Assembly: GCA_001306305.2 (NCBI GenBank)
Contig: CP155577.1
Coordinates: 372,001-436,000 of the forward strand
DNA: 64,000 nt
Direction: 5' to 3'
Source: Citromicrobium bathyomarinum
GTDB lineage: Bacteria > Pseudomonadota > Alphaproteobacteria > Sphingomonadales > Sphingomonadaceae
How positions within the stretch are numbered: the first letter of the stretch is position 1; each line of letters opens with the position of its first letter. Made by a program: the position numbers and the translations under genes. Shown piece by piece: positions 1-64,000 of the stretch. A model generated the notes under the pieces. It was given only the letters and a program-made list of their open reading frames with translations. It made no database searches and was not told where the DNA came from.

Positions 1-1642
1 CGAGCAGTGAGCCCAGCTCCTCGTGCAGTGGCACCGAGCGCTCCCCTTGGCAGGCAAGGCTGGCAACCAGAGTGCGCGAGACGACATGGCCAAGCCAGTC
101 CGAGCGTGCCTCGTCGGAAAGCGCCCGGAACCTGGCAAACCGCTCGACATCGCTTTCACCAGCACGCCAGCTTTCATCGAGCGACCCGGCGAACTCGGCC
201 AAGGCAGCGCTCGCCGGTGCATCCTTGGCCTCGAACCCGGTGACAGGCCCAGCCGCAACCGATCCGACCAGCGTCGACGCATTCTTGGCGCGCCAGTCGT
301 GTCCATCTGCATCTGCGAGCGTGAAGACCATGAAGTCGAGCGCCAGTGCCGGATCGTTGGCGAGGTGGATCGCCAGGATATCGCGGCGCTGCATGGCCAG
401 TTCGTCGAGTAGGCGTTGCGACAGCGAACTTCCTTTGGGCTTTGCCGCGCCACTTTCCTCGATGGCCTCGACAACGCCTTCGTCAGCGATGACTTCGGTT
501 TCGGTGTAGTACTGTGGGACCAAGGTCGGCTCGCCATTGCGCGAGAGGACGAGGAAGGCGCCGGCCTCCGGTTTCAGTTCGTCGGCGAGTACCGGCGGCC
601 GGTCATTGATCGCGCGCATGGCGCGGTCGATGACGACGAGTTCCTGTTCTGCCTTGGCGACCTGGTCCTCATCGCTTTCCTCGTCTTCGAGCACGGCGGC
701 GACGCGGTCGCAGTCGGCCTCGAGCTCGCCGAGCTCCTGCACTTCCCGGTCGGTCATTGGCGCAGGCTCGCAGGGCAAGCGATTGAGGCCGTCGACAAGG
801 TCATGACTGACATAGGTGCCAAGCGTCGGCCGAACCCAGGCAAGGCCATATTCGATCGCGACCTTTTCTGCGGCTTCTTCCATGGCCTTGTGTGCGAGGT
901 CCTCGAGCAGCGCGACATCGATCCAGCTTTCGCTGGCATCGTCGTCGAACAGTTCGCGTTCGATCCGGCCACCCGCAGTGAGGTAGGCATCGCGTCCGAC
1001 GAGAACCGCTCGCGGATCGGAGCCACGAACAGTTGCGTCGAGCACCATGCGGCGGATCGTGTCAGGCGTGATCTGGTACCAGGCGTCCTGCAGCTCGGCA
1101 TAGACATGCGCTTGGCGCTCCACGTCGGAGATCGCGCCGTAGGCTTTGGCCATGTCGAGCGTAATCGTGCCTTCGGCGAGCGCTTCGAAGACGCAGGGTG
1201 CGAGACTTGCTAAGCGCAGACGCCCTTCGACGAATCGGACGGTGAGGCCGAAGCGGCGCGCCACGTCTTCGGTGGTAGCGCCTGCCTCGATGATCGCCGC
1301 GAAAGCCTGCGCTTCGTCGGCCGGGTTCATCGCGAGACGCTGGAAGTTCTCGGCAAGGCTGGCCTCGCGAACTTCGCTTTCCTCGCCTTCGATGACGAGG
1401 CAGGTGACCTCATGGCTTTCGGACAAGGGGCCCTCTTCGGCCAGTGCCTGCAGCGCGGCGAGACGCCGGCCGCCGGCCTCGACCTCGAACTTGCCGCGCT
1501 TTCCTTTGCGCACGACGAGGTTCTGCAGCAGACCGCGCGCACCAATGTCTGCCCGCAGCTGGAGGTCAGCCAGCACATCGCTCGACTTGCGAACGTTGCG
1601 CGGGCTCGGGACGAGCTTCTTCAAGGGAATCGACTGGATCAT
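1..1642 (-). CDS. ParB/Spo0J-like DNA-binding protein, partial (3' end outside window)
   Basis: The minus strand is open from an ATG at 1642 to the left edge, giving 547 visible residues. The N-terminus (MIQSIPLKKLVPSPRNVRKS) is a typical ParB-like nuclease/CTPase-fold start. It is followed by a GGRRLAAL box and the AENFQR motif of ParB proteins, then a helix-turn-helix around residues 125-145. The long acidic C-terminal region is typical of the large plasmid ParB proteins that travel with SNO helicases rather than of the chromosomal ParB of about 300 residues. The start is preceded on the minus strand by AGGAGAACACCC, a good ribosome binding site. Likely role: DNA binding or partition of the element. 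It could also act as a regulator. Confidence 0.85.
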   Translation of the reverse strand, partial: MIQSIPLKKLVPSPRNVRKSSDVLADLQLRADIGARGLLQNLVVRKGKRGKFEVEAGGRRLAALQALAEEGPLSESHEVTCLVIEGEESEVREASLAENFQRLAMNPADEAQAFAAIIEAGATTEDVARRFGLTVRFVEGRLRLASLAPCVFEALAEGTITLDMAKAYGAISDVERQAHVYAELQDAWYQITPDTIRRMVLDATVRGSDPRAVLVGRDAYLTAGGRIERELFDDDASESWIDVALLEDLAHKAMEEAAEKVAIEYGLAWVRPTLGTYVSHDLVDGLNRLPCEPAPMTDREVQELGELEADCDRVAAVLEDEESDEDQVAKAEQELVVIDRAMRAINDRPPVLADELKPEAGAFLVLSRNGEPTLVPQYYTETEVIADEGVVEAIEESGAAKPKGSSLSQRLLDELAMQRRDILAIHLANDPALALDFMVFTLADADGHDWRAKNASTLVGSVAAGPVTGFEAKDAPASAALAEFAGSLDESWRAGESDVERFARFRALSDEARSDWLGHVVSRTLVASLACQGERSVPLHEELGSLL

Positions 1643-2015
1643 GGGTGTTCTCCTGATGGAATGAAGGCGCAGGTGAGGATCACGAGGCCCACAAGCCCAA
1701 AGGGCTCCCTCCACTCTCTTCAATGGCTGTGGCGACCATCTATACGACCGGGATGGGGCGATCAGGGATCGGCTGAGATCCGTCCATGAGAGCAGTTGTT
1801 CTCGATGCGCGAACTCATCCGCAGGCCAGTCAGCACCGGGCACAGGCAGATTAGTCGCCCGGACTTAAGGAAGGACGTGATCAGGCTCTGACGCTACGCG
1901 ACACGGGAACTTGTCGATTCATTCAGTCACACGGAGGGGAGGAGAGGAAGGGAAACTAGGGCGCAATCGGAGGCAGCGCTCAGATTCATTCGGACCCTGA
2001 CCTCTTTGGCGGAGC
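1643..2015. other. Intergenic stretch without recognised gene
   Basis: These 373 bases lie upstream of the ParB-like gene (minus strand) and downstream of the ParE-like toxin. I see no convincing coding frame, RNA gene or strong palindrome. It should contain the promoter of the ParB-like gene, but no clear -35/-10 pair stands out. Confidence 0.5.
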
Positions 2016-2381
2016 CTATGCCTGTCCGCTGCTGAGCAAGCGCTCTTCGAGAAGCGTCCGAAAATCCCGACGCGCATCAGCAATTACGAACACGGTCACC
2101 TGACCGGGTGCTGGCTCAGGCTGATACCCGTAGATGATGCGGAACGGAAAGCGCGACAATTGCCGAAAGTCGGTGATCCCGAGAGCCTCAAGTTCCGGTG
2201 GAACCGGTCCTTTCTCAGGATTGTTCACAAGGGAGCCGATAGACGCGACAAGGTCATCGAGCAGTGCGTCCGCACCATCGTCGCCATCCGGCCCGCGCTG
2301 CGTCAGGCGGCGCTGCCAGATACCCACCAGATCGCGCTCCGCACCGGAGGTGATCTCGATCGCTACAGCGGCCGCCATCAT
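2016..2381 (-). CDS. ParE/RelE-family toxin
   Basis: A 121-residue protein with the ParE/RelE toxin layout: an early helix with ERDL, a central segment with the pattern RFPFRIIYGY typical of the family's core strands, and an end with VFVIADARRDFRTLL. Family members inhibit gyrase (ParE) or cleave mRNA (RelE); which applies here cannot be decided from sequence. Its ATG directly follows the antitoxin stop codon, so the two genes are translationally coupled. A second ATG three bases further (2378) could also be the start. Confidence 0.8.
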   Translation of the reverse strand: MMAAAVAIEITSGAERDLVGIWQRRLTQRGPDGDDGADALLDDLVASIGSLVNNPEKGPVPPELEALGITDFRQLSRFPFRIIYGYQPEPAPGQVTVFVIADARRDFRTLLEERLLSSGQA

Positions 2382-2651
2382 TCAGTTTGACTTACCTCGT
2401 ACGCGATCCGCGAGGCCTGCCACCGGGCGGGTCCGACCGGCGGCAACATCGGCCTGTCCGAGCGCCAGAAGTTTAAGCAGAGCGAGCGTTTCTTGTGCGC
2501 GCTCGTAGCTGGCGACATCCTGCAGAACTGCCTTGGCTTCGCCATTCTGCGTGATGACCATTGGCCCGGCGCCATCTCCAATCTCCCGGATAATTTCGGC
2601 GCTGTGGGCCTTCAGATAGCTGATCGGTTTGATGCGCTGGTCCAGCTTCAT
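2382..2651 (-). CDS. Phd/YefM-family antitoxin
   Basis: An 89-residue protein. The N-terminus (KLDQRIKPISYLKAHSAEII) and the segment GPMVITQNGEAKAVLQD are the Phd/YefM DNA-binding fold, and the C-terminal tail would wrap the toxin. It is the first gene of a two-gene operon with the ParE-like toxin, in the usual antitoxin-first order. A palindrome upstream (2673-2690) is a likely autoregulatory operator. The pair lies between the ParB-like and SNO helicase genes, consistent with element maintenance. Confidence 0.85.
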   Translation of the reverse strand: MKLDQRIKPISYLKAHSAEIIREIGDGAGPMVITQNGEAKAVLQDVASYERAQETLALLKLLALGQADVAAGRTRPVAGLADRVRGKSN

Positions 2652-2672
2652 AGAACACCTTAGGACTGAATT

Positions 2673-2690
2673 TGGTCTCTATATAGACCA
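2673..2690 (-). promoter_or_regulatory. Probable Phd/ParE operator palindrome
   Basis: TGGTCT, a 6-base AT-rich spacer, then AGACCA: a perfect inverted repeat centred on CTATAT. It lies 22 bases upstream of the antitoxin ATG. Phd/YefM antitoxins bind palindromes overlapping their own promoter, so autorepression is the natural reading. Binding itself is inferred. Confidence 0.6.
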
Positions 2691-2710
2691 GTTTAGGGCA
2701 AATGAGAAGT

Positions 2711-5700
2711 TCAAGGCTCGATTGCGATGCTTTGGAGGATCTCGCTTGCTCTCGACACCGGTGCAAATAGCCGCGTGCGGTAACGGATGATCTCGGTGAA
2801 GCAGCCCTTGCCCTTGTACCAGTCGAGGCGTTCCGGCGAGAATCCGGTCAGTTCAAGGCGCTGCTCGCCTCCCACCAGCGAGCGCTTTACGGTCAAGGCA
2901 TCGTGGCTTGCGAGGCCCAGCGGTTTGCCGCTGACGAGGACGAGGTCGCCGATTTGCTCTGCCGATGGTCCGGTAACTCCGGAAAGGCCAAAGGTATCGG
3001 CGATCGAAGCGAGATCGATATCGAGCACTTCGCGGCCGATGATCGACTGGCCGTCCTCGGCAACGAGCCGGGTGACGCGGACATGATCGCCGGGCAACCG
3101 TTTCCAGACTGGCAGCAGCAGCCCTGTGGCGAGATGGACGCGCTCGGTTACAGGCGAGGTGACAGCCTCCTCCTCCTCAGCCCGCCAGGCGCTGGTGAAC
3201 GCGGTGACGCCGATTTCTTCCCAGGGGCTCTCACCGAGTGCCTCAAGGGTCCAGTTGGCTGACTTGAGCGGTCGGAGCAGGCGCCGACGTTCAATCACGG
3301 CCCCGTCGTCGGCGATGAGGAGCCGGGCTGGAACAGACAGTGCGACCTTGCCCGAGCGCGCATTGCGCATCGGGATTGCATGCGGGCCCCCGATCTCATG
3401 CATCCGCATCAGGCGCTGCAAGCGCAGAGGGCGCAGGTGTCTGGTCACTTCGAGCGAGACGAGGCGGGTTTCCGCTCCAGTCACAGAGTCTGTGCGCAGG
3501 AGTTCATCGGCGAGGACCGTAAAACGATCGACCCTCACGGTTTCCAGTCCCTGGTCGAGCGTTCCAGCCTCGCGCGCGGCTTCGATCCGCGCTTCGACGA
3601 GGCCGAGATATTCATCGAATATGGCGTTCTGGAGCGCAATCGGCAGCGCGAGGATGCGATTGAGCCAGCGCTGGATCGTGGGGAGACTGTCGGTCAGCCC
3701 GCCATCGGGGTTTTCAAGCCGGAGGCCGGTGCGCTCGACGAAGTTGCCAAAGGTGGTGGCTTCGAGCTTACCGTCATAGAGCAGCTGGAACCAGCGGCTG
3801 AGCGCGTCGCGCGCATAGTGGCTTTCAAGATTGTCGGCCGGGTCAAACAGGTTCTGTCCGCCGGTCTGGCGCTGGCCGCGCGTGAGCGCGCCCAATGCGT
3901 CGAGCCTTCGCGCAATGGTCGATATGAAGCGGCGCTCGCCCTTCACGTTGGTGGTGACCGGGCGGAACAGCGGGGCGGAGGCCTGGTTGGTACGGTTGGT
4001 GCGGCCGAGCCCCTGGATCGCGTTGTCGGCGCGCCAGCCCGGCTCGAGCAGGAAGTGAACCCGGCGCTGCTGGTTCCGGCAGCCAAGGTCGGCATGGTAG
4101 GAACGCCCCGTGCCGCCCGCGTCCGAGAACACCAGGATGCGCTTGGTTCCTTCCATGAAGCTTTGGGCTTCGGCAACATTGGCGCTGGGGCTACGCCGTT
4201 CGAGGCGCTGCTCACCATCGCGGCCCTGAACCAGCCTCCGGGTCCGGCCCGTGACCTCGGCGACGGCGTCGGTTCCAAAGTGCTCGATAATCGCATCGAG
4301 CGCAGTGGCGATGGGCGGCAGTGCGCAAAGCTGTTCGATCAGCGCTGCGCGCGCAGCAATGGCGCGCGGGCAGAAAACGGGATTGCCCTTCTCGTCGCTC
4401 ATCGCTTCCGAGCGGAGGTTGCCGTCCTCGTCGGCGAAGACCTGCATCAGTCGCACCGGGAAGCTCTTGGCGAGATAGTCGATGACGTATTCACGCGGGG
4501 ACAGGTCGATATCGAGCGCTTCGCGTTCTTCCAGGGTGAGATCGGCAAGACGTCGATCGAGCATGGCCTCGGCGGTCGAGACCAGCTGCACGACAACCGA
4601 ATGGTCTTCGCCAAGCGCTGCTTCCATCGCAGGGATCAGGCTCGGCAGTTTCATCGAGAGCAGGAGCTGGGCAAAGAAGCGCTGCTTGGTGCCTTCGAAG
4701 ATCGACAGCGTTGCCGCCTTGGCGTTGCGATTGAGCGTATCGCCGCTGTCCTCGTCGACCACGCGGGTTGCTTCGAGCGCAGCTTCGAGGTTGCGGTGAA
4801 TGATTGCCCAAGCATCGGCATAGGCATCATAGATCCGCACCTGTGCTTCGGTCAGGCTGTGTTCGAGGATTTCGTGCTCGACCCCGGCGAAGGACAACGC
4901 ACGGGCGAGATAGAGGCCCTGGGCCTTGAGGTCGCGGGCGACAAGCTCCATCGCCGCGACGCCGCCGGCGCGAATTTCGGTCATGAACGCTTCGTGGGTC
5001 GGAAAGGCGGTCTCGGGTCCCCAAAGGCCGAGCCGGGAGGTGTAACCGAGATTGGCGATATCCGAGGCACCTGTGGCAGACGCGTAGAGCACGCGGGCGC
5101 GCGGGAGATGGTTCTGCAGCCTGAGGCCCGCCATCCCCTGTTCGGAGCCCTTGACCTTGCCGCGGGCCGACGAGCCGCCGAGAGCATTGGCCATGGCGTG
5201 GGCTTCGTCGAAAGCGATCACGCCGTCGAAATCCTCGCCCGCCCAGGCAAGGATCTGGTCGAGCCGCGTATCCTCGGCGCGGCCCGAGCGCAGCGTCGGA
5301 TAGGTGACGAAGAGAATGCCTTCGGACATCGTTACGGGCTGGCCGAGTTTCCAGCGCGAGAGCGGCTGGAGATCGAGCGGCAGCCCGCCAAGCGCTTCCC
5401 AGTCGCGGCGTGCATCTTCGAGCAGCGCCTCGTTCTTGGTGATCCAGACATGTCGGCGCTCGATTGCGAGCCAGCGATCCATGATGACCGCGGCGATCTG
5501 CCGTCCTTTGCCCGCTCCGGTTCCGTCGCCGAGGAAGAAGCCTTGGCGGTAGGAGTGTCCGTCCTCGGAGAGTTCCAGCGAGGTGCCTTCCTGGCTCACC
5601 TTGAACTGACCCGGAAGATCGCGCGCAAATGCCTGGGCAGCGTAGACCAGTGTCTCGCATTGCGCTTCGGACAGCAGGCCATCGGCCTGCCAAAATGCGG

Positions 5701-6964
5701 GAAGGCGCGGGCAAACATCGGGCTGCGGTGCCGCGACCGAACCCATGGCGACCGATTCCACGAGCGGGGTGGGATGAACCGGCGCGCCTTCGAACGTGAT
5801 GCGACTGGGCCGGTAAGGTAGGTAGATGCCGGTCTGTTCAGGTACCGGCGCGGGGTCGGCCAAGACCGAATAGGCAAGATTGGTCGCATTCGCTTTAGCT
5901 GCTGGTGTCGCGGCGAACGGCGCCACCGGCCGGACCGGCGCGCGATGGGTCGACGTCTTGCCCACGAGGCGCACTGGCTTGCCGACTGGCAGGCGATGAG
6001 TCCTGGCGGATGTCTGCGCACGGGGCGGAAGCGCAGTGACAAGCTCGTGGAGCGCGATCAGGTCGGCAGTATCTCCGTTGATTGCGGGGGAAGACGCAAC
6101 CGGCGTCTTGCCGAACACGACCAGGCGAACGGCTATCCCCGTCCCTGCGCGGCGAAACATCTGCTGCAGCCGGACATCGAGGAACAGCGACGCTTCATCC
6201 TGTACCTTGGCGAAGGTGGAAGCGTCGAAGCCTTCAGGCATGATGGCGACAATCCTCGCCCCATTGGCAACGGCCCGGATCGCGCTGCGCAGGTGGCGCT
6301 GCGCCGTCTCGCCGTCCTTGCCGCGTTCCTGGCTGCGGGCGAACGGCGGGTTCATCAGCACGACCGACGGAACATGGCCGCGAAGAAGGTCGGCAATCAA
6401 TTCCCCGTCATGCGCAGTGGTTGTGGCCAAAGGGAAGATGTGCGCCAGGCCGTCTCGTCTTGCCAGGTCGATCTCGTTGAGGAGCAGCGAAGCGTTCTGA
6501 ACGCTGCCCCAAAGGGCAAGGGCGCCATTGCCTGCGGACGGTTCGAGCAGCGTGTCTTGCGAAGAAACAGCTGCGGCCTTCGCCATCAGCCAGGCCAGCA
6601 TCGGCGGGGTCGAGAACTGCTGGAGCTCGACCTGTGCTTCGCTGCGCACATGCCGCGGCGGCAAGGCTGATTCGAGCCAGTCGAACCGCGCTTCGGCTTC
6701 GTGCACGCTTGTTGCCTGATCGATGCGTGAAGCTTCACGTAGCCAGAGTAGTGCGCCGATCTCGACTGCGTTGTTGTAGTCATCGGTGGTCCAGGCGCTT
6801 CCCCAGTCCAGGGCGCCGGTTTCCGCGGCGAAAAGCCCGGAAATGTCGGCACGGGTAAGATGACGCCCCGAGGCAAGAAGCTCGGCAATCCTGACGCCGA
6901 CGGCGTAAGCCAATGGCACTGACGAAAACTGCTCGCCGGCGGGAAACAGGTCTGATTGAAACAT
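2711..6964 (-). CDS. SAM-dependent methyltransferase / strawberry-notch helicase fusion
   Basis: A 1417-residue protein. Residues about 140-149 carry a SAM-binding motif (LEPSAGNGAL) and 205-208 an NPPF catalytic motif of adenine-N6/cytosine-N4 DNA methyltransferases. A Walker A box (GDGTGAGKGR) follows at about 479-488 and a DEAH box at 586-589. A strawberry-notch C-terminal helicase region includes GRTNRTNQ at about residue 1000. The start at 6964 is preferred over the upstream ATG at 6991 because GGAGGA lies nine bases before it. Such fusions are known from alphaproteobacterial plasmids and ICEs; their biochemical role is unproven, perhaps DNA protection or processing during transfer. Confidence 0.9.
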   Translation of the reverse strand: MFQSDLFPAGEQFSSVPLAYAVGVRIAELLASGRHLTRADISGLFAAETGALDWGSAWTTDDYNNAVEIGALLWLREASRIDQATSVHEAEARFDWLESALPPRHVRSEAQVELQQFSTPPMLAWLMAKAAAVSSQDTLLEPSAGNGALALWGSVQNASLLLNEIDLARRDGLAHIFPLATTTAHDGELIADLLRGHVPSVVLMNPPFARSQERGKDGETAQRHLRSAIRAVANGARIVAIMPEGFDASTFAKVQDEASLFLDVRLQQMFRRAGTGIAVRLVVFGKTPVASSPAINGDTADLIALHELVTALPPRAQTSARTHRLPVGKPVRLVGKTSTHRAPVRPVAPFAATPAAKANATNLAYSVLADPAPVPEQTGIYLPYRPSRITFEGAPVHPTPLVESVAMGSVAAPQPDVCPRLPAFWQADGLLSEAQCETLVYAAQAFARDLPGQFKVSQEGTSLELSEDGHSYRQGFFLGDGTGAGKGRQIAAVIMDRWLAIERRHVWITKNEALLEDARRDWEALGGLPLDLQPLSRWKLGQPVTMSEGILFVTYPTLRSGRAEDTRLDQILAWAGEDFDGVIAFDEAHAMANALGGSSARGKVKGSEQGMAGLRLQNHLPRARVLYASATGASDIANLGYTSRLGLWGPETAFPTHEAFMTEIRAGGVAAMELVARDLKAQGLYLARALSFAGVEHEILEHSLTEAQVRIYDAYADAWAIIHRNLEAALEATRVVDEDSGDTLNRNAKAATLSIFEGTKQRFFAQLLLSMKLPSLIPAMEAALGEDHSVVVQLVSTAEAMLDRRLADLTLEEREALDIDLSPREYVIDYLAKSFPVRLMQVFADEDGNLRSEAMSDEKGNPVFCPRAIAARAALIEQLCALPPIATALDAIIEHFGTDAVAEVTGRTRRLVQGRDGEQRLERRSPSANVAEAQSFMEGTKRILVFSDAGGTGRSYHADLGCRNQQRRVHFLLEPGWRADNAIQGLGRTNRTNQASAPLFRPVTTNVKGERRFISTIARRLDALGALTRGQRQTGGQNLFDPADNLESHYARDALSRWFQLLYDGKLEATTFGNFVERTGLRLENPDGGLTDSLPTIQRWLNRILALPIALQNAIFDEYLGLVEARIEAAREAGTLDQGLETVRVDRFTVLADELLRTDSVTGAETRLVSLEVTRHLRPLRLQRLMRMHEIGGPHAIPMRNARSGKVALSVPARLLIADDGAVIERRRLLRPLKSANWTLEALGESPWEEIGVTAFTSAWRAEEEEAVTSPVTERVHLATGLLLPVWKRLPGDHVRVTRLVAEDGQSIIGREVLDIDLASIADTFGLSGVTGPSAEQIGDLVLVSGKPLGLASHDALTVKRSLVGGEQRLELTGFSPERLDWYKGKGCFTEIIRYRTRLFAPVSRASEILQSIAIEP

Positions 6965-7039
6965 GGCAATTCGTCCTCCTGATGAGGGCATCGGGACACG
7001 CCCTCTGCCGGATCAGGAATTCGAGAAGCCCACTCTCCT

Positions 7040-7945
7040 CTACGGCGCCGCCTTGCGGCGCAGCCATGCTGCCAGTTCATCGTTCCAGTCGGTGTCGCGA
7101 GAGGATGGTTTGCGGACTTGGATCGTCCGTCCATCGCGGGCATAGGCGGCCAGTCCACGCGACGCGGCCAGCTCGCCGCCCGCATCATGATCGACGAAAA
7201 GGTGAAGCTCGGTCACGCTCTCGGGCACGCTGACGAGACCGAAGCGCTCATTGCCCAGGGTCGCCCAGACGGGAATACCGGTGAGCGCATAGGCCGACAT
7301 CGCGCTTTCGATGCCCTCGGCGAGGCCGAGTTTGCCGGAGGCCGGAGCAAAAAGACGGACAGCAGCTTCACCGAGCGCGCCGAGCGCGCGCTTCGGCTTG
7401 TCGAAATCGGCCTTGGCATTGCCCGAAAGGAATGTGCGATGGACGGCGATCGGCCCCTCGTCGAGGCTAACTGCCGCAATCATGGCGGGCAAAAAGCGAG
7501 TGCTTCCCTTTGGACCAAGCGGCGTTCGTGGATGGAAGCGGAGCGCCGGAGATGCGGCGAGGATGCCGCGGCTCTCAAGATATGCCTTTGCCGGGCTGGC
7601 ACGCAGTGGTTGAGCATCGCGCCAGATCCTCAGCGCTGCCGCCGAGGGCTTGCGCGTTCTGGTCGGCTCGGGACCGCCGGTAGTCGCAGAACTTGAAAAG
7701 AGCGAGGTTGCGTCGACACCTTCACTCGCCAGAGCAGCCAGCACGCTCTGCTGATCACATCCCGCAAAACAATGGAAAAGGATCGCTTTTTGGCCGAGCG
7801 ACACACCGAGTGACGGCGTACGGTCGTCATGCGCAGGGCAGCAGGCCATGCCCTTTGTGCCGGACCATTTGCCGCCCCGGTTTTCACAGATGCGGCGGGC
7901 GGCTTCTTCCAAAGAGCTTATCTTGGCGGAATATAGGTGGGACAT
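7040..7945 (-). CDS. CHC2/Toprim primase-like protein
   Basis: A 301-residue protein. Near the N-terminus a zinc-finger pattern (CCPAHDDRTPSL ... HCFAGC) matches the CHC2 finger of DnaG-type primases. A Toprim-like core follows: a GLAEGIESAMSA segment and an LFVDHDAGG metal-binding segment. The protein lacks a full primase RNA-polymerase domain, like the Toprim proteins of plasmids and phages that accompany SNO helicases. The start at 7945 (MSHLYSAK) has AAGGA about 12 bases upstream; an in-frame upstream ATG at 7975 is less likely. It ends 75 bases before the helicase start, so the two may be co-transcribed. Likely role: primer synthesis or DNA processing in element replication. Confidence 0.8.
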   Translation of the reverse strand: MSHLYSAKISSLEEAARRICENRGGKWSGTKGMACCPAHDDRTPSLGVSLGQKAILFHCFAGCDQQSVLAALASEGVDATSLFSSSATTGGPEPTRTRKPSAAALRIWRDAQPLRASPAKAYLESRGILAASPALRFHPRTPLGPKGSTRFLPAMIAAVSLDEGPIAVHRTFLSGNAKADFDKPKRALGALGEAAVRLFAPASGKLGLAEGIESAMSAYALTGIPVWATLGNERFGLVSVPESVTELHLFVDHDAGGELAASRGLAAYARDGRTIQVRKPSSRDTDWNDELAAWLRRKAAP

Positions 7946-8191
7946 GGCACATCGCGATCCTTTCGGCTCGCTCACAAAGGCCCTCCTCCCCTCCAGCCTT
8001 CCTGTATTGTGAGAGCAGGTTGGAAAGGAGTCACTTCTGCGTTTCGACCCCGTCGGTTTGAGCGTCGCATCGCCATTGCCGCTCAGCCGCGAGGTATACC
8101 TATCTGCCGCGGCGGCTTCTCACTTGCGCCATTGATTCTTATTGCTGCCCCATGTCTGGGTCAGTTCAGATCATGTGATAACTTGGGCCCC

Positions 8192-8407
8192 CTATCGAGA
8201 ATTTCGATCCGATCTTTCCTTCTGTAAAGCGCGTCGCGCCTTCGGAAGGTAGTCACGCCAAGTCCGCAGATGAGTGATATGGCTGATTTTTTTGGGCTTG
8301 CTCATTCCCGCCATCGCAGCAATCGCCATTCTGCCATGACCAACCTTACCTGCCTCACGAGCGAATAATGTCTTCGCGCGTTCGATTTCCTCGTCTGAAT
8401 AATGCAT
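8192..8407 (-). CDS. Small hypothetical protein
   Basis: A 71-residue basic protein starting MHYSDEEIERAKTLF. The start was chosen because GGAG lies seven bases upstream; the frame is open to 8590 but without a better start. The first half is helical with a charged register and the end is rich in Arg/Lys (RRALQKERSDRNSR), which suggests nucleic-acid or protein contact. I do not recognise the family. It sits between the Toprim gene and the divergent hipBA module, so it probably belongs to the mobile block. Confidence 0.5.
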   Translation of the reverse strand: MHYSDEEIERAKTLFAREAGKVGHGRMAIAAMAGMSKPKKISHITHLRTWRDYLPKARRALQKERSDRNSR

Positions 8408-8740
8408 TCGATGCTCCATCGGGTTGAACCTGCAAGAGCGTTCGAACGAAATTCGGCGAACCCTCTGCAGGGTCCGCCGGTTAACCTCCAACTGGAGGAC
8501 GGGACCTCGGAATTCTTCCGAGGCTGTCGGCTTGTGCCGACATGCGTGACGTTTGCGATATAGTCGCCGAGACAATTCGTGCAACTGCACAGCGACTTTT
8601 GAAGCACAATGGTCAAGCCACGGCCTAGCGACCGCTCACCAGCGCCTCTCCACTCAGCCATGGCCATTGTAAGCCTCGTGCAGGAGGCGTTGAAGCATCT
8701 TCCTTCGGTAAATCTGCTTCGAGCGAAAGAGCACAAAAAC
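8408..8740. other. Intergenic stretch without recognised gene
   Basis: These 333 bases between the small minus-strand gene and the hipB operator show no convincing coding frame. Minus-strand frames here lack a ribosome binding site and have no recognisable composition. Confidence 0.4.
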
Positions 8741-8784
8741 ATGACATATCATTTCCATTTGCGGAATTTCACATGATATGTCAT
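8741..8784 (+). promoter_or_regulatory. HipB operator: perfect 12-bp inverted repeat
   Basis: ATGACATATCAT at 8741-8752 is repeated as its exact reverse complement ATGATATGTCAT at 8773-8784, with 20 bases between. The right arm ends 10 bases before the hipB ATG. HipB-type antitoxins bind palindromic sites around their own promoter. The two arms are each internally near-palindromic, so they may be two separate dimer sites about 32 bases (three helical turns) apart. Confidence 0.75.
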
Positions 8785-8794
8785 ATATCGGGTC

Positions 8795-9136
8795 ATGCCC
8801 CGTTCGTCTCGTGCTGCTAGCGGACTACCGCCCCAGAGCCAACGTGCGATTACACGGCTAGGCAAGGATATCGCCCTGGCTCGCCGCCGGAGAAAACTTC
8901 CCCAGCGTTTAATGGCCGAGCGCATGATCGTCTCGGTTCAAACGCTGCAACGCCTCGAAGCGGGAGATCCTACCGTGGGCCTCGCGGTTCTGGCGAGCGC
9001 CCTACATGTCCTTGGGATGACACAGCGCCTTGCCGAGCTGGTAACCCCAGACAGTGACCGGGCTGGCATCAGCGAGGATTTGTCCCGCCTGCCCCAGAAG
9101 ACCCACGCTGTCAGCGACGATGATCTGGATTTCTAG
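8795..9136 (+). CDS. hipB: HipB-like Xre-family antitoxin/regulator
   Basis: A 113-residue protein with an Xre helix-turn-helix at about residues 25-75 (ALARRRRKLPQRLMAERM, then VSVQTLQRLEAGDPTVGLAV). The acidic C-terminus (VSDDDLDF) would contact the kinase. It lies six bases upstream of hipA and directly downstream of a perfect inverted repeat, so the autoregulated hipBA operon arrangement is clear. In the HipBA family, HipB neutralises the HipA kinase and represses the operon. Confidence 0.85.
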   Translation: MPRSSRAASGLPPQSQRAITRLGKDIALARRRRKLPQRLMAERMIVSVQTLQRLEAGDPTVGLAVLASALHVLGMTQRLAELVTPDSDRAGISEDLSRLPQKTHAVSDDDLDF

Positions 9137-9142
9137 CAAGCC

Positions 9143-10393
9143 GTGACGACCATCCGCACCTATGTCTTCGTGCATCTTGAGGAGGGGCCTGTTCCGGCAG
9201 GCCTTCTCACGATGACCGACGAACCGCGCAACCAGTTTGCTACCTTCGCTTACGGGCGGCGTTATCTGGAACGCGCTGACCGTATTGCGGTCGATCCTGT
9301 AGCTCTGCCGTTGCACGAAGCTGGAACTTCTCGAACATTCAGGACGGAAGAAGGCTTTGCCGTGTTCGGTGGCATTCGGGATGCTGCTCCCGATGGCTGG
9401 GGCCAATACCTGATGTACAAGGCGATGGGCGATCGCTTGCCGAGCGAAATCGATCTCATTCTGGCCTCGGGCGAACATCGTGTAGGGGCGCTCGCCTTTG
9501 GGCCGACATCCGCCCAGCCGGAGAGAATTACGCCATGGGGGGGTGGCCCTGCTCCGGGCGAAGAGTTCACGCTCGCAGAGCTAGCGGAAGCCGCCGAACG
9601 CGCGCAGCATGTCGACGAACTCGACGAGAACTTAAGAGCCTTGCTGGCAGCCGGATCATCTCTGGGCGGCGCCCGGCCGAAGGCTGCTACAAAAATCGGC
9701 GACCAACCCTGGATCGCGAAATTCCAGAAGCGGGGAGACAGCTTTCCCGAATGCAGGGTCGAACTAGCGACAATGCGGCTTGCCAGCGAGTGTGGTCTCG
9801 ACGTTCCGCCACTCGACTTCCGCTGTGTCCTTGATCGCGACATCTATCTGATCGAGCGGTTCGATCGGATTCCTCACGGCAACTGGCTGGAACGCAGGCC
9901 CTTTGCTTCGGGGCTCACAATGCTCGGGGCGCATGAGAGCGAGGTCAGCAGCTTCAGCTATGCGGATCTCGCAGGAGCGATCCGGCAATTCGGAACCGAA
10001 GTGCGCCAGGATCTACATGAGCTATTTCGTCGAATGCTGCTCAATATCCTCGTCACGAATGATGATGATCACCTACGTAATCATGGCTTCCTGTTCGATG
10101 GTGAGGGTTGGCGGCTATCGCCGCTTTACGATGTAGTGCCGAAACCGCAGCTGGGACTGGAGCGACGGCTCGTCCTCGGCGTGGGGCCGGAAGGCCGCAA
10201 TGCAACGATCGAGAATGCTCTCGCCGGTGCCGCGGTCTTCGACCTCAGCCATGATGACGCGAAAGCAATCGCCGAAAACATGAGCAGAACCGTAGCGACA
10301 CGGTGGGAACAGCTGTTCACGGAGGCTGGGATAAGCGCGGCTGACCGCAAGCGTTTCGCAACCTGCTTCCGATTGGCAGCGCCTGCATCATGA
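9143..10393 (+). CDS. hipA: HipA-like serine/threonine kinase toxin
   Basis: A 416-residue protein of usual HipA length, starting with GTG six bases after hipB. The N-terminal subdomain (about 1-110) is followed by a kinase core: the nucleotide-binding segment GARPKAATKIGDQPWIAKF near residues 173-191, and the catalytic/metal-binding segment NILVTNDDDHLRNHGFLF near 297-314, followed by PLYDVVP. E. coli HipA phosphorylates glutamyl-tRNA synthetase; the substrate here is unknown. All key kinase motifs look intact, so an active toxin is plausible. Confidence 0.88.
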   Translation: MTTIRTYVFVHLEEGPVPAGLLTMTDEPRNQFATFAYGRRYLERADRIAVDPVALPLHEAGTSRTFRTEEGFAVFGGIRDAAPDGWGQYLMYKAMGDRLPSEIDLILASGEHRVGALAFGPTSAQPERITPWGGGPAPGEEFTLAELAEAAERAQHVDELDENLRALLAAGSSLGGARPKAATKIGDQPWIAKFQKRGDSFPECRVELATMRLASECGLDVPPLDFRCVLDRDIYLIERFDRIPHGNWLERRPFASGLTMLGAHESEVSSFSYADLAGAIRQFGTEVRQDLHELFRRMLLNILVTNDDDHLRNHGFLFDGEGWRLSPLYDVVPKPQLGLERRLVLGVGPEGRNATIENALAGAAVFDLSHDDAKAIAENMSRTVATRWEQLFTEAGISAADRKRFATCFRLAAPAS

Positions 10394-10497
10394 TCGCAAT
10401 CGCAGAAATCCGTTCATGGCGGCGCGTGCTTACCAAATTTGGCATGGTGATTACCCGGTGATTGCTAGCCGAAAAAACAGGGATCAAAAAATGCTGA

Positions 10498-10540
10498 TTA
10501 GTGATTATATATCAGTGTATTATGATAGTATGATCACTAA
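10498..10540. repeat. Inverted repeat in AT-rich stretch after hipA
   Basis: TTAGTGAT at 10498-10505 and ATCACTAA at 10533-10540 form an 8-bp inverted repeat inside a strongly AT-rich run (about 10480-10540) that contrasts with the high-GC surroundings. It lies between hipA and the TetR gene, where the putative mobile block ends. It could be a site at an element end, a regulator site, or a relic. Confidence 0.4.
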
Positions 10541-10651
10541 GGTGTGGTACTTCCGCTTCCGGCGAGTTTAGGTCAGTGACTTAGCTTAAAACGCTGCGTC
10601 AAAACCTCGAAAACGGGGAGGCCGAAGCTCTGCGGGAGCACCCGCCGACCA

Positions 10652-11272
10652 TCAGCCGGCAGAAGGCATCGTGAGATAGCCAAGCACTGCGCGCCGAACC
10701 CGCTTCGCCAGTGCGTGCTGGTCGGTTTCGCCCCGTTCGCCGGCGGTGTCGACCATTCCGCGCAGGATCGCCGCCACATCGGCGGTGACGACATTTAGAT
10801 CCTCTTGGCGCGGCATATCCTCTCGGGCGAGGATGCCGCCGAGAATGGCAGAAAAACGTGCCCGGACGGCTTGGGTATCGGCATCGAGCGGCAGGCGAGA
10901 CTCCTCGAAGTCGAGCAGCCGCGCCAGGCGTGGGCGCCGGACCTGGTGGCCGACCGCGGCCCGGATCACGGCGTCCAGCGCTTCGCGTCCCGAAAGCGCC
11001 CTTGCCGCGCTTTCCACTTCCGCTAGCAACCGTGCGGTCTCGCGCCCGATCAGCGCGCCGAGCAGCGCATCCTTGTCCGGAAAATACTGATAGAGCGTGC
11101 CTATGCTGACGCCGGCGCGCTCTGCCACGGCATTGGTGTTGAAGCCGCCATGGCCATGCTCCTCCAGAATGCGAGCCGCGGCCTCGACAATCGCGTCAAC
11201 GGTGTGACGCGCGCGCGCCTGCGAGGGCTGTTTGCGAGGGCGTGCGCGCTGATCGGTGGCATGATTGGTCAT
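10652..11272 (-). CDS. TetR/AcrR-family transcriptional regulator
   Basis: A 206-residue protein of normal TetR length. The N-terminal helix-turn-helix is clear: ARILEEHGHGGFNTNAVAER followed by AGVSIGTLYQYFPDKDALL, with the family's hallmark LYQYFPDK. The ATG at 11272 is preferred; the in-frame TTG three codons upstream is weaker. It is divergent from the darcynin gene 77 bases away, so that gene is the obvious regulatory target. The ligand is unknown. Confidence 0.9.
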   Translation of the reverse strand: MTNHATDQRARPRKQPSQARARHTVDAIVEAAARILEEHGHGGFNTNAVAERAGVSIGTLYQYFPDKDALLGALIGRETARLLAEVESAARALSGREALDAVIRAAVGHQVRRPRLARLLDFEESRLPLDADTQAVRARFSAILGGILAREDMPRQEDLNVVTADVAAILRGMVDTAGERGETDQHALAKRVRRAVLGYLTMPSAG

Positions 11273-11349
11273 GAGGTCCAATGCGAGTAGCGTAACTGAG
11301 CATCCGCTCGCATTTTAATCGTGGCAATCAACGACACAAGGATGCTCCA

Positions 11350-11712
11350 ATGAACACGCAACCCGCGCAGTTCGAAGCTGCGCTCACCACCTTCTTCATG
11401 GTCAAGACCTCGCCCGAATGGCTGGGCTTCTCGTTCGAGACGCGACTGTCGCACGCCCGCGAGACGTTCCAGCCCATTCTCGACGAGTTTCGGGGCCGGA
11501 TCCGGCTGAACTGGTACGATGTCGAATTCTACACCGCGAAAATCAGCGATATCTGGACGATCGAAGCGGCCGACCACCACAGCTATCAATTGTTCTGCGA
11601 GAAGCTGCGCGAGACCCCGTTCTGGGACCGGTTCTTCCTCGTGCATGATATCTTCCCCGGCGAGCTGAACGCCTGGGCGAAGAATTACGAGGTGGAAGCG
11701 CTGCGATCTTGA
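11350..11712 (+). CDS. Darcynin-family protein
   Basis: A 120-residue protein resembling the small darcynin family, with the pattern WYDVEFYTAKISDIWTIEA and a C-terminal FFLVHDIFPGELNAWAKNY. The function of the family is unknown; members are often controlled by an adjacent TetR regulator, as here where the TetR gene is divergent. The protein has no signal peptide or membrane segment. A rho-independent terminator follows. Confidence 0.75.
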   Translation: MNTQPAQFEAALTTFFMVKTSPEWLGFSFETRLSHARETFQPILDEFRGRIRLNWYDVEFYTAKISDIWTIEAADHHSYQLFCEKLRETPFWDRFFLVHDIFPGELNAWAKNYEVEALRS

Positions 11713-11747
11713 GGTCGGGTACGTCCGCTACCGCTGCACATGACGCG

Positions 11748-11778
11748 AAAGGCCGCCCGGTTGCCCGGACGGCCTTTT
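11748..11778. terminator. Bidirectional rho-independent terminator
   Basis: AAAGGCCG pairs with CGGCCTTT, with an inner CCGG/CCGG stem and a TTGC loop, followed by T-rich sequence on the plus strand and preceded by A residues. It lies between the convergent darcynin (+) and outer-membrane protein (-) genes and can serve both. Confidence 0.8.
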
Positions 11779-11802
11779 CGTAACTGCTGAAATGGCGATG
11801 CG

Positions 11803-12423
11803 TCAGAAGCGCAGGCCGACACCCGCGACCACCTGATTGGTGGTCACATCGCCAACATCGCCGCCTACATCGCCATAGCGCGAACGGCGATATTCCATCC
11901 GCGCCTCCAGCGGCCCGGGCAGATCCAGCTGCACGCCGCCGCCGAAGCGGAAGCCGGTGGCGTTTTCCTCGACATCGGCGAAGGAACCAGCGGTAGTGAA
12001 CGAACGCGTGTCGAGCGCGGTATAGCCGACCTTGCCATAGGCCGAGATCGCCCCGGTGATCGGGACACCCGCGCGGGCACCGAGATAGTACTGCCCATCC
12101 GATTCCAGCCCGTCGCGCGCCCCGGCGAAGCTGTCCGGAAATTCGGTCGAGCTGCCGCTGGCCGAATATTCACCCTCGACCCCGACGAACACGCCGCCGA
12201 GCGAGAGATCGTAGCCGGCAGCAATACCATAGACGACCGAATCCGCGTCTGCGGTCACGGTATTGCCGCTCGATTCGACCTCGACGCCTTCATAACCGGC
12301 GATGGCCTGGACGTAGAGACCGCTAGGTGCAGCATTCCCGTCCTGCGCCAGCGCCGGTGTCGCAGCCAGCGCAGCGGCGATGCCGGCCATCGCTGTGCCA
12401 ATCTTTGCAGTGGTGCTTTTCAT
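11803..12423 (-). CDS. Outer-membrane beta-barrel protein
   Basis: A 206-residue protein with a signal peptide (cleavage likely after ATPALAQ, about residue 27). Alternating hydrophobic strands follow, of the OmpW/Opa-like eight-stranded barrel type, ending in the outer-membrane signature VVAGVGLRF with a C-terminal phenylalanine. Segments such as AYGKVGYTALD and RFGGGVQLDL are typical porin-like strands of alphaproteobacteria. The start follows from the signal peptide. Its role (surface barrel, adhesion or permeability) cannot be told from sequence. Confidence 0.85.
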   Translation of the reverse strand: MKSTTAKIGTAMAGIAAALAATPALAQDGNAAPSGLYVQAIAGYEGVEVESSGNTVTADADSVVYGIAAGYDLSLGGVFVGVEGEYSASGSSTEFPDSFAGARDGLESDGQYYLGARAGVPITGAISAYGKVGYTALDTRSFTTAGSFADVEENATGFRFGGGVQLDLPGPLEARMEYRRSRYGDVGGDVGDVTTNQVVAGVGLRF

Positions 12424-12586
12424 CTGCGTCCCTTTCGCATGGAAGTATCGCTTGGCCGCACTTGTGAACGAAGATGGTTTCCAGGCGGTTAACCAGTGCC
12501 CGCCGCGCGCCGCGCCGATCCCGCCGTTTCGGAACAAGCAACCGGGTTCATGCGCTTTTCAGGTATACCCCCAAGGAGAGAGACAC

Positions 12587-13081
12587 ATGGCCCTCAACAC
12601 CCTCAAAGACGTCTACATCGACCAGCTGCAGGATCTTTACAGCGCCAATCGCCAGTCGATCGAGGCGACCCGCAAGCTGGCCGACAAGGCAAGCGACGCC
12701 GAGCTGAAATCCGCGCTGAAGGATGGCGTCGACGGCATCGAGCGCGGGATCGAGACCCTGAAGCCGATCATCGAAGGCCACGACGCCAAACCGACCGGCG
12801 AATTCTGCAAGGGCATGGAAGGCATCGTCAAGGAAGTCGACGCGCATGTCCTGAACACCGATTTCGGGGACGATGCGGTGCGCGATGCGATGATTATCAG
12901 CCAGTACCAGCGGATGACCCACTACGCGATCGCCGGCTACGGCTGTGTGCTCGCGTTCGCCAAGCGGCTCGAACTGGCGGGCGAAGTGACCAAGCTCGCC
13001 GAATGTCTCGATCAGACCTACGAAGGCGACCGGCGGATGACCGCCATCGCGGTCAACGACGTCAACAAGGTCGCCGCCTGA
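12587..13081 (+). CDS. DUF892 ferritin-like protein (YciE/YciF type)
   Basis: A 164-residue, largely helical protein with the DUF892 pattern (VYIDQLQDLYSANRQSIEA near the start). Glu/His residues that would line a di-iron four-helix bundle occur through the protein (for example EAT, GIERG, EVDAHVL, ISQYQRMTHYAIAGYG). An AAGGAGAG ribosome binding site precedes the ATG at 12587. Family members are stress-induced and often lie with general stress genes; metal binding is inferred. It is transcribed in the same direction as the SDR gene 80 bases downstream. Confidence 0.88.
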   Translation: MALNTLKDVYIDQLQDLYSANRQSIEATRKLADKASDAELKSALKDGVDGIERGIETLKPIIEGHDAKPTGEFCKGMEGIVKEVDAHVLNTDFGDDAVRDAMIISQYQRMTHYAIAGYGCVLAFAKRLELAGEVTKLAECLDQTYEGDRRMTAIAVNDVNKVAA

Positions 13082-13160
13082 TCGGGCCTGACCGACATTA
13101 TCTCGCGGGCGTCCGGCAATCCGGGCGCCCGCTTCGCATCCAGCAACCGAAAGGATCGGC

Positions 13161-13850
13161 ATGAGCGACACCAGGAAAATTCTTATCATCGGCGCATCGC
13201 GCGGCATCGGGCTGGGCCTGACCCGCGAATTCGCGGGCCGCGGCTGGCATGTCGTGGCGAGCGAACGCACGCCCAGCGATGGCCTGCGCGATGCGGCGCA
13301 GAGCCACGAAAACGCCGTCGAAATCGTCACGGTCGATGTGACCAAGCCCGACACCTACCAGGGGCTGGCGAGCAAGCTGGGCGAGGGATCGCTCGACGCG
13401 ATCATCGTCAATGCGGGGATCACCGGCGCAAAGCACCAGTCCGCCGAACAGGCGACCGACGAAGAGATCGCCCATGTGATGCAGACCAATGCCTACGGCC
13501 CTGCAAGGGTCGGCAAGGCGCTGCTCCCGCTGCTCAAGGACGGCGGCACGCTCGCCTTCATGTCCTCGCTGATGGGATCGATCGCGGACAGTTCGGGCGG
13601 GTACGAGTTCTACCGCGTGAGCAAGGTGTCGCTCAACATGCTCGCCAAGGGCATTTCGGAGCAGCAGGCTAAGGAGCGCAGCATCGAAGTCCTCTCGCTC
13701 CATCCCGGCTGGGTGCAGACCGATATGGGCGGGCCCAATGCGTCGATCACGGTTGCGGAAAGCTGCACCGGCCTTGCCGATGTGGTCGAGAAGGCCGGTG
13801 GCGGCGGTTATCGCTTCGTCGACTACAAGGGCGAAGCGATAGCCTTTTAG
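13161..13850 (+). CDS. Short-chain dehydrogenase/reductase (SDR)
   Basis: A 229-residue classical-type SDR. The Rossmann glycine motif IIGASRGIGLGL lies at residues about 9-20, NAG (VNAGITGAK) near 88, and the active-site YRVSK near 155-159 with the expected Tyr and Lys. The Ser position preceding it is in SSLMGSIAD. The substrate is unknown; this subgroup resembles CsgA-like or carbonyl-reductase SDRs. An AAAGGAT sequence precedes the ATG. Confidence 0.88.
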   Translation: MSDTRKILIIGASRGIGLGLTREFAGRGWHVVASERTPSDGLRDAAQSHENAVEIVTVDVTKPDTYQGLASKLGEGSLDAIIVNAGITGAKHQSAEQATDEEIAHVMQTNAYGPARVGKALLPLLKDGGTLAFMSSLMGSIADSSGGYEFYRVSKVSLNMLAKGISEQQAKERSIEVLSLHPGWVQTDMGGPNASITVAESCTGLADVVEKAGGGGYRFVDYKGEAIAF

Positions 13851-13892
13851 CTTTACGAGCGGTTCCTGCGGCTCCCGCTGCAAACCGCCTAG

Positions 13893-14291
13893 TCAGTCGA
13901 GAGGATCGGCGGCAGGCAAGTCCCCAGGCGGAGGATACCCGATCTTGAAGATCGTTCCGCCTTGGGGATCGTCGGCGAAGCTGATCAGGAACGCCTCGCT
14001 CTTCCCGCAGAGATCAACGTCCCAACGCTCGTAGGCGAACGCATCTTCGGTGCGATAGGTGGTGTTGGCCGGGACGTAATCGGGCAAGGTCTTCACCGCG
14101 ACCGTTCCGATATCCCGGCAGCCGTCCCTCGCGAAAGCGAACTCGGCGATCGTCTGCAGAGTATCCTTGAGCAATACCGAATCCGCAGTCGTCGTCCCGA
14201 CTATCCTCACCTGTTGCTGGGCTAAAAGAGGGGCGGGTGCAGCGAGCGCAACGCATGCTGCCATGACCAAATTCGCCCCGCTGCGCCTCAC
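13893..14291 (-). CDS. Secreted hypothetical protein
   Basis: A 132-residue protein starting at a GTG that overlaps the maeB stop codon (GTGA), so the two genes appear coupled; an ATG at 14264 is an alternative start. The N-terminus (RRSGANLVMAACVALAAPAP then LLAQ) is a signal peptide, so the mature protein is periplasmic or secreted. Two cysteines in the mature part (ARDGCRD and VDLCGKS) could form a disulfide. I do not recognise a family. Confidence 0.7.
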   Translation of the reverse strand: MRRSGANLVMAACVALAAPAPLLAQQQVRIVGTTTADSVLLKDTLQTIAEFAFARDGCRDIGTVAVKTLPDYVPANTTYRTEDAFAYERWDVDLCGKSEAFLISFADDPQGGTIFKIGYPPPGDLPAADPLD

Positions 14292-16609
14292 TCCACGATC
14301 CCCGCCGCCGCCAGCACTGCCAGCGTCAGCACGTCGGGCACGTTGGCGGTCACGGGGACGATCTGGACCGGCTTTTCCATGCCGACCAGGATCGGGCCCA
14401 CCGTCGCATCGCCGCCCAGTTCGCGCAGCAGCTTGGCCGAAAGGTTGGCCGATTGCAGGCCGGGCATGATCAGCACGTTGGCCGGGCCCGACAGGCGGCT
14501 AAAGGGATAGAGCTTCATCACCTTCTCGTTCAGCGCGGCGTCGGGGGCCATTTCGCCCTCGTATTCGAAGCCGGGCTGCATCTCGTCGAGGATGTGGACC
14601 GCGTTGCGGATGTTCTCCAGCCACTTGCCCGACGGATTGCCGAAGGTGGAGTAGGAGAGGAAGGCGACGCGCGGTTCATGCCCCATGCGCCGGGCAACCG
14701 CTGCGGTCTCGCACGCGATATGGGCGAGATCTTCCGAACTGGGCCGCTCGTTGATCGTGGTATCGGCGAGGAAGGTGGTGTGGTTCTTCCCGATCATCAT
14801 GTGGATGCCGAAGGAAATCCCGCCCGGCTTGGGGTCGAGCACCCGGCCGATCTCGCGCGCGGTCTGTGCATAGGTGCGCGTCAGGCCCGAGATCAGCGCA
14901 TCGCCGTGGCCCAGCGCGACCAGCAGCGAGGCGAAGACGTTGCGATCCTGGTTGACCATCCGGCGCACGTCACGCTCGGTATAGCCGCGCCGCTGGAGGC
15001 GCTTGTACAGGAACTCGACCATTTCGGGCACATGCTCGCTGTCGGCCGAGTTCTGGATCTCGAAACTGCCCGGGTCGGAGACGCCGAGCATATGCATCTT
15101 GTCCGCGACCGCCTTGGTCCGCCCGACCAGCACCGGGGTGCCGTAGCCGAAATCGCGGAACTGGATCGCGGCGCGCAGCGCGACGTCCTCTTCCGCCTCG
15201 GCGAAGACAACCCGCTTGGGATTGGCCTTCGCCTCCTCGTACACCTGTGTCAGCACCGAGGTCGTGGGGTTGAGGCGCGACTTGAGCGCGAGGCGGTACG
15301 CCTCCAGATCCTCGATATGGGCCTGCGCTACGCCCGACTTCATCGCCGCTTCGGCCACTGCGGACGACACGACTTCCATCAGACGCGGGTCGAACGGGGC
15401 GGGGATGATGTAGTCCGTGCCGAACTTGTGGCTCTTGCCATAGGCGGCCGCGACTTCCTCCGGCACGCGTTCACGCGCCAGCGCGGCGATCGCTTCGGCG
15501 GCGGCGATCTTCATCTCTTCGTTGATCGCGGTCGCCCGCACGTCGAGCGCGCCGCGGAAGATGAACGGGAAGCCGAGCACGTTGTTGACTTGGTTGGGAT
15601 AGTCCGACCGGCCCGTGGCGATGATCGCATCGGGGCGCACGGCCTTGGCGTCTTCGGGCATGATCTCGGGCACCGGGTTGGCCATCGCGAAGATGATCGG
15701 CTGGTCGGCCATCTTCTTCACCCACTCCGGCTTCAGCGCGCCGGCAGCCGACAGGCCGAGGAAGATGTCGGCCCCCTCCAGCGCCTCTTCCAGATTGGTC
15801 GCCTCGGTCGGCACCGCATGCGCGCTCTTCCACTGGTCGACATCCGCGCGGCCCGGCGTGATCGGGCCCGAACGGTCGCACACGATCACGTTTTCATGCG
15901 GCACGCCCATCGCCTTGATCAGCGCGGTGCAGGCGAGCGCGGAGGCACCCGCCCCGTTGACCACCATCCGGCAGTCCTTGAACTTGCGCCCCGTCAGGTG
16001 GCAGGCATTGATCAGCCCCGCCGCCGCGATGATCGCGGTGCCGTGCTGGTCGTCATGCATGATCGGGATGTTCATCCGCTCGCGCAGAGCCTGCTCGATG
16101 ATGAAGCATTCGGGCGCGGCGATGTCTTCCAGATTGATCCCGCCGAAGGTCGGCTCCATCAGCGCGACCGCTTCGATGAACTTGTCCGGGTCTTCGGTGT
16201 CGAGCTCCAGATCGATCGAATCGACGTCGGCGAAGCGCTTGAACAGCACCGACTTGCCTTCCATCACCGGCTTGGCCGCGAGCGCGCCGAGATTGCCCAT
16301 GCCCAGGATCGCGGTGCCGTTGGTAATCACCGCGACGAGGTTGGAGCGCGCGGTGTACTTTGCAGCATTCGCCGGATCATCGGCGATCGCCTGCACCGGC
16401 ACGGCGACGCCGGGCGAATAGGCCAGGCTCAGGTCGCGCTGGGTCGCCATCGGCTTGGAGGCGATGATCTCGATCTTACCGGGCCGCCCGCTCTCGTGAT
16501 AGAGCAGCGCCTCGCGCGTTTCGAAATCGGCGTTGGGCCCGGCGGCGGGCGCAGCCCCGGGTTCGGTGTTGGGTGCCCCGTTGTCGCCGGTGCTCTTTTC
16601 GTCAGCCAT
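14288..16609 (-). CDS. maeB: NADP-dependent malic enzyme with phosphotransacetylase-like domain
   Basis: A 773-residue protein, the usual length of MaeB. Residues about 20-440 form the malic enzyme: LAYSPGVAVPVQAIA, the NGTAILGMGNLGALA segment, the MHDDQHGTAI substrate/NAD(P) region and the Rossmann motif NGAGASALACTALI. Residues about 450-770 resemble phosphate acetyltransferase, which in MaeB is regulatory. It converts malate to pyruvate, CO2 and NADPH. The frame stays open far upstream into the mutS region, but MADEKSTGD at 16609 is the sensible start, where similarity to the family begins. Confidence 0.93.
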   Translation of the reverse strand: MADEKSTGDNGAPNTEPGAAPAAGPNADFETREALLYHESGRPGKIEIIASKPMATQRDLSLAYSPGVAVPVQAIADDPANAAKYTARSNLVAVITNGTAILGMGNLGALAAKPVMEGKSVLFKRFADVDSIDLELDTEDPDKFIEAVALMEPTFGGINLEDIAAPECFIIEQALRERMNIPIMHDDQHGTAIIAAAGLINACHLTGRKFKDCRMVVNGAGASALACTALIKAMGVPHENVIVCDRSGPITPGRADVDQWKSAHAVPTEATNLEEALEGADIFLGLSAAGALKPEWVKKMADQPIIFAMANPVPEIMPEDAKAVRPDAIIATGRSDYPNQVNNVLGFPFIFRGALDVRATAINEEMKIAAAEAIAALARERVPEEVAAAYGKSHKFGTDYIIPAPFDPRLMEVVSSAVAEAAMKSGVAQAHIEDLEAYRLALKSRLNPTTSVLTQVYEEAKANPKRVVFAEAEEDVALRAAIQFRDFGYGTPVLVGRTKAVADKMHMLGVSDPGSFEIQNSADSEHVPEMVEFLYKRLQRRGYTERDVRRMVNQDRNVFASLLVALGHGDALISGLTRTYAQTAREIGRVLDPKPGGISFGIHMMIGKNHTTFLADTTINERPSSEDLAHIACETAAVARRMGHEPRVAFLSYSTFGNPSGKWLENIRNAVHILDEMQPGFEYEGEMAPDAALNEKVMKLYPFSRLSGPANVLIMPGLQSANLSAKLLRELGGDATVGPILVGMEKPVQIVPVTANVPDVLTLAVLAAAGIVE

Positions 16610-16798
16610 GTCCGCCCTCGTGCAATGCGTGTTCGGCCCCGCCCTAACCTCGCAAGCCGTAAAGGCATAGGGCCAAAGCCGGTGTTTGCATTCGAATGGC
16701 GTCCGACCGGACGAACGAAACGCGACAGCCCGATTTTTCCCCAAGACCAAGCATCGGGGCGATGACCGCACGGCGCGGACGCGGTAGGCCACGATCCG

Positions 16799-19420
16799 AT
16801 GGCGGCCAGCAAACCCACTCCGATGATGGAACAGTACCACGCGCTCAAGCGCGAGGCGGGCGAGTGTCTGCTGTTCTACCGCATGGGCGACTTTTTCGAA
16901 CTGTTCTTCGACGATGCGAAGATCGCCGCCGGCGTGCTCGACATCGCGCTGACCAGCCGGGGCGAAAGCGGCGGGGAGGCGGTGCCGATGTGCGGCGTGC
17001 CGGTGCATTCCGCCGACGGCTATCTCGCCCGCCTGATCCGCGCCGGGCACCGCGTCGCGATTGCCGAGCAGGTCGAGACGCCCGACGAAGCCCGCGCGCG
17101 CGCCAAGGCAGAGGGCAAGCCTTCGTCCAAGGTGCTGGTCGCGCGTAAGATCATCCGCTTCGTGACCGCAGGCACGCTGACCGAGGATACGCTGCTCGAA
17201 CCGCGCCGCGCCAATCAGCTGGCGGCATTGTGCGAGCTGCGCGGGCGCGTGGGAATCGCGGCCTGCGACATCTCGACCGGACGCATGGAGCTGGAGGAGT
17301 GCGAGGCCGACGGGGTGGCCGCCGCGCTCTCCCGCCTCGGCGCGCGCGAGATCGTTGCGCCCGAAGACTGGGCCGATGCGCCTTACGAGGCCATCGCGCG
17401 CGCGCCCGGCGACTTCGCAAGCGAGCGCGGGCGCAAGCGGCTGGAAGAGCTGCACGGGGTCGCCACGCTCGACGCGTTTGGCACGTTCTCGCGCGCGATG
17501 CTCGCCGCGGCGGGAGGCCTGCTCGCCTATCTCGACCATGCCGGGCGCGGGTCCATGCCCTTCCTGCTGCCGCCGACGGTCAACGAAACCGGCGCAGTGA
17601 TGGCGATCGACGAGGCGAGCCGCACGAGTCTGGAGATTACCGCGACCCAGAACGGAGAGCGCGCGGGCAGCCTGCTGGGCACGGTGGACCGCTGCGTGAC
17701 CAGCGCGGGCGCGCGCCTGCTCGCCGAAGACCTCTCCGCCCCGCTCGCCCGCCGGACCGCGATCGAGGCGCGGCTCGCGCTCGTGCGCCTGTTCCACGAG
17801 GACCCGATCCTGCGCGGCGACACGCGCGAGGCGCTGCGCGCGATCCCCGACATCGCCCGCGCGCTGGCGCGGCTGGTCGCCGACCGGGGCAGCCCGCGCG
17901 ATCTGGGGCAGGTGCGTGACGGGCTGGCGCAGGCGCGCAGGCTCAACGATGCGCTGACCCGGCTGCGCGATCACCCGCCGCTGCTCGACGAACTGCTCCC
18001 GCAGCTGACCGGCCACGGCGCGCTGGTGGACGAGCTGTCGCGCGCGCTGGTCCCCTCCCCGCCGACCGAGCGCGGCAATGGCGGATTTATCGCCGCCGGA
18101 TACGACGCCGCGCTCGACGCGCTGCGCGAGACAAGCGGCAATGCGCGCCGCGCCATCGCGGCAATGGAGGCGCGCTATCGCAGCGAAACGGGGATCTCCG
18201 CGCTCAAGATCAAGCATAATGGCGTGCTGGGCTATTTCATCGAGGTGCCCGCGCGCCATGGCGACGCGCTTATGGGGCCGGACAGCGGCTTCACCCACCG
18301 CCAGACGATGGCCAACGCGGTCCGCTTCAACTCGGTCCACCTGCACGAGGAGGCGAGCCGAATCGCCGAGGCGGGCGGGCATGCGCTGGCTGCCGAGGAG
18401 GCCCATTTCGAGGCGCTGGTCGAAACCGTGGTCGCCGCACGCGAGCGAATCGCGCAGACCGCCGATGCGCTGGCGCGGATCGATGTCGCCGCAGCGCTCG
18501 CCGAGCGCGCGGCGGAGGGGGACTGGTGCGCGCCGCAGATCGACGATGCGCCCTGCCTCGAAATCGTCGCCGGGCGGCATCCGGTGGTCGAGGCAGCGCT
18601 GGCCAAGGCGGGCGAGCGCTTCGTGCCCAATGATTGCGGGCTCGCAGAGACGGACCGCCTGTGGCTGATCGGCGGGCCGAACATGGGCGGTAAATCGACC
18701 TTCCTGCGCGCCAATGCGCTGATCGTGCTGCTAGCGCAGGCGGGCAGCTACGTGCCCGCGACATCCGCGCGGATCGGGCTGGTCGACCGCCTGTTCAGCC
18801 GCGTCGGCGCGAGCGACAATCTCGCGCGCGGACGCTCCACCTTCATGGTCGAGATGGTCGAGACCGCCGCAATCCTCGCCCGCGCGAGCGAACGCAGCTT
18901 CGTGATCCTCGACGAGATCGGGCGCGGCACCTCGACCTACGACGGGTTGGCGCTGGCCTGGGCCGTGGCCGAGGCGATCCACGAGAACAATCGCTGCCGC
19001 TGTCTGTTCGCGACCCATTACCACGAGCTCGCCCGGCTGGCGGAAAGCTGCGACGCGCTCTCGCTCCACCATGTGCGTGCACGCGAATGGCAGGGCGATC
19101 TGGTGCTGCTGCACGAAGTGGCCGAAGGGCCTGCCGACCGCAGCTACGGCCTCGCGGTGGCCAAGCTGGCCGGCGTGCCGCCCGAGGTGGTCGACCGCGC
19201 CAGCGCAGTGCTCGCCAAGCTGGAGAAGGGGCGCGAGGAAACCGGCGGGCTCGCCGCAGGGCTCGGCGATCTGCCACTGTTCTCCGCTGCGGTTCAGGCC
19301 GAGCAGCAAGAGTGCGACAGCCTGCGCGACACCCTGAGCGCGCTGGACGTCGATGCGCTGTCCCCGCGCGAGGCGCTCGACATGCTGTACCAGTTGAAGC
19401 GCGAGGCGGGCGAAAGCTGA
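16799..19420 (+). CDS. mutS: DNA mismatch repair protein MutS
   Basis: An 873-residue protein of normal MutS length. The N-terminal mismatch-binding domain includes YRMGDFFELFFDDA (the Phe-x-Glu of mismatch recognition). The ATPase Walker A GGPNMGGKSTFLR lies near residue 624, and the Walker B/signature region DEIGRGTSTYDGLALAWA near 705. It recognises mismatches and works with MutL. It is divergent from maeB with 189 bases between. The ATG at 16799 is the first in frame and gives the canonical MMEQYHALK start region. Confidence 0.96.
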   Translation: MAASKPTPMMEQYHALKREAGECLLFYRMGDFFELFFDDAKIAAGVLDIALTSRGESGGEAVPMCGVPVHSADGYLARLIRAGHRVAIAEQVETPDEARARAKAEGKPSSKVLVARKIIRFVTAGTLTEDTLLEPRRANQLAALCELRGRVGIAACDISTGRMELEECEADGVAAALSRLGAREIVAPEDWADAPYEAIARAPGDFASERGRKRLEELHGVATLDAFGTFSRAMLAAAGGLLAYLDHAGRGSMPFLLPPTVNETGAVMAIDEASRTSLEITATQNGERAGSLLGTVDRCVTSAGARLLAEDLSAPLARRTAIEARLALVRLFHEDPILRGDTREALRAIPDIARALARLVADRGSPRDLGQVRDGLAQARRLNDALTRLRDHPPLLDELLPQLTGHGALVDELSRALVPSPPTERGNGGFIAAGYDAALDALRETSGNARRAIAAMEARYRSETGISALKIKHNGVLGYFIEVPARHGDALMGPDSGFTHRQTMANAVRFNSVHLHEEASRIAEAGGHALAAEEAHFEALVETVVAARERIAQTADALARIDVAAALAERAAEGDWCAPQIDDAPCLEIVAGRHPVVEAALAKAGERFVPNDCGLAETDRLWLIGGPNMGGKSTFLRANALIVLLAQAGSYVPATSARIGLVDRLFSRVGASDNLARGRSTFMVEMVETAAILARASERSFVILDEIGRGTSTYDGLALAWAVAEAIHENNRCRCLFATHYHELARLAESCDALSLHHVRAREWQGDLVLLHEVAEGPADRSYGLAVAKLAGVPPEVVDRASAVLAKLEKGREETGGLAAGLGDLPLFSAAVQAEQQECDSLRDTLSALDVDALSPREALDMLYQLKREAGES

Positions 19421-19468
19421 TCTTGCGCAGATTTGCCATCGCGCGCGAGGCCGCTAGGTTCTGAACGC

Positions 19469-19867
19469 ATGGCACAGGACGATCCCCCCGAAGATCCGGA
19501 CAAGAGCACGCAGTGGGCGGAATTCCGCACGGATCTGGCTGAGGATCGCAACATCATGGCGATGGAGCGGACTTTCGCGGGCTGGATGCGCACCGCCTTC
19601 GCCGCGATCGGCATCGGGCTGGGGTTTCGTGCATTGTTCGGCAGCTGGGACCCGTCATGGATGCCCAAGCTGATTGCCAGCCTGTTCATCCTGGGTGGCG
19701 GATGGCTGGCAATCACGGCGGAAAGGCGCGCGTGCAAGACGCTGGAGCGGCTCAGCACGCACGAATTCGCGCCGATCCCGACCCCCAATTTCCGCGTAAT
19801 GGCATATGGGGTCGCGATCGGCGCGATCGTCGTCACGGTCGGTCTGTGGATTTTGGTGGAAGGCTGA
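19469..19867 (+). CDS. YidH-type DUF202 membrane protein
   Basis: A 132-residue protein. A hydrophilic acidic N-terminus (DDPPEDPDKSTQ) is followed by the DUF202 signature (DRNIMAMERTFAGWMRTAFA) and three predicted membrane segments (about 40-58, 66-82 and 110-130). The start at 19469 is chosen over 19433 because it gives the usual family N-terminus. The function of the family is unknown. It is 48 bases downstream of mutS on the same strand. Confidence 0.85.
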   Translation: MAQDDPPEDPDKSTQWAEFRTDLAEDRNIMAMERTFAGWMRTAFAAIGIGLGFRALFGSWDPSWMPKLIASLFILGGGWLAITAERRACKTLERLSTHEFAPIPTPNFRVMAYGVAIGAIVVTVGLWILVEG

Positions 19868-19885
19868 AAAGCTCCCCGGCGCGTA

Positions 19886-20242
19886 TCAGGTGCCGTCGCC
19901 GCGCAGACCGTCGAGCTTCGCAGGCTTGCCGTACTTGTCGACATTGTCGTCGTGGTTCGGCTCGCCCCGATAGGCCGACATGTCGACCGTGTTGCCGCGC
20001 TCCATCTGGTTCATGTGGTCGACCACATCCTGCGCGTCCGGCGCGGTCAGGCCGCTGGGCGCATGCTCGCTGTCGGAATTGAGGATCGAGGTCGAAACAC
20101 CCTGCGCCTGATCGGCGACGGTCTGGGCCTGGTCATAGGCACCGACCTGCTCCGAATTCTCGTTCTCGGGCGCAAGATCGTCGGTCTGGCGACGCTCGCC
20201 GTCGAAGTCGGAAGGCAGGGTTTTCTTGTTGTTGTCGGCCAT
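19886..20242 (-). CDS. Hydrophilic hypothetical protein
   Basis: A 118-residue, very polar protein with no hydrophobic core (many Asp, Asn, Gln and Glu, e.g. NENSEQVGAYDQAQTVADQA), probably disordered. AAAGGAG lies a few bases before the ATG, a strong ribosome binding site. The family is unknown to me; the composition recalls stress-related disordered proteins of sphingomonads, but that is only an impression. It converges with the DUF202 gene, and a 33-bp inverted repeat lies 66 bases upstream of its start. Confidence 0.7.
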   Translation of the reverse strand: MADNNKKTLPSDFDGERRQTDDLAPENENSEQVGAYDQAQTVADQAQGVSTSILNSDSEHAPSGLTAPDAQDVVDHMNQMERGNTVDMSAYRGEPNHDDNVDKYGKPAKLDGLRGDGT

Positions 20243-20307
20243 GAGGAATCTCCTTTCCTCATGAACGGGCGGAGGGTTTGAGCGGTTCCTTGCGGATTCA
20301 GTGTCGC

Positions 20308-20387
20308 GGTACCAGCCCTCGCCCCTGCCCGGCCGACCCATCGATGGTATCCTGTGGGTTGGCCGGGCGGGGGTGAGGGCTGGTACC
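20308..20387. repeat. Long inverted repeat, 33-nt arms with 14-nt loop
   Basis: Arms at 20308-20340 and 20355-20387 both begin or end at a KpnI-like GGTACC and pair over 33 positions. The three non-Watson-Crick pairs are all G-U compatible in plus-strand RNA. No T-run follows on either side, so it is not a classical terminator. It lies between the 3' end of the 3-hydroxyacyl-CoA dehydrogenase gene and the start of the small minus-strand gene. Confidence 0.85.
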
Positions 20388-20394
20388 GTAAAAA

Positions 20395-21264
20395 TCAGCG
20401 CGTCGGCACGGGCGCATCGCCCGTATAGTCGTAGAAGCCGCGGCCCGTCTTGCGACCCAGCCAGCCGGCTTCGACATATTTCACCAGCAGCGGCGCCGGG
20501 CGATACTTGGTGTCGCCGGTGGTGTCGTGCAGCACGCGGATGATGTCGAGGCAGGTGTCGAGCCCCACGAAGTCCGCCAGTTGCAGCGGGCCCATCGGGT
20601 GATTGAGGCCTAGGCGGCACCCCAGATCGATATCCTCGATGCTGGCGGTCGACTGGCCGAGCACGAAGATCGCCTCGTTGATCATCGGCAGCAGGATGCG
20701 GTTGACGACGAAGCCCGGCTCGTCCTGGCTCAGCACCACTTCCTTGCCCAGCAGGTGGGCGAATTCGATCGTCCGGTCGGTCACGTCCTTGTTGGTCGCG
20801 AGGCCGGGGATCACTTCGATCAGGCCCATCACGGGCACCGGATTGAAGAAGTGCAGGCCGATGAAGCGGCCCGGATCGGGCGACCAGTTGGCCATTCGCG
20901 TGATCGGGATCGAGCTGGTGTTGCTGGCGAGGATCGCGCCCTCGCCCAGCACCTTGCCCGCGTTCTCGAAAATGCCCTGCTTGATCGCTTCCTTCTCGGT
21001 CGCGGCTTCGATGATCAGGTCGGCCTCGGCCATCGGCGCAAGTTCGCCGGTGGGGGTGATGCGGGCGAGCGTGGCTTCGGCCTCGGCCACTTCCATCTTG
21101 CCCTTGCCGACCAGCTTGCCGAGCGCGCGCTCGATGCCCTTGTGCGATTCTTCCGCGATGGCGAGATCGCGGTCGCTGAGGAATACTTTGAGCCCGTGCT
21201 GGGCGATGGTCTGCGCGATGCCCGAGCCCATTTGGCCCGCACCGATGACACCGATGGTCTGCAT
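20395..21264 (-). CDS. hbd: 3-hydroxybutyryl-CoA dehydrogenase
   Basis: A 289-residue protein of the usual length. The NAD-binding motif GVIGAGQMGSGIAQ is at the N-terminus, the ASNTSSIPIT segment lies near residue 115, and the catalytic-histidine region GLHFFNPVPVMGLIEVIPG near 138-156. The C-terminal helical domain includes DTCLDIIRVLHDTTGD. It oxidises (S)-3-hydroxyacyl-CoA to acetoacetyl-CoA in beta-oxidation or butyrate/PHB metabolism. The start MQTIGVIG is where the Rossmann fold begins. Confidence 0.92.
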   Translation of the reverse strand: MQTIGVIGAGQMGSGIAQTIAQHGLKVFLSDRDLAIAEESHKGIERALGKLVGKGKMEVAEAEATLARITPTGELAPMAEADLIIEAATEKEAIKQGIFENAGKVLGEGAILASNTSSIPITRMANWSPDPGRFIGLHFFNPVPVMGLIEVIPGLATNKDVTDRTIEFAHLLGKEVVLSQDEPGFVVNRILLPMINEAIFVLGQSTASIEDIDLGCRLGLNHPMGPLQLADFVGLDTCLDIIRVLHDTTGDTKYRPAPLLVKYVEAGWLGRKTGRGFYDYTGDAPVPTR

Positions 21265-21340
21265 GAGATTGTCCGTCCTTCGCAACTGCAGCAAGGACGG
21301 CTGGCTAGCGATCAAGCCGCCCGCTGGCTAGCTGTCAGTT

Positions 21341-21928
21341 TTAGCGATTGGCTCCGGGCGTCCAGGTGATGTCCGCCTTGCCACCATCATTGGCCGCACG
21401 GGCAAGCACGAACAGCAGGTCCGACAGGCGGTTGATATAGTGCAGCGCCGCCGGGTTGACCGGCTCCAGCTCCGCCAGCGCGGTCATCGCGCGTTCCGCC
21501 TTGCGTACGCTGGCGCGCGCGACATGCAGCCGTGCCGCGGCCTCGCTGCCGCCGGGAAGGATGAAGCTGGTCAGCGGTTCGAGATCTTCATTGGCCGTAT
21601 CGATCGCGCGCTCGATCCAGTCGACTTGGCCGCCCACGATCCGCAGGACCATTTCGCCCGGTTCGAACCCTTCGCCATCGAGCGCGCCCTTGGGCGTGGC
21701 GAGATCCGCGCCCAGATCGAACAGGTCGTTCTGCACCCGGCGAAGAGCCGCGACCCCATCATGCCCGGCGTCCAGCGCGCAGATTGCGAGGCCGAGCGCG
21801 CTGTTCGCCTCATCAACCGCGCCGATCGCTTCTATACGGGCGGCGTGCTTGGGGCTGCGCGAGCCATCGACGAGGCCCGTCGTGCCGTCGTCGCCGGTGC
21901 GGGTGTAGATCTTGTTGAGCTTGACCAT
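21341..21928 (-). CDS. Cob(I)alamin adenosyltransferase, PduO type
   Basis: A 195-residue protein with the PduO N-terminal ATP-binding motif TRTGDDGTTGLVDGSR, central VDEANSALG, and the conserved RASVRKAERAM and YINRLSDLLFVLAR segments of the helical bundle. It transfers the adenosyl group of ATP to cob(I)alamin to form coenzyme B12. The next genes on the same strand are the twin-TM protein and gluQ, upstream in the same direction. Confidence 0.93.
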   Translation of the reverse strand: MVKLNKIYTRTGDDGTTGLVDGSRSPKHAARIEAIGAVDEANSALGLAICALDAGHDGVAALRRVQNDLFDLGADLATPKGALDGEGFEPGEMVLRIVGGQVDWIERAIDTANEDLEPLTSFILPGGSEAAARLHVARASVRKAERAMTALAELEPVNPAALHYINRLSDLLFVLARAANDGGKADITWTPGANR

Positions 21929-21946
21929 GCGGGCCGAATGGCCGCG

Positions 21947-22177
21947 TTACTGCGACACTGCAAGCAGGATGGCGACCACCAGGATCGCCAGACCCTGATA
22001 CTTGATCCGGTCGAACATCGCCTTGTTCTGCATCAGCTGCATCTCGCTCACCGTCTCGCCGGTGTTGTTTTCCAGATCGATCTTGGTGGTCTTCAGGAAC
22101 GCGACGACGCCGCGGATCAGCGACACGACGACCATGATCGCAAGGAAGATGATGGCGATGACGAGAAGTGTTTGCAT
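21947..22177 (-). CDS. HIG1-like twin-transmembrane protein
   Basis: A 76-residue protein with two membrane helices (about residues 3-27 and 58-75) and a polar loop with MQNKAMFDRIKYQGLAI. This matches the small HIG1/twin-TM proteins of alphaproteobacteria, some of which associate with respiratory complexes. It lies 18 bases upstream of the adenosyltransferase and three bases after gluQ, so the three genes form an operon. Confidence 0.8.
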   Translation of the reverse strand: MQTLLVIAIIFLAIMVVVSLIRGVVAFLKTTKIDLENNTGETVSEMQLMQNKAMFDRIKYQGLAILVVAILLAVSQ

Positions 22178-22180
22178 ATC

Positions 22181-23017
22181 CTATATATGGGGCTTTCCGA
22201 GCGAAATTCCAATCGGCCATTCCCCCCGCCTCAGCCGCGCTGCCCACGCGGGCCCATCCTCGCCCGCTTCGCGATGGTCCGCAAGGGCGGGTGAGCCACG
22301 GCGCTTGGCGAGTTTGCGCCCCTCTTGGTCGAGCAGCAGCGGGTGATGATGCCAGCGCGGCACCGGCAGGCCGAGCAGCGCCTGCAGCACGCGGTGGACC
22401 GGAGTCGCGTGGAACAGGTCGAGCCCGCGGGTGACCAGCGTGACGCCATCCGCCGCGTCGTCCACCGTCACCGCGAGGTGGTAGCTCGCGGGCAGATCCT
22501 TGCGGCGCAGCACCGGATCGCCCAGCCCGTCCGGATCGAGAGTCTGCTCGCCCACGATGTCGTCATGCCAGCAGAGCGGGCCGGTGATCGCCAGTGCCTT
22601 GCTCAGGTCCATGCGCAGCGCGGCGGGGGCATCGGTCGGCACGTCCCGGTGCCTGCAGGTGCCGGGATAGATCGGCCCCTCCGGCCCCGCCTCGCTCGCC
22701 GCAGCCGCGATTTCGGCGCGGGTGCAGGTGCACGGATAGAGCACGCCGAGCGCATCGAGCTTGTCCAGCGCCGCCTCGTACCGCGCCAGCCGCGTGCCCT
22801 GTGCGGGCACCTCGTGCCATTCGAGACCCAGCCAGGCGAGATCCTTGCGGAACTCCTCTGCCAGTTCGGGGCGACTGCGCGGTCCGTCGATATCCTCGAT
22901 CCTCAACAGAAAGCACCCGCCCGCCGCGCGCGCCAGATCGTGCGCGACGATAGCCGAATAGGCGTGCCCCCAGTGCAGGGGGCCGTTGGGGCTGGGGGCG
23001 AAGCGGGTCACGGTCAT
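22181..23017 (-). CDS. gluQ: Glutamyl-Q tRNA(Asp) synthetase
   Basis: A 278-residue protein matching the catalytic half of a glutamyl-tRNA synthetase without an anticodon-binding domain, as in GluQ. The class I signature is RFAPSPNGPLHWGHAYSAI at the N-terminus and the KMSKS-like loop is KLAKRRGS near residue 237. It glutamylates queuosine in tRNA(Asp). Zinc-binding cysteines are present (CTCTRAE near residue 100 and C in GTCRHRD). A queC gene for queuosine synthesis lies at 62.5-63.2 kb, a functional link. Confidence 0.93.
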   Translation of the reverse strand: MTVTRFAPSPNGPLHWGHAYSAIVAHDLARAAGGCFLLRIEDIDGPRSRPELAEEFRKDLAWLGLEWHEVPAQGTRLARYEAALDKLDALGVLYPCTCTRAEIAAAASEAGPEGPIYPGTCRHRDVPTDAPAALRMDLSKALAITGPLCWHDDIVGEQTLDPDGLGDPVLRRKDLPASYHLAVTVDDAADGVTLVTRGLDLFHATPVHRVLQALLGLPVPRWHHHPLLLDQEGRKLAKRRGSPALADHREAGEDGPAWAARLRRGEWPIGISLGKPHI

Positions 23018-23144
23018 GGCTTGACGTCTTTAGCGGGCATCGCGGCCAAGTCGTCAAAAAGGACTGTGGAAACCATCTTTGTAACAGGCTTGACGCTTTT
23101 GCGAGCAAATGGTCCTTTCATCGCATCAGGGAGGACACAAGCAA

Positions 23145-23753
23145 GTGTTCAAAGCCGATCTGATCGACCGCGCGGCCACGTTCCGCAGCGTAGATGAAGA
23201 CCCGACGAGGAATTTGTCGGCGTGCCCGACTCTGGTTCTCAACGCGGACTACACCCCGCTGTCCTATTACCCGCTGTCGATCTGGCCGTGGCAGACCGCG
23301 ATCAAGGCGATCTTCCTTGAGCGGGTCGATGTGGTCGCGAGCTACGACCGGCAGGTGCATTCGCCCTCGCTCGATATGAAGCTGCCCAGCGTCATCGCGC
23401 TCAGGCAATATGTGAAGCCGTCTGAATTCCCCGCCTTCACCCGCTTCAACCTGTTCCTGCGCGACCGCTTCATCTGCCAGTATTGCGGCAGCCCCAGTCA
23501 CCTGACCTTCGACCACGTCGTCCCGCGCCGCCTCGGCGGGAAAACCACGTGGGAGAACATCTCTACCGCCTGCGCGCCGTGCAACATGAAGAAGGGCGGA
23601 CGCACGCCGAAACAGGCGGGCATGAAGCTGATGGTCGAGCCGATCAGGCCGACCAACTGGCAGCTGCAGCAACACGGCAAGAGCTTCCCGCCCAACTACC
23701 TCCACGAAACCTGGCGGGACTGGCTCTACTGGGACATCGAGCTGGAGGAGTGA
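23145..23753 (+). CDS. HNH endonuclease-domain protein
   Basis: A 202-residue protein with a C-terminal HNH core: CQYCG, then HLTFDHVVPRRLGG with the active-site histidines, and ACAPCNMKKGG as the second zinc pair. The N-terminal part (VLNADYTPLSYYPLSIWPW) is typical of a widely conserved alphaproteobacterial HNH family. A GTG at 23145 is preferred because GGGAGGA lies about ten bases upstream; an ATG at 23109 is possible. Its biological role is not established. Confidence 0.88.
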   Translation: MFKADLIDRAATFRSVDEDPTRNLSACPTLVLNADYTPLSYYPLSIWPWQTAIKAIFLERVDVVASYDRQVHSPSLDMKLPSVIALRQYVKPSEFPAFTRFNLFLRDRFICQYCGSPSHLTFDHVVPRRLGGKTTWENISTACAPCNMKKGGRTPKQAGMKLMVEPIRPTNWQLQQHGKSFPPNYLHETWRDWLYWDIELEE

Positions 23754-23838
23754 GAGGACCGCTGCGTCCGCTTCCAATCCGCCGATTCTTGCGGGTGGCA
23801 ACCGATCCCATTACCCTTCCTCCCAACAGGAGGTAATC

Positions 23839-24669
23839 GTGACACAGCACCCCATCCTTGTTGCTACCGATTTCAAACCCCGTTCGGACCGCGCCGTGGA
23901 TCGCGCCGTCCAGCTTGCCCGGGAAACCGGACGCGAACTGGTGGTCGTCCACGCGGTCGAAGACCCGGACGTCATCCGGGTCGGGCCTTCGCTCGAGGAA
24001 CGGGTGGCCTCGGTCATGCCGGAGAATGTGGGCGATTATCGCTGCCTGTTTCCCGAGGGATCGGCGCCCGCCGCCATCGCGCAGGCGGTGGAGGACGAGG
24101 ATCCCTTCTGCCTCGTCATCGGCGTCGCGCGCTACAATTCGGTCGGCGACTTCTTGCTCGGCACAGCGGTCGACATGCTGCTGCGCCGGTCGCCCTATCC
24201 GGTGCTGGTCGCCAAGGAACGGCCGCGCGCAGCTTACGAGCATATCGTCATCGGGACCGACCTGTCCGACGCCTCGAAACGCGGCGTGGAGGCGGTCGTC
24301 CGCATGTTCCCGCAGGCGCAGCTGCACCTCGTCCACGCATTCCACGTCCCCTATGAGGCGTGGCAGAACGCCGAATATGTGCGCAATGAACTGGCAGCCG
24401 CGGCGCAGGAACAGTGCGACGGCTTCACCGAGCAGCTGGATATTTCGCAGGCATGCCGTGAGCAAATGACCATGGAGCAGGTCGAAGGATCGCCGCTCAC
24501 CGCCATCAACAGGACGATTCGCAAATACGACGCGCATCTGTGCGCGCTGACCTCGCATGGCTACGGCGGCTTGCGCCAGGCGCTGATCGGCAGCACGGTC
24601 AGCGATCTGCTGAAGACCCTGACCATCGATACGCTGGTCATCCATCCGGAGCATGAGAGCGCGGCCTGA
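23839..24669 (+). CDS. Universal stress protein with tandem Usp domains
   Basis: A 276-residue protein with two Usp folds. The first starts HPILVATDFKPRSDRAVDRA; the second begins near residue 133 with HIVIGTDLSDASKRGVEA and ends with an ATP-binding-like GLRQALIGSTVSDLL. Tandem Usp proteins bind nucleotides and respond to stress. AGGAGG lies directly before the ATG, a strong ribosome binding site. It converges with the aldo/keto reductase gene. Confidence 0.9.
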   Translation: MTQHPILVATDFKPRSDRAVDRAVQLARETGRELVVVHAVEDPDVIRVGPSLEERVASVMPENVGDYRCLFPEGSAPAAIAQAVEDEDPFCLVIGVARYNSVGDFLLGTAVDMLLRRSPYPVLVAKERPRAAYEHIVIGTDLSDASKRGVEAVVRMFPQAQLHLVHAFHVPYEAWQNAEYVRNELAAAAQEQCDGFTEQLDISQACREQMTMEQVEGSPLTAINRTIRKYDAHLCALTSHGYGGLRQALIGSTVSDLLKTLTIDTLVIHPEHESAA

Positions 24670-24724
24670 CGGAAATCTGGCCCGCCCGGCTGGTGCCGCC
24701 AGGCGGGGATAGAGTGGCCTCGCC

Positions 24725-26938
<2,214 letters not shown>

Positions 26939-26946
<8 letters not shown>

Positions 26947-27565
26947 CGGGCAGCTCCCGCAAAATCGCGCGGCACAGGCCCGCATCGCCGCCGCCGACCT
27001 TCAGCGGCAGAGCGATCAGTTCGTACAGGCCCGCAGGCACGTCATCGAGCACCAGCCCTTCGAGGATGCGCATGTCGTGCTTCAGCACCGCGAGATGCGC
27101 GTCCATCGTCTTGCTTTCCTGCGGATCGACCGAGGGCGCGTCGGTCCCGATCAGGACCACGCCCTGCGCCGCGAGCCATTCGATCGCCTCGGCCCCGATG
27201 GGGAGCCAGTCGCTGCGCCATTCCTCATGCGGGAAAGCATCCCAGGTGCGGAACAGCACACGGTTGGCATATTCGAGATCGGGCAGGTCGCCGATATCGA
27301 TCTCCCCTTCGACGCCGCGCGCATCGACCACGATGCAGGTGCCGAGATACGGATCGAGGCTCATGCTGGCTGCATCCGCACCATCCGCCGCGTAGTGCAG
27401 CGGCGCGTCGGCATGGGTGCCCGAATGCGTGCTCATGGTCATCCGGCCCACGTTGACCGGCGATCCGTCCTCCATCTTCCACGTCCGCTCGAACGCGAAG
27501 TCGGTATCGCCCGGCCACACGGGCAGGCCCGGACGGAGCACCTGCGAGATGTCCCAGATCTTCAC
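26939..27565 (-). CDS. kynB: Kynurenine formamidase (cyclase family)
   Basis: A 208-residue metal-dependent hydrolase of the cyclase family with the signature HSGTHADAPLHY and the DLP/ADAPS segments of KynB. It hydrolyses N-formylkynurenine to kynurenine. The start is a GTG at 27565 that overlaps the kynA stop (GTGA); the longer frame upstream runs inside kynA. It also overlaps kynU by eight bases, so all three genes are tightly coupled. Confidence 0.94.
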
Positions 27566-28368
27566 AGAACTGTCCTCACGGACAGCAGCTCGGGGAAGAA
27601 CACCTCCTTCAGCACGCCTTCGAGATAGCCGACGCCCGAGGTGCCGCCGGTGCCCTTCTTGAAACCGATGATCCGCTCGACCGTCTTCAAGTGCCCGAAG
27701 CGCCAGCGCTGGAAGTGGTATTCCAGATCGACCAGCTTTTCCGCCAGCTCGTACAGGTCCCAGTGGTCGTGCGGGTTCTGGTAGATCGTCACCCATGCCG
27801 CCTCGACCGCATCGGATTTCTCCCACCGCTCTTCGCGGTCGCGGTTCAGCACATCTGCGGGAATGTCGAAGCCGCGCTTGGCGAGCAGGCGCACGGTCTC
27901 TTCGTAGAGGCTAGGCTTGGCCAGCTCCGCGCGCAGCTTCGCAGCCACTTCGGGCACCGCCTCGTGCATCGTCACCATGTTCGGTTTTCGCCCGCCGAGG
28001 ATGAATTCCATCAGGCGGTATTGCGCGGACTGGAAGCCGCTGGAGGTGCCCAGATGCGGGCGGACCAGCGAATAGTCGTGCGGGGTCATCGTGCTCAGCA
28101 CGTTCCAGCTCTGGATCAGCTGCTCCTGCGCGCGCGCCACGCGGGCGAGCATCTTGAACGCGGGGCGCAAGCGGTCCTCCCGAATCGCCTCGCGCGCGGC
28201 CTCCAGCTCGTGCAGGCACAGCTTGAGCCACAGCTCGCTCGCCTGATGGACGATGATGAACAGGAGCTCGTCCTGCGCATCGGAGCGCGGATGCTGCGCG
28301 GCGAGAATCCGGTCGAGATCGAGATAGGAGGCGTAAGTGACGCCGTCATTGTCGGTCGTGTCTGGCAT
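27562..28368 (-). CDS. kynA: Tryptophan 2,3-dioxygenase
   Basis: A 268-residue haem enzyme. Signature segments include YLDLDRILAAQHP, DELLFIIVHQASELWLKL, TPHDYSLVRPHLGTSSGFQS and the C-terminal GHLKTVERIIGFKKGTGGT, the latter binding tryptophan and haem. It opens the indole ring to N-formylkynurenine, the first step of the kynurenine route. It is the promoter-proximal gene of kynA-kynB-kynU. Product fate beyond anthranilate is not visible in the window. Confidence 0.95.
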   Translation of the reverse strand: MPDTTDNDGVTYASYLDLDRILAAQHPRSDAQDELLFIIVHQASELWLKLCLHELEAAREAIREDRLRPAFKMLARVARAQEQLIQSWNVLSTMTPHDYSLVRPHLGTSSGFQSAQYRLMEFILGGRKPNMVTMHEAVPEVAAKLRAELAKPSLYEETVRLLAKRGFDIPADVLNRDREERWEKSDAVEAAWVTIYQNPHDHWDLYELAEKLVDLEYHFQRWRFGHLKTVERIIGFKKGTGGTSGVGYLEGVLKEVFFPELLSVRTVL

Positions 28369-28409
28369 TCACCCGCCCTAGCGGCTTGCACGCGCGGCGC
28401 AAAACCCGC

Positions 28410-28826
28410 TCAACGATCGACCACCGTTACGTGCGGGTGATGCTTGGACAGGTAGTTCTTCACGATCTTGAGATTGCGCGAGTTGGAACGGAAGGCGAAG
28501 TCGGCCACGTCGCCCACCAGCGGGACGAAGCCGATCACCCCGTCGACCGCGACGTTCCCGATCATCCGCGACATGTGCCACTTGGACATGCCGAGATTGC
28601 GGGCCTCCCACACGATGTAGGCGCCCATGGCGACACCGAAAATGTCGCCCACCACCGGGATCAGGCCGACGATCGCGTCCATCCCGACATCGTAGTTGAT
28701 CCCCGGGATGGTCATGCTGCGTTCGGTCAGCTGTTCCATCATCTGGATCCGCCGATAGACCGATGCAGGGTCTTTTCCGGCAGGCATCTCGATGCCCATC
28801 AGGTTGATCGTCTGCGTCTCACCCAT
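28410..28826 (-). CDS. DUF4112 membrane protein
   Basis: A 138-residue protein with the DUF4112 pattern: GMDAIVGLIPVVGDIFGVAM and, repeated, GVIGFVPLVGDVADFAFRSN. Each copy forms a hydrophobic hairpin, and the protein probably inserts in the inner membrane. The function of the family is unknown. It lies 16 bases downstream of the solute-binding protein gene on the same strand. Confidence 0.85.
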   Translation of the reverse strand: MGETQTINLMGIEMPAGKDPASVYRRIQMMEQLTERSMTIPGINYDVGMDAIVGLIPVVGDIFGVAMGAYIVWEARNLGMSKWHMSRMIGNVAVDGVIGFVPLVGDVADFAFRSNSRNLKIVKNYLSKHHPHVTVVDR

Positions 28827-28842
28827 TGGAAATGTCCCCGTT

Positions 28843-30360
28843 CTACCAGGCCTCTACCCCTGCCAACGCATAAATGGGGTGTCTGGACCACGAGTTCTCG
28901 GAAAAACCTTCCAGCCCGCTGCGGACCAGCGACCAGCGGACCGGCGCGCCCAGCGGAATATACACCTCGCGCGCGATCAGCGCACCCTCGGCCTCGGCCA
29001 GAAGCGTCGCGGAGCCCTCGCCCGGCTCCGGCCGCAGCGACTGCGTCACCAGCTCGTCCGCTTCGGGCGAGCAGGGGCCGCGCAGCAGCTCGCAATTGAA
29101 CTGGTTGAGGAACCAGCGTGCGCTGGGATAGCGCGCCACCCGGTCGATCATCACCAGATCCGCCCCTTGCGGAAACTGGACCCGGCGAAGCTCCACCCCG
29201 ATCGTCGCCAGGTCGAGCGAGAGCGCGCGCACCAGCACGTCGCTGCCCGGCCCCTCGGGCACCCACAGGCGGACGCGCGGTGCCTGCCCGGTGCGGCGCT
29301 GCCAGTCGACCACCTGCTGGCGCGCGCGATCGCGCCGCTGATCGATCGAGAGCGACGCCCAGCGTTCTCCGGGCGACACCGTATTGCCCGGCAGGCCGAC
29401 GGGCACGACTCGGGTCGAGGGCTGCCATCCACCCAGACTGAACCCCTCGGCCAGTGCCGCGCGGTCGATCGCCATGGACAGCGCCTCGCGATTCTCGACC
29501 TCGGCGAAGAAGCCCTGTTCGTTGCTCACCAGCATCCCGAACAGGCCCAGCGCGGGGTCCAGCCGGATGGTCCCGCGCGACAGCGGGCCGGTATCGGCCA
29601 GCGGGAGGGTGAAGACCGTCCCGTCGAGCAGCGCCGCCGCCTTCCCCTGGCTGAATGCCTCGTTGGCCTGCACCCCGGGCAGCGCCCGCAGGCGGACGGT
29701 CTTGCCCAGCTCCTCGGGCTCGCGCTCGGGCAGACCGATCGATTCGGGCGGGGTCGGACGCAGGATCGCGAGGTCGCCTTCACGCTCCAGCCGCATCGGC
29801 GCGATCGATTCGCCGTCATGCATGATCGCCAGTTCGGGCTGAGCGAGCAGTTGCAGGAATTCGGGCATCGGCCCCGTCAGGCGGATTTCGATCACCCGCG
29901 CGGTCATCGCGCGCACATCGTCGATCTTTCGCAGGTCGAGGCCGAGCGAGGTGCCGCGCAGCTGGCGGATCGTCGCCAGCAGGCTGGCGCGAGCGTCCTC
30001 TGCGGTCAGTGGTTCGCCATCGGACCAGGTTAGCTGGCGCAGCCGGAAGATGTAGCTGCGCCCATCCTCGGTCACGATCCAGCTTTCGCCCAGCGCGGGC
30101 ACGACCTCACCCTCCGCATTGAGCGCGACGATGCCCGACGCGGTCGCATCGCGGACCAGCTGCGCCCCGGGCGAGAGGCGCAGACCGTCTTCGAAAATCG
30201 AATCGGGGGCACCGATGACCACCACCGGCAGGCCGTCTTCTTCCCCCGTATCGCCGCATGATCCCAGCGCGACCGCCATCAGCGCGGCGGCAAGCCACCG
30301 CAAGCCAGGTGGGGGACGCCCGGCGGGCGCGAAACGATTGGGGATGAACTGGCTCGGCAC
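28843..30360 (-). CDS. ABC transporter family-5 solute-binding lipoprotein
   Basis: A 505-residue protein. A hydrophobic signal with lipobox ending LGSC lies near residue 35, then the family-5 (peptide/nickel/oligopeptide) binding fold: PALGESWIVTEDGRSYIFRL, TWSDGEPLTAEDA and NREALSMAIDRAALAEG. No permease or ATPase genes are adjacent, so it may work with a distant transporter, or as a stand-alone binding protein as seen in some alphaproteobacteria. The long N-terminal extension before the lipobox is unusual; an internal start near residue 25 is possible. Confidence 0.82.
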   Translation of the reverse strand: MPSQFIPNRFAPAGRPPPGLRWLAAALMAVALGSCGDTGEEDGLPVVVIGAPDSIFEDGLRLSPGAQLVRDATASGIVALNAEGEVVPALGESWIVTEDGRSYIFRLRQLTWSDGEPLTAEDARASLLATIRQLRGTSLGLDLRKIDDVRAMTARVIEIRLTGPMPEFLQLLAQPELAIMHDGESIAPMRLEREGDLAILRPTPPESIGLPEREPEELGKTVRLRALPGVQANEAFSQGKAAALLDGTVFTLPLADTGPLSRGTIRLDPALGLFGMLVSNEQGFFAEVENREALSMAIDRAALAEGFSLGGWQPSTRVVPVGLPGNTVSPGERWASLSIDQRRDRARQQVVDWQRRTGQAPRVRLWVPEGPGSDVLVRALSLDLATIGVELRRVQFPQGADLVMIDRVARYPSARWFLNQFNCELLRGPCSPEADELVTQSLRPEPGEGSATLLAEAEGALIAREVYIPLGAPVRWSLVRSGLEGFSENSWSRHPIYALAGVEAW

Positions 30361-30410
30361 GGCAACCGGCCCTTAGCAGGCCGACGCGCCGGGGTCAGCG
30401 CGGTTTCGTG

Positions 30411-30791
30411 CTAGATCTTGCGGATCGAACGCGGCGAGGCCTGTTGGGCCGACGGCGGCGCGATCGAGGAAGGCCGGGTATAGCGCGGCGTGCTGTCGCC
30501 CGCGGGTGCCGGAGCCTCGCGAACCTTCTTCGAATCGATTTCACTGTCGAACACGATGCCGAAGCGGTTGTCCTGCGTCCACGCGACCGAGCCGGTGACG
30601 CGGCCCACATTGCGCAGGTCCACGGCCAGACGCATGCCCCGTTCGACGTACAGATCGGCCTCTGCCATCATCCCGCCGTCGGAAAGGTTGCGCACCTTCA
30701 CGCGAGTCGACTGGCCTCCGTCGGCCAGGGTCAGTTCCGCCGTCAGGAACAGGCTGTCGCGCTTCACAGATCTGGTATCGATGGCGTTCAT
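30411..30791 (-). CDS. PilZ-domain protein
   Basis: A 126-residue protein with a single PilZ domain at about 7-90: an N-terminal basic VKRDS in place of RxxxR, then VRNLSDGGMMAEA, which carries the D/NxSxxG motif. The C-terminal 35 residues are Pro/Ser/Ala rich and likely disordered. PilZ domains bind cyclic-di-GMP; the weak RxxxR match makes binding uncertain. No motility or cellulose gene is adjacent. Confidence 0.85.
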   Translation of the reverse strand: MNAIDTRSVKRDSLFLTAELTLADGGQSTRVKVRNLSDGGMMAEADLYVERGMRLAVDLRNVGRVTGSVAWTQDNRFGIVFDSEIDSKKVREAPAPAGDSTPRYTRPSSIAPPSAQQASPRSIRKI

Positions 30792-30919
30792 TCGGTCGTC
30801 TCGGTCTGTCCGGGTCGCAGTGAGGGGCCTGTGACGGCCCTTTGCTGCATCTAGCGCGAGACAGGCTAAGAAAGTTTAAACACCGCTTTACCGCAATTCC
30901 CCGCGGCCCGTGGGCGGGA

Positions 30920-31378
30920 TCAGTCGTTGCGGGAGATTTTCTCGCGCCGCTCGTGCGCTTCCTGCGCCTCGACCGTCATGGTCGCGACCGGGCGCGCGAT
31001 CAGGCGCTGCAGGCCGATCGGATCGCCGGTGACTTCGCAATAGCCGTATTCACCCGCGTCGATCCGGCGTAGCGCGGCGTCGATCTTGGCGATCAACTTG
31101 CGCTGGCGGTCACGGGTACGCAGCTCGATTCCCCAATCGGTCTCACTCGACGCGCGATCGGTCAGGTCGGGTTCGCGCAGCGGCGCATCGGCAAGGTTCT
31201 GCAAGGTGCCGCCCGCTTCGGTGCGCAGCGAATGCTTCCATTCGATCAGCAGCTTGCGAAAGAACTGCTGCTGCCGCTCGTTCATGTATTCTTCGTCGTC
31301 GGAGGGCGTATAGTCGTCCGGCAAGGCCTTGTTCGCCTTGGCCAGAATTTCGCTTTCGCTGAGCGCTTCTGCGGCCAT
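30920..31378 (-). CDS. dksA: RNA polymerase-binding transcription factor DksA
   Basis: A 152-residue protein: an acidic N-terminus (LPDDYTPSDDEEYMNERQQ), a coiled-coil region and a C-terminal finger EYGYCEVTGDPIGLQRLIARP. Only one of the four zinc-binding cysteines of E. coli DksA is present. This matches the alphaproteobacterial type and P. aeruginosa DksA2-like zinc-independent proteins. It acts with ppGpp on RNA polymerase. The start at 31378 gives the standard family length; the ORF extends upstream without similarity. Confidence 0.93.
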   Translation of the reverse strand: MAAEALSESEILAKANKALPDDYTPSDDEEYMNERQQQFFRKLLIEWKHSLRTEAGGTLQNLADAPLREPDLTDRASSETDWGIELRTRDRQRKLIAKIDAALRRIDAGEYGYCEVTGDPIGLQRLIARPVATMTVEAQEAHERREKISRND

Positions 31379-31693
31379 CACGTCCTCTATCTCTTCCGGT
31401 CCCACCCGTGACCGGCTCCTCTCATTGCCGTCAAGGCAAGCAGCGGAGCCTATGGCGGCGGCTCTTAGCAGGCATGCGATGCCGAACAAGCGCTTATCCC
31501 CGAAAGTGAAACTAAGTGTCGCTGCGCGAACGAATGCACGCCGAACCGAACCTGCGCATCCGTCGCGGCTGTACCTTGCGCAACCGGCAGAAAGAGGCGC
31601 GGCCATTAACGGCCTGTTTACCATGACCAGCAAGAAGTGAACGGGCGGGCTGCAACCCGTCTAGAAGGGGATAATGAGGACAGGGGAATTACC
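31379..31693. promoter_or_regulatory. Divergent intergenic region dksA / Sel1-like gene
   Basis: These 315 bases separate dksA (-) from the Sel1-like gene (+) and must hold both promoters. No convincing -35/-10 pair is obvious. GGCCATTAACGGCC at about 31600 is a near palindrome. No coding frame is supported here. Confidence 0.4.
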
Positions 31694-32020
31694 ATGCGAC
31701 TGACCAGTGTAGAAATCGAGACGGCCACACCGGCCACCGACCAGATTGCCGACCTAACGATCGCGCGGCTGATCGCCGCTGCCGCCGATGGCGATGGGCA
31801 GGCGTGCTACGAACTGGGCGTCATCTGGTCGACCGGGGGCCACGGGCTCGACTGCGACCTGATCGAAGCGCACCAGTGGTTCAACCTCGCCGCCGCAAGG
31901 GGCCATCAGGAAGCGGCCTGGTGCCGGGCTGACATTTCCGACGAGATGACCGCCCGCGAAATCGCCGAAGCACAGCGCCGCGCGCGCCAGTGGATGATCG
32001 AACATCGCAAGAGCGCCTGA
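31694..32020 (+). CDS. Sel1-like repeat protein
   Basis: A 108-residue protein with one or two Sel1-type repeats: AAADGDGQACYELGVIWSTG and the classical HQWFNLAAARGHQEAAW. Sel1 repeats form alpha-solenoids for protein contacts. AGGGGAATTACC precedes the ATG. There is no signal peptide, so it is likely cytoplasmic. The partner is unknown. It converges with the GNAT-like gene three bases after its stop. Confidence 0.8.
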   Translation: MRLTSVEIETATPATDQIADLTIARLIAAAADGDGQACYELGVIWSTGGHGLDCDLIEAHQWFNLAAARGHQEAAWCRADISDEMTAREIAEAQRRARQWMIEHRKSA

Positions 32021-32023
32021 CGA

Positions 32024-33160
32024 CTAGCTTTTCCTGAAGGGCGTTCGCTCTTCGAGGAAGTTCTGTTCCGCCGCGATGCCCTGCCGCTCGCGCTCGAGGA
32101 ACTCAGCCACCGCGGCGCGCAGGCCCGGATCGGCTATATAATGCGCCGAGCGTGTCTGCACCGGAGCATATCCGCGCGCGAGCTTGTGCCCACCCTGCGC
32201 CCCTGCCTCCACACGCGACAGCCCGCGCGCGATCGCCGCGTCTATCGCCTGATAATAACACAGCTCGAAATGCAGGAAGGGGATGTCGACCAGGCACCCC
32301 CAGTAGCGCCCGAACAGCGTGGTCCCGCCGATCACGTTCATCGCGCCCGCAACCGGCTGTCCGTTCAGATACGCGAAGATCAGCAGGATCTGCTCACCCA
32401 TCCGCTCGCCCAGCAGGGTAAAGGCCTCGCGCGTCAGATAGGGCGTGCCCCATTTGCGCATTCCGGTATCCTGATAGAATTCCCAGAACGCGTCCCACAC
32501 ATCCTCGGTCAGGTCGGCGCCGGTGAGGTGGCGAATCTCGACCTGCTCTTGCGCCTTCGCGCGCTCCTTGCGCAGATTCTTGCGCTTGCGACTCGCGAGC
32601 GTATCCAGAAACGCGTCGAAATCCTTGAATCCGTCGTTTTCCCAGTGGAACTGCAGGTCGCTGCGAATCAGCCACCCGGCACGCTCGAACAGCGGGACCT
32701 GATCGGGTGAGAGGAAGGTCGCATGCGCGCCCGACAGGGAATGTTCGTGGCACACCTGCTCGGCCGCGTTCAGCAGCGGCGCGGCGAACGCCTCGTCTTC
32801 GAACAGCAGGCGCGGGCCCGTGGCCGGGGTGAAGGGCGCGGCGATCTGGAGCTTGGGATAATAGCGCCCGCCCGCGCGCTCGTACGCGTCGGCCCAGCCC
32901 TGGTCGAACACGTATTCCCCGCGGCTGTGGGACTTGAGGTAGGCAGGCAAGGCGGCGTGGATCGTGCCGCCGTCGTCCGCAATCGTGATCGGTGCAGCCT
33001 GCCAGCCGGTGCCCGGTCCGACGCTGCCCGAATCCTCCATCGCGGAGAGGAACGCGTGGCCGACGAAGGGATTGTCCTCGCCCGCCACCCGGTCCCACGC
33101 CGCCGCGTCGATACCGGCGACCCCGCCGTGGATGCGTGCCGTGAGCTCTCTATCCGCCAT
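32024..33160 (-). CDS. GNAT-family (peptidogalycan-type) acyltransferase
   Basis: A 378-residue protein of the 'peptidogalycan biosynthesis/recognition' family related to FemAB/GNAT enzymes. Typical segments are NPFVGHAFLSAMEDSGSVG, FDAFLDTLASRKRKNLRKER, WDAFWEFYQDTGMRKWGTPY and FGRYWGCLVDIPFLHFELCY, ending with AGAQGGHKLARGYAP. The chemical role of the family is not firmly established. The start at 33160 (MADRELT) is the family start; the upstream extension is spurious. Confidence 0.87.
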   Translation of the reverse strand: MADRELTARIHGGVAGIDAAAWDRVAGEDNPFVGHAFLSAMEDSGSVGPGTGWQAAPITIADDGGTIHAALPAYLKSHSRGEYVFDQGWADAYERAGGRYYPKLQIAAPFTPATGPRLLFEDEAFAAPLLNAAEQVCHEHSLSGAHATFLSPDQVPLFERAGWLIRSDLQFHWENDGFKDFDAFLDTLASRKRKNLRKERAKAQEQVEIRHLTGADLTEDVWDAFWEFYQDTGMRKWGTPYLTREAFTLLGERMGEQILLIFAYLNGQPVAGAMNVIGGTTLFGRYWGCLVDIPFLHFELCYYQAIDAAIARGLSRVEAGAQGGHKLARGYAPVQTRSAHYIADPGLRAAVAEFLERERQGIAAEQNFLEERTPFRKS

Positions 33161-33200
33161 TATCGCCGATATGGGAACGCATGGGGCGCTTCGCGAGCCG

Positions 33201-33665
33201 CTAGTGCTGCGGGCGCAGCGCGATGATCGCGTCGACCTCGACCGCCGCACCCAGCGGCAGGACCGGCACGCCGACCGCTGCGCGGGCATGGCGGCCCGCT
33301 TCTCCGAACACGTCGAACATCAGTTCGGACGCGCCATTGGCGACCTTCGCCTGATCGGTGAAATCGGCGGTAGAATTGACGAACGCGCCGAGCCTGACGA
33401 CACGCTCCACCCGGTCGAGCGAGATGCGCGCGCCTTCCAGCTGGGCAAGAATCATCAGCCCGCATGCCCGCGCGGCTGCAACCCCGTCTTCCAGGCTCAC
33501 GTCATCGCCCAGCCGCCCGGTGACCAGTTCGCCATCGACGAAAGGCAATTGCCCGGAAAGATAGGCGAGGCCGCCATGCACCGCGACCGGCACATAGCTG
33601 GCAACGGGGGCGGCAGCCTTGGGCAGGGTGATCCCCAGTTCGTCGAGGCGGGCCTGGATGGTCAT
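33201..33665 (-). CDS. RidA-family protein
   Basis: A 154-residue protein of the longer RidA (YjgF/UK114) branch with LSGQLPFVDGELVTGRLGDD, VVRLGAFVNSTADFTDQ and a C-terminal RAAVGVPVLPLGAAVEVDA. The branch differs from archetypal RidA, in which an Arg deaminates 2-aminoacrylate; here the Arg of the RxxVGV segment is kept. Its ATG overlaps the HAD stop codon (ATGA), third gene of the DUF3572-HAD-RidA operon. Confidence 0.9.
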   Translation of the reverse strand: MTIQARLDELGITLPKAAAPVASYVPVAVHGGLAYLSGQLPFVDGELVTGRLGDDVSLEDGVAAARACGLMILAQLEGARISLDRVERVVRLGAFVNSTADFTDQAKVANGASELMFDVFGEAGRHARAAVGVPVLPLGAAVEVDAIIALRPQH

Positions 33666-34288
33666 GCGGGCTTCTCCAATCGGTTGAGTATCCATGGCAG
33701 CGCTTCGTGCCACGTATCGATTCGGGCGTGCGCATCGCCCGCCTTGGCTCCGCATGCAATATGCGGGGCGAGGCCGGGCTCGCCGCACAGGTGCAACCGG
33801 GCAATATCGGGCGCATGCTCGCGCGCCGAGCTGTGGTGCTGCGACAGATCGTCGATGAACACCGCGCGGCTGGGGGAGTATTCCTCCAGAATCCGGGCGA
33901 TCGCCCCGCCCTTGGGGCCTTGGTTGGTGTAGACCTTCACGTCGATACCGTGGCGAGCGAGCTGGCGCGCGCGATCCTCCTGCCGGTGGTCCAGCAGGTT
34001 GGTCAGCACCACCACATCGGCCTGCTCGGCCAGCGTGCCATAGGCCTCCACCGCGCCCGCGATCGGCTCCTGCCGTTCCATTTCGGTATCGAAGAAACCG
34101 TTGAGCAACCGCCAGATGTCCTTCTGCTCGACCGTCTCGCCGCTCTCGCGGCGGGTCAGCGCGGTGGTGAAATCGGGCGCGTCGAAGGCGAAGTCGATGG
34201 CGTGCGCCTCGCCCAGCCAGTCGCGGAAAGGCGCGACCATGTGCAGCAGCACTTCGTCGCAATCGGTGATGACCAGCGGGCGGCTCAT
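33662..34288 (-). CDS. HAD-superfamily hydrolase
   Basis: A 208-residue protein with the HAD nucleophile motif near the N-terminus (VITDCDEVLLHM, the DxD pattern with Asp at about 8 and 10). VVVLTNLLDHRQED (motif II) and GAIARILEEYSPSRAVFIDD (the motif III/IV Asp pair) follow. The substrate is unknown. It overlaps DUF3572 upstream and RidA downstream by four bases each (ATGA), so the three genes are translationally coupled. Confidence 0.9.
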   Translation of the reverse strand: MSRPLVITDCDEVLLHMVAPFRDWLGEAHAIDFAFDAPDFTTALTRRESGETVEQKDIWRLLNGFFDTEMERQEPIAGAVEAYGTLAEQADVVVLTNLLDHRQEDRARQLARHGIDVKVYTNQGPKGGAIARILEEYSPSRAVFIDDLSQHHSSAREHAPDIARLHLCGEPGLAPHIACGAKAGDAHARIDTWHEALPWILNRLEKPA

Positions 34289-34575
34289 GCAGACAGCTCC
34301 CGGTGCGCGGCGATGATCACCGCCGGATCGACATTGAGCGCATCGGCGGCGAGGACCAGATCGGGCTCGTGCGCGGCGAGGAATTCGAGGACCGCAGCCT
34401 GCACGCTCTTGTCCTCGATCCCGTGGCGCAGCCGTTCGGGAGTCAGTCCGGTCAGCGAGAGGAGACGGTCGGCCCGCCGCTCGTCGGTCAGGATCCAGCC
34501 CAGCGCGCCCAGTGCCAGCGCTTCGGCATCGCTATGACCGCCGTGGGAGGGGTCCGGTGTCGTGGGCGTTGTCAT
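34285..34575 (-). CDS. DUF3572 protein
   Basis: A 96-residue protein with the DUF3572 pattern SDAEALALGALGWILTDERR followed by LLSLTGLTPERLR and a helical C-terminus. The function of the family is unknown; it is confined to alphaproteobacteria. It is the first gene of a coupled operon with HAD and RidA genes, and divergent from the divK-like gene (54 bases between starts). Confidence 0.88.
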   Translation of the reverse strand: MTTPTTPDPSHGGHSDAEALALGALGWILTDERRADRLLSLTGLTPERLRHGIEDKSVQAAVLEFLAAHEPDLVLAADALNVDPAVIIAAHRELSA

Positions 34576-34629
34576 AGGGGGGGCTGGTGGCCTATCCGAT
34601 AGCGGGGGAAATCAGGAGTTGGGCGAGAC

Positions 34630-34998
34630 GTGGCAAAACGCATCCTTGTTGTCGAGGACAACGATCTCAACCGCAAATTGTTCTGCGATGTGCTGCGCGC
34701 CAAGGGCTACGAGGTGCTGGGCTGTGCGGATGGCAATTCGGTGATCGCCTCGGCGCACCAGTTCCGCCCCGATCTCGCGATCATGGACATCCAGCTGCCG
34801 CATGTCTCCGGCCTCGACCTGATCGCGCAGATGAAGGCCGATCCCAAGCTCGCGGGCGTGCCCGTGCTCGCGGTGACCGCCTATGCGGGCAAGGGCGACG
34901 AAGACCGGATCCGCGCCGCAGGCGCAGAGGATTACCTTGCCAAACCGGTCTCCATCGGGCCCTTCTCGGCCAAGGTTCTCGCGCTGATCGGCGAGTAG
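34630..34998 (+). CDS. divK: DivK-like single-domain response regulator
   Basis: A 122-residue receiver domain without an output domain. It has the acidic pocket (VVEDND near residue 9), the phospho-acceptor Asp in LAIMDIQLP (about 53), the Thr in AVTAYAG and the Lys in YLAKPV. Length and sequence (KRILVVEDNDLNRKLFCDVL) match DivK, which in Caulobacter transmits cell-polarity signals to the CckA-ChpT pathway. The start codon is GTG. It is followed 84 bases later by the acyl carrier protein gene. Confidence 0.9.
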   Translation: MAKRILVVEDNDLNRKLFCDVLRAKGYEVLGCADGNSVIASAHQFRPDLAIMDIQLPHVSGLDLIAQMKADPKLAGVPVLAVTAYAGKGDEDRIRAAGAEDYLAKPVSIGPFSAKVLALIGE

Positions 34999-35081
34999 CG
35001 CCGCCTCGCGAAAGCTTGACAAATCCGGGCCGAAAGCGCTTTGGCGGGCCCTTCCCCAATTCTTCTTAGAGGATGCCCGCG

Positions 35082-35327
35082 ATGGACCGTGCCGAGATCG
35101 ACCGGCGAATCCGCGACCTGATCGAACCGTTCAACAAGAACGGGGTCACGATTACCGATGCGACCACCTTTCAGGGCGACCTCGAATTCGACAGCCTGAC
35201 CGTGATGGACTTCGTCGCCGCGATCGAGGACGAGTTCGACATCATCATCTCGATGAACCAGCAGGCCGAGATCGAGACCTATGGCCAGCTGGTCGATGCC
35301 GTGAAGAAACTGGTCGACGCAGGGTGA
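35082..35327 (+). CDS. Acyl carrier protein of the sphingolipid locus
   Basis: An 81-residue acyl carrier protein. The phosphopantetheine attachment serine is in LEFDSLTVMDF (Ser at about residue 38), and helices II/III follow. The ATG at 35082 is preferred over 35073 because AGAGG then lies at a normal nine-base distance, while it would touch the upstream ATG. It lies eight bases upstream of spt. In Caulobacter and related bacteria a dedicated ACP supplies the acyl group to serine palmitoyltransferase, and this pair fits that. Confidence 0.9.
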   Translation: MDRAEIDRRIRDLIEPFNKNGVTITDATTFQGDLEFDSLTVMDFVAAIEDEFDIIISMNQQAEIETYGQLVDAVKKLVDAG

Positions 35328-35334
35328 TCGCACG

Positions 35335-36588
35335 ATGAGTGAAGGCATCAGCCAGCCGGACGCGCCCGTAGTGCGTGAAGGCCGCGCCAAGGGCGATCTT
35401 TTCGCCAAGTTCGACGATCTGATCGCAATGCGCGAAGGCCTGCTCGCCAGCGGGGTGGAAGATCCCTTCAACCTGGTGATGGAAAAGGTCCTCTCGCCCA
35501 CCCGAGCGATCTGCAACGGGCGCGAGACGATCCTGCTGGGCACCTACAACTACATGGGTATGACCTTCGATCCGGACGTGATCGAGGCGGGCAAGCAGGC
35601 GCTGGAGGAATTCGGTAGCGGGACCACCGGCAGCCGCGTGCTCAATGGCACGTATCAGGGCCACAAGGAGTGCGAGGACGCGCTCAAGGAATTTTACGGA
35701 ATGGACCATGCGATGGTCTTTTCCACCGGCTACCAGGCCAACCTCGGGATCATCTCGACCATCGCCGGCAAGGGCGATTACGTGGTGCTGGATATCGACA
35801 GCCATGCCTCGATCTACGATGGCTGCGCGATGGGCCGGGCCGAGATCGTCCCCTTCCGCCACAATGATATCGAAGCGCTCGAAAAGCGTCTGAAGCGCAT
35901 TCCCGCCGACGCGGGCAAGCTGGTCGTGCTCGAAGGCGTCTATTCGATGCTCGGCGACGTCGCTCCGCTCAAGGAGATGATCTGCGTCTCCAAGGATGCC
36001 GGCGCGATGGTGCTGGTGGACGAAGCGCACTCGATGGGCTTCATCGGCGAGCATGGCCGCGGCGTTGCCGAAGCGCAGGGCGTTCTCGAAGATGTCGACT
36101 TCGTGATCGGCACTTTCTCGAAGAGCGTCGGCACGGTGGGCGGCTTCTGCGTATCCAACCACCCCGATTTCGAGATCATGCGGCTGGTCTGCCGCCCCTA
36201 CGTGTTCACCGCCAGCCTTCCGCCGAGCGTGGTCGCCACCGCCGCGACCAGCATCCGCAAGCTGATGCACGGCGGCAACAAGCGCGCGCACCTGTGGGAG
36301 AATTCCCGCACGCTGCACAAGGGCTTGAAGGACCTCGGCTTCCAACTCGGCACCGACGAGCCGCAGAGCGCGATCATCGCCGTCATCATGCCCGACCTGA
36401 CCAGGGGCGCGCAGATGTGGGAGGCGCTGCTGAAGGAAGGGCTCTACGTCAATCTCGCCCGCCCGCCCGCAACGCCCGCCAACATGACGCTGCTGCGCTG
36501 CTCGCTGTGCGCCGAACATAGCGAGGAAGAGGTCGCGACCATCCTCGGCATGTTCGAGCGCGCGGGCAAGGCGACCGGGATTATCTGA
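35335..36588 (+). CDS. spt: Serine palmitoyltransferase
   Basis: A 417-residue PLP-dependent alpha-oxoamine synthase. LGTYNYMGMTFDPDVIEAG and SGTTGSRVLNGTYQGHKE are the N-terminal signature, VLVDEAHSMG carries the cofactor Asp, and the PLP lysine is Lys263 in GTFSKSVGTVGG. It condenses serine with an acyl thioester to 3-ketosphinganine, the committed step of bacterial sphingolipid synthesis, the hallmark of Sphingomonadales. The gene follows the ACP by eight bases. Other ketoacyl synthases of the family (KBL, BioF) are less likely given the ACP neighbour. Confidence 0.93.
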   Translation: MSEGISQPDAPVVREGRAKGDLFAKFDDLIAMREGLLASGVEDPFNLVMEKVLSPTRAICNGRETILLGTYNYMGMTFDPDVIEAGKQALEEFGSGTTGSRVLNGTYQGHKECEDALKEFYGMDHAMVFSTGYQANLGIISTIAGKGDYVVLDIDSHASIYDGCAMGRAEIVPFRHNDIEALEKRLKRIPADAGKLVVLEGVYSMLGDVAPLKEMICVSKDAGAMVLVDEAHSMGFIGEHGRGVAEAQGVLEDVDFVIGTFSKSVGTVGGFCVSNHPDFEIMRLVCRPYVFTASLPPSVVATAATSIRKLMHGGNKRAHLWENSRTLHKGLKDLGFQLGTDEPQSAIIAVIMPDLTRGAQMWEALLKEGLYVNLARPPATPANMTLLRCSLCAEHSEEEVATILGMFERAGKATGII

Positions 36589-37473
36589 TCAGCCGGCATC
36601 CAGCGCATGGCGCACCGGCTTGATCGGAATGCGCAGATAGGAAACGCCGTTGTCGGTCGCTTCGGGGAAGCGGCCGGCGCGGATATTGACCTGGACCGAG
36701 GGTAGCAGCAGCCGCGGCACGGCAAGGTCGCTGTCGCGCGCCTCTCGCATGGCGACGAACTCGTCCTCGCTCACGCCGTCGTGCACGTGCACGCTGCTGC
36801 GCTTCTGCTCGCCGACGGTGGTCTCCCACGCATAATCGTCGCGCCCCGGTGCCTTGTAGTCGTGGCACATGAAGAGGCGCGTCTCGGCCGGCAGCGCCAG
36901 CAGGCGGCGGATCGAGTGGTAGAGCTGGTGCGCATCGCCGCCGGGGAAGTCCGCCCGCGCGGTGCCGAAATCGGGCATGAACAGCGTATCGCCGACGAAC
37001 ACCGCGTCGCCGATCTTGTAGGCAATATCCGCCGGGGTGTGGCCCGGCACATGCAGCACCTCGACGGTGAGCGAGCCGATCGCGAAGGTCTCTCCATCGG
37101 CGAACAGGTCGTCGAAATCGGACCCGTCGGCCTTGAGGTCGTCCATCCCGAAGACCGGGCGGAAGATCTTCTGCACGTCGCGAATATGCGCACCGATGCC
37201 GATACGCGCGCCGGTCTTCGCCTTGATGAAGGGTGCCGCGCTCAGATGGTCGGCATGGGCGTGGGTTTCGAGCACGCGCTCGATCGTCACGCCTTCCTCT
37301 TCGGCGGCGGCAAGGATCGCTTCGGCAGAGCGCACGTCTGCCTCGCCCGAGGCGAGATCGAAGTCGAGCACCGGGTCGATCACCGCGCCGTGGGCGGTGT
37401 CCGGATCCCAGACCAGATAGCTGACCGTGTTGGTCGGTTCGTCGAAGAAGGCGCGAATGCGGGGGTTCGTCAT
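36589..37473 (-). CDS. blh: Metallo-beta-lactamase-fold persulfide dioxygenase-like enzyme
   Basis: A 294-residue protein of the ETHE1/Blh branch: THAHADHLSA (the metal-binding HxHxDH), HVPGHTPADIAYKIGDAVFVGD and a C-terminal RLFMCHDYKAPG. It is divergent from bigR with a shared operator, the arrangement of the sulfide-responsive bigR operon of Xylella and Agrobacterium. The likely role is oxidation of glutathione persulfide. The start at 37473 (MTNPRIRAFF) is the family start. Confidence 0.9.
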   Translation of the reverse strand: MTNPRIRAFFDEPTNTVSYLVWDPDTAHGAVIDPVLDFDLASGEADVRSAEAILAAAEEEGVTIERVLETHAHADHLSAAPFIKAKTGARIGIGAHIRDVQKIFRPVFGMDDLKADGSDFDDLFADGETFAIGSLTVEVLHVPGHTPADIAYKIGDAVFVGDTLFMPDFGTARADFPGGDAHQLYHSIRRLLALPAETRLFMCHDYKAPGRDDYAWETTVGEQKRSSVHVHDGVSEDEFVAMREARDSDLAVPRLLLPSVQVNIRAGRFPEATDNGVSYLRIPIKPVRHALDAG

Positions 37474-37513
37474 GATGAGTCTCCGTCGGGCTTGCTGTTG
37501 ACGCTTGACATAT

Positions 37514-37544
37514 ATTAGCGATTGCTTATTTAGCAAGTGCTAAT
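37514..37544. promoter_or_regulatory. BigR operator/promoter
   Basis: ATTAGCGATTGCT (37514-37526) and AGCAAGTGCTAAT (37532-37544) form an 11/13 inverted repeat around TATTT. A -35-like TTGACA lies at 37505-37510 and the -10-like TATTTA falls between the arms, so a bound repressor would block the promoter. The right arm reaches the bigR start codon (37543). BigR is known to bind AT-rich inverted repeats like this one. Confidence 0.75.
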
Positions 37545-37869
37545 GGAAAACGATACTCTTCTCGCCCCCGCAGACCTCGCCACGTTCGAGGCCAATGCAT
37601 CTTCCGTTGCCGAGCTGCTCAAGGCGCTCGGCAACACGCGTCGCCTGATGGTGATGTGCAAGCTGGCCGAACATGGCGAGATGCGGGTGAACGCGCTGGC
37701 CGAGGAGGTCGGCCTGTCCCAGTCCGCGCTCTCGCAGCATCTTGCGAAGATGCGGGCAGAGGGCCTGGTCGACTCCCGGCGCGAGGCGCAGACCGCCTGG
37801 TACCGCATCGCCGACCCGCGCTGCCGCACCCTGCTGGCGACCCTTCACGATCTCTATTGTCAGGAGTGA
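37543..37869 (+). CDS. bigR: BigR-type ArsR-family repressor
   Basis: A 108-residue ArsR-fold regulator: AELLKALGNTRRLMVMCKLA, then the helix-turn-helix ALAEEVGLSQSALSQHLAKM. Two Cys occur: CKLAEHGEM near residue 41 and CRTLL in the C-terminal helix near 97; BigR senses persulfides by a disulfide between two such cysteines. It represses the divergent MBL gene and its own operon with rhodanese and TauE. The start at 37543 is favoured, with the operator overlapping it. Confidence 0.9.
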   Translation: MENDTLLAPADLATFEANASSVAELLKALGNTRRLMVMCKLAEHGEMRVNALAEEVGLSQSALSQHLAKMRAEGLVDSRREAQTAWYRIADPRCRTLLATLHDLYCQE

Positions 37870-37874
37870 CCCCC

Positions 37875-38405
37875 ATGACTTCTACCCCCAACACCCCCAA
37901 AACCGTCTCCCCCACCGAGGCACGGCGCATGATGGCCGAAGGCGCAAGACTGGTGGATATTCGCGGGACCGACGAGTTCGCCCGCGCCCGCGCTCAGGGC
38001 GCGGAGAATCGCCCGCTGGACCAGATCGAGCGGATCGATTGCGACGGCCCGATCGTGTTCATGTGCCGCTCCGGCATGCGGACCGGCAGCAATGCGCAGC
38101 GGCTCGCCGCCTGCCATGATGGCGAGGCCTTCCTGCTCGAAGGCGGGCTGGAAGGCTGGCGCAAGGCCGACCTGCCGGTGGAGGAAGACCGCAGCCAGCC
38201 GATCGAGATCATGCGGCAGGTTCAGATCGCTGCCGGATCGCTAGTCCTGCTGGGCGTGATCCTGGGCCTCGTGGTCGCGCCGGGATGGTTCGCGCTGTCG
38301 GGCTTCGTCGGCGCGGGGCTGGTCTTCGCAGGCACCACCGGCTGGTGCGGCATGGCCTACCTGCTCGCAATCATGCCGTGGAACCGGCAGGCCGCAGCGG
38401 CCTGA
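37875..38405 (+). CDS. Rhodanese fused to a DUF2892 membrane domain
   Basis: A 176-residue protein. The N-terminal rhodanese domain (about 8-110) has its active-site cysteine in IVFMCRSGMRT. The C-terminal DUF2892 part has two membrane helices (about 122-168) with a LVLLGVILGLVV segment. Rhodaneses move sulfane sulfur; together with the MBL enzyme and TauE this fits sulfide or persulfide detoxification. It starts five bases after the bigR stop. Confidence 0.9.
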   Translation: MTSTPNTPKTVSPTEARRMMAEGARLVDIRGTDEFARARAQGAENRPLDQIERIDCDGPIVFMCRSGMRTGSNAQRLAACHDGEAFLLEGGLEGWRKADLPVEEDRSQPIEIMRQVQIAAGSLVLLGVILGLVVAPGWFALSGFVGAGLVFAGTTGWCGMAYLLAIMPWNRQAAAA

Positions 38406-38413
38406 CGCGATCC

Positions 38414-39196
38414 ATGGACCTGGCTCATATCCTCATCACGCTGCTTTCCGGCGGTGTCATCGGCTTCGTGCTGGGGCTGGTCGGCGGCGGGGGCTCGATC
38501 CTCGCCGTCCCGCTGCTGGTCTATGCGGTGGGGATGAAATCGCCGCACATGGCGATCGGCACCGCCGCGGTGGCGGTCGCGCTCAACGCGCTGGTCGGGC
38601 TGATCGGCCACGCGCGCAGCGGCAATGTCCGCTGGCAATGTGCGCTCAGCTTCGCGCTCGCCGGGTCGGCGGGTGCAGCGCTGGGCGCGGAGGCGGGCAA
38701 GGCGGTCGATGGTGAAAGCCTGCTCGGCCTGTTCGGCGGGCTGATGGTGGTGGTCGCGCTGCTGATGCTGCGCGGTCGCTCGGCAGCCGAGAACCCGCTG
38801 GTGCGGATGACGCGCGAGAATGCGAAATCCATGCTCTCGCGCATCCTGCCGATCGGCTTCGGCACCGGTCTGCTCGCGGGTTTCTTCGGGATCGGCGGCG
38901 GCTTTCTGATCGTGCCCGGGCTGGTCTTCGCGACCGCAATGCCGCTGTCCCTGGCGATCGGTAGCTCGCTGGTCGCGGTCAGCGCCTTCGGGATCACCAC
39001 CGCCGGGTCCTACGCGCTCTCGGGCATGGTCGACTGGACGATCGTCGCCTGGCTGGTCGCGGGCGGGATCGGCGGCAGCGTGCTGGGTCGCGGCGCCGGG
39101 GCGAAGCTCGCCACGCACAAGCGCGCGCTGGAGATAGGATTTGCCGTTCTGGTCGCGGCGGTGGGCGTGTGGGTGATCGTCAAGTCATTCGGCTGA
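38414..39196 (+). CDS. TauE/SafE-family sulfite exporter
   Basis: A 260-residue membrane protein with about eight predicted helices. The repeated glycine-rich segments GLVGGGGSILAVPLLVYAVG and LAGFFGIGGGFLIVPGLV are the two TauE/SafE inverted repeats. It would export sulfite or thiosulfate made by the neighbouring enzymes. It is the third gene of the bigR operon. The substrate is inferred from context. Confidence 0.9.
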   Translation: MDLAHILITLLSGGVIGFVLGLVGGGGSILAVPLLVYAVGMKSPHMAIGTAAVAVALNALVGLIGHARSGNVRWQCALSFALAGSAGAALGAEAGKAVDGESLLGLFGGLMVVVALLMLRGRSAAENPLVRMTRENAKSMLSRILPIGFGTGLLAGFFGIGGGFLIVPGLVFATAMPLSLAIGSSLVAVSAFGITTAGSYALSGMVDWTIVAWLVAGGIGGSVLGRGAGAKLATHKRALEIGFAVLVAAVGVWVIVKSFG

Positions 39197-39254
39197 GATA
39201 GCGCGGAACCGCTCGCGCCGCCTTTCGTCTGACAGGGCAGAAGGAGATTCTCTA

Positions 39255-39686
39255 ATGGCGAATATCAGCACTGGCAGCGCAAAGTACGAAGGCTTCGGCA
39301 AGGACGGCAAGGGCCATGTCTCGACCGGGTCGGGCGCGCTCAAGGACCAGCCCTACGGCTTCAAGACCCGGTTCGAGGATGAGCCGGGCACCAACCCCGA
39401 AGAACTGATCGCAGCGGCGCATGCCAGCTGCTTCACCATGGCGCTGTCGTTCCAGCTGGCGGGCAAGGGCCACTCGGACGGCACGATCGAGACGACCTGC
39501 AAGGTCACGCTCGAAAAGGATGGCGAGGGCTTCAAGGTGAGCAAGTCGGCGCTGTCGGTGACCGGCGGCGGCGACGGGCTCGACCAGGCGACGTTCGAGG
39601 AATGCGCCAAGACCGCCAAGGAAAACTGCCCGCTGTCCAAGCTGCTCGATACCGAGATCACGCTGGACACCACTTTTAACGGCTAA
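39255..39686 (+). CDS. OsmC-family peroxiredoxin
   Basis: A 143-residue OsmC-type protein. The catalytic cysteines are in AAHASCFTMALSF (about residue 58) and in the later KENCPLSKLL segment (about 129). It reduces organic hydroperoxides using lipoylated proteins in the family's studied members. AGAAGGAG precedes the ATG. It overlaps the 3' end of the convergent aquaporin gene by four bases. Confidence 0.92.
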   Translation: MANISTGSAKYEGFGKDGKGHVSTGSGALKDQPYGFKTRFEDEPGTNPEELIAAAHASCFTMALSFQLAGKGHSDGTIETTCKVTLEKDGEGFKVSKSALSVTGGGDGLDQATFEECAKTAKENCPLSKLLDTEITLDTTFNG

Positions 39687-40393
39687 CCGTCTTCCCCCGT
39701 GGGCGGGTCGGCGCTGAGCCATCCGCCCACACCCACCGCGAGCATCATGCCCACCAGCTGCGCGGCGATGAAGCCGGGCACGTCGACCGGCGCGATCCCG
39801 GCGAAGGTGTCGCTGAGCGAGCGGACCGCGGTGATCGCGGGATTGGCGAAACTGGTCGAGCTGGTGAACCAGTAGGCGGCGGTGATGTAGAGGGCGACGC
39901 TCGCAGGGACGGACCCGGGCAGCCGCTTCAATGTGACGAGGATGGTGAGGACGAGGCCGAAGGTCGCGATCGCCTCCCCCGCCCATTGGCCAACGCCCGT
40001 GCGCGCCTTGGTCGATAGCTGCAGGATGGGCAGGTCGAACATCAGGTGGACCGCCAGCGCGCCCAGCGCACCCGCCAGCAGCTGGACGAGGATATAGAGC
40101 AGCGCGATGCGCACCCGCGTCTCCCCGCGCAGCGCGAAGGCCATGCTGACGGCAGGGTTGAAATGCGCGCCCGAGATCGGCCCCAGCATCGCAATCAGCA
40201 CGTAAAGGATTGCCCCGGTGGCGATCGTGTTGGCGAGCAGCGCGACGGCGACATTCCCGTCCATCAGGTTTTGCGCCATTACGCCCGAGCCAAGCACGCC
40301 GGCGAAGAGGAAGAAGCTGCCGATCGCCTCCGCGGCGAGGCGGCGTGACAGGGCGTGCTCCGCTGGCGGAGCCGCCTCGGCGACGGCGCTCAC
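39683..40393 (-). CDS. Aquaporin/MIP-family channel
   Basis: A 236-residue MIP-family channel with two NPA boxes (SGAHFNPAVSMAF and SFANPAITAVRSL) and six hydrophobic helices. The start is a GTG at 40393 that overlaps the DedA-like stop codon (GTGA), so the two genes are coupled; a longer frame to 40423 lies inside that gene. The substrate could be water, glycerol or arsenite/H2S-type solutes; sequence alone does not say. Confidence 0.9.
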   Translation of the reverse strand: MSAVAEAAPPAEHALSRRLAAEAIGSFFLFAGVLGSGVMAQNLMDGNVAVALLANTIATGAILYVLIAMLGPISGAHFNPAVSMAFALRGETRVRIALLYILVQLLAGALGALAVHLMFDLPILQLSTKARTGVGQWAGEAIATFGLVLTILVTLKRLPGSVPASVALYITAAYWFTSSTSFANPAITAVRSLSDTFAGIAPVDVPGFIAAQLVGMMLAVGVGGWLSADPPTGEDG

Positions 40394-41031
40394 AGATCCT
40401 CGATGCTGTGGACCGCGGCGCACGGATCGTTGGCGTCGGTTTCGTCACCATGGCCGACTTGGGTCAGCACCAGCACTCCGCCGATCACCAGCGCGACGAA
40501 CGCGGCGGTAACCCACGGCAGGTATTTGTCGATGAAGACCTTGATCGGCGCGCCGAAGATGCGGAACAGCAGGCCCACGGTGAAGAATATCATCCCGCGC
40601 CCCACCAGGCTGGCGAGGATGAAGGTGACGATATTCATGTTCACGAACCCGGCGGAGATCGTCAGCAGCTTGAAGGGCACCGGAGTCGATCCGGCGACCA
40701 CGATCGCCTCCCAGTCGTATTCACGCAGGTAGCAGGCGGCGCGCGGGAAGCTGTCGGTCATCCCGATCACGCCGATCAGCCATTCGCCGACCAGATCGTA
40801 CAGGCCCCAGCCGATGAAATAGCCGAACAGCCCGCCCACAACCGAGGCAAGCGTGGCGATCACGCCGAAGCGAATCGCCTTCTTCGGCTCGGCAAGGCAC
40901 ATCAGGCCCAGCAGCGGGTGCGGCGGGATGGGGAAGAAGCTGGCCTCGACGAAGCAGAAGAACGCGAGCCACCACTGCGCATAGGGATGCGCCGCCTTCT
41001 CCATCGTCCAATTGTACAAACCGCGCAGCAT
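40390..41031 (-). CDS. VTT/YqaA-type DedA-family membrane protein
   Basis: A 213-residue protein of the DedA/VTT family (YqaA-like). It has LAFFCFVEASFFPIPPHPLL, GGLFGYFIGWGLYDL and AGSTPVPFKLLTISAG, where the conserved glycines and prolines form the re-entrant loops. There are about five membrane segments. Family members act in lipid-flipping or small-ion homeostasis; the exact role is unclear. GGGAGGGAG precedes the ATG. It is coupled to the aquaporin gene. Confidence 0.88.
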   Translation of the reverse strand: MLRGLYNWTMEKAAHPYAQWWLAFFCFVEASFFPIPPHPLLGLMCLAEPKKAIRFGVIATLASVVGGLFGYFIGWGLYDLVGEWLIGVIGMTDSFPRAACYLREYDWEAIVVAGSTPVPFKLLTISAGFVNMNIVTFILASLVGRGMIFFTVGLLFRIFGAPIKVFIDKYLPWVTAAFVALVIGGVLVLTQVGHGDETDANDPCAAVHSIEDL

Positions 41032-41131
41032 CGCCGCTCCCTCCCAGATTTCGCCAGCGCTTAGGCCAGCCGCCCACCCCGCGCAAGCGCGTGCGTGGAT
41101 CGGATAATTTACCAGATAGGTTATTTTAGCA

Positions 41132-41160
41132 TTGACATCGTGACGCTCTTTGGTTAGAGG
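41132..41160 (+). promoter_or_regulatory. Candidate promoter of the IS1595 transposase
   Basis: A consensus -35 TTGACA at 41132-41137 is followed after 17 bases by TAGAGG at 41155-41160 as a weak -10 box. It lies about 68 bases upstream of the transposase ATG. The -10 match is poor. Confidence 0.4.
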
Positions 41161-41227
41161 TAGGCGATTGCGTACTTTACAAACCCAACCCTTCCCGCTA
41201 TAACCAAACGGGTAAGGAGCAAGCAGA

Positions 41228-42184
41228 ATGTCGGTACTTTCCAGCCCCCATTTCCACGACGAAGCCAAGGCGTTTGAATACCTTGAAAGCATCGTGTGGG
41301 CGGATGGCGTAACCTGTCCGCATTGCGGCACGGTTGGAGGCCGCGTTTACGACCTATCTGGCGTTCGCACGAAGCCGAGCAAGAAGAACCCGGAAGGCAA
41401 GCTGCGCCACGGCCTCAAGAAGTGTGGCGAGTGCCGCAAGCAGTTCACGGTGAAGGTCGGCACGGTATTCGAACACGCCCGCCTGCCGCTCTACAAGATG
41501 CTACAGGCCGTTCACCTCATGGTGTCGAGCAAGAAGGGCATCAGCGCCCACCAGATGAGTCGCATTCTGGAAGTCCAGTACAAGAGCGCGTGGTTCCTGA
41601 TGCACCGCATTCGTGAAGCGATGCGCTCCGGCGATCTGGCGCAGCCGTTCGGTAACGGCGGTGGCGCTGTCGAAGTTGACGAAACCTACATCGGCTTCAA
41701 AGCTGGCGTATCCACCCGCCGTGGTTGGGCGCACAAGCGTGCTGTTGTCGCGCTGGTTGATCGCGACAGCGGCAAGAGCAAGTGGTTCCACGTTTCCGGC
41801 ACCACCGCTGCCGACATTCACCCGATAGTGCTTGATAACATCCACCGCGAAGCCCGTCTCATGACGGACGAAGCCAAGATGTATCGCAAGATCGGTCGCC
41901 GCTTTGCCGAGCATGGCACCACCATCCACGCGACCGGCAACTATGTGGACCTCAAAGACCGCACCATTCACACCAACACGGTTGAAGGCGCGTTCTCGAT
42001 CTTCAAGCGCGGTATGCGCGGCGTGTACCAGCACTGTGCCGAACACCACCTGCACCGCTACCTCGCTGAATACGAGTTCCGCTACAACACCCGCACCGCC
42101 AACGGCTTCGATGATCGCCAGCGCGGCGCGGAAGCGGTGAAGGGCATCGTCGGCAAGCGTCTCACGTATGGGGTCGCTAACTGA
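41228..42184 (+). mobile_element. IS1595-family transposase
   Basis: A 318-residue transposase. The N-terminal zinc ribbon (VTCPHCGTVGG ... KKCGECRKQFTVKVGT) is followed by a DDE domain starting VEVDETYIGFKAG near residue 150 and including the His/Asp-rich HTNTVEGAFSIFKRGMRGV, typical of IS1595 (ISXO2-like). AAGGAG lies before the ATG. I could not find a convincing pair of terminal inverted repeats, so the element's ends are unset and it may be immobile. Its codon use is noticeably less GC-skewed than that of the neighbouring core genes. Confidence 0.88.
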
Positions 42185-42454
42185 TTGCGGCCAAGACAGC
42201 CGGAAGACTGAACGCAAGACTGCCAGAAGAGCGCGACGGAATGGAAGATGGCGAACGGCGCGACGGTTATAACCGAAAGTTAGTTCTGGGGACTAGCGCG
42301 TGGAAGAAGTGCAGACACGCGCTTGACCGCTCGCGCGAATCATGCGTAGATGCATGAAAGCCCCAAATCCCACTTAGGGACTCGGGGCTTCCATACGGTC
42401 AAAGCGCTGTCCGGAAAAACGACGCGATGACCGGCTTGTTCTAGCGAGGTTATT
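42185..42454. other. Stretch after the transposase gene
   Basis: These 270 bases hold a hairpin at 42358-42390 but no supported gene. TTGACC at 42323 may belong to a promoter for the following gene, though a matching -10 is unclear. Confidence 0.4.
42358..42390. terminator. Hairpin, possible terminator
   Basis: AAGCCCC pairs with GGGGCTT, with an inner CCC/GGG stem around ACTTA. No run of T follows on the plus strand, so termination is uncertain. On the minus strand TTTC follows, so it may act in that direction. Confidence 0.45.
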
Positions 42455-42958
42455 ATGCCCGATGCGCTTGACTCCGTCAAGGCGTTCGCCCTTGAAATGC
42501 GCCGTTCTGCCCAGTCTGTGGAAATCGAAGACCCGCCGCGTGGTAAGCGCCTTTTGGAGCGTGCTGACCACTTGGACTCGGTCGCCTCCGAACTGGAAAG
42601 CGCCCGCAAGCGCTTACGCGCCGTGCCGACTGATTACGGCGACTTGTCGGACCTCCCCCCAGAAGTGATGGAACAACTCAACTTGTCCAAGGTGGATGAG
42701 CTTGAGCAACAGATGCGCGATATCATCGCTTCAGCGAATGGTGAGGAAATCGGCATCGATCCAATCATCATCGAACTCTACCGCCGCCACAAGGTGGTGC
42801 AGGAGCGTCGCTTCATCATGAACAAGCTGTACCGAATGGGTCAAAAGGGCCTCATCCATAGCGTCGATGGCAAGAAGGGCGTCTACTACATTCCGAAGGC
42901 CCCCGCCCAATGGGGGGCAACCAACTACGACGATCTAGACGAGGATATACCCTTCTGA
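42455..42958 (+). CDS. Hypothetical protein with winged-helix-like C-terminus
   Basis: A 167-residue acidic protein. The N-terminal two thirds form predicted helices with a coiled-coil flavour (VKAFALEMRRSAQSVEIED, SVASELESARKRLR). The C-terminal part (RRHKVVQERRFIMNKLYRMG then GLIHSVDGKKGVYYI) has the spacing of a winged-helix. It is not a family I can name. It lies in the small island between the transposase and the tmRNA-like element, and a 9-bp hairpin follows its stop codon. Confidence 0.7.
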   Translation: MPDALDSVKAFALEMRRSAQSVEIEDPPRGKRLLERADHLDSVASELESARKRLRAVPTDYGDLSDLPPEVMEQLNLSKVDELEQQMRDIIASANGEEIGIDPIIIELYRRHKVVQERRFIMNKLYRMGQKGLIHSVDGKKGVYYIPKAPAQWGATNYDDLDEDIPF

Positions 42959-42966
42959 TGTGCGAA

Positions 42967-42989
42967 CGCCCCGTCACTAGGACGGGGCG
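42967..42989 (+). terminator. Hairpin after the island gene
   Basis: CGCCCCGTC pairs perfectly with GACGGGGCG across an ACTAG loop, nine bases after the stop codon of the preceding gene. There is no T-run, so it may terminate weakly or stabilise the 3' end. It also forms the 5' edge of the tmRNA-like element. Confidence 0.55.
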
Positions 42990-42998
42990 CTCTAGAGT

Positions 42999-43069
42999 GG
43001 GGCTGACCTGGTGTGGGGTAGTGACTTCCCATCTCCGACCCCGGGGGTTCGATTCCCCCCAGCTCCACC
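42999..43069 (+). ncRNA. tmRNA tRNA-like-domain element without tag region
   Basis: The 71 bases fold as a tmRNA-type tRNA-like domain. GGGGCTG (42999-43005) pairs with CAGCTCC (43060-43066) in a 7-bp acceptor stem with one G-U, followed by A and CC. The T-arm is GGGGG / TTCGATT / CCCCC at 43043-43059, and GGGGT / ACCCC form a P2-like stem. GGGGCTGACCTGG matches the 5' start and CAGCTCCACC the 3' end of tmRNAs, but no tag reading frame or pseudoknots fit between them. A normal tRNA cloverleaf is not possible because there is no anticodon arm. It may be a remnant or an att site of an ssrA-integrating element. Confidence 0.6.
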
Positions 43070-43130
43070 GCTCTGGCTCCTATATAGACGAACCATTAAT
43101 GCCCCGCAACGCGAACAAGGACACCTCACC

Positions 43131-43277
43131 GTGACGGAGAAGCCACAGATCGAGAAGTTCAAGGAAGCTGCACGCGAGCTTGAATGCGACGATGACGAAA
43201 GGCGGTTTCGCGAGCGCCTTGGCAAATTAGCCAAGTCAGATAAAACAGCCGCCCAAACGAAAAAGCCCCGGCATTAG
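43131..43277 (+). CDS. Small conserved-type protein
   Basis: A 48-residue basic/acidic protein (MTEKPQIEKFKEAARELECD, read from the GTG start). AAGGA lies nine bases before the GTG, and the longer frame upstream runs through the RNA-like element. The pattern IEKFKEAARELECDDDE recalls a small family seen near tRNAs and prophages in sphingomonads; I cannot name a function. A terminator hairpin overlaps its 3' end. Confidence 0.65.
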   Translation: MTEKPQIEKFKEAARELECDDDERRFRERLGKLAKSDKTAAQTKKPRH

Positions 43278-43285
43278 CCGGGGCT
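43264..43285 (-). terminator. Rho-independent terminator, mainly minus-strand
   Basis: AGCCCCGGC and GCCGGGGCT pair perfectly across an ATTA loop. On the minus strand a T-run follows (read as A-run on the plus side), giving a good terminator for that direction. On the plus strand there is no T-run. It overlaps the last codons of the small gene. Confidence 0.75.
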
Positions 43286-43331
43286 CCCGCTAACCTGAGA
43301 GCAGGTCAGCATCGATGCTGGGGCATATAGC

Positions 43332-44042
43332 GTGAGTGATTCGGAAGGTCAAGAGTCGAAAGAGCGGAGGGCGGCGCTCTACGTGGATGGATTCAACCTA
43401 TATCATCCGATCAAGGAAAGCGGCCAGAATCACCTAAAATGGGCATGCCTCTGGAAGCTTGGCGAGATGCTAGCGACTGGCGAAAACTGCCGATTGGTGA
43501 AAGTGGTGTTTTGCACTGCCATGCCCCTGCATCTGCCAGAATCTCTAGCCAGACATCAGTTGTTCAATGCGGCACAAATTGCCCGCGGTGTGGATGTAAT
43601 AAAGGGGCACCATGTGCCTGTAGGTGATGGGTACTCCGAAAAGCAATCTGACATAAACGTGGCCCTATCGCTCATCTGCGACGGGGAAGACGACATTTAT
43701 GATGTCGCCTTTCTTCTATCCGCAGACTCCGATCAAATCGCCACCGCGCGGTTCTTTCGGAAACGCTTGGCCCCCAAGGGCAAGGCCCTCTTCGCAGCGA
43801 TACCACCCGACAAGACAGTTCCTGTGGAATATAAGAGTCTCGGGGTGCCGAAGCGTCAAATCTCCTTCGTGATGATGGAGCGCTGCGTAATGCCCGCTCA
43901 AGTCCAAGGGAAAGCTGGCTTGATTAATCGCCCCTCGGAATACGAGCCTCCGCAGGGCTGGGTGCATCCGGCTGACCGGCCTAAAGTCAGGCCGCCCAAA
44001 CTGAAAGCCGGAACTCGATGGAAAACCGTCGCCAAAGGATAG
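43332..44042 (+). CDS. NYN-domain (DUF88/LabA-like) nuclease
   Basis: A 236-residue protein with a NYN/PIN-like fold. Acidic residues of the predicted metal site are in ALYVDGFNLYHPI (Asp near 19), QSDINVALSLI (Asp near 101) and LLSADSDQIATAR (Asp near 129-131). Such domains are RNA nucleases. GTG is the start codon. The C-terminal 60 residues (PPQGWVHPADRPKVRPPKLK) are basic and proline-rich. It lies in the small island upstream of the GTA cluster; NYN genes occur in defence and accessory islands, but the target here is unknown. Confidence 0.82.
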   Translation: MSDSEGQESKERRAALYVDGFNLYHPIKESGQNHLKWACLWKLGEMLATGENCRLVKVVFCTAMPLHLPESLARHQLFNAAQIARGVDVIKGHHVPVGDGYSEKQSDINVALSLICDGEDDIYDVAFLLSADSDQIATARFFRKRLAPKGKALFAAIPPDKTVPVEYKSLGVPKRQISFVMMERCVMPAQVQGKAGLINRPSEYEPPQGWVHPADRPKVRPPKLKAGTRWKTVAKG

Positions 44043-44351
44043 CGCCTAACCGCCCTTGTAAAAAGTTCTGTCCTACAGCGTCACGTTCGGGTCTGGATCG
44101 CGCGATGTGCAAACCTGACCGATCCGAACTTGAAGCGACGATGCTGGCATTCATTCTGCTGGCACCGCTTGGGTACTGGATAGTGCGGACAGCCTTTAGC
44201 CTGATTGGTTAGCTGACTCACGCATTTCTGCCATTCTCAGGCTTGGGTTCGTAAAAGACACAATCGCCTAGAGGTACGGAACATCGCGATGGTGCGGGCG
44301 GCAGCGGGATCGACCGCCGTACCAATCGCCAGCCCCCGGGGTCATCATGTC
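44043..44351. other. Intergenic stretch upstream of the GTA cluster
   Basis: These 309 bases should carry the promoter of the head-tail cluster. A possible 35-codon frame at 44105-44212 encodes a single membrane helix (LAFILLAPLGYWIVRTAFSL), but it lacks a good ribosome binding site. No tRNA is visible. Confidence 0.4.
44105..44212 (+). CDS. Doubtful 35-residue membrane peptide
   Basis: ATG frame encoding a short polar start and a membrane helix. No ribosome binding site is visible and no neighbour suggests a role. Listed only because of its clean helix. Confidence 0.2.
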   Translation: MCKPDRSELEATMLAFILLAPLGYWIVRTAFSLIG

Positions 44352-44855
44352 ATGACAAAAACACCACTGGGCGCGCCTGCAAGGGAGCGCGCCAAACGCT
44401 CGCGCCTGATCGACCGACAGACGGGCGCGCCGGCGGAAGGCCCGGTCAGCACCCACTGGCGGACCTATTTCCTCGAAGCGCTGGCCGCGACCTCCAACGT
44501 GTCCGCGTCGGCAAGGGCGGCGGGCGTCTCCCCCAGCCGCGCCTACAAGACCCGGCGCGAACATGCGGATTTCGCCGCCGCATGGCGTGGCGCGCTGTAC
44601 GAGGGATACGAGCATCTGGAGATGGAAGTGCTGGCAAGCCTGCGCGGCCACGATCCCGACCGCAAGCTCGACATCACCAGCGCAATCCGCCTGCTCGCCG
44701 CACACCGCGAGGCCATCGCCACCGAGAGGGCGAAGCGCCACGGGCAGGACGAGGCGGAGGTGTTCGCCTCGCTCGAAGCCAAGCTTGCCACGATCCGCGA
44801 GCGCCTCGCCAAGGACGGCGCCGCATCGCAGACCGATGGCGGCGATGGGCGCTGA
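44352..44855 (+). CDS. GTA small-terminase-like protein
   Basis: A 167-residue protein. The central part has an HTH-like segment (ATSNVSASARAAGVSPSRAY) and a helical C-terminal half (LEAKLATIRERLAKDG), as expected for a small terminase subunit of GTA gene g1 type. The ATG at 44352 gives MTKTPLG; an alternative at 44289 has GAGG 14 bases upstream, so the start is uncertain. It overlaps the large terminase start by 20 bases. It would bind DNA and feed the packaging motor. Confidence 0.75.
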   Translation: MTKTPLGAPARERAKRSRLIDRQTGAPAEGPVSTHWRTYFLEALAATSNVSASARAAGVSPSRAYKTRREHADFAAAWRGALYEGYEHLEMEVLASLRGHDPDRKLDITSAIRLLAAHREAIATERAKRHGQDEAEVFASLEAKLATIRERLAKDGAASQTDGGDGR

Positions 44856-46215
44856 CTGGCTGGGCGACCTGCTCAAACTTGCCCCAGAGGCGCGGCTCGA
44901 CTGGTACGCCTCGCTGAGCAAAGGAGATGCCCACGCGATCGCCCGCTACTGGCCGCTCTGGGCGCGGGCGGAACAGATGCCGCCGACAAGCGACTGGCAC
45001 ACGTGGCTGATCTGCGCCGGGCGCGGCTTCGGCAAAACGCGGGCGGGTGCCGAATGGGTGCGCATGCTCGCGCGCACCGATCGGCACGCCCGGATCGCGC
45101 TGGTCGGTGCCTCTCTGGCCGAGGTGCGCAGCGTCATGATCGAAGGGGAGAGCGGCATCCTCGCGGTGTCGCCGCCGGATTATGCTCCGCAATGGGAGCC
45201 GAGCCTGCGGCGGCTCTCGTGGCCTGGCGGCGCGCGCGGCTATTGCTACTCCGCCGCCGAGCCCGAATCCTTGCGCGGTCCACAGCACAGCCACGCGTGG
45301 TGCGACGAGATTGCCAAGTGGGACAATGCAGGCGAGCGTGCCACGGCGGCGTGGGACAACCTGCAGATGGGCCTGCGCCTGGGTGAGCACCCCCGCGTCG
45401 CTGCGACCACCACACCGCGCGCCGTGCCGCTGGTCCGGCGACTGCTGGAGGAGGCCGAAACCGGCGACGTCGCGGTAACGCGCGGGACGACATGGGACAA
45501 CGAGGACAACCTCCCCACCCGCTTCGTCGACCGGATGCGCCGCCAGTTCGCCAGCACCACGCTGGGGCGGCAGGAACTCGACGGCGAACTGCTGAGAGAT
45601 ATCGAAGGCGCGCTGTGGACCCGCGCCATGCTGGAGATGTGCCGCATTCCTCCCCCTCCCCTTCAGGGGAGGGGGTCGGGGGGTGGGGCAGCGACCAAGA
45701 CCAACGGTCTCACCCGCATCGTCATAGGCGTAGATCCCCCCGCCAGCGCCCACGGCGACGCTTGCGGCATCGTAGTCTGCGGCATCGACGAAGAAGCGCT
45801 CGCCATCGTCCTCGCCGACGAAAGCGTGGAGCGCGCCTCGCCCGAAAAATGGGCCCGCGCTGTCGCACGAGCCGCCGAGAAGTGGGAGGCCGACCGTGTG
45901 ATCGCCGAGGCCAACCAGGGCGGCGCGATGGTCGAAAGCGTGCTGCGCGCGGCGGATGTGTCGCTGCCGGTGAAGCTGGTCCACGCCAGCCGCGGCAAGG
46001 CCGCCCGCGCCGAGCCGGTCGCCGCGCTCTACGAAGCAGGCCGCGTGCGCCACGCCGGGCTGTTCGCGAAGCTGGAGGACCAGCTGTGCGGGCTAATCGT
46101 GGGCGGCGGCTACGAAGGCCCGGGCCGCTCCCCCGACCGCGCCGACGCGCTGGTCTGGGCGCTGAGCGAGCTGATGCTGGGGAAGAGCGGAAGGCCGCGG
46201 GTGCGGGGGATGTGA
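44836..46215 (+). CDS. GTA large terminase
   Basis: A 459-residue packaging motor. The Walker A box GRGFGKTRAG is near residue 61, and the nuclease-domain start LTRIVIGVDPPAS near 295. The two domains are joined by a linker that contains an in-frame repeat-encoded insertion (PPPPLQGRGSGGG, about residues 272-285). It starts with ATG at 44836 inside the preceding gene; ATG 44845 is alternative. It converges with the antisense gene at 46233. Headful packaging is the known mode of RcGTA terminase. Confidence 0.9.
   Translation: MAAMGADWLGDLLKLAPEARLDWYASLSKGDAHAIARYWPLWARAEQMPPTSDWHTWLICAGRGFGKTRAGAEWVRMLARTDRHARIALVGASLAEVRSVMIEGESGILAVSPPDYAPQWEPSLRRLSWPGGARGYCYSAAEPESLRGPQHSHAWCDEIAKWDNAGERATAAWDNLQMGLRLGEHPRVAATTTPRAVPLVRRLLEEAETGDVAVTRGTTWDNEDNLPTRFVDRMRRQFASTTLGRQELDGELLRDIEGALWTRAMLEMCRIPPPPLQGRGSGGGAATKTNGLTRIVIGVDPPASAHGDACGIVVCGIDEEALAIVLADESVERASPEKWARAVARAAEKWEADRVIAEANQGGAMVESVLRAADVSLPVKLVHASRGKAARAEPVAALYEAGRVRHAGLFAKLEDQLCGLIVGGGYEGPGRSPDRADALVWALSELMLGKSGRPRVRGM
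45649..45693 (+). repeat. Palindromic GC repeat inserted in the terminase gene
   Basis: CCCTCCCC / TTCA / GGGGAGGG with a flanking GGTCGGGGGGTGGGGC tail. The same element occurs inverted at 48629-48671 between protease and capsid genes. Translated in frame it gives PPPPLQGRGSGGG. Such elements recall the palindromic repeats that invade coding regions in Rickettsia and intergenic sites in sphingomonads. Confidence 0.75.
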
Positions 46216-46232
46216 AAGAGCCTACCTCGCAG

Positions 46233-46706
46233 CTAGCCCTTCAGACCTTCCACACACGTCCGGAACGCCTTGAACTCGGGAATGTCCTCGCTCGTGTCCG
46301 CCTCAATGCGCTGCGCCGTTCCGCCGACCGCGTAGGAAAAGCGCCCGGGCGTCTCGCTCAGCATCCATGCGAGGTCGTCCACGCTCATGTCGGCGATGTA
46401 GCCCTGGGCGTAGTCGCCCGCGAAGCCGTCGCGGTAGGTCACCGGGCCGCCGGTCGAGAAGTCGAGACGCATGTAGAAATAGCCTTCGCGCTGGCGTCCG
46501 GGCGTGTCGACCGCGGCCTTGAACATGAGGCCGATGATCGCCGAACCGTCCGTATCGGCGCGCATCAGCAGCGCCTTGGACCCATTGCCCACCTCGATGC
46601 GGCACGTGGCATCGGAGACCTCGACCACGCGGTCCTGCGCGAGCGCAGGCTGGGCCATGGCCGCTCCAGCCATCGCTGCCAGAACGATTGATAGACCTAA
46701 TTTCAT
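46233..46706 (-). CDS. Secreted protein gene antisense within the GTA cluster
   Basis: A 157-residue protein with a clear signal peptide (KLGLSIVLAAMAGAAM then AQPALAQ). The start at 46706 has GGGGGAAG upstream; an ORF reading further upstream is not supported. The mature part (about 130 residues) contains two cysteines (DATCRIEV and FRTCVEG) that could form a disulfide. No family is recognised. It is the only minus-strand gene inside the head-tail cluster, between terminase and portal, so it is probably an inserted cargo (moron-like) gene. Confidence 0.75.
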   Translation of the reverse strand: MKLGLSIVLAAMAGAAMAQPALAQDRVVEVSDATCRIEVGNGSKALLMRADTDGSAIIGLMFKAAVDTPGRQREGYFYMRLDFSTGGPVTYRDGFAGDYAQGYIADMSVDDLAWMLSETPGRFSYAVGGTAQRIEADTSEDIPEFKAFRTCVEGLKG

Positions 46707-46761
46707 CGCTTCCCCCTTTCGGGCCAACCGCCCGGGGGACTGCCTGATCCCGGGAGACGCC

Positions 46762-47913
46762 ATGTCCATGTTTACCGACCTGATCTCCGCCTTCAAGGGC
46801 GGGGGGAGCGCCCGTGTGCCTATTGCGCGCGGGTTCGCCTCGCCTTGGGCGAGCGCGCTGGAAAGCCACGCGCCGCCGTTCGATTATTCGACCAGCCTGC
46901 AGGCGGGCTATGCCTCCAACCCCGTCGCGCAGCGCGCGGTGCGGATCGTGGCCGAGGGCGTCGGGGCCGCACCCGTTTCCACCGATGCGGACGAGCTGCT
47001 CGCGCTCGTCACCGCGCCCAGCGCGGGCCAATCGCTGGTCGAGACGATCGCGGCGCACCTGTTGCTCCACGGCAATGCGTTCATCCAGATCCTGAAGGAC
47101 GCAAGCGGCAGGCCGGTCGAGCTGTTCGCGTTGCGGCCCGAGCGGGTGGCGATCCGCCAGCGCGCCGATGGCTGGCCCGAAGCCTTCGCCTATCATCTCG
47201 GTGCGCAGACGCATGTGATCCCGCTGGAGGACGAGGATGGGTGGCTCGAGCTGATCCACCTCAAATGCCTCAACCCCGGAGACGATCACTATGGCGCGGG
47301 CGCTCTGTCTGCCGCCGCGCAGGCCATCGCGATCCACAATGCGGCGAGCCGCTGGAACCATGCGCTGCTGGAAAACGCGGCGCGACCCTCGGGCGCGCTG
47401 GTCTACCAGCCGGGCGACGGACAGGGGCTGACGGCGGACCAGTTCGAGCGGTTGAAGGCCGAACTCGCCAGCGCCTTCCAGGGCCAAGGCAATGCCGGGC
47501 GGCCCATGCTGCTCGAAGGCGGGCTGAGCTGGCAGAGCATGGCCCTGAGCCCCGCCGACATGGACTTCGCCACGCTCAAGGCGGCGGCGGCGCGCGACAT
47601 CGCGCTCGCCTTCGGGGTGCCGCCGATGCTGCTCGGCCTGCCGGGCGACAACACCTATTCCAATTACCGCGAGGCGAACCGCGCGCTGTGGCGCCTCACC
47701 CTCCTGCCGCTGGCGGACAAGATCTTCGGTGGGATCGCCGCGGGGATGGCGCCGTGGTTCTCCGATGCGCAGATCGCGGTCGATCTCGACCGGGTGCCCG
47801 CGCTTTCCGAAGATCGCGAGCGTTTGTGGAAGCAGGTTAGCGAGGCGGATTTCCTCACGCCCGAGGAACGCCGCGCAATGCTCGGCCTCGCTCCGCAGGA
47901 GAACCGGTCATGA
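46762..47913 (+). CDS. HK97-type portal protein
   Basis: A 383-residue portal: SNPVAQRAVRIVAEGVGAAP near the start, LLLHGNAFIQILKDASGRPV, and the crown/stem signature DNTYSNYREANRALWRLTLL near residue 300. The ATG at 46762 (MSMFTDLIS) is the family start; the frame is open further upstream through the antisense gene but without similarity. It forms the dodecameric vertex for DNA passage. Confidence 0.92.
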   Translation: MSMFTDLISAFKGGGSARVPIARGFASPWASALESHAPPFDYSTSLQAGYASNPVAQRAVRIVAEGVGAAPVSTDADELLALVTAPSAGQSLVETIAAHLLLHGNAFIQILKDASGRPVELFALRPERVAIRQRADGWPEAFAYHLGAQTHVIPLEDEDGWLELIHLKCLNPGDDHYGAGALSAAAQAIAIHNAASRWNHALLENAARPSGALVYQPGDGQGLTADQFERLKAELASAFQGQGNAGRPMLLEGGLSWQSMALSPADMDFATLKAAAARDIALAFGVPPMLLGLPGDNTYSNYREANRALWRLTLLPLADKIFGGIAAGMAPWFSDAQIAVDLDRVPALSEDRERLWKQVSEADFLTPEERRAMLGLAPQENRS

Positions 47914-48218
47914 CCACCGAAGACATGCTTACCGCGCTGCTCTCGCAGGCGCGGGCCGAGGGCGCGGAGCTGGTCACGCTGCGCGCGATTGCCGAGGAAG
48001 CGGGTGAGCTGGGCGCGGCGCGCGCGCTCGCCCGGATCGGCCTGTCGGACGAGGCTGCCTCGGGCGATATCGACGAGCTGCGCGAGCTGCTGCAGGCCTG
48101 GCGCGATGCCAAGGCGAGCGCGTGGAAGGCCGCGATCGAGTGGCTGGTGCGCGGCGTGTTCGCGGCGCTTCTGGTCGGGATCGCGGTGCGGCTCGGTGTC
48201 GCGGAGCTGGTGCGATGA
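47910..48218 (+). CDS. DUF6127-like small membrane protein
   Basis: A 102-residue protein. An acidic/helical N-terminal half (TTEDMLTALLSQARAEGAEL) is followed by a C-terminal membrane helix (RGVFAALLVGIAVRLGVAEL). It resembles DUF6127 proteins that sit between portal and protease in sphingomonad GTAs (compare g3.5 of RcGTA). ATGA overlaps join it to the portal and protease genes. Function unknown. Confidence 0.7.
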   Translation: MTTEDMLTALLSQARAEGAELVTLRAIAEEAGELGAARALARIGLSDEAASGDIDELRELLQAWRDAKASAWKAAIEWLVRGVFAALLVGIAVRLGVAELVR

Positions 48219-48604
48219 GGATCGCCGGCTATGCCGCGCTGTTCGACATTGCCGATGCCGCGCGCGACACCATCCGCCCCGGTGCCTTTGCCGCCACTCT
48301 GGCGCAGCGCCGCGATCCCCTGCCGCTGCTGTGGCAGCACGACCCGCGCCAGCGGATCGGCTGGGTCGAGCGGGTCGGCGAGGATGCGCGCGGCCTGCGC
48401 GTGGTCGCCGCGATCGACCGGCCCGCCAGCCGCGCGGCTGCTCTGCTGGCGGCACGCACGGTGTCCGGCCTCAGCTTCGGGTTCCGCGCGCGGTCGGCGC
48501 ATAGCGGACCGCAGGGGCGCGAGCTGATCGCGCTCGACCTGATCGAGATCAGCCTCGTCACCCACCCGCTCCAGCATGGGGCGCGGGTGCATCTGGTCGC
48601 CTGA
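48215..48604 (+). CDS. HK97-type prohead protease
   Basis: A 129-residue protease: MRIAGYAALFDIADAARDTI, LPLLWQHDP (the catalytic His) and LSFGFRARSAHSGP (the catalytic Ser region), ending with EISLVTHPLQHGARV. It trims the capsid N-terminus. The ATGA overlap with the previous gene fixes the start. The palindromic repeat at 48629 follows its stop. Confidence 0.9.
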   Translation: MRIAGYAALFDIADAARDTIRPGAFAATLAQRRDPLPLLWQHDPRQRIGWVERVGEDARGLRVVAAIDRPASRAAALLAARTVSGLSFGFRARSAHSGPQGRELIALDLIEISLVTHPLQHGARVHLVA

Positions 48605-48628
48605 CTTCCTCCGACCCCGTCAAACCTC

Positions 48629-48671
48629 GCCTGCCCCACCCCAACCCCCTCCCCTGCAAGGAGAGGGGGTC
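48629..48671 (-). repeat. Second copy of the palindromic GC repeat
   Basis: ACCCCCTC...GAGGGGGT hairpin with an adjacent run of C (GCCCCACCCC). Read on the minus strand it matches the element in the terminase gene over about 40 bases with few differences. It lies in the short gap between protease and capsid genes and may also affect transcription or mRNA stability. Confidence 0.7.
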
Positions 48672-48703
48672 TTTCCCGTGCCAACGAAAGAGAGATCGCC
48701 ATT

Positions 48704-49897
48704 ATGGACATGCCCTTCCCCACCACTGCCCCCGCCGCTCAGCCCGCTCCCCCATCCAGCGCGGACACCACCGCGATCGACGCCAGCTTCGATGTCGTCG
48801 CCCGGCAGGACCGGGTGGAACAGCAGGTCGAGGATCTTCGCACCGAAGTCGACGAGGTTAAGCTGCGGGTCGACCGGATCGCCCAGGGCGCACAACGTGC
48901 GGCGCAGCGCCCCGCACTTGCCGCCACCAGTGCCGCCCAGACCGAGGTGAAGGGCTTCGTCGATGGCTATCTGCGGTGTGGCAATACGCATGAGATCAAG
49001 TCGATCTCCGGCACCAGCCCGAGCGATGGCGGCTATGCCGTGCCGCGCCAGATCGATGCGATGATCGCCCGCCAGCTGACCGAGATCAGCCCGATCCGCG
49101 CGCTGGCGCAGGTCGTCCAGACCGGCAGCGCGGGCTATCGCAAGCTGGTCGCCACCGGCGGCACCGCCAGCGGCTGGGCGGGCGAGACGGCCGAGCGGCC
49201 CGAGACCGACACGCCCAGCTTCGCGGAAATCGCCCCGCCCAGCGGCGACCTCTACGCCAACCCGGCGGCGAGCCAGGCGATGCTCGACGACGCAGGCTTC
49301 GATCTGGAATCCTGGCTGTCGAGCGAGATCGCGATGGAGTTCGCCCGCGCCGAAGGTGCCGCCTTCGTCAACGGCTCCGGCACCAACCAGCCCAAGGGCT
49401 TCCTCAAGGCCCCCACCAGCACGCTGGGCGATGCCGCGCGCACCTTCGGCAGCGTGCAATATGTCGGCACCGGCGATGCGACCGGCTTCGGCACCGATCC
49501 GGAAGAAAAGCTGATCGACCTCGTCCACACGATGAAGGCGGGCCACCGCCAGGGCGCAAGCTTCGTGATGAACTCGACCACGCTGGCCGAGGTGCGCAAG
49601 CTCAAGACCAGCGACGGCGCATTCCTGTGGCAGCCCGGCCTGATCGAGGGCCAGCCGGACCGGCTGCTGGGCTATCCGGTGGTCGAGGCGGAGGACATGC
49701 CGGACATTGCGGGCGGCGCGTACCCGATCGCCTTCGGCAATTTCCGCCACGGCTATCTGATCGCCGAACGCAGCGCGACGCAGGTGCTGCGCGATCCCTT
49801 CACCAACAAGCCCTTCGTCCACTTCTACGCGACCAAGCGGATCGGCGGGCAGGTGCTCGACAGCGCAGCGATCAAGCTGCTGCGGATCGAGGCCTGA
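48704..49897 (+). CDS. HK97-type major capsid protein
   Basis: A 397-residue capsid protein. The first about 100 residues are a coiled-coil delta domain (VARQDRVEQQVEDLRTEVDE) expected to be cleaved by the protease. The HK97 fold then starts near KSISGTSPSDGGYAVPRQID. Conserved segments include EMEFARAEG-like IAMEFARAEGAAFVNGSG and LLGYPVVEAEDMPDI. The ribosome binding site AAAGAGAG precedes the ATG. It is followed by a strong terminator. Confidence 0.95.
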   Translation: MDMPFPTTAPAAQPAPPSSADTTAIDASFDVVARQDRVEQQVEDLRTEVDEVKLRVDRIAQGAQRAAQRPALAATSAAQTEVKGFVDGYLRCGNTHEIKSISGTSPSDGGYAVPRQIDAMIARQLTEISPIRALAQVVQTGSAGYRKLVATGGTASGWAGETAERPETDTPSFAEIAPPSGDLYANPAASQAMLDDAGFDLESWLSSEIAMEFARAEGAAFVNGSGTNQPKGFLKAPTSTLGDAARTFGSVQYVGTGDATGFGTDPEEKLIDLVHTMKAGHRQGASFVMNSTTLAEVRKLKTSDGAFLWQPGLIEGQPDRLLGYPVVEAEDMPDIAGGAYPIAFGNFRHGYLIAERSATQVLRDPFTNKPFVHFYATKRIGGQVLDSAAIKLLRIEA

Positions 49898-49940
49898 CGC
49901 CGGGCGGCGCGGGCGGGCCCTTCCCGCAACCGCGCCGCCG

Positions 49941-49988
49941 CGCCCGCGTCGGCTCCCCCATTCCCCCGGCCGACGCGGGCGCCCTTTT
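49941..49988 (+). terminator. Strong rho-independent terminator after the capsid gene
   Basis: CGCCCGCGTCGGC (49941-49953) pairs perfectly over 13 bases with GCCGACGCGGGCG (49969-49981), followed by CCCTTTT. It lies 44 bases after the capsid stop and before the connector gene. It would cap transcription after the capsid gene and lower downstream tail expression. Confidence 0.8.
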
Positions 49989-50014
49989 CACGACGATCAT
50001 TTCAGGAGACCGCC

Positions 50015-50554
50015 ATGATACGCACGGTGCTGGCGACCGGCGATCTCGCGCCCGCGCTGGCCGAGCTCAAGCATTGGCTCGGCATCACCCGCCCGGCCGA
50101 CGATGCCCAGCTGACCGGCCTGATCGGGGCCGCGATGGAGGCGTGCGAGCGGTTCACCACCCTCACTCCGATCGCCTCGACCATCGAGGAGGTGATGGAG
50201 GCGAGCCATGAATGGACGCGGCTTGCCAGCCGACCCATCGCGCGGCTCACGAAGATCGAGCGGCTGGCCGATGACGGCACCCGCACCGCGCTGGGCGAGG
50301 AGGATTACGACCTGCATCTGGCGGGTGACGGCTCGGCGCAATTGCGGCTGCGCAGCGGTCCTTACCTGAGCCGCGTCGTGGTCACGCTGGAGACGGGCCT
50401 TGCGCCCGACTGGCCCGGTCTGCCCGATGGCTTGCGCCACGGCATCCTGCGCTTCGCCGCCTTCCTCCACCGCGAGGGCGAGGCTGCGGGCGGCGAGCCA
50501 CCCGCCGCGATTGCGGCGCTGTGGCGGCCCTGGCGCGTGCTGAGGCTGGCGTGA
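50015..50554 (+). CDS. Head-tail connector protein (gp6/phiE125 gp8 type)
   Basis: A 179-residue protein: LKHWLGITRPADDAQLTGL and ACERFTTLTPIASTIEE in the N-terminal helical domain, then beta-rich segments (RLTKIERLADDGTRTALG). It matches RcGTA g6, the adaptor below the portal. CAGGAG precedes the ATG. Its stop overlaps the next start by one base. Confidence 0.85.
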   Translation: MIRTVLATGDLAPALAELKHWLGITRPADDAQLTGLIGAAMEACERFTTLTPIASTIEEVMEASHEWTRLASRPIARLTKIERLADDGTRTALGEEDYDLHLAGDGSAQLRLRSGPYLSRVVVTLETGLAPDWPGLPDGLRHGILRFAAFLHREGEAAGGEPPAAIAALWRPWRVLRLA

Positions 50555-50718
50555 TGGCCGGGATGATCCGCGTGCGGATGCCCGCGCTCGACCGGCTGGC
50601 CCATGCGCTGGAGCGGCGGGCGCTCAAGCGCCTCGAAGCTCGCGCCCGGGCCCACAGGCTGAGCGGCGATCCGTGGCGCTCGCCCGACCGGCTCTGGCCT
50701 CATTTCGGAGACGACTGA
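50554..50718 (+). CDS. Small GTA-cluster protein (54 aa)
   Basis: A 54-residue very basic protein (IRVRMPALDRLAHALERRAL) overlapping both neighbours by one base. In RcGTA this position is held by g7 of about double length, a head-closure component. I cannot confirm homology; it could be a shortened form. Basic and helical, without membrane segment. Confidence 0.55.
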   Translation: MAGMIRVRMPALDRLAHALERRALKRLEARARAHRLSGDPWRSPDRLWPHFGDD

Positions 50719-51110
50719 TGGAAACCCGGCTGCGCGCCGCGCTGCTCGATCACCTGCGCGCCGATCCGGCGCTGATGGACGCGATCAATCTGGTCGACGA
50801 GGCGGAGGTGGAGCGCGCCTCGCCCCCGTGGCTCGCACTGGTCGCCTCCGCCTCGACCGACTGGGGCACCAAGACCGAGGCCGGGCGCGAGGTGCGCATC
50901 GCGCTCGAACTGCGGCTGCACGGCGACGATCCGGCGAGCGGCGGGGACATCGCCGCACGGGTCGATGCCCGCACGCTCGCCCTGCCTGCGCAGCAGTCCG
51001 GCTTCCGCGTGGTCAGCGCCGCCTTCCTGCGCGGCCGCGCCGAACGCCGCGCGCTCAATGCCCGCGCATTGCTGCGCGAATACCGTTTCCGCCTGCTCGC
51101 TTCCGACTGA
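50718..51110 (+). CDS. DUF3168 tail terminator
   Basis: A 130-residue protein with the DUF3168 pattern: LRAALLDHLRADPALMDAIN, KTEAGREVRIALELRLHGDD and a C-terminal RALNARALLREYRFRLLA. It corresponds to RcGTA g8, the tail-tube terminator at the head-tail joint. It starts one base inside the previous gene's stop. The major tail gene follows 17 bases later. Confidence 0.87.
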   Translation: METRLRAALLDHLRADPALMDAINLVDEAEVERASPPWLALVASASTDWGTKTEAGREVRIALELRLHGDDPASGGDIAARVDARTLALPAQQSGFRVVSAAFLRGRAERRALNARALLREYRFRLLASD

Positions 51111-51127
51111 TCCCGAAAGGACATCCC

Positions 51128-51547
51128 ATGACCGCACAAAGAGGCTCCGCCTTCCTCCTCAAGATCGGCGACGGCACCCAAGAAAACGGGGGCCCGCCCG
51201 CCTACCAGACTGTCGCCGGGCTGCGGACCACGCAGCTGGCGATCAACGGCGACAGCGTGGTGGTGACGCACAAGGAATCGGGCGGCTGGCGCGAATTGCT
51301 GTCGGGCGCGGGCACCCGCTCGGTCTCGGTCAGCGCGGGCGGCATCTTCCTCGGCTCGGATGCCGAGGCGCGGGTGCGGACCCACGCGCTGGCGGGCACG
51401 ATCGATGACTATGAATTGTCGTTCGAGGATGGCGCGCGGCTGCGCGGGCGCTTCCTCGTCCAGCGGCTCGACTATTCGGGCGATTTCAACGGCGAGCGCA
51501 ATTACACGATCCAGCTCGAAAGCTCGGGCCCGGTCGTCCCGGCATGA
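51128..51547 (+). CDS. Major tail tube protein (TP901-1 type)
   Basis: A 139-residue tail tube protein: TAQRGSAFLLKIGDG at the start, then beta strands TVAGLRTTQLAINGDSVVVT, SGAGTRSVSVSAGGIFLG and RLRGRFLVQRLDYSGDFN, of the phage tail tube fold (RcGTA g9). It overlaps the next gene by four bases. The ATG at 51128 follows AAAGGACATCCC. Confidence 0.9.
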   Translation: MTAQRGSAFLLKIGDGTQENGGPPAYQTVAGLRTTQLAINGDSVVVTHKESGGWRELLSGAGTRSVSVSAGGIFLGSDAEARVRTHALAGTIDDYELSFEDGARLRGRFLVQRLDYSGDFNGERNYTIQLESSGPVVPA

Positions 51548-51885
51548 CCCCGGAACAGGTCCGGGGTGACGAACCCAATCCGCCCCCCAACCCCCTGCGC
51601 GGGGAAGCGGCGATCCGCATCGCGGGCGAGACCCATGTGCTGCGCCCCAGCCTCACCGCGCTGGTCGCGGCGGAGGAAGAACTCGGACCGCTATTCGCGC
51701 TGGTCGAGCGTGCAGCCAATGGCGAGCTGCGCCTGGCCGAAATCGCCGCGCTGTTCTGGCACTGCCTGCAATCGCGCGAGGGGCTGACCCGCGAGGCTGT
51801 GGGCGAAGCGATTCTGGCGGGCGGGCTTGCCGCCGCCACAAAGCCGCTGCGCGCGCTGCTCGGCGCGATTCTGCAGGGCCGATGA
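51544..51885 (+). CDS. GTA tail-assembly-chaperone protein (g10 type)
   Basis: A 113-residue protein. The conserved family part begins near residue 20 (GEAAIRIAGETHVLRPSLTA); a 20-residue tail before it is encoded by a palindrome (ACCCCGGA/TCCGGGGT) and part of the GC repeat. In RcGTA, g10 and the next gene are made from one region by frameshift-like expression; here they are separate overlapping ORFs. The short repeat-encoded tail is unusual. Confidence 0.8.
   Translation: MTPEQVRGDEPNPPPNPLRGEAAIRIAGETHVLRPSLTALVAAEEELGPLFALVERAANGELRLAEIAALFWHCLQSREGLTREAVGEAILAGGLAAATKPLRALLGAILQGR
51547..51567 (+). repeat. Palindrome directly after the chaperone start codon
   Basis: ACCCCGGA, a 5-base loop, then TCCGGGGT: a hairpin immediately behind the ATG at 51544, overlapping the preceding gene's stop. 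It may hide or pace initiation of the chaperone, or be a neutral repeat remnant. Confidence 0.6.
51581..51604 (-). repeat. Partial third copy of the GC palindromic repeat
   Basis: CCCCCCAACCCCCTGCGCGG, read on the minus strand, matches the tail and right stem of the elements at 45649 and 48629. It lies within the first 20 codons of the chaperone gene and codes for PPNPLRG-like residues. Confidence 0.5.
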
Positions 51886-52076
51886 CCCGCGCCTTCTCCC
51901 CCGGCGTGCCGCCGCTGGCAGCGCTCGCCGCGCAGGCGCTGGGCTGGACGCCGGACGCGTTCTGGCACGCCACCCCCGCCGAACTCGCCGCCGCGCTCGG
52001 TCCGACTTCGCCCGTTGGCGATGGCGTTGACCGAAGCGACCTCGACAGCCTGATGGAGCAATATCCCGATGCCTGA
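51882..52076 (+). CDS. Small tail assembly chaperone (TAC family, rcc01693 type)
   Basis: A 64-residue protein: AALAAQALGWTPDAFWHATP followed by a polar tail with SDLDSLMEQYPDA. It matches the short GTA tail chaperones that guide the tape measure. It starts four bases before the g10-type stop and overlaps the tape measure start by eight. Confidence 0.85.
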   Translation: MTRAFSPGVPPLAALAAQALGWTPDAFWHATPAELAAALGPTSPVGDGVDRSDLDSLMEQYPDA

Positions 52077-52650
52077 CCTTGCAGCCGACCCGGTCGACGC
52101 AATGCTGATCGACGTGCGCGCCAACACGCGCGGCTTTGCCGAGGATGTCGCCCGGATGCGGCAAGACCTCAACGGCGAACTCGTGGCCGGGTTTTCACGC
52201 GCGGGCGACGTTCTCGAACGCAGCCTGCTGAAAGCGATCCGGCGCGGCAGCCTCGGCTTCGAGGATTTGCAGGCCTCCGCCAGCAAGGCGATCGACCGGA
52301 TCGCGAGCCAGGCGCTCAAGCTCGGGATCGGTCAGATCTTCGGGGCGAACAATCCGCTGGGCGGGATCGTCGGCACTTTGCTGGGCGGTGTGCTCGGCCT
52401 ACCCGGCCGCGCGACCGGCGGCCCGGTGAGTGCGCAGCGCGGCTATCTGGTCGGTGAGCGCGGGCCCGAACTCTTCGTGCCTCCGTCGGATGGGCGGGTC
52501 GTGCCGCTGACAGCGCATGGCGGCGGTGCGCGGCGGGTCGAGGTGGCGATCCAGCTGGCCGCGCCTGCGGGCACCGCCGCGCCGATCGCGCTCGAACGCT
52601 CCAGCCGGCAGATCGCGGCGGCGGTGCGCCGGGCGATGGAGAACAGCTGA
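52069..52650 (+). CDS. Short tail tape measure protein
   Basis: A 193-residue protein, close to the 219-residue tape measure of RcGTA (g11) and very short for a phage. The helical N-terminal part (DEDVARMRQDLNGEL-like EDVARMRQDLNGELVAGFSR) and a Gly-rich hydrophobic centre (LGGIVGTLLGGVLGLPGRAT) precede a C-terminal beta part. It sets tail length and passes DNA/ejection signals. The stop overlaps the next ATG by one base. Confidence 0.85.
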   Translation: MPDLAADPVDAMLIDVRANTRGFAEDVARMRQDLNGELVAGFSRAGDVLERSLLKAIRRGSLGFEDLQASASKAIDRIASQALKLGIGQIFGANNPLGGIVGTLLGGVLGLPGRATGGPVSAQRGYLVGERGPELFVPPSDGRVVPLTAHGGGARRVEVAIQLAAPAGTAAPIALERSSRQIAAAVRRAMENS

Positions 52651-54989
52651 TGGCCTACTGGCTTTGCGCTGCCCGCAACGGGCAGGAGCACGACCATATC
52701 CAGCGCTTCGACCCGCGCTTCTGGACGGTCAATTTCCCCCGTCCGATGATGGCAAGCGTGGTCACCACCGCGCCCGATGCGCTGCGGCTGACCTGCGAAT
52801 TCCATCACGCGGGCGAACTCGCGGGGTTGATCTGGGAGAGCGTGGATAGGCTCGACCATCCGCTGCATCGCTACGCGACCGACCGCGATTATTCGCACAC
52901 GGTCCTGTCCTTCCGCTGGCGCAGCGGCGGGATCATCCCGCTCGACGCAGTCAATGGGCCGACGCTGACGATCGAGGGGCGCGATGCGAGCGGCACTGCG
53001 CGCAGCTGGTATGTCCGGCTGTGGAACTACGCCGAGGGGTCGCCCGAGGACGCGCGGGTGACGCTGCCGTTTTCGGCACTGGTGAGCGGCTTCACACTAC
53101 CCGGAGAGCCCGTCCATCCGCAGGACATCGACCGCATGTTCATCTCGCTGGTGCCGCCCGGCTACGTGCCGGGCAGCGCCGATCCGCTGGCCCAGCGCGC
53201 CGATGGCTGGGTCGAGCTGAGCGATATTGCCTGCGACGGCGCGCATGCGATGCTGGAGATCGGCGAGAGCATGCTGCCCGAGCATGGCGAGCAGATCGCG
53301 ACCGCCTATGACGACTGCTTCAACCAGACGCCTGCGCGGCTGATCCGCCAGATCCGCCAGCTCGGCTATCGCGGGCGGGTGGTCCACTATGTCGGGATGA
53401 GCCATTATTTCCGGCTCGAACCGCTTGGCAGCGGGCATTACGTCAGCCTCGCGGGCGGCGTGCTCAACGATGCCTGCGCTGCGTGGCATCGGGCTTTTGC
53501 CGAGGAGGCGCAGGCCGCCGGGTTCGAGGTCATCTGGTCGCTGTCCTACGAGTTGTTCGACGCGCATTGCTGGAACGACTGGAAACAGCGAGCCTACGAT
53601 GGCGCGCCTGCGCAGACCGGGTGGGAGCCGCCCTCTGCGCTGCTCTCGCCCGCGCATGCAGGGGCGATGGGCTACCTGCGGCAGGTCGCGTCGGCGTTCG
53701 TGCAGATCGCGCAGGCCGCCGGATTGCCGGTTCTCTTCCAGATCGGCGAGCCGTGGTGGTGGGTCATACCGGGCAGCTTCGGACCGTGCCTCTACGACGA
53801 TGCCGCAAAGGCCGCGTTCGGCGGCGATCCGCCGGTGATCGCGGATATGCGCGCACCGCTGGATGAGGCGCAGAAGGCACTGCTCGATCAGGCGGGAGCG
53901 CTGCTCGCCGCCTCCACCGCCGCGCTGGCGCAGGCGGTGCGCGATGCTGCCGGGGGTGAGGCAGAGGTGCTGCTGCTCGCCTTCACGCCGACGATCCTCG
54001 ACGGCCAGATGCCCGAGATCGAGCGTGCCAACCTGCCGACCGGCTGGGCCTGGCCCGCCTTCGATCGCTTGCAGTTGGAGGATTACGACTGGCTGACCGC
54101 CGGTGCCGATGCCCGCCGCCGCGCGGCTCACGCGCATGTCGATGCGCGGCTCGGCTACCCGATCGACCGGCAGGACTATTTCGCGGGCTTCGTGCTGAAC
54201 GCCGAAGATGCGCCCGCCTACTGGGCGCGGATCGACGCCGCGCTGGACGAGGCGCGCATGCGCGGCGTGACCCAGCGGTTCGTCTGGGCGCTGCCGCAGA
54301 TCGCACGCGACGGATACACCCGGCTTGCCCCGCCCCAGCCCGACCAGCGCGAGGACCACATGCAGAACTTCGACGACGTCCCCTATCCGCTCACACTCGG
54401 CACGGATGCCAGCGCGAGCCCCGAATTCTCGACCTCGGTGCTAGTCACCGCCTCGGGCCACGAACGCCGCACCGCGCAGTGGGCGGACGCGCGGTTGCGC
54501 TTCGATGTCGGACCTGGGATTCGTTCGGAGAGCGAGCTGGCAACCCTGCTCGGCTTCTTCCGCGCCCGCCATGGCCCCGCACGCGGCTTTCGCCTCACCG
54601 ATCCGTTCGATTTCTCGTCCAACGGCACCACGGGCGCGCCGACCCCTGCCGACCAGCTGCTCGGCCTCGGCGATGGCGAGACCACCCGCTTCGCGCTGGC
54701 CAAACGCTACGGTGAGGGACCCGAGCCGCAGGTCCGGCGGATCACCCGGCCCCACAGCGGCACGGTGCGCGTCTCGGTCGGCGGTCAGGAGACCGCAAGC
54801 TTCACGCTCGATCCGCTGGGCTTCGTGGTGCTCGACGATGCCCCGGCGGACGGAGCGGAAGTGCGCGCGGGCTTCCTGTTCGACGTGCCCGTGCGCTTTG
54901 CCGAGGACCGGCTGGCGATCAGCGCCGCCGGTTTTGCCGCCGGGCAGGCACCCAGCGTGCCGCTGATCGAGATCAGGGAGGCGGCATGA
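52650..54989 (+). CDS. DUF2460 distal tail protein with large N-terminal extension
   Basis: A 779-residue protein. The C-terminal about 210 residues (from residue 571, MQNFDDVPYPLTLGTDASAS) are the conserved DUF2460/TIGR02217 distal tail protein of RcGTA g12. The first 570 residues are extra: a beta-rich region (1-200), then a helical part with aromatic-rich motifs such as EVIWSLSYELFDAHCWNDWK, and further helices. It recalls glycoside-hydrolase TIM-barrel folds of GTA tails. An internal ATG at 54360 follows GAGGA, so a separate short protein may also be made. Confidence 0.85.
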   Translation: MAYWLCAARNGQEHDHIQRFDPRFWTVNFPRPMMASVVTTAPDALRLTCEFHHAGELAGLIWESVDRLDHPLHRYATDRDYSHTVLSFRWRSGGIIPLDAVNGPTLTIEGRDASGTARSWYVRLWNYAEGSPEDARVTLPFSALVSGFTLPGEPVHPQDIDRMFISLVPPGYVPGSADPLAQRADGWVELSDIACDGAHAMLEIGESMLPEHGEQIATAYDDCFNQTPARLIRQIRQLGYRGRVVHYVGMSHYFRLEPLGSGHYVSLAGGVLNDACAAWHRAFAEEAQAAGFEVIWSLSYELFDAHCWNDWKQRAYDGAPAQTGWEPPSALLSPAHAGAMGYLRQVASAFVQIAQAAGLPVLFQIGEPWWWVIPGSFGPCLYDDAAKAAFGGDPPVIADMRAPLDEAQKALLDQAGALLAASTAALAQAVRDAAGGEAEVLLLAFTPTILDGQMPEIERANLPTGWAWPAFDRLQLEDYDWLTAGADARRRAAHAHVDARLGYPIDRQDYFAGFVLNAEDAPAYWARIDAALDEARMRGVTQRFVWALPQIARDGYTRLAPPQPDQREDHMQNFDDVPYPLTLGTDASASPEFSTSVLVTASGHERRTAQWADARLRFDVGPGIRSESELATLLGFFRARHGPARGFRLTDPFDFSSNGTTGAPTPADQLLGLGDGETTRFALAKRYGEGPEPQVRRITRPHSGTVRVSVGGQETASFTLDPLGFVVLDDAPADGAEVRAGFLFDVPVRFAEDRLAISAAGFAAGQAPSVPLIEIREAA
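54351..54362 (+). promoter_or_regulatory. Internal ribosome binding site before the DUF2460 domain
   Basis: GAGGA four bases before an in-frame ATG (54360) that starts exactly where the conserved domain starts (MQNFDDVPYP). Translation here would give a 209-residue stand-alone g12-type protein, as in most GTAs. The spacing is a little short. Confidence 0.55.
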
Positions 54990-55801
54990 GCGAGGTATTC
55001 GAGACGGACCGCCTCGCAACCCGCGCCTTCTTCTGGCGGATCGAGCGGCGCGATGGCGTGACGCTGGGCTTCACCAGCCACGACCGCGACCTGATGCTGG
55101 AAGACGTGCGGCTGCGCGCCGCGCCCGGCATCCGCCCCGCCGCGCTGCGCCTGACGGGCGAGATTGCAGGCGACGACGCGCAGATGGACGGCGCGATCAC
55201 GCACGACGCGATCTCGGCGGCCGATCTGGAAGCGGGCCGCTTCGACGGCGCAGCGGTGACGATCGGCAGCATCGACTGGCAGAGCGGCGAGGCCCAGGCG
55301 CATTACTGGGGCACGATCGGCCAGACGGAAGCCGTCGCCGACGGTTTCTCCGCTCAGCTGCATTCGGCCAAGGCTGCACTGGAGGAAGACCCGGTCCCGC
55401 GCACCAGCCCCGGATGCCGCGCGCGCTTTTGTGGGCCCGGCTGCAACCTGTCGCCCGTACGCTTCACGGTAGAACGGCAGGTCGCGACGATCGAAGCAAG
55501 TGCCAATGCGGTCGGCTTTGAAGAGCTCGCGAGCGCGGATTTCGTGTTCGGGGAGCTGCGCTGGCTGGAAGGGCCCGCGCTCGGCCTGCGCCAGACCATT
55601 ATCGCCGATGAGGCCGGAATGCTGGTGCTCGACAGCAGCATTCCGGCCGGAGTGCGCGAGGGAACCCGCGCCCAGCTGCGCGAGGGCTGCGACCGCACTA
55701 TCGCCACCTGCTCCACCCGCTTCGCCAATGCGGTGAACTTTCGCGGCGAACCCTTCCTGCCAGGCAACGACCTCGTCGCCCGCTACCCATCGCGCAGCTG
55801 A
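54986..55801 (+). CDS. DUF2163 tail hub protein (g13 type)
   Basis: A 271-residue protein of TIGR02218/DUF2163. FFWRIERRDGVTLGFTSHDR is the conserved start, and SPGCRARFCGPGCNLSPVRF (about 137-156) holds three cysteines close together. RcGTA hub protein is reported to hold an iron-sulfur cluster, and these cysteines plus a later one (LREGCDRTIATCSTRF) are candidate ligands. ATGA overlaps the previous gene, and its stop joins the next start. Confidence 0.9.
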   Translation: MSEVFETDRLATRAFFWRIERRDGVTLGFTSHDRDLMLEDVRLRAAPGIRPAALRLTGEIAGDDAQMDGAITHDAISAADLEAGRFDGAAVTIGSIDWQSGEAQAHYWGTIGQTEAVADGFSAQLHSAKAALEEDPVPRTSPGCRARFCGPGCNLSPVRFTVERQVATIEASANAVGFEELASADFVFGELRWLEGPALGLRQTIIADEAGMLVLDSSIPAGVREGTRAQLREGCDRTIATCSTRFANAVNFRGEPFLPGNDLVARYPSRS

Positions 55802-56223
55802 TGGACAGGGCATCCCAGATCGCACGCGCGGCGGGCGATCTGGTCGGCACACCGTTCCGCTTGCAGGGGCGTGATCCATCGACCGGGCTCGACTGTATCG
55901 GGCTGGTGCTGGCCAGCCTCGCCGCGGCGGAGATCACTCTCGCGCTGCCAGCGGATTACCGGCCGCAACGCCGAGGCTTCGCGCTTCCCTATGAAGCGCT
56001 GGCAGCAGCGGGCCTGATCGCAATTCGCGCACCACGCCGCGCGGGCGATGTCCTGCTTCTGGAGACCGGCCCGGCGCAGGTCCATGCGGCGGTCGCCGTA
56101 AGTCGGCACCGAATCGTCCATGCCCACGCCGGGCTTCGCCGGGTCGTCGAAAGCCCGCTGCCCGATCACTGGCGCGTGCTCGCCTGCTGGCGGCCCGCTG
56201 CCAATCCGCAAGGAGATACATGA
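55801..56223 (+). CDS. NlpC/P60-family peptidase of the GTA tail
   Basis: A 140-residue cysteine peptidase: GTPFRLQGRDPSTGLDCIGL with the catalytic Cys near residue 31, and ETGPAQVHAAVAVSRHRIVH with the His near 98. It matches RcGTA g14, which degrades peptidoglycan during entry. Start overlaps the g13 stop by one base. RBS AAGGAG within its end serves the next gene. Confidence 0.9.
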   Translation: MDRASQIARAAGDLVGTPFRLQGRDPSTGLDCIGLVLASLAAAEITLALPADYRPQRRGFALPYEALAAAGLIAIRAPRRAGDVLLLETGPAQVHAAVAVSRHRIVHAHAGLRRVVESPLPDHWRVLACWRPAANPQGDT

Positions 56224-58391
56224 TGGCAACGCTGATCCTGTCCACGGTCGGCACCGCGCTCGGCGGGCCGATTGGCGGGGCGATCGGGGCGGTGCTGGGC
56301 CGCGCGGTCGACAGCGCGGTGATCGGCACGCCGACCCGCCAAGGCCCGCGCCTGACCGAGCTGGCGGTGTCCACCTCCAGCTACGGCCAGCCGGTGCCGC
56401 GCGTGTTCGGCACGATGCGGGTGCCCGGCGCAATCATCTGGGCGACCGAACTGGTCGAAAGCAGTCAGACGAGCGGCGGCAAGGGGCAGCCGAAGACCAC
56501 CACCTACAGCTACGCGATCTCCTTCGCGGTCGCGCTGTCGAGCCGGCCAGTCGCCGCGATAGGGCGTATCTGGGCCGATGGCGCATTGCTGCGCGGGAGC
56601 GCGGGCGACCTGAAAGTCGGCGGGGTCATGCGGCTGCACAAGGGCACCGGAGACGACGAAGTCGATCCATTGATCGTCGCAGACAAGGTCGCGCAGGGCT
56701 GTGCCTTCCGCGACCTCGCCTATCTGGTGTTCGAGGACCTGGAGCTGGCCAGCTTCGGCAATCGCATCCCAGCGCTCAGCTTCGAGGTGACCGCGCCCGA
56801 CGGTACGCTCGACGTCGTCGACCTGCTTGAAGACATCCCGCTTGCGGCTGGCGCTAGTGCTCCGCTGGCGGGGCTGCGGGGCTTCGCCGATCAGGGCGGG
56901 TCGCGCGCGGACCTGCTGGCGCATGTGGGACAGGTTTTCCCGCTGACGCTTGGCGCGACCGCCGAGGGCCTATCCCTGTCGCCGGTGGAGGTCGGCGAGC
57001 CGATCGCGCTGCCACCGCCGGTGGTCGGTCGGCTTGATGGGGAGAATCGCGCCGAGCCTCGCGTGCGCCGCGACGCGTCCAAGCGCGAGGTGCCAGCGGC
57101 CTTGCGCTATTACGATCCCGCGCGCGACTACCAGCCCTCGCTCCAGCGTGCGCCGGGCGTCGGCGGGGCGAGCGAGCAGATCGAGTTCCCCGGGGCCTTT
57201 GCCGCACCGGACGCACAGGGACGGATCGCCGCGCTGCATCGCCGCGCCCTGACCGCACGCGACAATCTCGAATGGCGGATCGCAGAGCCCGCGGCGGGAA
57301 TCGTGCCGGGGGCCGTGGTGACGCGCGCTAGCCACGGCGATGTCTGGCGCGTGAGTAGCTGGGAATGGCACGCCGACGGGATCGACCTGGGGCTGGAGCG
57401 GATCGCGCGGCTCCCTGCGGGGCGCTCGGTTGCTGATCCGGGCTCCGGCCCGCCCCCGCTCGATGAAGTGCCGGGCGAGCTCGTGCTTCGCTATGTCGAA
57501 CTGCCGTGGGACGGATCGGGCGATCCGGCGACGCCGCAACGCTACGCCGCGCTCAGCATGGCGGGTACTCGCAGCCCGATCGCGCTGTCGGCGGTGGAGG
57601 GCGATGCGCTGCTTCCGCTCGGGCAGGTGGGCCGTGGCGACACGGTCCAGGGTGCCAGCGTTGCACCGCTCGCGCCCTCCCCCAGCCTGCTGTTCGAGGC
57701 GGAGGCCACGCTGGAGATCGCGCTGGTCTCGGCCGGCATGCAGCTGCAATCGGTCGACATGCCCGCGCTGCTGGGCGGCGCGAACCGGCTGCTGCTGGGC
57801 GAGGAAGTGCTCCAGTTCCGCCAAGCCGAACCGCTCGGCGATGCGCACTGGCGCTTGACCGGCCTACTGCGCGGGCGCGCAGGGACCGAACATCACGCAG
57901 CTGCAGGCCACCCGCAGGGCACTGCCGCAATCCTGATCGACCACCGGCTGGTCGCGCTCCCGGCGCAGGATCACATGGAGATCGCTGCGCTTCCCGGTGT
58001 CGGCTTGACCGAGCCCGTCTACGCCGCGCTTGGCTCTGCCGGCGTCACGCAGCGCCCGCTCACCCCTGTCCACCCGCGGGTCGATCTCACAGCGGCGGGC
58101 GATGCGATGTGGAGCTGGGTGCGCAGGGCACGCGGAGGCTGGCGCTGGCAGGACGGAGTGGACATGCCGCTGGTCGAGGAGCGCGAAACCTATCAGGTCG
58201 GCCTCGGTTCGCTCGAAACGCCACATGCGCTGTGGGAGGTGACCGGGCCGAGCTTCTCCCTAACCCAGACCCAACGGGCAGACTTGCGCGCACTCCACCC
58301 GTTAGCGGCGCTGTGGGTTCGCCAGATCGGCACCCGTGGTCTGTCGCCCCCCGTCCGCCTTCCCACCGCCCCATCCCAGGAGACCAACTGA
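56223..58391 (+). CDS. GTA host-specificity/baseplate megatron protein (g15 type, short)
   Basis: A 722-residue protein. The N-terminus (ATLILSTVGTALGGPIGGAI) starts the family, then a tail-hub region with QPVPRVFGTMRVPGAIIWAT and the C-terminal part with LLRGRAGTEHHAAAGHPQGT. RcGTA g15 is about 1300 residues and contains a TIM-barrel-like domain that is missing here. ATG 56223 is preferred over 56220 (seven versus four bases from AAGGAG). Confidence 0.88.
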   Translation: MATLILSTVGTALGGPIGGAIGAVLGRAVDSAVIGTPTRQGPRLTELAVSTSSYGQPVPRVFGTMRVPGAIIWATELVESSQTSGGKGQPKTTTYSYAISFAVALSSRPVAAIGRIWADGALLRGSAGDLKVGGVMRLHKGTGDDEVDPLIVADKVAQGCAFRDLAYLVFEDLELASFGNRIPALSFEVTAPDGTLDVVDLLEDIPLAAGASAPLAGLRGFADQGGSRADLLAHVGQVFPLTLGATAEGLSLSPVEVGEPIALPPPVVGRLDGENRAEPRVRRDASKREVPAALRYYDPARDYQPSLQRAPGVGGASEQIEFPGAFAAPDAQGRIAALHRRALTARDNLEWRIAEPAAGIVPGAVVTRASHGDVWRVSSWEWHADGIDLGLERIARLPAGRSVADPGSGPPPLDEVPGELVLRYVELPWDGSGDPATPQRYAALSMAGTRSPIALSAVEGDALLPLGQVGRGDTVQGASVAPLAPSPSLLFEAEATLEIALVSAGMQLQSVDMPALLGGANRLLLGEEVLQFRQAEPLGDAHWRLTGLLRGRAGTEHHAAAGHPQGTAAILIDHRLVALPAQDHMEIAALPGVGLTEPVYAALGSAGVTQRPLTPVHPRVDLTAAGDAMWSWVRRARGGWRWQDGVDMPLVEERETYQVGLGSLETPHALWEVTGPSFSLTQTQRADLRALHPLAALWVRQIGTRGLSPPVRLPTAPSQETN

Positions 58392-58843
58392 TGTCCATCC
58401 CACTGGAACTCGCAGCGCGATCGCCGCGCAACGCTCTGCCTTTCCTGGTCGTCGCCCAGGCGCAGAAGGAAGCGACCGTGAACGAGGCACTTGCGCGGAT
58501 CGACGCGCTGCTGCGCCCCGTCGTGGAGGGGGAAAGCGATGCACCTCCGGCGGAGCCTGCGGAGGGCACGGGCTGGATCGTGGGTGCGGGAGCACAGGGC
58601 GAGTGGGCGGGGCTTGAGGGCGCGCTCGCGTTCAGGGTCGCAGGCAGCTGGATATACGCGCAACCTTCGGAAGGCACCGTTGTATTCGACCGCGCGCTGG
58701 GCGGCTTGCTTCATTGGCGCGATGGCTGGCAGACGGTCGCGTTGCCCACAATCCCCACTGGCGGTGCAACGATCGACACGGAAGCGCGCTCCGCGATCGG
58801 GGAACTGATCGCACAACTTCGCGCCTTCGGCCTGGGGATTTGA
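58391..58843 (+). CDS. DUF2793 protein at the end of the GTA cluster
   Basis: A 150-residue DUF2793 protein: RNALPFLVVAQAQKEATVNE at the start, then GWIVGAGAQGEWAGLEGALA and a GGLLHWRDGWQTV segment. These small tail-end proteins resemble fibre or head-spike components of GTAs; a helical C-terminus could trimerise. Its start overlaps the previous stop by one base. Confidence 0.85.
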   Translation: MSIPLELAARSPRNALPFLVVAQAQKEATVNEALARIDALLRPVVEGESDAPPAEPAEGTGWIVGAGAQGEWAGLEGALAFRVAGSWIYAQPSEGTVVFDRALGGLLHWRDGWQTVALPTIPTGGATIDTEARSAIGELIAQLRAFGLGI

Positions 58844-59065
58844 GAGCGCCGCCGGGAACCGCCGGTTTGACGAAGCGTTGGCGGGCCGGGAGGAACAGGG
58901 ATTGATCCCGGCTTCCATCAAGAGACGTTCTCGCTGATGAGGCAATCTTGCAACAGTGTCTTCGCTTTACGGAAACGAGGGCCTGTCTGCTTGCCTCGGA
59001 ACTGGGGAAAAGTTAAGTGGGGGCCTCCTGGTGGCTCCCAATCATTACAAAGGGGAATTACAGTA

Positions 59066-60184
59066 ATGCGCAATATCGTCATCGGAATGGCGATGGCTTC
59101 GACGATGCTCGCATCGCCGGCACTTGCACGTGACAGCCAATGGTACGTGCAGGTCGAAGGCGGTCCGATGCTGGTCGAAGACCTCGACTTCGACGTCAAT
59201 GGCGTCGAAGACCAGCTCACCCAAGATTACGACGCCGGCTATGACTTCGGCGGTCTCGTTGGTTACGATTTCGGCCCGGTCCGGATCGAAGCCGAAGCGA
59301 GCTACCGTGAAGCCGACGCCGACCAGCTTATCGTCGGCACGCTCGGCTTCCCGGCCGGTGCCGGTACGCGCCTCGCACCCGCAGGCCAGTTCCCGGCGAA
59401 CGGCTACGTCAACTCGCTGAGCTTCATGGTCAACGGCTTGGCCGACTTCGGTCCCGATGACGGCCTGCAGGGCTTCGTCGGTGGCGGTGTCGGTGTCGCC
59501 CGGACCAAGGTCCAGACGACCATCAACACCAACGGTGCGCCGGGTCTCGACGATTCGGACACCGGGTTTGCTTGGCAGATCCTCGCGGGCGTTCGCGCTC
59601 CGGTGACCGATCGCATCGATGTCGGCCTGAAGTATCGCTTCTTCAACGCCCAGAACATCGAAATGGTCGATCGTCTTGGTGACGTGCTCGAAGGCCGCCT
59701 GCGCTCGCACTCGCTGATGGGCACGGTGACCTACAACTTCGGCGCACCGCCGGCACCGCCGCCCCCGCCGCCGCCGCCGCCGCCGCCGCCTCCCCCGCCG
59801 CCGCCGCCCCCGCCGCCCCCGCCGCAGGTGCAGTGCAACACGGGCCCGTACATCGTGTTCTTCAACTGGGATCGTTCGGACATCACTCCGGAAGCAGCCT
59901 CGGTTCTGAACAACGCGATCTCGGCTTACCAGAACTGCGGCAACGCTTCGGTCATGCTGGCCGGTTACACCGACCGTTCGGGTACCGTTCAGTACAACCT
60001 CGGCCTCGCGGCACGTCGTAACGCTTCGGTCCGTCAGTACATGACCGGCCGTGGTATCCCCGACGCCCGCATCAGCAGCGAAGCCTTCGGTGAAGCGAAC
60101 CCCCGCGTTCCGACCGCCGACGGTGTCCGCGAACTGCAGAACCGTCGCGTGGAAATCACCTACGGTCCGGGTTCGGGCATGTAA
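59066..60184 (+). CDS. OmpA-type outer membrane protein with polyproline linker
   Basis: A 372-residue protein: signal peptide (to about residue 22, ASPALA), an eight-stranded barrel (about 25-225), a 23-residue run of prolines, and a C-terminal OmpA domain (IVFFNWDRSDITPEAASVLN and AGYTDRSGTVQYNLGLAARR) that binds peptidoglycan. AAAGGGG precedes the ATG at 59066; the longer open frame upstream is not used. A perfect terminator follows. It anchors the outer membrane to the wall. Confidence 0.95.
   Translation: MRNIVIGMAMASTMLASPALARDSQWYVQVEGGPMLVEDLDFDVNGVEDQLTQDYDAGYDFGGLVGYDFGPVRIEAEASYREADADQLIVGTLGFPAGAGTRLAPAGQFPANGYVNSLSFMVNGLADFGPDDGLQGFVGGGVGVARTKVQTTINTNGAPGLDDSDTGFAWQILAGVRAPVTDRIDVGLKYRFFNAQNIEMVDRLGDVLEGRLRSHSLMGTVTYNFGAPPAPPPPPPPPPPPPPPPPPPPPPPPQVQCNTGPYIVFFNWDRSDITPEAASVLNNAISAYQNCGNASVMLAGYTDRSGTVQYNLGLAARRNASVRQYMTGRGIPDARISSEAFGEANPRVPTADGVRELQNRRVEITYGPGSGM
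59756..59824 (+). repeat. Triplet repeat coding for 23 prolines
   Basis: CCG/CCC/CCT codons in an unbroken run of 23 prolines (69 bases). The triplet nature allows slippage without changing the frame, so linker length may vary between strains. Pro linkers of this sort separate barrel and peptidoglycan-binding domain in sphingomonad OmpA proteins. Confidence 0.95.
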
Positions 60185-60212
60185 TCGAGCGGACTTCCGC
60201 GACGAAACACTG

Positions 60213-60243
60213 GAAGGGGCCGGAGCAATCCGGCCCCTTCTTC
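60213..60243 (+). terminator. Rho-independent terminator after the OmpA gene
   Basis: GAAGGGGCCGGA pairs perfectly over 12 bases with TCCGGCCCCTTC across GCAA, followed by TTCGTT. It ends the OmpA transcript. Confidence 0.85.
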
Positions 60244-60277
60244 GTTGGGCAGGTGAAAACGGAGGAGATCACCTGTC

Positions 60278-60829
60278 ATGACACGTCTTTCCAGGCTCAC
60301 ACGCGTTGCCCCGGCCGCGCTCGGGCTCACCTGCGCCGCCGCACTCGCTGCATGCGCGACCACACCGGTACCCGGCGAAGAACTGCTCGCCACCGCCACC
60401 CTGCTCGACACGGACGGCAACCCCACGGGCGAAGCGCGCCTGCTGGGCGTTGGGGACCGCGCGGAGCTCGCCGTCACGGTCGAGGGGCTCACGCCGGGCG
60501 AGCACGGTTTCCACCTGCACACCACGGGCCGCTGCGCCCTGCCCGACTTCAAGTCGGCAGGCGGGCACCTCAATCCCGCCAACAAGGGCCACGGCCTGCT
60601 CGATAATGACGGCAGCCATCTGGGCGATCTGCCGAACTTGGTGGTCGCAGCGAACGGCACGGCGAGCGTGCAGGTGCCGCTCGACGGCACACGCACTTAC
60701 GTGATCGACCAGATCTTCGATGCAGACGGCACCGCCGTGGTCATCCACGCGGACGCCGACGACGGGCGCACAGACCCGTCGGGCAATGCCGGTTCGCGCG
60801 TGCGCTGCGGCGTTCTCGAACAGGCCTGA
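60278..60829 (+). CDS. sodC: Cu/Zn superoxide dismutase
   Basis: A 183-residue protein. The export signal (ALGLTCAAALAAC) carries a lipobox-like Cys near residue 26, so it may be a lipoprotein. The metal-binding core is intact: EHGFHLHTTGRC (Cu His pair), GGHLNPANKGHG (bridging His) and SHLGDLPNLVV (Zn His, Asp), then VVIHADADD. It dismutates superoxide in the periplasm. GGAGATC precedes the ATG. Confidence 0.93.
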   Translation: MTRLSRLTRVAPAALGLTCAAALAACATTPVPGEELLATATLLDTDGNPTGEARLLGVGDRAELAVTVEGLTPGEHGFHLHTTGRCALPDFKSAGGHLNPANKGHGLLDNDGSHLGDLPNLVVAANGTASVQVPLDGTRTYVIDQIFDADGTAVVIHADADDGRTDPSGNAGSRVRCGVLEQA

Positions 60830-60838
60830 CAAGCAGAA

Positions 60839-60865
60839 GGGGCGAGGCCAACACGGCCCCGCCCC
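60839..60865. terminator. Hairpin between sodC and the MFS gene
   Basis: GGGGCG-A-GGCC pairs with GGCC-C-CGCCCC across AACAC. It sits between convergent genes and may end both, though no long T-run follows. Confidence 0.55.
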
Positions 60866-60886
60866 AACGCTTCACTTACAGGATTT

Positions 60887-62491
60887 TCAGGCTTCGGACT
60901 GGCCCGCTGCGAGCACGCGCTCCTGCGCGGCCGGAACCAGCTTCAGCGCCGCAACCAGCAGGACGAGCCCGATCGGCGCGACCCACAGGGTGCTCAGCAT
61001 ACCCAGGCCAAGATTGCCATCCGCCTTGGACGAAACAAGCCCGGCGAGATACGGCCCAAGCGCCAGCCCAACCAGCGTCGTCGCCAGGAAGAATGTGGCC
61101 GTCGCCACCCCGCGCATACGGGGCAGAACCAGCGACTGGCTGGTCGCGGCGGCGGCGCCAAGCGCGCTCGACGCGAACAGCTGGGCAACCGCCGCTAGCA
61201 CCAGGAACAGCGCTTTGCTGTCGGTAGTAAACATCACCCACACCACAGGCACCGGCGCGAGCAGCCCGAACAGCACGACATAAAGCCGCCCGCCGGGCAG
61301 CTTGGTAAACAGCCAGTCTGCCATCCGGCCGCCGGCGATGACTCCGAGGAACCCGGTTACCGCTGCCGGCGCACCCAGCAGCAGGCCCAGCTCGCTCTTG
61401 GAAATCTCGAACACCCGTTCGCCGTAAGGCGCGCCCCAATAGGACGTGGCGTAGGAGATGAAGGCAACCGTGCCGTAACCGAGGATGGTGCACAGGAAGG
61501 CCGGCGAGCCCCAGGTCAGCGCGAAGGTCTGCGGGTCGCGTGACCGCAGCGCGCTCGCCCAGCTGAAGATCGCGTAATAGCCGACCGCCAGCAGGAACCA
61601 CTGGTCCGATATCGCCAGGTCGAAGCCCATCCCGCCCATAATGAAGCCCTGCCCCGTCTCCGCCAGCAGGGTGATCAGCCACGCGGCGGTGAAGAAACCA
61701 ACCAGCCCGACGAGATTGATCGCCAAAGCCGTGGGGCTGCGCCGCGCTGCGCCCAGAATCGTGAAGGGCGGAATGATCTGCAGCAGCTCCTCGAAGAAAC
61801 CCCGGAACGGCTTTTCGACCGGCTCTGCCGGCATCCCGTCGATAAGTCCGCGCACCGGCTCTTTCAGCGTGAAGACCCAGATCGCGAGCAGAATGCCAGG
61901 CAGGCCGACGGCGATGAAAGCAGCCTGCCATCCGGCGAGGCCCAGCGGGCCTCCATTCGGATAGGCCGCGTTCCAGTTCTCCACCACCAGCGCGCCGATC
62001 ACCAGCGAGATGCCGCCGCCGACATACAGGCCCGAGGAATAGATCGCGAGCGCGGTGGCGCGAAGGCGCGCGGGGAACCAGTCCGAGATCAGCGAGTAGG
62101 CAGACGGGCTCGCAGTCGCCTCGCCAATCCCGACCCCAACGCGCGCGCCGGACAGCATTGCGGCGTTCTTCGCGAAGCCGGACGCCGCGGTCATCAGCGA
62201 CCACAGCCCCAGACCGATCGTCATAAGCCTGACGCGGTGCCAGCTGTCCGCCAGCTTGCCCAGCGGAATGCCGAAAAGCGCGTAGAAGATCGCGAAGGCG
62301 GTGCCGTAGAGGAAGCCCAGAAACGCGTCGTCGACGCCCAGATCCGCCTTGATGTCGTTCGCCAGGATCGAGAGGATCTGGCGATCGACGAAGTTGAGCA
62401 CGTAAACCAGCACCAGCACGCTGAGCGCGTACCAGCTATAGGCGGGCACCTTGGCATCTGGTGCCGATGCGGGCTTGTCCGTCGCGTCCAT
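60887..62491 (-). CDS. Major facilitator superfamily transporter
   Basis: A 534-residue MFS protein with about 12 membrane helices. FVDRQILSILANDIKADL and GIPLGKLADSWHRVRLMTIG (the loop 2-3 motif GxLaDrxxRR-like) are in the N-terminal half, and GIGEATASPSAYSLISDWFP is the family's helix 5 region. It resembles the spinster/aromatic-acid symporter branch common in sphingomonads. The substrate is unknown. The start at 62491 (MDATDKPA) has no competing start. Confidence 0.9.
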   Translation of the reverse strand: MDATDKPASAPDAKVPAYSWYALSVLVLVYVLNFVDRQILSILANDIKADLGVDDAFLGFLYGTAFAIFYALFGIPLGKLADSWHRVRLMTIGLGLWSLMTAASGFAKNAAMLSGARVGVGIGEATASPSAYSLISDWFPARLRATALAIYSSGLYVGGGISLVIGALVVENWNAAYPNGGPLGLAGWQAAFIAVGLPGILLAIWVFTLKEPVRGLIDGMPAEPVEKPFRGFFEELLQIIPPFTILGAARRSPTALAINLVGLVGFFTAAWLITLLAETGQGFIMGGMGFDLAISDQWFLLAVGYYAIFSWASALRSRDPQTFALTWGSPAFLCTILGYGTVAFISYATSYWGAPYGERVFEISKSELGLLLGAPAAVTGFLGVIAGGRMADWLFTKLPGGRLYVVLFGLLAPVPVVWVMFTTDSKALFLVLAAVAQLFASSALGAAAATSQSLVLPRMRGVATATFFLATTLVGLALGPYLAGLVSSKADGNLGLGMLSTLWVAPIGLVLLVAALKLVPAAQERVLAAGQSEA

Positions 62492-62512
62492 TCATCCCCC
62501 TCGTCGTTTTTC

Positions 62513-63208
62513 TTATGTATCCGCCGGATAGGTCAGCCCGTCGGTCAGCCCCGCATCGGCGAAACCCTTGCGGCGCAGACGACAGCTATCGCACAATCCG
62601 CACGGCAGGCCATCCCCTCTCGGGTCGTAACACGACCAGCTGAGTGCAGTATCGAGCCCAAGCCGGTTCGCCTCGCTCGCAATCTCGGCCTTGCCGAGGA
62701 ACTGGAGCGGGGCATCGATCGCGAAACCGCCGCCTTCGATCCCCGCCTTTGTGCCCAGTCGCGCCGTTTCGGCGAAGCTCGCGATGAATTCGGGGCGACA
62801 GTCCGGATAGCCCGAATAGTCGAGCGCATTGACCCCGATCACGATCCGCCCTGCGCCGATGCTTTCGGCAAAAGCGGTGGTCAGCGCGAGGAAGACGAGA
62901 TTGCGGGCGGGCACATAGGTGACAGGGATCGTGCCATCGACGCCATCCTTGGGCACGTCGATATCGGCGGTGAGCGCCGATCCGCCGAACTTGCGCAGGT
63001 CGAGCGTGATTTCGCGATGGCTCGCAAGTCCCAGCGCCTTGGCGATTTTGCGCGCCGCCTCGATCTCGCGCACGTGGCGCTGGCCGTAATCGATCGTCAG
63101 CGCGTGGACTTCGTGCCCCCGCTCGCGCGCCAGAGCGGCGGCAACCATGGAGTCGAGCCCGCCCGAAAGCAGAGCTGCGGCGACATTGTCAGGATTTGTG
63201 CCCGTCAT
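62513..63208 (-). CDS. queC: 7-cyano-7-deazaguanine synthase
   Basis: A 231-residue protein with the PP-loop ATP motif AALLSGGLDSMVAAALA at the N-terminus and the zinc cysteines CGLCDSCRLRRKGF near the C-terminus plus SWSCYDPRG. It makes preQ0 from 7-carboxy-7-deazaguanine in queuosine synthesis. No queD/queE/queF gene is in the window; gluQ at 22.2-23.0 kb acts later on queuosine-tRNA. Confidence 0.95.
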   Translation of the reverse strand: MTGTNPDNVAAALLSGGLDSMVAAALARERGHEVHALTIDYGQRHVREIEAARKIAKALGLASHREITLDLRKFGGSALTADIDVPKDGVDGTIPVTYVPARNLVFLALTTAFAESIGAGRIVIGVNALDYSGYPDCRPEFIASFAETARLGTKAGIEGGGFAIDAPLQFLGKAEIASEANRLGLDTALSWSCYDPRGDGLPCGLCDSCRLRRKGFADAGLTDGLTYPADT

Positions 63209-63265
63209 AGGCTTCGCGCTAGCGGCTTGCGCAATCGATCCGCAAGCCCGAACAGCGCGCGCGCA

Positions 63266-63676
63266 TCACTTGCAGTCGCCCACCCGCCGGCCTTCCGCGG
63301 CAAAGGCGAAAGGCGAACCACGTTCGATCCCGGTGGTCCGCAGCTGGATCAGCTCGGGCGATTCCCACCGAATATCGGTCTGGCCATAACCATTGCCGTT
63401 GCAGCTGTAATGGACGGTCGCGCTGACACCATTGTCGTCGATCACGTTGCGGCTGCAGCGCATCCCGCGATGGCGCAGCTGGACCAGATCGCTTTCGCGC
63501 CGGAGACAGATCCGCCGCGTGGTCGCGCCTTCGCCCCGCTCGCGGATTTCCCACGTGCCGAGATGGAGCTTGCCGAACAGGGTGGTGGAGCCGCCCTGCG
63601 CGGCAAGCGGCGCGGCAAGGCCCACGCCCCCCGCGAGGGCGAGCGCAAGGGAGATGGTGATCCCGCGTCTCGTCAT
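63266..63676 (-). CDS. DUF3617-like secreted protein
   Basis: A 136-residue protein with a signal peptide (ALALAGGVGLAAPLAAQ, cleavage near residue 27). The mature part has LHLGTWEIRERG, RRICLRRESDLVQLRH and a second and third cysteine (RCSRN and YSCNGNG), the DUF3617 pattern in which cysteines form disulfides. Function of the family is unknown; it is periplasmic. A longer upstream frame lacks a signal peptide at its start, so ATG 63676 is chosen. Confidence 0.85.
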   Translation of the reverse strand: MTRRGITISLALALAGGVGLAAPLAAQGGSTTLFGKLHLGTWEIRERGEGATTRRICLRRESDLVQLRHRGMRCSRNVIDDNGVSATVHYSCNGNGYGQTDIRWESPELIQLRTTGIERGSPFAFAAEGRRVGDCK

Positions 63677-63759
63677 TGCCCTATCCCTTTCATATTCGAC
63701 GATTCCATAAAATAGAGACGCATTTATACACCTCATTGCCCGCATGGGACATGAACGGG

Positions 63760-64000
63760 CTAGAGGTCGATTGTGAAAATTCGCGAACAGAATGCACAAT
63801 CGACGAGTATCTCGCCCGCTTCATTGCGCATTTCGACGCGTTCTTCCTCGGGAAATCGACCAATGACCGATGTGTAATGTTCGACACTGCATCGGCAACC
63901 GCGCTTCAGCTCACTTCCCGGAAAGACACGGACTTCGTCCTCTTCATGGAACAGCCGCCAGACCAGCGCTTCGAGCGGGAGCGCCTCGTCGAGCAGTTCC
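63760..64000 (-). CDS. hslO: Hsp33 redox chaperone, C-terminal part (5' end outside window)
   Basis: The minus strand is open from the right edge to a TAG at 63760-63762, giving 79 visible residues. The end carries GCRCS and, about 30 residues later, CAFCSRIF: the CxC...CxxC zinc switch of Hsp33 (HslO), with FHEEDEVRVF upstream as in the linker region. Hsp33 is activated by oxidation and binds unfolding proteins. The N-terminal two thirds lie outside the window. Confidence 0.9.
   Translation of the reverse strand, partial: ELLDEALPLEALVWRLFHEEDEVRVFPGSELKRGCRCSVEHYTSVIGRFPEEERVEMRNEAGEILVDCAFCSRIFTIDL

Follow-up and report, generated by a model that had tools for sequence, protein, structure and literature searches.

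In the 64,000-nucleotide stretch of Citromicrobium bathyomarinum DNA analysed here (the window, whose numbering is used for the gene cluster below), the gene at 52650-54989 on the forward strand very likely produces two forms of a distal tail protein (DTP, g12), as judged from sequence comparison. The long form of 779 amino acids carries a module of the 'non-contractile tail sheath' (NCTSP) family in frame before the DTP, and the short form is the DTP made from an internal start codon at the border of the two parts. This would be a directly testable case of a structural subunit that occurs in two versions in the same particle, both encoded by a single gene. Annotation of a single long g12 hides the second product.

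Fused gene and gene cluster

An earlier note on this DNA had described a fused g12 reading frame with DUF2460 in its C-terminal part. This was confirmed: DUF2460 occupies residues 575-776 of the 779-residue product (Pfam E 2.3e-73; 246.4 bits, cut-off 30.4), and the C-terminus also matched TIGR02217, 'phage distal tail protein, Rcc01695 family' (NCBIfam; 187 bits, cut-off 136.65). Upstream, in this order, lie NCTSP_N (PF23844; residues 17-205, 52698-53264; E 9.9e-99, 328.7 bits) and TIM-barrel_NCTSP (PF23845; residues 210-556, 53277-54317; 578.2 bits), both with a curated Pfam cut-off of 27. According to these family matches, the extension is the NCTSP module of the phage N4 gp65/gp64 family. 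The ATG that had been placed at the domain border was found at 54360-54362 (residue 571), and the Shine-Dalgarno (SD)-like GAGGA four bases upstream of it at 54351-54355. The short form of 209 amino acids runs from 54360 to 54989, and the residues around its start (565-572, 54342-54365) form a linker predicted to be flexible.

The gene is part of an RcGTA-like head-tail cluster in which Pfam identified terminase, portal, capsid, hub, NlpC/P60 peptidase, megatron and DUF2793 proteins; on these assignments the cluster is an RcGTA-like gene transfer agent (GTA) of the Sphingomonadales. All neighbours given here are on the forward strand. A 193-amino-acid protein (52069-52650), named by its position as tape measure (g11), had no Pfam match, and its TGA stop codon overlaps the ATG of the long form. 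Downstream follow the baseplate hub (g13; 54986-55801; PF09931, PF09356), the NlpC/P60 peptidase (g14; 55801-56223; PF00877) and a megatron of 723 amino acids (g15; 56220-58391; PF23666, PF13550, without PF13547).

Conservation of the internal start codon

The main set consisted of 92 loci, one per genome, after the decayed loci of genomes G014 and G024 had been removed beforehand. The frame continued across the border in 89 of them, and the remaining three (L063, L072 and L116) were left out of the counts. The DTP part was of full length in 85 of the 89 fusions and shortened in four, in one of these because the contig ends.

The border codon was a start codon in all 89 fusions (45 ATG, 41 GTG and 3 TTG); in L019 the ATG was read by hand, as MAFFT had placed the border one residue off. 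Every border valine (41 of 41) was encoded by GTG, while the mean share of GTG among the valine codons of the same genes was 50%, and all three border leucines were encoded by TTG. Among the 74 columns with at least 20 valines, no other was exclusively GTG. A start codon also occupied all rows of one further column, residue 250, owing to its invariant methionine. Positions -6 to -1, +1 and +2 around the border varied, with Glu at -3 in 68 of 89 rows, and position +3 was Phe in 86 of 89. The switches between ATG, GTG and TTG required 24 changes on a quick tree of the 89 rows, and the well-supported branches by themselves forced 16 changes for the ATG label. A start codon at the border by chance was ruled out by the unbroken conservation, the exclusive use of GTG for the border valines and the 24 codon changes. 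At the level of sequence comparison, this establishes that the internal start is kept by selection.

Similar results were obtained with three replicate sets (IMG/VR, a pool of all loci, and named genomes), which share species with the main set. Of 80 loci fetched from IMG/VR two were broken, and all 78 in-frame loci had a start codon at the border (44 ATG, 34 GTG), with an SD tetramer in 75. The pool contained 339 in-frame fusions, 256 of them distinct over the last 900 bases. All 256 had the start codon: 249 carried it in the aligned column, and in the remaining 7 an ATG, GTG or TTG opened the same M/V/L-x-F pattern one codon further downstream. Among the 249, a subset of 204 representatives with less than 90% identity comprised 111 ATG, 88 GTG and 5 TTG. 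The named genomes gave 79 in-frame fusions (of 80), all with a start codon (within the column for 78, and a codon further downstream for L488) and 74 with an SD tetramer.

The excluded loci L063 (G044) and L116 (G282) have one stop codon in the extension, with an open DTP part and other GTA genes nearby; the cause may be decay, an error in sequencing, or reliance on the short form only. In L072 the frame is shifted within the DTP part.

Ribosome-binding site and RNA structure

The internal site of the window is not strong (-5.9 kcal/mol). An upstream SD match as strong was present at 12% of the codons of this gene and at 5 of its 37 other in-frame NTG codons. Since the site is unremarkable in the window alone, the case for the internal start rests on conservation.

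In the main set, one of the tetramers GGAG, GAGG or AGGA was present at -18 to -4 of the border in 85 of 89 fusions, compared with 6,280 of 64,775 other codon positions, and the best match to AGGAGG had a 5-nt spacer in 72 of 89. The view that this element is purely a by-product of a Glu-rich linker is partly true, as synonymous resampling yielded the tetramer in a mean of 59.8 of 89, but the maximum was 68, and the observed 85 exceeded all 200 draws. The mean SD energy was -8.56 kcal/mol at the border and -6.36 kcal/mol after resampling. The long start had the tetramer in 70 of 89 genes, a count in which the script had assigned the long start of 2 of the 89 to a codon other than a start codon, and its mean SD match was -6.96 kcal/mol. 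A stronger SD sequence in compensation for GTG had a raw p of 1.8e-5 but vanished in phylogenetically independent pairs.

Predicted RNA structure at the border was weaker than the control mean of the gene in all 89 fusions (-7.06 versus -13.98 kcal/mol). The border was the weakest point of the profile from -180 to +180, and weaker than the long start (-10.40 kcal/mol). Lower GC content accounts for part of this; relative to shuffled letters, however, the border still had a z of +0.95, compared with -0.39 at a point one hundred codons upstream.

The same module on the hub protein

A natural control was provided by loci in which a separate DTP gene is followed by the same module on the N-terminus of the hub (L068, L069 and L211 of genome G574). 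L068 (8203-11097, reverse strand) and L069 (2818-5616, forward strand) are prophage-like loci of Sphingomonadales. These three resemble the window in having the module next to a DUF2460 gene within a GTA-like tail cluster, but their module is on the hub, and their DTP gene is separate. Eight viral contigs and two additional genomes brought the number of NCTSP-hub loci to 13, with 9 distinct border peptides. In the 30 codons after the barrel, a start codon with an SD tetramer was found in 0 of the 13. The linker contained an NTG codon without SD in 2 loci, and in others NTG codons occurred solely inside the hub part. The start signal is therefore seen with the module on the DTP and not with the module on the hub.

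The earlier note had offered the dual products as an inference. Comparison lends this strong support, with start codon, SD sequence and low RNA structure all conserved at the DTP border and no such signal at the hub border of relatives.

Predicted structure and function of the module

An AlphaFold2 model built on an alignment of 70 fused proteins had a mean pLDDT of 92.1. Residues 565-572 were the sole segment of at least three residues with values below 50, which agrees with the domain border that had been placed at the internal start. In a Foldseek search of the PDB, two chains of N4 gp64 were the top matches (E 1.1e-21 and 5.6e-20), followed by gp65 chains, and the R4C distal tail protein was fifth (E 3.8e-17). 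TIM-barrel glycosidases (acid alpha-glucosidase, beta-amylase, PgaB) ranked after these chains. The closest predicted viral proteins were tail or uncharacterised proteins of 870-1,390 residues from phages IMEAB3, Goslar, MJG and uligo.

Profile alignment also linked the extension to the N4 sheath proteins gp65/gp64 (PDB 9lc0, 9yf4, 9yf5, 9yft): positions 270-558 aligned with gp64, and positions 7-90 and 191-257 with gp65. We read this as one barrel, which N4 appears to spread over two chains. In N4 the module thus belongs to a podovirus tail, whereas here it is a single chain on a siphovirus-type DTP. Phage phi92 gp142 and its relatives also have the module on one chain (about 32% identity over query residues 18-559), but the CDS of gp142 has 2,160 bases (719 amino acids) and is followed by a tailspike gene.

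The description of the N-terminal part as 'hydrolase-like' in the earlier note was right at the level of the fold. Residues 210-556 matched TIM-barrel_NCTSP with an E of 6.9e-174, and the comparison with TIM-barrel glycosidases that had been proposed there supports the fold through family, model and Foldseek matches. That note had also held that its reading would fail if the extension were the normal g12 N-terminus of Sphingomonadales GTAs with no fold of its own; it is the usual N-terminus there, and its predicted fold is confident. The suggestion that fused copies act as side fibres was unsupported, the module belonging to the tail-sheath and receptor-binding family of N4 gp65/gp64.

Six acidic residues of the TIM barrel (D221, D222, E301, E367, E477 and D478) were invariant across the 70 aligned proteins. 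They come after strands 1, 3, 4 and 6 of the predicted model and align with acids in N4 in the profile alignment, which fits a candidate sugar-binding or catalytic pocket. Degradation of glycan by the module is possible. It could even be a catalytically active glycoside hydrolase, opening a way through polysaccharide at the surface, which would be compatible with two products and would agree with the barrel, the glycosidases (acid alpha-glucosidase, PgaB) among the Foldseek matches and the invariant acids shared with N4. We regard this as doubtful, though quite possible: the module had no sequence match to any glycoside hydrolase family at an E of 1 or better (Pfam, NCBIfam), and the N4 relatives are described, in the part of PMC12633501 used here, as a gp64:gp65 sheath with gp65 as receptor-binding protein.

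Two products and the distal tail ring

The best explanation, to which we assign a probability of roughly 80%, combines a fusion, two starts, a mixed DTP ring and a module acting on glycan or receptor. An N4-type sheath module (NCTSP_N plus TIM barrel) would have been fused in frame before a DTP whose own ribosome-binding site and start codon were retained. Initiation at 52650 would produce the long form and initiation at 54360 the plain 209-residue DTP. Both forms would enter the ring that joins the tail tube to the baseplate, so that the module, as we propose, would be present on part of the ring only. By analogy with N4 gp65/gp64, it may project around the tail tip and bind, or possibly cleave, a surface glycan or receptor. 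The ring of six subunits probably mixes long and short forms; we infer their ratio and placement in the ring as well as the adhesive role of the module.

The position of the border start agrees with that of unfused members of the same DTP family, RcGTA Rcc01695 (g12; PDB 6tba, 6teb, 6teh) and R4C Dit (8gtc). Position 568 of the fused-set profile aligned with residue 2 of both, so the border start falls where an unfused DTP begins; these proteins differ in having 210 and 214 amino acids and no module. In the parts of PMC7296036 and PMC10276861 used here, the DTP of RcGTA and R4C is described as one hexamer and the hub and megatron as trimers; in RcGTA, DTP residue Ala2 is touched by hub and megatron, and odd and even DTPs differ. 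The long form would have to accommodate its 570 added residues at this contact with the baseplate, a point that counts against the proposed ring. With GTA_TIM on the megatron and the NCTSP module on the hub in relatives, barrels elsewhere are on three-copy proteins, and here on the six-copy DTP. It is tempting, though at slightly less than even odds, to suppose that the module moved onto the DTP here and that the resulting six-to-three symmetry problem is solved by translation, the internal start diluting the module to three long and three short DTPs at odd and even positions.

Other readings of the border start were weighed against this one. The long form alone might function, with six fused DTPs around the tail as in the N4 sheath, whose gp64:gp65 units are six-fold in the part of PMC12633501 used here, and the border start would then be a relic of the former DTP gene. 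The SD tetramer that most long starts also have (70 of 89) would agree with this. A relic is expected to decay, yet the start codon is kept in proteins down to 44% identity and through 24 codon changes, with GTG for each of the 41 valines and a persistent SD sequence and weak structure, and we consider this reading improbable. Even less credence, very little indeed, is given to a single protein in which the SD-like element pauses the ribosome, giving the module time to fold ahead of the DTP. The element does lie within the linker between two folded parts, but pausing needs no start codon, and all 89 fusions have one, again with GTG for every valine; moreover, NCTSP-hub fusions share this type of border without the SD and start signal.

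It is also conceivable, although unlikely, that both forms are made and mixed unevenly, the short form building most rings and the long form being a minor or loosely placed arm on some particles. The stronger SD sequence at the internal start (-8.56 versus -6.96 kcal/mol; 85 versus 70 of 89) would fit such an excess of the short form. Against this, the DTP portion is conserved in the long form and complete in 85 of 89 fusions, an indication that long forms are incorporated into the ring. A ring in which long and short forms both take part remains the preferred reading.

Distribution of the fusion and of the two TIM barrels

Among 60 relatives, 35 matched the extension, 36 DUF2460 and 34 both. 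DUF2460 alone was present in G009 and G053, and G042 had a remnant of the extension. In this remnant (L070, 5864-6622, reverse strand), extension residues 1-70 directly precede hub residues 86-268 and no distal tail match separates them, as if a deletion had occurred in a cluster undergoing decay. The search for the extension in other GTA clusters that had been proposed earlier showed the fusion to be the usual form in Sphingomonadales GTAs. The internal start is kept by selection throughout this order, where 225 of the 396 genomes sampled passed the cut-off for TIM-barrel_NCTSP. In a class-wide sample the module was matched in 5 of 385 genomes, four in the family of the window and the fifth being G574 with the module on the hub; in this sample no module-DTP fusion was seen outside the Sphingomonadales. 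DUF2460 was found in 31 of 190 class-wide genomes. Two of these were in the family of the window, and the matches listed outside it were in open frames of 203-362 amino acids, which are too short to hold the extension.

RcGTA also has a TIM barrel on its baseplate, the GTA_TIM domain (PF13547) of the megatron, whose function is called unknown in the part of PMC13420450 used here. The RcGTA megatron is described as having 1,304 residues with a peripheral domain at 230-744. The megatron of the window lacks this peripheral TIM-barrel domain of about 500 residues, and PF13547 had no match in the fused protein or the megatron of the window, or in G000. It was likewise found in none of the 30 fusion-bearing Sphingomonadales genomes searched and in neither of the 2 that have only DUF2460. 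Of the 29 non-Sphingomonadales DUF2460 genomes 26 were searched, and 16 had GTA_TIM; the 13 of these 16 loci that were fetched had megatron frames of 1,206-1,500 amino acids. The two barrels differ in carrier protein and have no sequence relation; homology was unsupported, with an hhalign probability of 0.5%. We do not claim that the two barrels strictly exclude each other across the class, as 10 of the 26 genomes had no GTA_TIM, and most of these 10, with the exception of G574, also lacked the NCTSP barrel among those listed in the class sample. These patterns suggest an exchange of unrelated TIM barrels among the carrier proteins of GTA baseplates, a point of relevance to the role of the barrel of the RcGTA megatron.

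The extension belongs to a named Pfam family and is the usual g12 N-terminus in Sphingomonadales GTAs; the case combines a swap of modules with a second start that is conserved. The main-text portions used of PMC9836097, PMC10883770, PMC9765227, PMC11409702, PMC6821227 and PMC9662315 make no mention of an NCTSP-g12 fusion, at least in this wording, and the open-licence PMC literature contained no paper joining gene transfer agent, distal tail protein and Sphingomonadales.

The carriers among the 80 best loci included Qipengyuania, Erythrobacter, Novosphingobium, Sphingobium, Sphingomonas, Sphingopyxis, Polymorphobacter and others. Many contigs with this GTA gene are classed as viral in IMG/VR (L131-L210); their appearance is that of GTA clusters from sphingomonads and not of viruses. 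The record L460, with the title Arthrobacter sp. TPD3018, is probably misnamed or mixed, because it carries a fused gene of the sphingomonad type with 59% identity.
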